20,916 nucleotides of DNA from a virus. Both the position numbers and the translations under genes were made by a program. The stretch spans positions 1 through 20,916 of the IMG/VR virus record IMGVR_UViG_3300047472_000041; one strand, given 5' to 3'. Shown here in pieces: positions 1 to 20,916 of the stretch. The notes beneath the pieces were generated by a model that worked only from the letters and a program-made list of their open reading frames with translations, was not told the DNA's origin and searched no databases. Every line of letters begins with the position of its first letter. Positions within the stretch are counted from its first letter, which is position 1.

Positions 1-1
1 A

Positions 2-1372
2 ATCCGCGATAAGGAGTTTCGCTGTGTAATTCTGAGGCGCTACGAGCCAGAATTAAAGCGACCGGGCGGATTAATCGATGAATCTAAGCAAGTTTATACA
101 CACTTTACCAAAGTTCCTTATAAGACGCAAGCTAAAGTGTGGCAGTTTCCTTCGGGCGCAGAGATTTCATTCAGTGCTATCTCGTGTGATGACGACTTAG
201 GTTCGTGGCAAGGTTCCCAGCTTACCCGTATTATGGTCGATGAGGCTGGTGACAAGTGGACTGAAAAGCAGGTGTTGTTCCTCCAGTCACGTATGCGTAC
301 GGCAGGATCGAAGATTCACCCACAACTGATTCTCACCTGCAACCCGGATATTAATTCGTTCCTAAAGGGCTGGGTAGATTTCTGCCTTGACCCTGATACG
401 GGCGTACCTGTCGAGGGCACGGAGAACCGTATTCGCTGGTTCTGTGTCGAAGATAACAAGGCCAAATGGGCGGATAGCCCTGAAGAGTGCTACGAGCTTT
501 ATGGTAAACCGAAGAACCTGATTTACGCACACAGGATGACAGAGGCGCAGATGAATGCGCTCACATCCGAGGAAAAAACTCGACTGTTCATGCCTAAGAG
601 TTTTCGGTTTGTACCGACTAATGTGTTTGATAATCCGTACCTCCTTCCACCGAAGAACAATAGCTACCTGCCTTCCCTTCTATCACAACCTTACGTTAAC
701 CAGCTAAAGTACCTCCACGGCTCATGGACAGCCCGCGAAGAAGGTTCCTCCTACTTCAACCGGGTGTGGACGCCAATCGTAGAGCTTCCCCCTCCAATCG
801 CTACCCGCTGCCGCGCGTGGGACTTTGCTTCCGAAGAGAAGACGAAGACGAACAATCCCGACTGGACTGCTGGTGTGAAAATGAGTAGGGATAAGTTTGG
901 CATCTACTACATCGAAGATGTTATTCGTATCCAGTCCACCACGGACAAGGTGCTCAAGCAGGTTGCCCAAACGGCTCACGATGACGGCACAGCCGAATGT
1001 AGTGTAGTAATACCTCTGGACCCTGCCGCAGCAGGCAAGACAGCAGCGTTCTTTTACCGTACCACTCTCGCAGAAAACGGCGTACCTGTAAAGATGGCCC
1101 CTACCACCGCTGGCAAAGGTAAGCTGACACGCTTCCTCCCGTTCTGCTCTATGGCTGAGGCGGGCGCTGTGCGTGTTGTGCGCGGAGACTGGAATGACGC
1201 ATTCTTCCAAGAGCTTGAGTCTTTCTCAGGCGACTTAAAGGTGCAGAAAACGCAGAAGGATGACCAAGTTGACGCATGCGCCGACGCTTTCACTTCACTG
1301 GCTAAGCAGGTGGTTATGCCAACTATTTCTATCCCTACGCTCTCGCAACCCTCAGTGGTTCCGAGAAGTTAA
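2..1372 (+). CDS. terL: Phage terminase large subunit (5' end outside window)
   Basis: This is the ATPase/nuclease motor that pumps DNA into the prohead and cuts concatemers. The frame is open from base 2, so the gene starts upstream; a GTG at 137 is only an internal codon. The 456 residues seen contain a Walker B-type segment (IMVDEAGD, about 230-253) with its acidic pair, and a coupling-motif-like LTCNPD (about 329-349). The C-terminal RNase H-like nuclease has three acidic motifs: RAWDFA (about 814-831), IPLDPAAAG (about 1010-1036) and KDDQVDACADAF (about 1257-1292). The Walker A P-loop must lie in the missing N-terminus. Large terminases usually have 450-650 residues, so perhaps 50-150 are missing. 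The gene ends 77 bases before the portal, with a promoter in the gap. The family call is firm; the subfamily is not assigned. Confidence 0.95.
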   Translation: MRDKEFRCVILRRYEPELKRPGGLIDESKQVYTHFTKVPYKTQAKVWQFPSGAEISFSAISCDDDLGSWQGSQLTRIMVDEAGDKWTEKQVLFLQSRMRTAGSKIHPQLILTCNPDINSFLKGWVDFCLDPDTGVPVEGTENRIRWFCVEDNKAKWADSPEECYELYGKPKNLIYAHRMTEAQMNALTSEEKTRLFMPKSFRFVPTNVFDNPYLLPPKNNSYLPSLLSQPYVNQLKYLHGSWTAREEGSSYFNRVWTPIVELPPPIATRCRAWDFASEEKTKTNNPDWTAGVKMSRDKFGIYYIEDVIRIQSTTDKVLKQVAQTAHDDGTAECSVVIPLDPAAAGKTAAFFYRTTLAENGVPVKMAPTTAGKGKLTRFLPFCSMAEAGAVRVVRGDWNDAFFQELESFSGDLKVQKTQKDDQVDACADAFTSLAKQVVMPTISIPTLSQPSVVPRS

Positions 1373-1393
1373 ATAACACGCATAAAATAGTTC

Positions 1394-1422
1394 TTGACAG
1401 AAACCATCTGTCATGCTATAAT
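1394..1422 (+). promoter_or_regulatory. Consensus sigma70 promoter with extended -10, upstream of portal
   Basis: The -35 box TTGACA (1394-1399) and the -10 box TATAAT (1417-1422) are exact consensus and are separated by exactly 17 bases. TG at 1414-1415, one base before the -10, gives an extended -10. Transcription should start near 1429, about 20 bases before the portal ATG. The site lies in the 77-base gap between terminase and portal, so it could drive the head genes independently of packaging genes. That function is inferred; the boxes are read directly. Confidence 0.85.
1395..1413. promoter_or_regulatory. Inverted repeat in promoter spacer, candidate operator
   Basis: TGACAGA (1395-1401) and TCTGTCA (1407-1413) form a perfect 7-base dyad around the centre AACCA. 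It covers most of the -35 box and ends at the extended -10 TG. A protein bound here would block RNA polymerase, so an operator is plausible. The dyad uses part of the -35 consensus, so some symmetry could be chance. No regulator gene is visible in the window. Confidence 0.45.
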
Positions 1423-1449
1423 GTGAACATTAATTAAGGAGTCGCTTAC

Positions 1450-2946
1450 ATGGCTGATAATAAGACGCCGGAAGGCGCTTCTGCGGCCCTCTCGCAAGAC
1501 GAGGGCACTACAATCCCCCGCATCAAGCTCAACGAGCAAGGCTTCCTAGGACTCCGCACGATTAACGGGCGCATTCTGGACGAGGCCAATCAAGCATTCC
1601 TCTACCCAAACTTCATCAAAACTGTACAAGAAATCCGCCACAACCCCACGGTTGGTAGCGCCATGCAAGTGTACCGTATGATGGTTAGCCGCGTCAACTG
1701 GCGTGTTGTACCGCACAAGGACGCAACACCTGTCGAGAAAGAGCGTGCCCGCATCATCGGCACAATGATGCACGACATGGAGGGTAGCTGGAAGGGGTTC
1801 ATAGAAGAGGTTGTCCCCTATCTTGAGTATGGTTTTGGTGTACATGAGAAAGTTTTCCGCCGGCGTCTGAAGAAGAATGGCAGCGCCTATCAAGACGGTC
1901 TGGTTGGCCTTCGCAAGATTGCACCCCGCAACCAAGAGACTATCGAAAAATGGATTTTCTCGGATAACGGCGCAGACCTGTTGGGCGTTCAGCAGAATAT
2001 CAGTAACGTAGAGAACTCTTACCGATTCCAGAATGTAAAGAATGAAAACGGCCTGATTCCTATCGACCGTGAGAAGTTCTTGCTGTTCACCGCATCTGCT
2101 AATCGAGGCAACCCGCAGGGCAATAGTATGTATAAAAACATCTATATGTCCTACAAGATTTTGACGATCCTTCAGGAGCAGGAGCTTATTGCTCTTTCCA
2201 AGGACGTGCAAGGCATTCTGAAAATTGAATTACCGCCGCAATACCTCGCACAAGATGCGAGTCCATCTGATAAAGCCGTGGCTACTGCATTCCAAGAAAT
2301 CATTGATAACTACAACCGTGGCGAACAGCGCGGCTTGCTTGTGCCAATGATGTACGACGACAGCAAAAACCCACTCTTCAAATACGATTTGATGGAGGCA
2401 CGCGGAACAGCCAAGTATGATCTTGAAGCCATTATCAAACGCCTCCAGACGGATATCCTCAGCGCATTAAACGTTGACATCTTGCAACTTGGCAATGGCG
2501 GCACAGGCTCTTTTAGTCTTGCAGACGCTAAAACTTCTGTGCTGGCAATGGCTATCGACTACAGGCTTCGTGAAATCCAAGCCGTACTAAACGACGATTT
2601 AATGAAAAATCTGCATTCGTTGAACGGCTGGTCACAAGAGCGCATGCCACAGTTTGTGTACGAAGATGTAGAAGATATTGATATGACCTCCATGGGAAAA
2701 TTCATCCAGCAATGCTTTAGCGTGGGTGCAATTGAGGCCGACCGCCCAGTTATGAATCGTGTCCGCAGCTTCTTTGGTGTCGAACCATTACCGGACGATG
2801 CGGAGGTAGACAAAGACAAACTCCCGCCTAACATGACAGGTAAAGAAAGTATGTCTGGCGAGGGGTTAAAAACCGCAGGGGATGGAACTAGAAAATCCCC
2901 TATGGGTGCCAAAGATGCCTCGGCAGCTAATGCAAACAATAAATAA
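1450..2946 (+). CDS. Phage portal protein, DUF935/Mu gp29-like
   Basis: The portal forms the dodecameric ring at the capsid vertex through which DNA enters and leaves and onto which the connector and tail dock. The 498-residue length is typical. The segment ANRGNPQGNSMYKN (about residues 215-230) and the helix-rich part after it, with the long GTGSFSLADAKTSVLAMAIDYRL stretch represented by SLADAKTSV, resemble the Mu gp29/DUF935 branch of portals. That assignment comes from recalled family features. The last ~45 residues are charged, low-complexity and Gly/Ala/Asn-rich, as is common for portal tails. AAGGAG (1436-1441), eight bases upstream, supports the ATG. The position directly after the terminase and before a head protease independently supports the call. 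The protease gene follows after 11 bases, so the two are probably co-translated from one mRNA. Confidence 0.88.
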   Translation: MADNKTPEGASAALSQDEGTTIPRIKLNEQGFLGLRTINGRILDEANQAFLYPNFIKTVQEIRHNPTVGSAMQVYRMMVSRVNWRVVPHKDATPVEKERARIIGTMMHDMEGSWKGFIEEVVPYLEYGFGVHEKVFRRRLKKNGSAYQDGLVGLRKIAPRNQETIEKWIFSDNGADLLGVQQNISNVENSYRFQNVKNENGLIPIDREKFLLFTASANRGNPQGNSMYKNIYMSYKILTILQEQELIALSKDVQGILKIELPPQYLAQDASPSDKAVATAFQEIIDNYNRGEQRGLLVPMMYDDSKNPLFKYDLMEARGTAKYDLEAIIKRLQTDILSALNVDILQLGNGGTGSFSLADAKTSVLAMAIDYRLREIQAVLNDDLMKNLHSLNGWSQERMPQFVYEDVEDIDMTSMGKFIQQCFSVGAIEADRPVMNRVRSFFGVEPLPDDAEVDKDKLPPNMTGKESMSGEGLKTAGDGTRKSPMGAKDASAANANNK

Positions 2947-2957
2947 GGAGTGTCCTA

Positions 2958-3806
2958 ATGGCACATGAACTACAGCGCCTAGCGGCCTCTGCGTGGGGTG
3001 TCCCTCACCTCATCACTCAGGATGCATTGTCTCCCATCCTTGAATATCTGTCAAGCCGTAATAATGGTGTTTCGCCAGTGTTCGCAGTCGTACAAGACTC
3101 CAAGCACGCCCCTAAGAAGGCTGAAAAGATTGGTGGCGTAGGTGAGATTTTGATCGACGGCGCTTTAACCGCGAAGCCAATTAAAGCTGAGTGTGCACCA
3201 GAGGGAGTTAGCTACGCCAGCATCCTCAGCGAAGCTCGTGAGCTTATCAAGATGGGTGTTGACACTATTGTGCTCACGCATTCGTCGCCCGGTGGAGAGG
3301 CCATGCATGCGTTCAGTTGTGCAGCCACACTAAGGTCGATGGCTGATGAAGCTGGTGTAGAGCTTATCTCCTACGTTGACACTTATAGCGCTAGTGCAAG
3401 CTACCTTATCGCATGTGTTGCAGATATGGTTGTTATGCACCCTGAAGCTAAAGTTGGCTCCATCGGATGTGTGTGCGCGGTTGCGGACTCCAGCAAAGCA
3501 CTTGATATGGCAGGCGTAAAAATTCATTACATCGCCAGTACTCCCGGCAAGACCCCCTTCAAAAATGATGGAAGCTTTTCCGATAAGTTCCTCGAAGATA
3601 TGCAAGCAGACGTTACGCGTTTAGGTAATAAGTTTGCTGCGCACGTTCAATCACACACCGGCATCTCTCTTCAGGAAATTGCAGAGATGGATGCTCAAAT
3701 GTTCCACGCAGATGAAGCCCTGCAAAACGGCCTAGCCAACGCAGTTATGGATCACACCGAATTTGCCAACTGGTTGGCTGACAAGAAGGGAAAGAAAAAT
3801 GCTTAA
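2958..3806 (+). CDS. S49/SppA-like head maturation protease (lambda gpC-like)
   Basis: This is a ClpP-fold serine protease that in lambda-type heads cleaves scaffold and portal or capsid termini inside the prohead. Of 282 residues, 60-275 carry the S49 core. VLTHSSPGGEA (105-115) is the substrate-strand/glycine motif. TYSASASYLIA (142-152) holds the probable nucleophile Ser146, aligned to the SGGY of SppA. VGSIGCV (166-172) is the conserved strand. Lys202 in PFKNDGSF is the likely general base; the Ser-Lys spacing of 56 residues is close to that of bacterial SppA. Active-site numbers come from my own alignment by motif. There is no signal peptide, as expected for a phage rather than a cell-envelope SppA. 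AAGGAG overlaps the portal stop. The gene ends 8 bases inside the next one, so the scaffold is translationally coupled to it. Confidence 0.92.
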   Translation: MAHELQRLAASAWGVPHLITQDALSPILEYLSSRNNGVSPVFAVVQDSKHAPKKAEKIGGVGEILIDGALTAKPIKAECAPEGVSYASILSEARELIKMGVDTIVLTHSSPGGEAMHAFSCAATLRSMADEAGVELISYVDTYSASASYLIACVADMVVMHPEAKVGSIGCVCAVADSSKALDMAGVKIHYIASTPGKTPFKNDGSFSDKFLEDMQADVTRLGNKFAAHVQSHTGISLQEIAEMDAQMFHADEALQNGLANAVMDHTEFANWLADKKGKKNA

Positions 3807-4329
3807 AGAATATCTGAAAAAGGTTTTTAACCCAGCCTCGGCTGAACATCAAGAGGAAGTCACACAAATGACTGAACAACTAGAGCAGACCACCCCGGCT
3901 GCTGATAACACGGCAGTAGCGGAGATGGTGGCGCAGTTGGCCTCCCAAACCGAACAACTCACCACCCTGCAAGCCTCCTTCGCAGAACTCACCACCAAGT
4001 ACGCCGAAGCAGAAGCCGCACTCGCAGCCTCCGCAGAAGCCCAAGCCGCCCTGCAAGCAGCCGCTGCCGCTAAAGTGCAAGCCACTCGCGCAGAGCAACT
4101 CACCGCAATTATGGGTGACGTGAAAGGCCCAACCACTGCTGCTTCGCTGGCTGCTCTGGACGACGCTGCATTTGACGTGGTGCTGGCTAGTTATACCCAG
4201 AATTACGAAGCTGAAGAGAAATCGGAAGCTTTCACAGAAAAAGGTGTCGCGGCAGATGCAGCACCTGTAGTAGAAGCAGATGTAGCACAACGTTTGGCAG
4301 CTAGTTTTGCCGCGCAATTCAAATCTTAA
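3799..4329 (+). CDS. Putative head scaffolding protein, Ala/Gln-rich coiled coil
   Basis: The product is probably the internal scaffold that guides capsid assembly and is then degraded by the upstream protease. The 176 residues start with basic MLKEYLKKVF. About residues 40-115 are a long Ala/Glu/Gln-rich heptad-like helix, and the C-terminus (AQRLAASFAAQF) is an amphipathic helix like those by which scaffolds hold coat protein. I chose ATG 3799, which overlaps the protease stop by 8 bases and has purine-rich GAAGGGAAAG upstream. The frame also has an ATG at 3763 inside the protease gene. A second in-frame ATG at 3868 sits behind a better Shine-Dalgarno (AGAGGAAG, 3851-3858) and would give a 153-residue short form. 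In lambda the scaffold Nu3 is nested in the protease gene; here it is separate. The sequence is low-complexity, so the call rests mostly on position and composition. Confidence 0.75.
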   Translation: MLKEYLKKVFNPASAEHQEEVTQMTEQLEQTTPAADNTAVAEMVAQLASQTEQLTTLQASFAELTTKYAEAEAALAASAEAQAALQAAAAAKVQATRAEQLTAIMGDVKGPTTAASLAALDDAAFDVVLASYTQNYEAEEKSEAFTEKGVAADAAPVVEADVAQRLAASFAAQFKS

Positions 4330-4342
4330 TTAAGGAAATAAA

Positions 4343-4759
4343 ATGCCTGTTATCGCCACAGAAACTATGCATTACTCGAACCTCGTCAAGCGTGAAGATG
4401 GCGCTGAGTGGGGCCAGTGCAAGAAGATGGTCACCGTCAACGGTCCAGCAGCTACCCTGCCAATCGGCACCGTGCTGGGTCAAGTCACCGCCACCGGCAA
4501 ATACAAAGTTGTCGAAGCAACCGCTGCTGACGGCTCGCAAGTCGCTTCGGCTGTCATCGTTGGTAACGCCATGGGCCAGCCTTCGAGCACCGTGATGGCT
4601 AACGCTACGGACACCAAGTTCCTCGTGCTGTATCGCGGTATCTGCGCTGTTGCTGACACTGCCCTGTCGTTCGGCGCTTCGGTTGACACTGACCCAGAAA
4701 AGCAAACCGCATACGCTCAACTGGCAGCAGTTGGCATCGACGTTCTGACCGCTATCTAA
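4343..4759 (+). CDS. Head decoration protein, lambda gpD-like
   Basis: The protein is expected to bind as trimers on the expanded capsid at the three-fold sites and stabilise it. At 138 residues it is slightly longer than lambda gpD (110). The middle and C-terminal parts show the family pattern: TLPIGTVLGQVTATGKY, then VGNAMGQPSS, then FLVLYRGICAVADTALSF with the central R-G of this family, ending in an AQLAAVGIDVL helix. AAGGAA six bases upstream sets the ATG. Codon choice (nearly all Leu as CTG, Ser often TCG, C-ending Asn/Phe) matches the capsid gene after it and differs from the portal, as expected of proteins made in hundreds of copies. The capsid gene follows after 15 bases. Confidence 0.9.
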   Translation: MPVIATETMHYSNLVKREDGAEWGQCKKMVTVNGPAATLPIGTVLGQVTATGKYKVVEATAADGSQVASAVIVGNAMGQPSSTVMANATDTKFLVLYRGICAVADTALSFGASVDTDPEKQTAYAQLAAVGIDVLTAI

Positions 4760-4774
4760 TTCAAGGAAATAATA

Positions 4775-5809
4775 ATGCTTATCCGCAGCCCAATTAACAA
4801 CTTCGACACCGTTGATCTGACATCGGCAGTTCGTAACCTCCCAATCCAATACGGTACGTTCAACCAGATGGGCATCTTCTCGGAAGAGTCGGTCGCTGGC
4901 GACACCGTGATGTTTGAAGAAACCACCGTGGACGGCGCTCTGATCGTTGACCGCGTTCGTGGCGAAAAGAATCTGGTTAGCAAAGACGGCACCCGCAAGC
5001 TGCACACCTTTGCAATTCCACACTTCCCGCTGGACGATCATATCTCGCCTAAAGACCTCGTTGCTAAGTCGGCCTACGACAACTTCAACGAAGTTGAGCA
5101 ACTGGATGCTGTTCGTCAGCGTAAGCTGATCCGTATCCGTCAGAACCACGACTGGACGCTGAACAAAGCACGTGCACAAGCACTGTTCTCGGCTACTGCC
5201 TACGCGCCAAACGGCACTGTCGTTCAGGACTGGAACTCGGAATTCGGCGTCACCCGCGTTGCTGTGGACATGGCTCTGGGTACCGCTGGCACTGAAGTTC
5301 TGGCTAAGATCGAAGATATCATCGTCGCTATCCAGAACGGCATGGGCGGCAATGGTGTGTTCACTGGCATCGTCATCCCTTGCGATACCGCATTCTTCAA
5401 TAAACTGATTACGCACGGTTCGGTGAAAGCTGCCTATGCTAACGCAGTCGCTATGAATGCTGGTAATGACCCGATGCGCGGTCGTCTGTCGGATGGCGGC
5501 ACCCCGCTGCAACTGGGCCGCGAGTTCTACTTTGGAGGTGTGACCTTCCGCGAAGTGCGCGACAACTACAACGGTACGAAGATCGTCACCGCTAACGAAG
5601 GTGTTGCAGTGCCTACCGGTTCGGACATGTTCAAGACCTACTTTGCACCAGCAGAGCGCTTCGGTCTGGTGAACACCCAAGGCGAAAAAATGTACGCATT
5701 CGAGACTGCTGCTGCTAACGGCACCAAGATCGACATCGAGACAGAGAGCAACTTCATCAACGCCCTGCTGCGTCCTCAGTCGGTCGTTCGCGTCTACAGC
5801 ACGAACTAA
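4775..5809 (+). CDS. Major capsid protein, lambda gpE family
   Basis: This is the shell-forming coat protein with the HK97 fold. Its 344 residues match the lambda gpE family length (341). Recognisable family features are the N-terminal NFDTVDLTSAVRNLP, the DGTRKLHTFAIPHFPLDD strand segment, the DAVRQRKLIRIRQNHDWTL helix, the QDWNSEFGV turn, and the C-terminal FAPAERFGLVNTQGEKMYAF followed by the E-S-N-F-INALLRP end. The start follows AAGGAAATAATA, nearly the same leader as the decoration gene. Strong codon bias suggests very high expression. An intrinsic terminator follows 37 bases after the stop, the usual place to end a high-level head transcript. Confidence 0.96.
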   Translation: MLIRSPINNFDTVDLTSAVRNLPIQYGTFNQMGIFSEESVAGDTVMFEETTVDGALIVDRVRGEKNLVSKDGTRKLHTFAIPHFPLDDHISPKDLVAKSAYDNFNEVEQLDAVRQRKLIRIRQNHDWTLNKARAQALFSATAYAPNGTVVQDWNSEFGVTRVAVDMALGTAGTEVLAKIEDIIVAIQNGMGGNGVFTGIVIPCDTAFFNKLITHGSVKAAYANAVAMNAGNDPMRGRLSDGGTPLQLGREFYFGGVTFREVRDNYNGTKIVTANEGVAVPTGSDMFKTYFAPAERFGLVNTQGEKMYAFETAAANGTKIDIETESNFINALLRPQSVVRVYSTN

Positions 5810-5845
5810 TCTGAAAAGATTTGCCGGATAACCACCGGCCTACAC

Positions 5846-5872
5846 GCCCTCCTCACGGAGGGCTGTTCTTTT
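5846..5872 (+). terminator. Rho-independent terminator after the capsid gene
   Basis: GCCCTCC (5846-5852) and GGAGGGC (5857-5863) form a perfect 7-bp GC-rich stem with loop TCAC, followed by TGTTCTTTT (5864-5872). A smaller hairpin, GCCGG (5823-5827) with CCGGC (5835-5839), lies just upstream. Because connector genes lie downstream without an obvious promoter of their own, the terminator is probably partial, or antitermination occurs. Confidence 0.85.
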
Positions 5873-5914
5873 AAGTGCTTTCCTTAAGGCCCTTAAAACA
5901 ACATAGGAGTAATA

Positions 5915-6361
5915 ATGATTCTTGATCCCACCTCTGACATCGGAAAAATCCGCCTACGAATCGCCGACTATAGTGATTTGCCCCTGCTCAGTGATTCGGT
6001 CATCGTATCTACTTTAGCAGACTGTAACGGCAACCTCCCTAAAGCCGCCAAAATTTGTGCCACGTACGTGCTAGGCATGCTTGCACACAAGACACATCGT
6101 CGCATGGCAACTCTGGAAATTTGGGGAAACGAAGCGTATCAGTCGTACCGAGACTACCTCCTACTCACTGTGACGCGGCCTGAATTCATGGATTTGTCCC
6201 CCATTCCGTACAGTGCGAATGCGGAGTCTAATCCACTACTCGATTTTCAGAAGTCGTGGAATCAGAACTTTGTAAATGGTAGTGAGCAACAACAGAATAA
6301 CCACCTTGCTGCACTCAGCCCTAACGATGGCTCCAAGTATGGCCCCTTCGGAGGCTTCTAA
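5915..6361 (+). CDS. Head-tail connector (adaptor, HK97 gp6-like position)
   Basis: The 148-residue protein probably forms the adaptor ring under the portal. The first 100 residues are predicted mostly helical (IGKIRLRIADYSDLPLLSD, then AAKICATYVLGMLAHKT, then EAYQSYRDYLLL), like gp6/gp15-type adaptors that begin with a short D-x-R-x-x-I-x-D pattern. The last ~45 residues are Asn/Gln/Ser-rich and probably flexible. TAGGAG seven bases upstream supports the ATG. The stop overlaps the next start by one base (TAATG), so the two connectors are coupled. The assignment uses helix pattern, size and position between capsid and stopper; sequence similarity to a named family is only suggestive. Confidence 0.7.
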   Translation: MILDPTSDIGKIRLRIADYSDLPLLSDSVIVSTLADCNGNLPKAAKICATYVLGMLAHKTHRRMATLEIWGNEAYQSYRDYLLLTVTRPEFMDLSPIPYSANAESNPLLDFQKSWNQNFVNGSEQQQNNHLAALSPNDGSKYGPFGGF

Positions 6362-6750
6362 TGTCTAGCGATTTCCACCGCATGATTGCGGAGTTTATGC
6401 GAGAAGACGGCTTCGACGCTACCTTCCACAAGCAACTCCCAGCCGTCTCCAACGATGACGACGGCACAGTTTTCTCCGACACTACCCAATACCCTATCCG
6501 CGCTGTCAAGATGGACGTATTCGGAAACATGGCAGGTAATCGCACGAAGCTCGGCACGCTTATCCAAGAAGCCGACCAAGTGTTATATGTGCAGCCTAGG
6601 CAGGAGTCAGATGGCTTTTCTCTGATGGATGCCGATACCGCAGCAGACCGAGTAGAGATTAAAGGGAAGCTCTGGAAGATACTCGCACTCAAGGAGTACG
6701 ACCCGAGCGCTTCGGATTGCGTGCTTTACGAGATGTATATCAAGCGTTAA
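6361..6750 (+). CDS. Head-tail joining protein (stopper/head closure type)
   Basis: The 129-residue product is probably the stopper ring that seals packaged DNA and receives the tail. It shows the usual layout of this group: a short N-terminal helix (DFHRMIAEFMREDG), then a beta-rich body. Key segments are YPIRAVKMDVFGNMAGNRT, LIQEADQVLYVQP, a DRVEIKGKLWKILALKEYD strand pair, and a C-terminal VLYEMYIKR strand. The I-x-G-x-x-W-K-I pattern near the end is typical of head-closure proteins. The start overlaps the preceding stop codon. After the stop there is a 72-base gap before the large accessory genes, the point where the usual head-to-tail order is interrupted. Confidence 0.75.
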   Translation: MSSDFHRMIAEFMREDGFDATFHKQLPAVSNDDDGTVFSDTTQYPIRAVKMDVFGNMAGNRTKLGTLIQEADQVLYVQPRQESDGFSLMDADTAADRVEIKGKLWKILALKEYDPSASDCVLYEMYIKR

Positions 6751-6822
6751 TCCTAGAGAATTATATAAGCAAGAGTAGCCCTCATGGGTTTCATCAGCAG
6801 AATCACGACCTAAAGGCACAAA

Positions 6823-9800
6823 ATGGCATTGGATTTAAATTTCGACGGCACTCCGGTATTTGTCGCCGGTGATTACGGTAAGGCACTGCGTGCATCGGTT
6901 GGCACCATTCAGGGCAATCCCTTCGCCGGTCAAACACAAGTTACAATTGAGTGGACCGGACGTGCTGGCGACACAACCAGCGAACAGTATATTTACGGCG
7001 GCGTAGGCAGCGCCACCTTGCGCATCTCTAGTGAGGGCAAGGCGGAGGCAACTATCTATGTTCCGGGCACACACGTCTTTACAAGTAACGTCCTGATTGA
7101 TGACACTAACCGCCACACCCTCGCACTGACACTCGACACAGTTGCGGGTGCTGGGTTCTGGGTGGATGGTGTGTTGGTTGATAGCAGGGCCGGTAGCCTA
7201 ACCTTTACTGACAATCCAGTATCGATTGGCAACCAGTACGGATATGGTGGGAACTTCCAAGGCGACACTGACGAATTCGCCATTACATCTGGCATTAAAT
7301 ACACCAGTACATACACGCCGGGGCCAGTGCTGAACAATCAGGCGAATCTGATTGCAGTTTACCATTTTCAGGATAACGGACTCAATAGCGCCGGATTGGC
7401 GCAGGGCGACAGCATTCCTCCAACAGCATCGTCTGCTGCTGTTGCTAATGGTACGCCATCGGTTGTAGCTATAACGATGTCTGAAGCGATGGACGCTGCT
7501 TTCACGCCAGCGGCCTCGACCTTCACCGTGAGTGGACATACTGTAACGAGCGTTTCCATTTCCGGCTCAGTTGTCAATCTGACGTGCTCCAGCGCCTTCG
7601 TCTACAGCGAAGCTGCGCGTACCGTGTCCTATACGCAAAATGGCACCAACAACCTGCGCGATGTTGCAGGTAACCCGCTCGCGAACTTCTCCAGCCTAGC
7701 TATCACGAATAACGTTTCGGCTGCTGGCGATACCACACCACCGTCCTTTGTCAGTGCTCAGGTTACGAATTCTCAGCCAGCAGTTATTCTGCTGACGATG
7801 AGTGAAACGCTGGCAGCGAGTGTACCTCCGAACAGCGCGTTTACCGCATCGGGTGGGCGCACTGTCACAGGCGTAAGCGTTACTGGCTCCGTTGTGTCGA
7901 TTACTGTCAACACGCCATATGTGTTCGGTGACACGATTACGATTGCATACACACAGCCGGGTACTAATCCGCGCTTGCAGGATGCTGCGACAACACCAAA
8001 CCTGACAGCCACCTTTGGTGCGCAGTCTGTGACAAATAACGTGGCCTTTGTGCCCGCTGCCCTGTCACGTTTTAATGGCTCGCTTGGAAGTGTGCTGGAT
8101 GTATGCAACACAAAAGAAGACTGGTGCACAGCGTTCATCAACGCTTTGGGCAGCAACCGCCGCCTAACCTGTTCCCGCAATGGCTCGGTATTCCTTGACA
8201 TCGCCCTGACTGGCGCAGTGACGAAAGTGGGCGGCAACATTGCCAGCTTCGGTAAAACTTCAACAGCATCGTCGCAGCTTGCGGCGGACCTCTCGACAGG
8301 TACGTGCACGCTGCGTATTGAGGGTAACGGCAATTACGTGCAAGGTACGCTGGGTCTGGCTGGATCGAACACTGATTTTCAAATGGATGCAAGCCCTACA
8401 ACGGGCGTCGTGACAGGCTTTGCGCTGGTGAATATGGGGCTGAAGGCACCTGTTGCGCTGAGTTCTGGTACAGGTTATCTGGCACCGACGTTGACAGCTA
8501 ATGCGCCAGCCACCATTGAAATCGAGGACTGGACTTCCGGCGCAAAAGGCGCGGTACTGAGCACGCCTATTGACGCACAGCGGCTGAATTGGGTCTTTGA
8601 CCATCCTTACGTTGCCGCTGGGATGGGCGACGTGGCTATTTTCCAAACCTCGACCCCGATTGTCTTTGGCGGCTTCGAGTTCGGTGCCACATTGTTTGCC
8701 ATGTCGGGACAAGCCAATTCGCAAGGCAGCGAGCCGGTGTATCAGGTGCTGATCGGGTGGAAACCAACATCGGCAAACTGGAACAACTATCCATTCTTCG
8801 ACGGCTACGTGGAAGGATCGACCGACACCTTTGCACCGCCATTCAAGGCAGTGATCCGCAAGGCCAACGGGGCGATTCTCAAGACGCATGAGATGCGCGA
8901 TGGTTTGCCGATCAACAGTGATTTGCTGCACGACAATCATCTGTCGCAGACTACCCCTGACGACCAATACAACAACGCCGACGCATATGCTTTCCCGATT
9001 CGTCCGCATATGCACTGTGCAGGGATGCTGCCTTGGCAGTCTGCTCGGCCAAAGATGAACCCAAACCTCAAGAACGTGATGCCGGGGTTCTCGCTGTCCT
9101 CGTTGCGTCCGAAGGTTTCGCGCACCCACTTCACGACAAACCAGACGCTGCCCATGTTCAATGGCCGCGACAGCATCAACGGCGTTTCCAACTTCTATAC
9201 GTCGCCCAAATGGGCTGCTGCACTTGGCAACCCAGCGAACTTCGAGCCTAATAACGACCCGTACACCTACGACATGACGGCCAATCCGCTTGTCAATTTG
9301 ACGGGGTGGGGCTACGAGCCGGGATCGTTCGGTATTCAAGATACGTTGACAGCACCGGGCGGAAGCCGCCACGACCGCATACCTGTACCGACCCCACTGG
9401 CGGTTCGCTTTACCAAGGCGGACTATGTGCGCCCGCGCGACGGTGCAACGATTGAAGAAATGGCGGATGCGTGGAATTTGAATATGTTCAATTTCCCGAT
9501 GCACTTTATCCGCAATGCTGCCACCTTTGAAACGCTCTCCCTGCAAATTGTGGATCAGGGCGGACTAGCTACCTCAAAAGGTTATTACAATGAGCTGGCC
9601 TATTACGGATCGCCTGCCACTTCCGTACCTCAGTTTGCGAACGGCCAAAACTTCACGAACCAGCATTACAAGGCGTACAAGGGAGCTTTTGTCGATAAAA
9701 ATTCGCGCTTGCCTTATGGCGGCTGCGCCTTTGACATTCTGCACAACTACAACAACCCTGCGTGGACTGCGTTTGCCTACAACAGCCCAATGCATGCTTA

Positions 9801-10743
9801 TGCAGCATTGCTACGTCAGGTTATGTCGCACATGCTGCACCCATCGAACAACGGCTCGAACAGCCCGGCTGGTGCCCAACACCCGTTCAACGGCCAATTA
9901 TATGGTTCGTCGTTCCTGATCCGCGATCAGGGCTGGTCACTGATGAACCTATCGCTTTCTTACTTGCTTGGAAGTAGCCATCCACAATTTGGCATTCTTA
10001 CCCAAATGACGGTGGACAGGATCGTGCGCGAGTGGGAAGCCATTTACGACTACGCCTATGTGCCGACGATGGTGGAACAGCGCACCACGATCTATTACAA
10101 GACGCTGCGCAACCTCGGAATTCCACTCGGATCGGATGGCTCGTTCAGTTCTTGGCACGCCGATAGCCGCAGTGCGCTGTCGTACTACCTTACCAGCGAC
10201 TTCCTGCTGCTGCGGCAGACTGGTCTGCTGGACATCATCTTGAACAAGTCGGAGAAGTGCAAACAAGCGTTTCTGTTCATGATTCGATGTCTGGATTTGG
10301 GGGCTGTTGACTATATTCTCGATACTGATGGGCGCGAAGAACCACTAGACGGATTCAACGTAACCAAAGGGCCGAATGTCCAGAATGCAAATGGCTACGA
10401 TTCTTGGGCTGACTGGGCTGTAAGTAATCCGAAAGGCCACCCCGATCAGGATTGGATTACGGCTATCGACGGTCGGAAGCGCCCGCTTTGGGGTTATCCA
10501 TGGGATCAGGATATCGCACAACACATGCGCTACCAATATGTGTGCTTCCGCCGCGACTACCTGCCAGAAGTGCCGTGCGAGCGCACCAACGGCATCGCGC
10601 TCGCCATTGCCAAATACAAGGGCTGGTACGACTACGTGGCAGCGGCAGCGGATGCGGGTGGGCAGGACTGGACATGGCTGTTCCCCGGCTTGACACCGAT
10701 CAATCTGCCCGAAACGCTGGCTCCTCTCACCGCTCTCGCCTAA
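6823..10743 (+). CDS. Giant virion-associated protein: LamG + two SwmB-like Ig repeats + unknown C-terminus
   Basis: This is probably a surface adhesin or fibre that touches host glycans; it is not a standard tail gene. Of 1306 residues, 1-195 resemble a LamG/concanavalin A-like jelly roll (LNFDGT start, IEWTGRAGD, GFWVDGVLVDS, IGNQYGYGGNFQGDTDEF, ending IAVYHFQDN). Residues 198-298 and 303-408 are two SwmB-like Ig repeats that share V-x-x-TMSE, the TVTSVSISGSVV / TVTGVSVTGSVV motif and SYTQNGTN / AYTQPGTN. Residues 413-545 look beta-rich. Residues 545-1306 match nothing I know. They are rich in Trp, Tyr, His and Asn, and from ~870 turn into helices (HAYAALLRQVMSHMLHP, SLMNLSLSYLLG, MTVDRIVREWEAIYDY), which could be an alpha-toroid enzyme such as a glycan lyase. 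No signal peptide is seen. AAAGG precedes the ATG. The C-terminal half looks more GC-rich than its neighbours, which may mean acquisition. Confidence 0.65.
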   Translation: MALDLNFDGTPVFVAGDYGKALRASVGTIQGNPFAGQTQVTIEWTGRAGDTTSEQYIYGGVGSATLRISSEGKAEATIYVPGTHVFTSNVLIDDTNRHTLALTLDTVAGAGFWVDGVLVDSRAGSLTFTDNPVSIGNQYGYGGNFQGDTDEFAITSGIKYTSTYTPGPVLNNQANLIAVYHFQDNGLNSAGLAQGDSIPPTASSAAVANGTPSVVAITMSEAMDAAFTPAASTFTVSGHTVTSVSISGSVVNLTCSSAFVYSEAARTVSYTQNGTNNLRDVAGNPLANFSSLAITNNVSAAGDTTPPSFVSAQVTNSQPAVILLTMSETLAASVPPNSAFTASGGRTVTGVSVTGSVVSITVNTPYVFGDTITIAYTQPGTNPRLQDAATTPNLTATFGAQSVTNNVAFVPAALSRFNGSLGSVLDVCNTKEDWCTAFINALGSNRRLTCSRNGSVFLDIALTGAVTKVGGNIASFGKTSTASSQLAADLSTGTCTLRIEGNGNYVQGTLGLAGSNTDFQMDASPTTGVVTGFALVNMGLKAPVALSSGTGYLAPTLTANAPATIEIEDWTSGAKGAVLSTPIDAQRLNWVFDHPYVAAGMGDVAIFQTSTPIVFGGFEFGATLFAMSGQANSQGSEPVYQVLIGWKPTSANWNNYPFFDGYVEGSTDTFAPPFKAVIRKANGAILKTHEMRDGLPINSDLLHDNHLSQTTPDDQYNNADAYAFPIRPHMHCAGMLPWQSARPKMNPNLKNVMPGFSLSSLRPKVSRTHFTTNQTLPMFNGRDSINGVSNFYTSPKWAAALGNPANFEPNNDPYTYDMTANPLVNLTGWGYEPGSFGIQDTLTAPGGSRHDRIPVPTPLAVRFTKADYVRPRDGATIEEMADAWNLNMFNFPMHFIRNAATFETLSLQIVDQGGLATSKGYYNELAYYGSPATSVPQFANGQNFTNQHYKAYKGAFVDKNSRLPYGGCAFDILHNYNNPAWTAFAYNSPMHAYAALLRQVMSHMLHPSNNGSNSPAGAQHPFNGQLYGSSFLIRDQGWSLMNLSLSYLLGSSHPQFGILTQMTVDRIVREWEAIYDYAYVPTMVEQRTTIYYKTLRNLGIPLGSDGSFSSWHADSRSALSYYLTSDFLLLRQTGLLDIILNKSEKCKQAFLFMIRCLDLGAVDYILDTDGREEPLDGFNVTKGPNVQNANGYDSWADWAVSNPKGHPDQDWITAIDGRKRPLWGYPWDQDIAQHMRYQYVCFRRDYLPEVPCERTNGIALAIAKYKGWYDYVAAAADAGGQDWTWLFPGLTPINLPETLAPLTALA
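7414..8046 (+). repeat. Two SwmB-like Ig-type protein repeats (~100 residues each)
   Basis: Residues 198-298 and 303-408 of the 1306-residue protein repeat the same order of motifs: P-P-x-x-x-S-A, V-x-x-TMSE, F-T-x-SG, TVT-x-VS, GSVV and YTQ-x-GTN. They end in near-identical AITNNV / SVTNNV. The repeat is clear in protein; at DNA level it has diverged. Such repeats act as spacers or sugar-binding sandwiches in surface proteins. Confidence 0.75.
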
Positions 10744-10752
10744 AGGATTTTA

Positions 10753-13563
10753 ATGACTACGCAAATTACAAAAACCTTTGGTGCTAGCGGGGATTATACA
10801 ACCTTTGCTCAACTTAAGGCATACATCGGCAGTCTTGACTTGATAGCGCTCGACCAGAACGTTATCATCCGCATGTCAGGGGAAATGGTTTGGCCTGATG
10901 GGCAATCAATGGCACCGTTGACAGCAGACGATAACCGCAGGGTTTCGCTAATGCCAGCGGTGGGGGAGGGAGTGAATGACCTGTTCCGCACTACGCTGGA
11001 CAAAGGGAACAGCGGCGCTTCGATCCGTTTCCAGAGACTTGGAAGCGGAACACGACCGAAAGGCGGGCTGTGCATCTACGGCATGCGTTGGATTTTCGAC
11101 AGCGACAGTAGCGGGAATGCGGCGTTCCTTGCTACTGGCCCCCTCACGGGCGCTACCGCGTACGACAGTATCTATGCCTTCAACCGCATTTATATCAATT
11201 GTACTAACGGTGGTGAGATTATCAGACTCGATGGCACGAACGACGTTTTCCGTTCGCTCTGGTTGTCCAATCTGATTGTTGTTGATGGCCCCGGTAATGT
11301 GAAAGTGTTTGGGCCAATCGGCGCGCAGAAATTCTACGGCAACACGTTTGTCGCCATTAACGGCGCTGTAGATAACTGCACGGGTATTGGCATCTATGCG
11401 TATGCAGTGAACAGCAATTCGTTCACCAATTTCGCTATGCCTTTCGATACCAATCCGTACTACGACCGTATCGGGAGTAACTTCTGCAACAAGACGCCAA
11501 CGGGCGGTTACACCGGCCCCGCTCTAACCGTCGTCACGGGAGCTAACTCGCTGCTGGTCAATGACGCCACCGACTACCGGCCAAAGGCAGCAGGCCCGCT
11601 AATTGGTACAGCAGGCGTTGAGTTGCGGTCTAGTTCTGACATTCTGGGGAATAACCGAGGCTTAACGCCTGATGCAGGAGCATGGCAGCTTGTAGCAGCA
11701 ACCCCAACGCCCACTGGTAAAATCACCAGCACAGTGATTTCCGGGCAAACGGTTACTGTTAGTGGTACAACGACTAATAGCCCGTCATCTGCCGTAGCCG
11801 AGCTAAATACAACTTCTCGTACAGGTAATAGCGGTGTTGTTCAAACTGGCGTTGCAGTTACTCTAGGCAGCGGTACGTTTACAGTGACATACTCCAATTG
11901 TAAAGTTGGTGAGTACATTCCTAAGATTACATTTGGCAACGCTGGTGGCAACAGTGATGCGACAGATGCAACTTTGGTGGAAATCGCTGGTGCGACAGGT
12001 GTTGCTCAGGTGTACTCCGTCACAGGTAACGCACTGACTATTAGTGGCACTACGGCAGGCTCCCCAGTCTCTGGACAGTTGCTGATCCCACCTGCTACTA
12101 CGAATCCTAAAGGTGCAACCACACAGACGATTGCTTTGACACTAGGTAGTGGTACGTTCAGTAAAACAGCAGACCTACCTCCCGGCAATTACGCGGCAGG
12201 CATTCTCACCTTTACAACATCTGCGGGCAAGAGCTTCCCACAACCCGGCACTGTTCCTGTATCAATTATTGGTATTAGTGGGTCTCCTCAAGCACCGCCA
12301 GTTTCTGGCTCAGGTGAGCCTCCAGTGGACCCTCCCTCAGATACTCAAGCACCTGCTCTACCAAACGCCCTCGTAATCGGAAACATCACTTCGAGCGGCT
12401 TTACTCCGTCGTGGCAAGCTGCTTCGGATAATACCGCAGTTACAGGGTATGACGTTTCTGTCGATACGGGCACACCAAGCTTTGTGAATGTGGGTAATGT
12501 CCTCACTATCCCGGTCACAGGTAAGCTCTCTTCGACAACGTACACAGTAAGAGTTCGTGCGTACGATGCTGCGGGTAATAAGTCGAACGTAGTGACAGCT
12601 TCTGCTACGACAGCAGCCCCAGCAGGTGATACACAAGACCCTGTAATGTCTGGCAGCGTCACTATCAGTGCTGTCTCGCTGAATAGCTTCTCAGCCTCGT
12701 GGCAAGCAGGCTCTGATAACGTGGGTGTAGTGAGCTATGAGATTAGTGTGGACACAGGTACGCCTAGCTACACGAACATCGGCAACACGCTCAACTACGC
12801 AGCAACTGGCCTAGCTCCTACAACAGCCTACACTGTGCGGGTGCGTGCCGTTGACGCTGTCGGCAGGAAGTCTGCGCCGATTCTTGGCACTGCCACTACG
12901 CAAACTCCTGTGCAGCTTGACACAGAGAACCCAGTCATTCCGGGTGCGCTTGTAATTACGAACATTACACCAACAGGTTGCACAGTTGGCTGGCAGGCGG
13001 GTACGGACAACTTGGGCATTGCAGGGTACGAGGTTAGTGTTGATACAGGCACACCAAGTTACTCTCAAGCTGGAATGTCTTTGAGCAAGGTGGTAGCTGG
13101 CCTTCTGCCGCAGACGACTTATACCTTGCGTGTCAGGGCATTTGATGCGGCGAATAACAGAAGCGCACCACTCACGGCTACGTTTACTACTGATGCTCAA
13201 CAGGTTGGAGTGCTGGTTCCTGTCATCTACAAGCAAGCTAATGGAGTCCCAACGCAGGTACTTCTCGCACTCCCAACAAGCGCCTGCACTCTAAGCTACT
13301 TGGCTAATGGATCGCAAGAACTCGTACTGTTCAATAGGGGTAATGCGGATGTGGTTGTAACGTTGAGAGGGGACGCTGCGGGGGTTATCAACGTCAAAGG
13401 TGCCATTACAAAAACACTTGATCTTTCTACAGGTTTGCCTATCACAGTGCCAGCGGGGAAGTTTGCAACGTTGAGACTTGACGCCGCTGCTGCCTACCTT
13501 AAAGGTAACGTAACTGTTGCAGCCGCTACTGGGGGGGTTGTCTTTGCAGGTGTACTGCAATAA
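10753..13563 (+). CDS. Modular fibre/adhesin: beta-helix + Ig repeats + three FN3 + shared C-terminal module
   Basis: The 936-residue protein is probably a virion fibre. Residues 1-318 look like a right-handed beta-helix: T-F-G-A-S-G-D-Y-TTFAQL start, repeated short strands with Asn turns, and the closing RPKAAGPLIG ... DILGNNRG ... DAGAW motif typical of parallel beta-helix repeats. Residues 319-412 and 418-508 are two related Ig-like repeats (VTVSGTTTNSP / LTISGTTAGSP and TLGSGTF in both). A Pro/Ser/Gly linker follows (513-529), then three FN3 domains at 530-622, 626-717 and 723-814. Residues 818-936 form a beta-sandwich-like module closely related to the separate 119-residue protein at 14502. 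AAAGGA precedes the ATG, nine bases after the 1306-residue gene, so the two are one unit. The role is inferred: beta-helix domains often bind or cut polysaccharide, but I see no certain catalytic residues. Confidence 0.75.
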   Translation: MTTQITKTFGASGDYTTFAQLKAYIGSLDLIALDQNVIIRMSGEMVWPDGQSMAPLTADDNRRVSLMPAVGEGVNDLFRTTLDKGNSGASIRFQRLGSGTRPKGGLCIYGMRWIFDSDSSGNAAFLATGPLTGATAYDSIYAFNRIYINCTNGGEIIRLDGTNDVFRSLWLSNLIVVDGPGNVKVFGPIGAQKFYGNTFVAINGAVDNCTGIGIYAYAVNSNSFTNFAMPFDTNPYYDRIGSNFCNKTPTGGYTGPALTVVTGANSLLVNDATDYRPKAAGPLIGTAGVELRSSSDILGNNRGLTPDAGAWQLVAATPTPTGKITSTVISGQTVTVSGTTTNSPSSAVAELNTTSRTGNSGVVQTGVAVTLGSGTFTVTYSNCKVGEYIPKITFGNAGGNSDATDATLVEIAGATGVAQVYSVTGNALTISGTTAGSPVSGQLLIPPATTNPKGATTQTIALTLGSGTFSKTADLPPGNYAAGILTFTTSAGKSFPQPGTVPVSIIGISGSPQAPPVSGSGEPPVDPPSDTQAPALPNALVIGNITSSGFTPSWQAASDNTAVTGYDVSVDTGTPSFVNVGNVLTIPVTGKLSSTTYTVRVRAYDAAGNKSNVVTASATTAAPAGDTQDPVMSGSVTISAVSLNSFSASWQAGSDNVGVVSYEISVDTGTPSYTNIGNTLNYAATGLAPTTAYTVRVRAVDAVGRKSAPILGTATTQTPVQLDTENPVIPGALVITNITPTGCTVGWQAGTDNLGIAGYEVSVDTGTPSYSQAGMSLSKVVAGLLPQTTYTLRVRAFDAANNRSAPLTATFTTDAQQVGVLVPVIYKQANGVPTQVLLALPTSACTLSYLANGSQELVLFNRGNADVVVTLRGDAAGVINVKGAITKTLDLSTGLPITVPAGKFATLRLDAAAAYLKGNVTVAAATGGVVFAGVLQ
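12340..13194 (+). repeat. Three tandem fibronectin type III repeats (~92 residues each)
   Basis: Each unit begins D-T-x-x-P and has SWQA / GWQAG-x-DN near residue 25, then the diagnostic VSVDTGTPS (SVDTGTPS in all three), T-x-Y-T-x-RVRA and a D-A-x-x-x-x-S end. Units run 12340-12618, 12628-12903 and 12919-13194. Similarity among the units is high in protein and partly visible in DNA (gatacaggcacaccaag-type segment in units 1 and 3), which points to internal duplication. Confidence 0.92.
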
Positions 13564-13570
13564 AATTGGA

Positions 13571-13592
13571 GAGTGCTTGCAATACAGCACTC
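13571..13592 (+). terminator. Hairpin after the fibre gene, weak terminator or operator
   Basis: GAGTGCT (13571-13577) and AGCACTC (13586-13592) are perfect 7-base arms around an 8-base loop, eight bases after the 936-residue gene stops. The following ACTATTTCC is only moderately T-rich, so termination would be weak. Ten bases further on begins the -35 of the next promoter, so it may instead separate the two transcripts or bind a regulator. Confidence 0.45.
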
Positions 13593-13601
13593 ACTATTTC
13601 C

Positions 13602-13630
13602 TTGACAAAACAGTGCCCTTGTGATATAAT
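13602..13630 (+). promoter_or_regulatory. Consensus sigma70 promoter with extended -10, upstream of tail genes
   Basis: TTGACA (13602-13607) and TATAAT (13625-13630) are exact consensus with a 17-base spacer, and TG at 13622-13623 extends the -10. A start near 13637 leaves a ~14-base leader with TGAGGA before the ATG at 13651. It is the twin in design of the promoter at 1394, but lacks the 7-base spacer dyad. It would make tail gene expression independent of read-through across the long fibre genes. Confidence 0.85.
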
Positions 13631-13650
13631 TCTATTTAATTGAGGAACGC

Positions 13651-14100
13651 ATGACAGGCTTTGTATTTGATATCAAAGCGTTTGAGAATGCAGCCCTACT
13701 CGAAATGAATAAAGCCCTCTGTAGAGATGCAGAGGAGCTTTTCTCTGAGGTAGTTGTAGAGTCCCCCGACCCTCCCGGCGTAGGCGGCTTTGCCAAGGGT
13801 CTGCTGAAGAATAGCTGGTACATCGATGCAGCAGGTGACACTGACAATACAGTTGGCACCACTCCAAACACCACAGGGGCCGATAGCCTCTCTCGCATCA
13901 AAGCAGTACTCACCACTCTTCCGTTTTATGGTAGGGATGGTGCTGTGTCGCTTACTAATTCACTTGAATACGCCTACAGAGCCGAAGCCATTGGGTGGCC
14001 AGCCGGCGAGGGCACCAACGGATTTGTTTGGTCAGGTCGTGTCGGACCCTACGCCATGGTGCAGACAGCTATAACTAACTTTAAGGCTAAGCACCTATGA
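13651..14100 (+). CDS. Tail completion protein, HK97 gp10/lambda Z-like
   Basis: The 149-residue protein resembles the HK97 gp10-like family, which caps the finished tail at its head-proximal end or joins it to the connector. The family pattern is an N-terminal helix (FENAALLEMNKALCRDAEELF), P-D-P-P-G-V-G-G, then G-L-L-K-NSWYI, a central beta region, and SLTNSLEYAYRAE-x-I-G-WPAG (L-x-N-x-x-x-Y-A-x-x-x-E-x-G). It ends with a helix that stops in KAKHL. TGAGGA supports the ATG. The stop overlaps the next start in ATGA. It is the first gene of the transcript from the 13602 promoter and resumes the standard gene order broken at 6750. Confidence 0.82.
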   Translation: MTGFVFDIKAFENAALLEMNKALCRDAEELFSEVVVESPDPPGVGGFAKGLLKNSWYIDAAGDTDNTVGTTPNTTGADSLSRIKAVLTTLPFYGRDGAVSLTNSLEYAYRAEAIGWPAGEGTNGFVWSGRVGPYAMVQTAITNFKAKHL

Positions 14101-14501
14101 GCATTATAACAGCGCGCGCGACAATCACTAAGGCTTTGGCGTCTTGGGCAGCGAGCAAGAGCCTGCCACTCTCACGGGAACAGCAAGCTTTCACGAAGCC
14201 TGCCAACAACGGCACCTACTTGGAACTCAACATCATTCCAGCTAAAACAATCTTAGCATCCATAGACGGAGAGCGCAAGCGTTATCTTGGCACCGTTATC
14301 ATCAACATTTGGACTAAGGATAATCAAGGCACTGGCGAAGCTGAGAAGCTTGCTGAAGAGCTTGCTAATTTGTTCTCTGTAGTGCCTAAGAAGCAGATGC
14401 CTGTCAGTGTTGAAGAAGTACCTCACACGAGCAAGCCTGTTCCTGACGGTTCTGGTTACTCGATCATGAGTGTGAAGTTCCCCTACCGTCTAGAGGTTTA
14501 A
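14097..14501 (+). CDS. Tail terminator protein, lambda gpU-like/DUF4128
   Basis: The 134-residue product probably forms the ring that stops tail-tube growth and binds the connector. It has an N-terminal helix (ITARATITKALASWAASK), a strand with NGTYLELNIIPA, the RYLGTVIINIWT strand pair followed by GTGEAEKLAEELANLF, and a final GYSIMSVKFPYRL strand. This is the order and spacing of DUF4128-type terminators. The ATG overlaps the preceding stop in ATGA, so its translation is coupled to the completion protein. The next gene starts directly after its TAA with no spare base, which suggests reinitiation there too. Confidence 0.8.
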   Translation: MSIITARATITKALASWAASKSLPLSREQQAFTKPANNGTYLELNIIPAKTILASIDGERKRYLGTVIINIWTKDNQGTGEAEKLAEELANLFSVVPKKQMPVSVEEVPHTSKPVPDGSGYSIMSVKFPYRLEV

Positions 14502-14861
14502 ATGGCAACAGTCCCAGTAGTAGCAAAAAGTGCTTCCTCCGCAGTTCCCCTCAACTCTATGCCTATAGCCACATCTGGAGACACCCTCCAATACACGAGG
14601 AACAAGGGCCAAGAACTCTGGCTGTTTAACACGAGTAGTAGTGCTGTTACGGTGACTATCGACGGTAATGCAGGGGTTGCAGTGCTCGTCCCCGGTACAG
14701 CAGGTACAACAGTCGATGTAACAGCGGGCTTACCAATTTCCATCCCCGCCGAAGCGTTCGTGTACCTCCCGTTGGATCGTGCAGAGGCATTTTTGCAGGG
14801 GGTGGTTTTCATCTCCGCATCCACAGGTTCGGTTGTCCGAGCGGTAGTAACCACACTTTAA
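14502..14861 (+). CDS. Small beta-rich protein, stand-alone copy of the fibre C-terminal module
   Basis: I do not recognise a named family. The 119 residues are Val/Ala/Thr-rich with no Cys and look like a beta-sandwich. Residues 36-116 align without gaps to residues 854-934 of the 936-residue fibre; I count 37 identities in 81. Shared blocks are QEL-x-LFN, TAGLPISIPA / STGLPITVPA, and the TG-x-VV near the end. The fibre module is also ~119 residues long, so the whole protein corresponds to one domain. The gene lies between tail terminator and tail tube, where most related phages have nothing, and begins at the base after the previous stop; AGAGG lies in the preceding coding sequence. It could be a decoration protein of tail or neck, or a partner that assembles with the fibre. 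The role is inferred only. Confidence 0.7.
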   Translation: MATVPVVAKSASSAVPLNSMPIATSGDTLQYTRNKGQELWLFNTSSSAVTVTIDGNAGVAVLVPGTAGTTVDVTAGLPISIPAEAFVYLPLDRAEAFLQGVVFISASTGSVVRAVVTTL

Positions 14862-14881
14862 TTCTATAGAAAGAAATACAC

Positions 14882-15334
14882 ATGGCATCCCAAGCATTTT
14901 CGAGCGCAGGCTCTAAGTTCTACCTGTCGGCTGGCGTTCCAGCAACCATCACAGAGTCGGGCTTCTCGGCACTGACGTATACAGTGGTGAAGGAAGTTAC
15001 CGAAGTTGGTACCATCGGTCCAGAGAGCGCCGTTATTCAACACGTCCCTCTGGATGAGAACACCACGTACAAACTGAAGGGTGTTCGTAATAACGGCACA
15101 CTAAGTCTGAAAGGCGGACGCGTCCCGAGTGACCCCGGCCAGACTCTACTTATCGCTGCGGAGGCATCGAATGCTCCTTACTCGATGAAAATTGAACTGC
15201 AAGATGGTTCGATGATCTACGCTCAGTGCCTCGTCACTTCGTACAAAACCAACATTGGTAGTGCTGGTCAGATTACCGGCTTTGAGTCGAACGTTGAAAT
15301 CTCGGGTGACGTTATCGACGTTGCTGCTGACTAA
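14882..15334 (+). CDS. Major tail tube protein, lambda gpV-like
   Basis: This subunit stacks as hexameric rings around the tape measure. At 150 residues it fits small tube proteins. N-terminal ASQAFSSAGSKFYLSAG is followed by FSALTYTVVKEVTEVGTIG (typical: small beta-barrel after a loop near residues 25-45), then KLKGVRNNGTLSLKGGR and D-P-G-Q-TLL-I-A-A, and ends with the QITGFESNVEISGDV strand pair; the G-F-x-x-x-V-x-I-S-G-x end is characteristic. Position before the chaperone and tape-measure genes confirms it. The Shine-Dalgarno (AGAAAGAAA) is modest, yet codons such as CTG and TCG are frequent. A strong hairpin follows the stop by 15 bases, fitting a product needed in large excess over the genes downstream. 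Confidence 0.88.
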   Translation: MASQAFSSAGSKFYLSAGVPATITESGFSALTYTVVKEVTEVGTIGPESAVIQHVPLDENTTYKLKGVRNNGTLSLKGGRVPSDPGQTLLIAAEASNAPYSMKIELQDGSMIYAQCLVTSYKTNIGSAGQITGFESNVEISGDVIDVAAD

Positions 15335-15349
15335 TTAACTAGCTGTACA

Positions 15350-15394
15350 ACGGGTGAGCAGGCTCCATACCTGCCACCTGTCATTCTTCTTATC
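15350..15394 (+). terminator. Long hairpin after the tail tube gene, partial terminator
   Basis: Bases 15350-15356 pair with 15375-15381 (one G-T wobble) and GCAGG (15358-15362) pairs with CCTGC (15370-15374), with only A15357 bulged: 12 bp and a 7-base loop. The 3' side runs into CATTCTTCTTATC, T-rich but interrupted. It probably lowers expression of the chaperone and tape measure relative to the tube. Confidence 0.6.
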
Positions 15395-15443
15395 AGAGCT
15401 TGAATAATCAGGCCGATATCTTAATCTACCAAGGAATCATAAT

Positions 15444-15854
15444 ATGTCGTTTAACATTGCAGGTAAGAGCCTCACCCTCCAAGAAACCACCATCCTCCAT
15501 CTAGTCAACCCCGCCGATGGTTCGTACATGTACGCAGACGAGGATGAGACGAAGCCGCTGACGATTGAACTGTTTGGTCGTGCAAGCCGTGTCCACCGCA
15601 ATTGGTTGTCGGGCGAGCTTAAGAAAAATAGCGCAAACCAGAAGGCCAAGACTAAGAATGCGGATGAACTTCTGGCAGAGAATGCTAAGTTCTTCGCTAC
15701 GATGACTAAAGCTATTAGTAACTTTGACCTTGACGGCCTTGTTCTGGATAACAAAGAGGCATTTGCTACTCTGTATGCCGATCAGCGAGTAATGTGGATC
15801 AATGAACAAGTCGCTGAAGTGTTGGGAGACACCCAAGCTTTTTTGGCGAAATAA
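15444..15854 (+). CDS. Tape-measure chaperone, short form (lambda gpG-like)
   Basis: The 136-residue protein should coat the tape measure during tail assembly and be absent from the finished tail. It is acidic and beta-rich at first (MSFNIAGKSLTLQE, MYADEDETKPLTIELFG), then helical (ADELLAENAKFFATMTKAI) and ends in VAEVLGDTQAFLAK. The pattern of an L-x-L/I-E-L-x-G segment followed by a long helix is usual in gpG-like proteins. AAGGAA seven bases upstream gives the ATG. Its last codons contain the slippery heptamer at 15839-15845, seven bases before the stop codon. Ribosomes that slip back one base make the longer GT form instead. Position between tube and tape measure is the rule for this gene pair. 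Confidence 0.85.
   Translation: MSFNIAGKSLTLQETTILHLVNPADGSYMYADEDETKPLTIELFGRASRVHRNWLSGELKKNSANQKAKTKNADELLAENAKFFATMTKAISNFDLDGLVLDNKEAFATLYADQRVMWINEQVAEVLGDTQAFLAK
15839..15845 (+). promoter_or_regulatory. -1 ribosomal frameshift site T TTT TTG
   Basis: In the reading frame of the short chaperone the bases divide as T-TTT-TTG, a canonical X-XXY-YYZ heptamer. Slipping one base back enters the frame that stays open to 16420. The 0-frame stop TAA follows at 15852-15854. Downstream I see only weak pairing (GGCG 15845-15848 with CGCC 15862-15865), so a strong stimulating structure is not evident. Confidence 0.85.
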
Positions 15855-16420
15855 TCGATAACGCCTGCTTATATGCTCGGTGCCTTGGGTGGCTTGACTG
15901 CACGCCGGAGAAGCAAGAGACATCACGTAGGCGAACATTCACGGAAGGAAGCCCATTTTTGGAGCTTCCTTTTTTGCATGATGTAGAGCAAACATTAGTA
16001 GGATACTGGATCGAAGCTGGACAAGTAACACATACTGCAAACGGCCCAACAGCAATTACTTGGGGAGAGGTGTGTGCATGGGCCGACAAGTTTCACTCCG
16101 AGCAGTATGTAGAATGGGTAGAACACCCTCGCCCTCTGCGATCTGATGGCCTACCGGACGAACGCTTCAAAGAAATTAGAACACCCCTCTTAGCCACGCA
16201 ATGCACTCTCCCTGATTGGGTGCTCCAAGCTATCAAGAGGATGAGTCAAGAATACGTAGGTGAGTTCTTTAACAACTCCCCAAGCGCTCCGTGCCCTAAA
16301 GAAGTCATTATAGATGAACTTACAGAAGACGACAAGCTCGCAAATGCCAAAGCGTTTAAGTCATCGTTTATGTCAATGTTTGGCAAGAAAACTCCTGCTG
16401 TAGAAGCAGTCCCTAAATAA
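15845..16420 (+). CDS. Frameshift extension of the tape-measure chaperone (T part of GT)
   Basis: Read from the slippery site this frame has no stop for 191 codons; joined to the first 134 residues it gives a 325-residue GT-like fusion. The extension begins GEIIDNACLYARCLGWLDC and continues through a Cys/Arg-rich stretch to a helix-rich part (VGYWIEAGQ, EVCAWADKFHSEQY, PDWVLQAIKRMSQEYVGEFF). It ends in KSSFMSMFGKKTPAVEAVPK. In lambda the T part binds the tail tube while G coats the tape measure. No ATG starts the frame. An independent start at TTG 15959 behind AAGGAAG (15945-15951) is possible and would give 153 residues, but that signal lies in a strong hairpin. The frameshift reading is preferred because the frame change, slippery site and gene position all agree. 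Confidence 0.85.
   Translation, partial: GEIIDNACLYARCLGWLDCTPEKQETSRRRTFTEGSPFLELPFLHDVEQTLVGYWIEAGQVTHTANGPTAITWGEVCAWADKFHSEQYVEWVEHPRPLRSDGLPDERFKEIRTPLLATQCTLPDWVLQAIKRMSQEYVGEFFNNSPSAPCPKEVIIDELTEDDKLANAKAFKSSFMSMFGKKTPAVEAVPK
15945..15975 (+). terminator. Terminator-like hairpin inside the GT frame
   Basis: AAGGAAGC (15945-15952) pairs perfectly with GCTTCCTT (15964-15971), extended by CC (15953-15954) with GG (15961-15962) around A15963. The loop is ATTTTT, and the 3' arm ends in a run of six T (15970-15975). By shape it is an intrinsic terminator, yet it lies in coding sequence. It also hides the only Shine-Dalgarno-like site before TTG 15959. Confidence 0.55.
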
Positions 16421-16425
16421 TACAT

Positions 16426-16431
16426 AAGGAG
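16426..16431 (+). promoter_or_regulatory. Strong ribosome binding site for the TTG-started tape measure
   Basis: AAGGAG six bases before TTG 16438 is the best Shine-Dalgarno in this part of the window. It decides the start, because the first in-frame ATG is 210 bases further on and would cut off a conserved-looking helical N-terminus. Confidence 0.8.
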
Positions 16432-16437
16432 CAATAC

Positions 16438-19400
16438 TTGAATATTACATCATTGACTGTGCGCGTGGTGAGCGAGGGTATCCGCGAGGCTAGCAACGCA
16501 CTCGGCGGACTCTCCACGTCCGCCGCTAACGCAACACGCCGTATCGAGAACCTTACCATAGCAACTACCAAGTTGCAACAGGCAAGCCTCCTCTCAGCAA
16601 CCGCTGCACAGAACCTCGTCAGCAAGCTCCAGCAGCAAGCGCAACTCATGGCTTCGTTTCGCACGAACACAGCAGCCTCGGCAGCTTCCGTGCAGGCTCT
16701 TGCCTCCGCTACAGCACTCCTCGCAGCAGCTATGGCAACGTTGGCTGCACAGCAATCGGCCGCAGACCGTACGCAACGCCGCCATAACGAAGGCATGCGC
16801 GAAGCTCATGGTCTTGCTCGTGGCTTGTCTGGCTCGCTAGGTGCCCTCTGGGTAACTTACGGAGCATTCGCAGGTATGGCAGTGGGCCTCGGCATCGGAG
16901 CCTCCCTTAAGGCCGTTGTCACGATGGGCAAAGACGTTGAGCACACTCTCGAAGGTATCCGCGTTCGTGGCGTCGAATCTATTGACAGCATCGATAAGAT
17001 GCGTGTGTCCTTGCTAGAACTCGGCAAAGGTGTCTACGGTCCTCAGCAGGTTGCTAACGCTTTCGAGACACTCATCCTTGCAGGCTTGAACGCTGAGCAG
17101 GCTCTGTCGTCTATCACAGCAGCTCTCAACTTGGCAACTGTTGGCGGCACGTCCGTAGAGAAATCCGCCCAAACACTCGTCTCCGTTGGCTCGTCCATCG
17201 GCTACGCAGCAGAGGGCTTCTCCCGCATTGGTGACGTGATTTCCAAGACAGCGGCATTGTCCATGTCTTCGGTGGAAACGCTCTCTGAAGCTTTCAAGTC
17301 TGCCTCGTCTGTGAGCAAGCTGTATGGTGTGTCCCTCGAAGACATCGCTACAAGCTTGGGTATTCTGTCTAACCTCGGCATTCAGGGTAGCGCAGCAGGT
17401 ACGGCTCTTAAGAACATGTACAAGGAACTCGCTTCTGAATCTGAGAAGGTTACAAAGACGTTTGCTAAGATGGGCATGTCTAGTGCCTCGCTCCGTGACG
17501 CAAGCGGCAACTTCAAGCCTCTCATTGCTATGGTGTCTGAGCTTGATAAAGGCTTGTCCACACTGAGTGCTAAAGAAGAGAAAGACGCTATTGCCCGCCT
17601 GAGTAACGAACGTGGTATGCGACTGATGGTGCAAGCTCTGGACGTGTATCGCCAGAAGACGGCAGATGGTACAAGTGCTCTTGAGAAGTTCCGCGAACAA
17701 GCTGGAGACTCCTACGGCTTCGCTGCCAAGGGTGCTATCCAGATGGCTATGACAGCCAAGAGCCAAATTGATTCGATGATGAACACACTGAAAACAGTGT
17801 TTGTCGAAACGTTCAAATCTGTTGAGCCACAAGTCATTATGTTCTCGCGCAGCATGCGTGAAGCATTCCAGTCGAAAGAATTCAAAGATGCCATCCTAGG
17901 CATCGCTGGTGCGTTCTCCAAGATGGCCCTTGCCATTGCTGAGAATATCGGCACTGTTACTAAGCTCGTAGCTGCCTTTGTAGCCTTCAAGGGCGCGATG
18001 ATGATTGGTGGCATTGTAACTGCACTTGCAGGTGCTGTTGAAACACTCACTGTGGCCATTGCAGCTTTGCGCGCAGGTTCTATTGCAGCAGCCATGTCTA
18101 TTCCCGGCCTGAATGTTGTGCTAGGTTTGGCAGCACTTGCTTGGGGTGCTTACGAAATGGCTAAGAAGAAAGCCACTGCTGAAACTGAATCGAAGGTTGC
18201 TAAGTCTTATAGCACCGATTTGATTGAGAAGATGCAGCAGGAGACGGCTGAAACTGTAAAGCAAACTGAACTCATTAAGAAAAAGATGAGTGCGCAGGAA
18301 GCGGCTGAGAAAGTTAATCGTGACACTGCTGCGGACAAGATGCTGGCGAATTACCAGTCGGCTATCGACGTTGCTCAGAAGAAGGCAGACGCTGCAAAGT
18401 TCCGCAATTTCGCTGCTTACAAAGAAGCGATGGCAGTTGTGGACTTGAATAAAGCTGCAATGAAGTCGGAGAAGGAACGCTACGAATTGGCTGAGAAAGC
18501 TTTCGTAGCTGCTAACAAAGCCAAAGCCGTAGCCATTGAAGCTAACTCCAAGAATGTGCCGGGTCGTCCTGATGCAACTAATACGCTCGGCGGCGATCCT
18601 TCTAAAGCACAAGTTAACGACGCATACGCAGCAGCTATCGCAACACAAGACGCTGAAATCCGCAAAGCACGTCGTGCAATGTCCTACTTTGAAGAGCAAG
18701 AGAATCTGAAGTTTAAAGCCGCAGAGATTAGCAAGCTTCAGATGATTGAAGAAATTGGCGCCAAGCAGGTGACGGAATACGGCAAGATTCAAGTCGCAAT
18801 TCAAGCTAAGATCGACGCTGCACGCGGCAAGAAGGACAAGTCTGAAACGGCTCGTTATGTTGGCGAGCAAGAGCAAGCTTCTGAAGACTTTGAAAATAAG
18901 AAGCTTACCAATGCAGCAGCAACACAGTTGGCACTCCAAAAAGCTACAGAGGATTACACACGTTTCCGCATTGAACAACTTGAAAAGGAAGGTACGTATT
19001 CCACAGCAGCCAATCTCCGTTATCAGTTGGAGACTAAAGCAGCCTTCAAAGAAGCCGAACTCGCCGCTAAGAAATACGGCGATGTCTACCCAATCCTGAA
19101 CCAGCGTGTCGAAGCTTTCAAGCTGCTGCAAAAGCAGGCTATGAAGGATGCTCTGAACAAGGAAGCTGTGAAGGAATTCACAGACGCGGCAGACGCCACT
19201 AGGAACTCACTCAAGGGCATCCAGACAGCGTCTGCAGGGCAAGGCATTGGCGGTATGTTCAAGGCTGCTATGGCTGCTACAGAGGCTTACAAGGCATCTC
19301 TTCCAGACCTTCAAGCCAAGCTTAAACTCATCACCAACCCTGCGGACAAGAACGAGGCTGAAGCCAAGCTGATTAACAACGCTGAGAACCTTCGCAAGAT

Positions 19401-20916
19401 GTGGGTGGGTGTTGGTGAATCGATTGGCAACTCTCTTGAGAGCGCCTTTGGTCGTGGCGGTGACGCTATGGGCAAGCTTATCAAAGTGGGTGTGGACTAT
19501 AGTAAGTTGGAGAATAAATCCGGCGAAGCCCGCATCAAAGCCTACGGCGATGCAGCCGGAGCCGCAAAGGGTTTCTTCAAAGAAGGCTCTAGCGGCTACA
19601 AGCTGATGGAAAACGCTGAGAAAGCATTCCGTCTGATTGAGCTTGCAGGTATGGCTAAATCGCTCGCCATGAATATGGGCAACGCAGCCGCTACAGCAGC
19701 AGCTTGGGTGCCAGCAGTGTACGCATCCTTCATGGCAGCACTTGGGCCTTGGGGAGCAGCAGCGGCAGGTGTGGCCCTTGCAGCAGCGGGCATCCCAGCT
19801 ATGAGTGGGGGCGGTGGCTCTGACGTAGATTTCAAAGAGCGCCAGAAGACGCAAGGCACTGGAAGCCTTCTGGGCAGCGATGCCAAGAGTGAATCCATCG
19901 CCAAGAGCCTTGAACACCTTGAGAAGAACTCTGGCTTGGGCCTCTACCACTCCTCTGAGATGGTGAAGTCGTTGAAAGCTATCCAAAGCAGCATGGGGAA
20001 CCTAGCAGCTTTGGTTATGCAGACTACGGACATGAGTGGAAAAACTTTAGAGACGGACAGTGGCTCTGCATCGAAGTTCGCAAGCAAGCTTATGACGTTC
20101 GATCCGCTGTCGAAACTGCTGGATAAAATCACTGGAGGTTGGATTGGTAAAACCGCTGGTAAGATTGCCAATTCCATCTTTGGTGGCAAAGTAAGCAATC
20201 AAGATGTGGGCTTTACACTGGGCAGCAACACCACTGTCGGCGGTGCTATGTCAGGGAATGTCAATGCTTCCACCTATGCTGACATGAAAAAAGATGGTGG
20301 TTGGTTTAGCCGTGACAAATACTACACTGACCTGACATCTGTTGGCTCTGAAGCAAACAGCCAATTCGCTAAAACAATATCGTCGTTTGGGGAACTGCTG
20401 CTCGGTGCTAACAAGGTGCTGAAGATAAACTCCGAAGCATTTGCATCCGAACTAGCCAACTTCAATATCGACATCGGCAAAATTAGCTTCAAAGATATGA
20501 CTGGCGAGGAAATCGAGAAAGAGCTTCAATCTGTATTCTCGAAGCTCGGTGACGATATGGCTAAGTGGGCATTCGCTGGCCTTGTTCCTTTCCAGAAGGT
20601 TGGCGAAGGGATGCTGGAAACAATCTCCCGTGTCACTAACAATCTGATTCAAGTGAAAGATGTATTTGCTGTCCTTGACAAGCAATTTTATCTCACAGGT
20701 GTTGCAGCAGTGGGCGTCAGTGAGAGCTTGATTGATATGGCTGGTGGAATTGACAAGCTCACAGAAGGCACTAAGTATTACGTTGACAATTTCTTGACGC
20801 AAGCTGAGCGCATGGCACCAATCACGAAATCTGTGAAAGAGCGCCTTGCAGAACTCAATATCGGCAACCTCACAACAATTGAACTGTACAAGCAAAAGAT
20901 TCAGAGCCTCAACCTG
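16438..20916 (+). CDS. Tail tape measure protein, TP901/PhageMin_Tail type (3' end outside window)
   Basis: The protein sets tail length and leaves the tail at infection to help DNA cross the envelope. 1493 codons are open to the window end. Residues 1-125 are an Ala/Gln-rich helix. A hydrophobic stretch at ~130-157 precedes the TP901-type core at ~160-400, with TVGGTSVEKSAQTL, YAAEGFSRIGDVISKTA, SVETLSEAFKSAS and GILSNLGIQGSAAGTALKNMYKEL. That long motif is represented by its key G-I-x-G-x-A-A-G-T-A-L. Hydrophobic segments recur at ~508-571 and ~1080-1123 and may insert in the inner membrane. Residues ~575-905 are Lys/Glu/Ala-rich coiled coil. Using ~0.15 nm per residue, the visible part alone predicts a tail above 220 nm. 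The TTG start follows AAGGAG. The gene lies 17 bases after the GT frame, as usual. Confidence 0.93.
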   Translation, partial: MNITSLTVRVVSEGIREASNALGGLSTSAANATRRIENLTIATTKLQQASLLSATAAQNLVSKLQQQAQLMASFRTNTAASAASVQALASATALLAAAMATLAAQQSAADRTQRRHNEGMREAHGLARGLSGSLGALWVTYGAFAGMAVGLGIGASLKAVVTMGKDVEHTLEGIRVRGVESIDSIDKMRVSLLELGKGVYGPQQVANAFETLILAGLNAEQALSSITAALNLATVGGTSVEKSAQTLVSVGSSIGYAAEGFSRIGDVISKTAALSMSSVETLSEAFKSASSVSKLYGVSLEDIATSLGILSNLGIQGSAAGTALKNMYKELASESEKVTKTFAKMGMSSASLRDASGNFKPLIAMVSELDKGLSTLSAKEEKDAIARLSNERGMRLMVQALDVYRQKTADGTSALEKFREQAGDSYGFAAKGAIQMAMTAKSQIDSMMNTLKTVFVETFKSVEPQVIMFSRSMREAFQSKEFKDAILGIAGAFSKMALAIAENIGTVTKLVAAFVAFKGAMMIGGIVTALAGAVETLTVAIAALRAGSIAAAMSIPGLNVVLGLAALAWGAYEMAKKKATAETESKVAKSYSTDLIEKMQQETAETVKQTELIKKKMSAQEAAEKVNRDTAADKMLANYQSAIDVAQKKADAAKFRNFAAYKEAMAVVDLNKAAMKSEKERYELAEKAFVAANKAKAVAIEANSKNVPGRPDATNTLGGDPSKAQVNDAYAAAIATQDAEIRKARRAMSYFEEQENLKFKAAEISKLQMIEEIGAKQVTEYGKIQVAIQAKIDAARGKKDKSETARYVGEQEQASEDFENKKLTNAAATQLALQKATEDYTRFRIEQLEKEGTYSTAANLRYQLETKAAFKEAELAAKKYGDVYPILNQRVEAFKLLQKQAMKDALNKEAVKEFTDAADATRNSLKGIQTASAGQGIGGMFKAAMAATEAYKASLPDLQAKLKLITNPADKNEAEAKLINNAENLRKMWVGVGESIGNSLESAFGRGGDAMGKLIKVGVDYSKLENKSGEARIKAYGDAAGAAKGFFKEGSSGYKLMENAEKAFRLIELAGMAKSLAMNMGNAAATAAAWVPAVYASFMAALGPWGAAAAGVALAAAGIPAMSGGGGSDVDFKERQKTQGTGSLLGSDAKSESIAKSLEHLEKNSGLGLYHSSEMVKSLKAIQSSMGNLAALVMQTTDMSGKTLETDSGSASKFASKLMTFDPLSKLLDKITGGWIGKTAGKIANSIFGGKVSNQDVGFTLGSNTTVGGAMSGNVNASTYADMKKDGGWFSRDKYYTDLTSVGSEANSQFAKTISSFGELLLGANKVLKINSEAFASELANFNIDIGKISFKDMTGEEIEKELQSVFSKLGDDMAKWAFAGLVPFQKVGEGMLETISRVTNNLIQVKDVFAVLDKQFYLTGVAAVGVSESLIDMAGGIDKLTEGTKYYVDNFLTQAERMAPITKSVKERLAELNIGNLTTIELYKQKIQSLNL

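Follow-up and report, generated by a model that had tools for sequence, protein, structure and literature searches.

The locus studied here raises the question of why a phage would encode what appears to be the same small protein twice, once as a free-standing gene beside the tail tube and once as the C-terminal end of a long fibre. The window, by which we mean the whole stretch of 20,916 nucleotides analysed (positions 1 to 20,916 of IMG/VR virus record IMGVR_UViG_3300047472_000041), had been given a sequence-only reading, according to which one attachment or oligomerisation module serves both as a decoration subunit and as the anchor of a modular adhesin. The features that bear on this question are the following.

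6361..6750, forward strand: head closure gene (Hc1-like; phrog_161, E 2.8e-7), the left border of the adhesin slot
6823..10743, forward strand: fibre A, 1306 aa, which opens the adhesin block; LamG-like, Big_5 and SWM-repeat domains, without the module
10753..13563, forward strand: fibre B, 936 aa; N-terminal part of ~320 residues, Ig-like middle, three FN3 domains and the C-terminal module
12340..13197, forward strand: FN3 region of fibre B, residues ~530-815; three stretches matching Pfam fn3 (E 4.5e-22)
13210..13563, forward strand: fused module, the C-terminal ~117 residues of fibre B (820-936)
13571..13592, forward strand: short stem-loop downstream of the fibre B stop, with T-rich sequence behind it
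13602..13630, forward strand: sigma-70-type promoter sequence, a perfect TTGACA-17-TATAAT with TG preceding the -10, downstream of the fibre block and ahead of the neck gene
13651..14100, forward strand: neck or tail completion-like protein (phrog_169, E 0.008), the right border of the slot
14097..14501, forward strand: tail terminator (PF13554, E 3.5e-18; phrog_179)
14502..14861, forward strand: free module, the 119-aa tail-linked protein, whose start codon abuts the terminator stop
14882..15334, forward strand: tail tube, the major tail protein (phrog_158, E 7e-17)

Both open reading frames, 10753-13563 (936 aa) and 14502-14861 (119 aa), were confirmed, and the earlier hand count of 37 identities in 81 ungapped positions (fibre residues 854-934 against 36-116 of the small protein) was reproduced. 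The gap-free match is longer than first counted, running from 822 to 934 in the fibre and from 4 to 116 in the small protein. The Smith-Waterman score of the pair was 206, compared with 47 +/- 6.6 for shuffled sequences (n=1000, maximum 80), and none of the 13 other window proteins tested scored above 47 against the small protein. A tblastn search with residues 3-116 of the small protein (114 residues) matched the fibre at 42% with an E-value of 4e-22, and the HMM-HMM comparison that the sequence-only reading had called for, run between the free members of the family and the two fully known fused modules, gave a probability of 99.3% and an E-value of 5e-20. The gap-free match, the tblastn result and the profile comparison together indicate that practically the entire small protein is contained in the fibre, and we conclude from the sequences that fibre residues ~822-934 are homologous to the 119-aa protein over almost its full length. 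The idea of one module used twice, on its own as a tail-linked protein and at the conserved end of an FN3-bearing modular adhesin, thus holds at the level of homology. Chance similarity or a low-complexity artefact is ruled out by the shuffles, the profile comparison and the independent relatives.

Structure prediction of each module alone, which had also been proposed, gave matching folds, with the strands and helix following one another in the same order, shifted by a constant 13 residues. The AF2 models (pLDDT 82 and pTM 0.71 for the free protein, pLDDT 77 and pTM 0.69 for the fused module) are both beta-sandwiches with one short helix and have identical top PDB neighbours; because they were built on the same sequences, this agreement is partly built in and does not constitute independent evidence. 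No solved structure matched the module by sequence. The nearest solved structures by fold were the Anabaena sensory rhodopsin transducer (ASRT) and TM1070, neither of them decisive at a Z of about 7, a value within the range for models without a clear match that may reflect merely a common arrangement. Among predicted viral proteins, close family members of 112-119 aa reached a TM of 0.78-0.89 to the model, and the lower-scoring fold matches include cyanophage proteins named as virion proteins.

The free protein belongs to a family of uncharacterised siphophage proteins of 112-125 aa, typically about 115 aa. A scan of viral contigs with a four-sequence alignment as query returned 27 loci, all encoding free-standing proteins, which measure 114-123 aa where the start is clear, and further free members were found in the Pseudomonas phages MR14 and Torfinnsbu, in Vibrio and Aeromonas phages and in phage TPWB-08. 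All eight GenBank copies are annotated as hypothetical, and we found no study of this family in the literature. No relative was found in bacterial genomes scanned with four close free copies as query, and Pfam gave nothing above its cut-off for the protein or the family (a PAAR match at E 0.056 and others under the cut-off were disregarded). The small protein of the window weakly matches phrog_16194, named "tail protein", over residues 10-101 (E 1.5e-4, the best value in the family); such a weak match is seen in only 4 of 25 members, and most have none.

The position of the small gene had been called unusual, and this is not borne out. At 36 loci where the gene context could be judged, with duplicates removed and the window included, the family gene adjoins the tail tube in 35. 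Sixteen of these loci, the window among them, have it between the tail terminator and the tail tube (the contig of one, L029, covers the tube side only), and in 19 it directly follows the tail tube, including the eight GenBank phages (two from Pseudomonas, four from a Vibrio collection, one from Aeromonas and one from a horsefly sample). In clade I a neck or tail completion-like gene is conserved beside it, and in clade II it stands between the tail tube and the gene preceding the tape measure. The sole exception is L020, whose only copy follows a fibre-like gene with no adjacent tail tube; this member (L020:5938-6294) lies downstream of a 628-aa fibre-like gene and a 172-aa gene. An insertion at an odd site was accordingly rejected, since the site is the conserved one of the family. 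In two of the 16 terminator-tube loci, L009 and L035, a homing-endonuclease-like gene separates the family gene from the tube; genes of this kind were seen at several boundaries of neck and tail genes (L009:6361-7089, with a DUF723 match; L035:2969-4114; L035:252-980; L011:6855-7871).

It is the fusion that is new, the free gene itself being widespread and in its usual place. When the complete records of 26 loci were searched with a profile, a second copy of the module turned up only in the window and in L011, where it is the C-terminal portion of a 337-aa protein that also has two FN3 domains; 24 of these 26 wholly searched records have a free copy without a fused partner. Searching with the fused modules themselves recovered L011 alone. 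The contig of L053 breaks off within the upstream gene, of which the final 20 codons remain; they end ..NVVFAGVLQ* and resemble the other two fused ends. The known set therefore consists of two full fused copies plus this remnant. Maximum-likelihood analysis of 34 sequences, rooted at the midpoint, unites the two full copies in a clade (100/97), which is sister to the free copies of the window, L011 and L053 (97/92), and these together are nested in a set that also holds L009 and L010 (99/94). Since both full fused copies sit beside the free copies of their own lineage, the fused form probably arose by duplication of the resident tail gene, and the simplest history for the window, L011 and L053 lineage is probably a single event of duplication and fusion. 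The tree disfavours an origin of the fused module in an unrelated phage.

Which end of fibre B faces the particle can be judged from its relatives. Residues 614-936, comprising FN3 domains and the module end, share 47% identity with the 337-aa L011 protein, and the N-terminal ~500 residues have no counterpart among the eight block proteins from relatives that were compared. Because the C-terminal end is kept and the N-terminus is replaced between the window and L011, the module end is the likely anchor; we infer this role from position and conservation. The slot between the head closure and neck genes points the same way. It is empty in L003, L009, L013, L014, L025 and L035 and filled by adhesin-type genes in other relatives, where the last gene of the slot may carry a different anchor: that of L034 ends in a Gp77 domain and that of L010 is a stand-alone Gp77 protein (both PF23148, a family named fiber-tail adaptor; E-values 3e-13 and 7e-21), and the last block gene of L028 ends in a domain resembling BppU_N (E 3e-4 when taken alone, just under the curated cut-off of Pfam; also phrog_1084). 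The end of the L055 block received no assignment. Fibre B itself has no BppU_N match at E up to 1, the only such domain in the blocks being that of L028. The exchanged N-terminus in L011 and these alternative anchors in the same slot support the terms "anchor" and "mix-and-match" that had been applied to the system. Of the proposed beta-helix, Ig and FN3 architecture, the FN3 part is confirmed by Pfam; the N-terminal ~320 residues, without a database match, are beta-helix-like by eye, and the middle region is likewise Ig-like by eye. The adhesin blocks of the relatives bear SASA esterase (L011:2491-4059 and L034:1825-4197), LamG and PcRGLX-type domains. A PcRGLX-like N-terminal domain in the block proteins L028:1892-4981 and L054:3187-7335 suggests polysaccharide lyase-type enzymes on the particle.

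The homology, the shared family, the neighbourhood of the free copies, the lineage-specific origin of the fused ones and the kept C-terminal and replaced N-terminal parts are taken directly from the data, and from them we propose, with moderate confidence, that the free protein is a small structural protein of siphophage tails and that its duplicated copy is the anchor of fibre B. The 119-aa protein would be a virion component, most likely a beta-sandwich subunit on the outside of the tail tube or at its terminator or neck end. The small tail gene would have been duplicated in an ancestor shared by the window phage, L011 and L053, and the duplicate would have been joined to the last gene of the adhesin block between the head closure and neck genes, supplying its C-terminal domain. 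By retaining the virion-binding surface of the free protein, the fibre copy would dock the fibre on the particle, with the FN3 repeats as a spacer and the exchangeable N-terminal domain directed outward, where it would act on host surface sugars. D27, invariant in the 24 free copies of alignment A2, is lost in the fused copies, as is D54, and for this reason their virion-binding surface is perhaps not intact. A more tentative extension, possible though clearly less probable, is that the free family occupies docking sites on the tail tube and that the copy of one lineage became the fibre anchor, sharing or competing for these sites, with many copies along the tail.

In most tailed-phage fibres the N-terminus is fixed and the C-terminus binds the host, and this usual orientation would favour a lectin-like host-binding module, displayed on the tail by the free protein and carried by the fibre as a C-terminal receptor-binding tip. 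One weak structural neighbour, the carbohydrate-binding module CBM_E1 (5klf, Z 5.5), fits this possibility, but neighbours at such Z values are unspecific. We regard it as unlikely, given that the window and L011 exchange the N-terminus and keep the C-terminal end, that the same slot in relatives ends in adaptor-type domains, and that the free protein stays beside the tail tube across phages of several host genera.

The clade II copies lie where assembly factors are usually encoded, after the tail tube and ahead of the gene that precedes the tape measure, and the protein is small and single-domain. The module could then serve chiefly for oligomerisation or as a chaperone-like cap, with the free protein aiding assembly of the tail or fibre and having no need to be present in the virion, and the L020 copy, following a fibre-like gene and a 172-aa gene, would fit such a role. 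Against this, the fused copy is built covalently into the fibre, phages that have no fused fibre maintain free copies, and the weak PHROG match names a tail protein, so that this explanation appears quite improbable. A variant of our preferred reading, in which free and fused modules bind each other and free subunits complete a ring round the fibre anchor, draws on the retention of both copies in the same genomes, on the lineage-specific motifs GQELxxFN and GLPIxxPA common to both, and on an excess of synonymous over non-synonymous differences in all comparisons, free and fused (a coarse test, with synonymous sites near saturation), but it is very unlikely on present evidence, and such binding cannot be the original function because nearly all wholly searched records lack a fused partner.

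The predicted promoter lies between the fibre block and the neck gene, and so the free module is probably transcribed with the neck, terminator and tube genes, separately from the fibre block. Of 14 clade-I phages checked, 11, the window among them, have a similar promoter sequence at this position, and these include some without a block. The stem-loop after fibre B, which L053 has too, is a weak terminator candidate, since terminator-like matches in a scan of the window were no more frequent than in shuffles. Elsewhere in the window, a second perfect TTGACA-17-TATAAT with TG before the -10 (1394-1422) lies upstream of the portal gene. The head protease differs in otherwise similar phages, being of the S49 (SppA-like) type in the window (2958-3806) and of the S78_2 (XkdF-like) type in L003:3289-4053.

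The sequence-only reading is mostly right in outline and partly supported, and the novelty shifts to a probable anchor gained by duplication of a tail protein. An unnamed tail-gene family thereby gains a testable function, and the locus offers a natural example of a phage recruiting a resident structural protein as an adhesin plug. Because the slot holds three unrelated anchor types in related phages, the display system appears to swap anchors as well as binding heads, and adhesin blocks of this sort may thereby become easier to recognise in other genomes.

Among known systems, the C-terminal Ig domain of lambda gpV and the MTP/TpeX extensions of 936 phages resemble the free protein in being small beta-sandwiches displayed by, or encoded beside, the tail tube; unlike these, it is a separate gene, with a putative display role and a predicted fold that is jelly-roll-like and not clearly Ig. 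The Gp77 fibre-tail adaptor of the Ralstonia podophage GP4 (PF23148; solved relative PDB 8jou) is likewise a small domain, either free or fused to the end of the last block protein, and occupies the same slot in L010 and L034. A relationship between Gp77 and the module was not supported, as there was no Pfam match and hhalign gave probabilities of 1.9% and 0.2%. As relatives bear other, known anchors in the same slot, the module is best seen as a new anchor within a known kind of modular display system. The closest likeness is to the neck passage structures of lactococcal 936 and TP901-1 phages (PMC6669499), in which an accessory fibre is encoded among the virion genes, with one conserved anchor domain, exchangeable outer parts and many relatives that have no such fibre. 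In the 936 phages a conserved BppU-type anchor, a domain proposed to anchor the structure, is combined with variable carbohydrate-binding, beta-helix or esterase parts (PMC6669499). Fibre B shows the corresponding gene arrangement, lying between the Hc1 and neck genes with its C-terminal end kept and its N-terminus replaced, in two full cases. Unlike the neck passage structure, whose anchor, a BppU beta-sandwich, is N-terminal and precedes a coiled coil (PMC6669499), fibre B would be held by a C-terminal anchor of another family, derived from a resident tail protein and combined with FN3 spacers.
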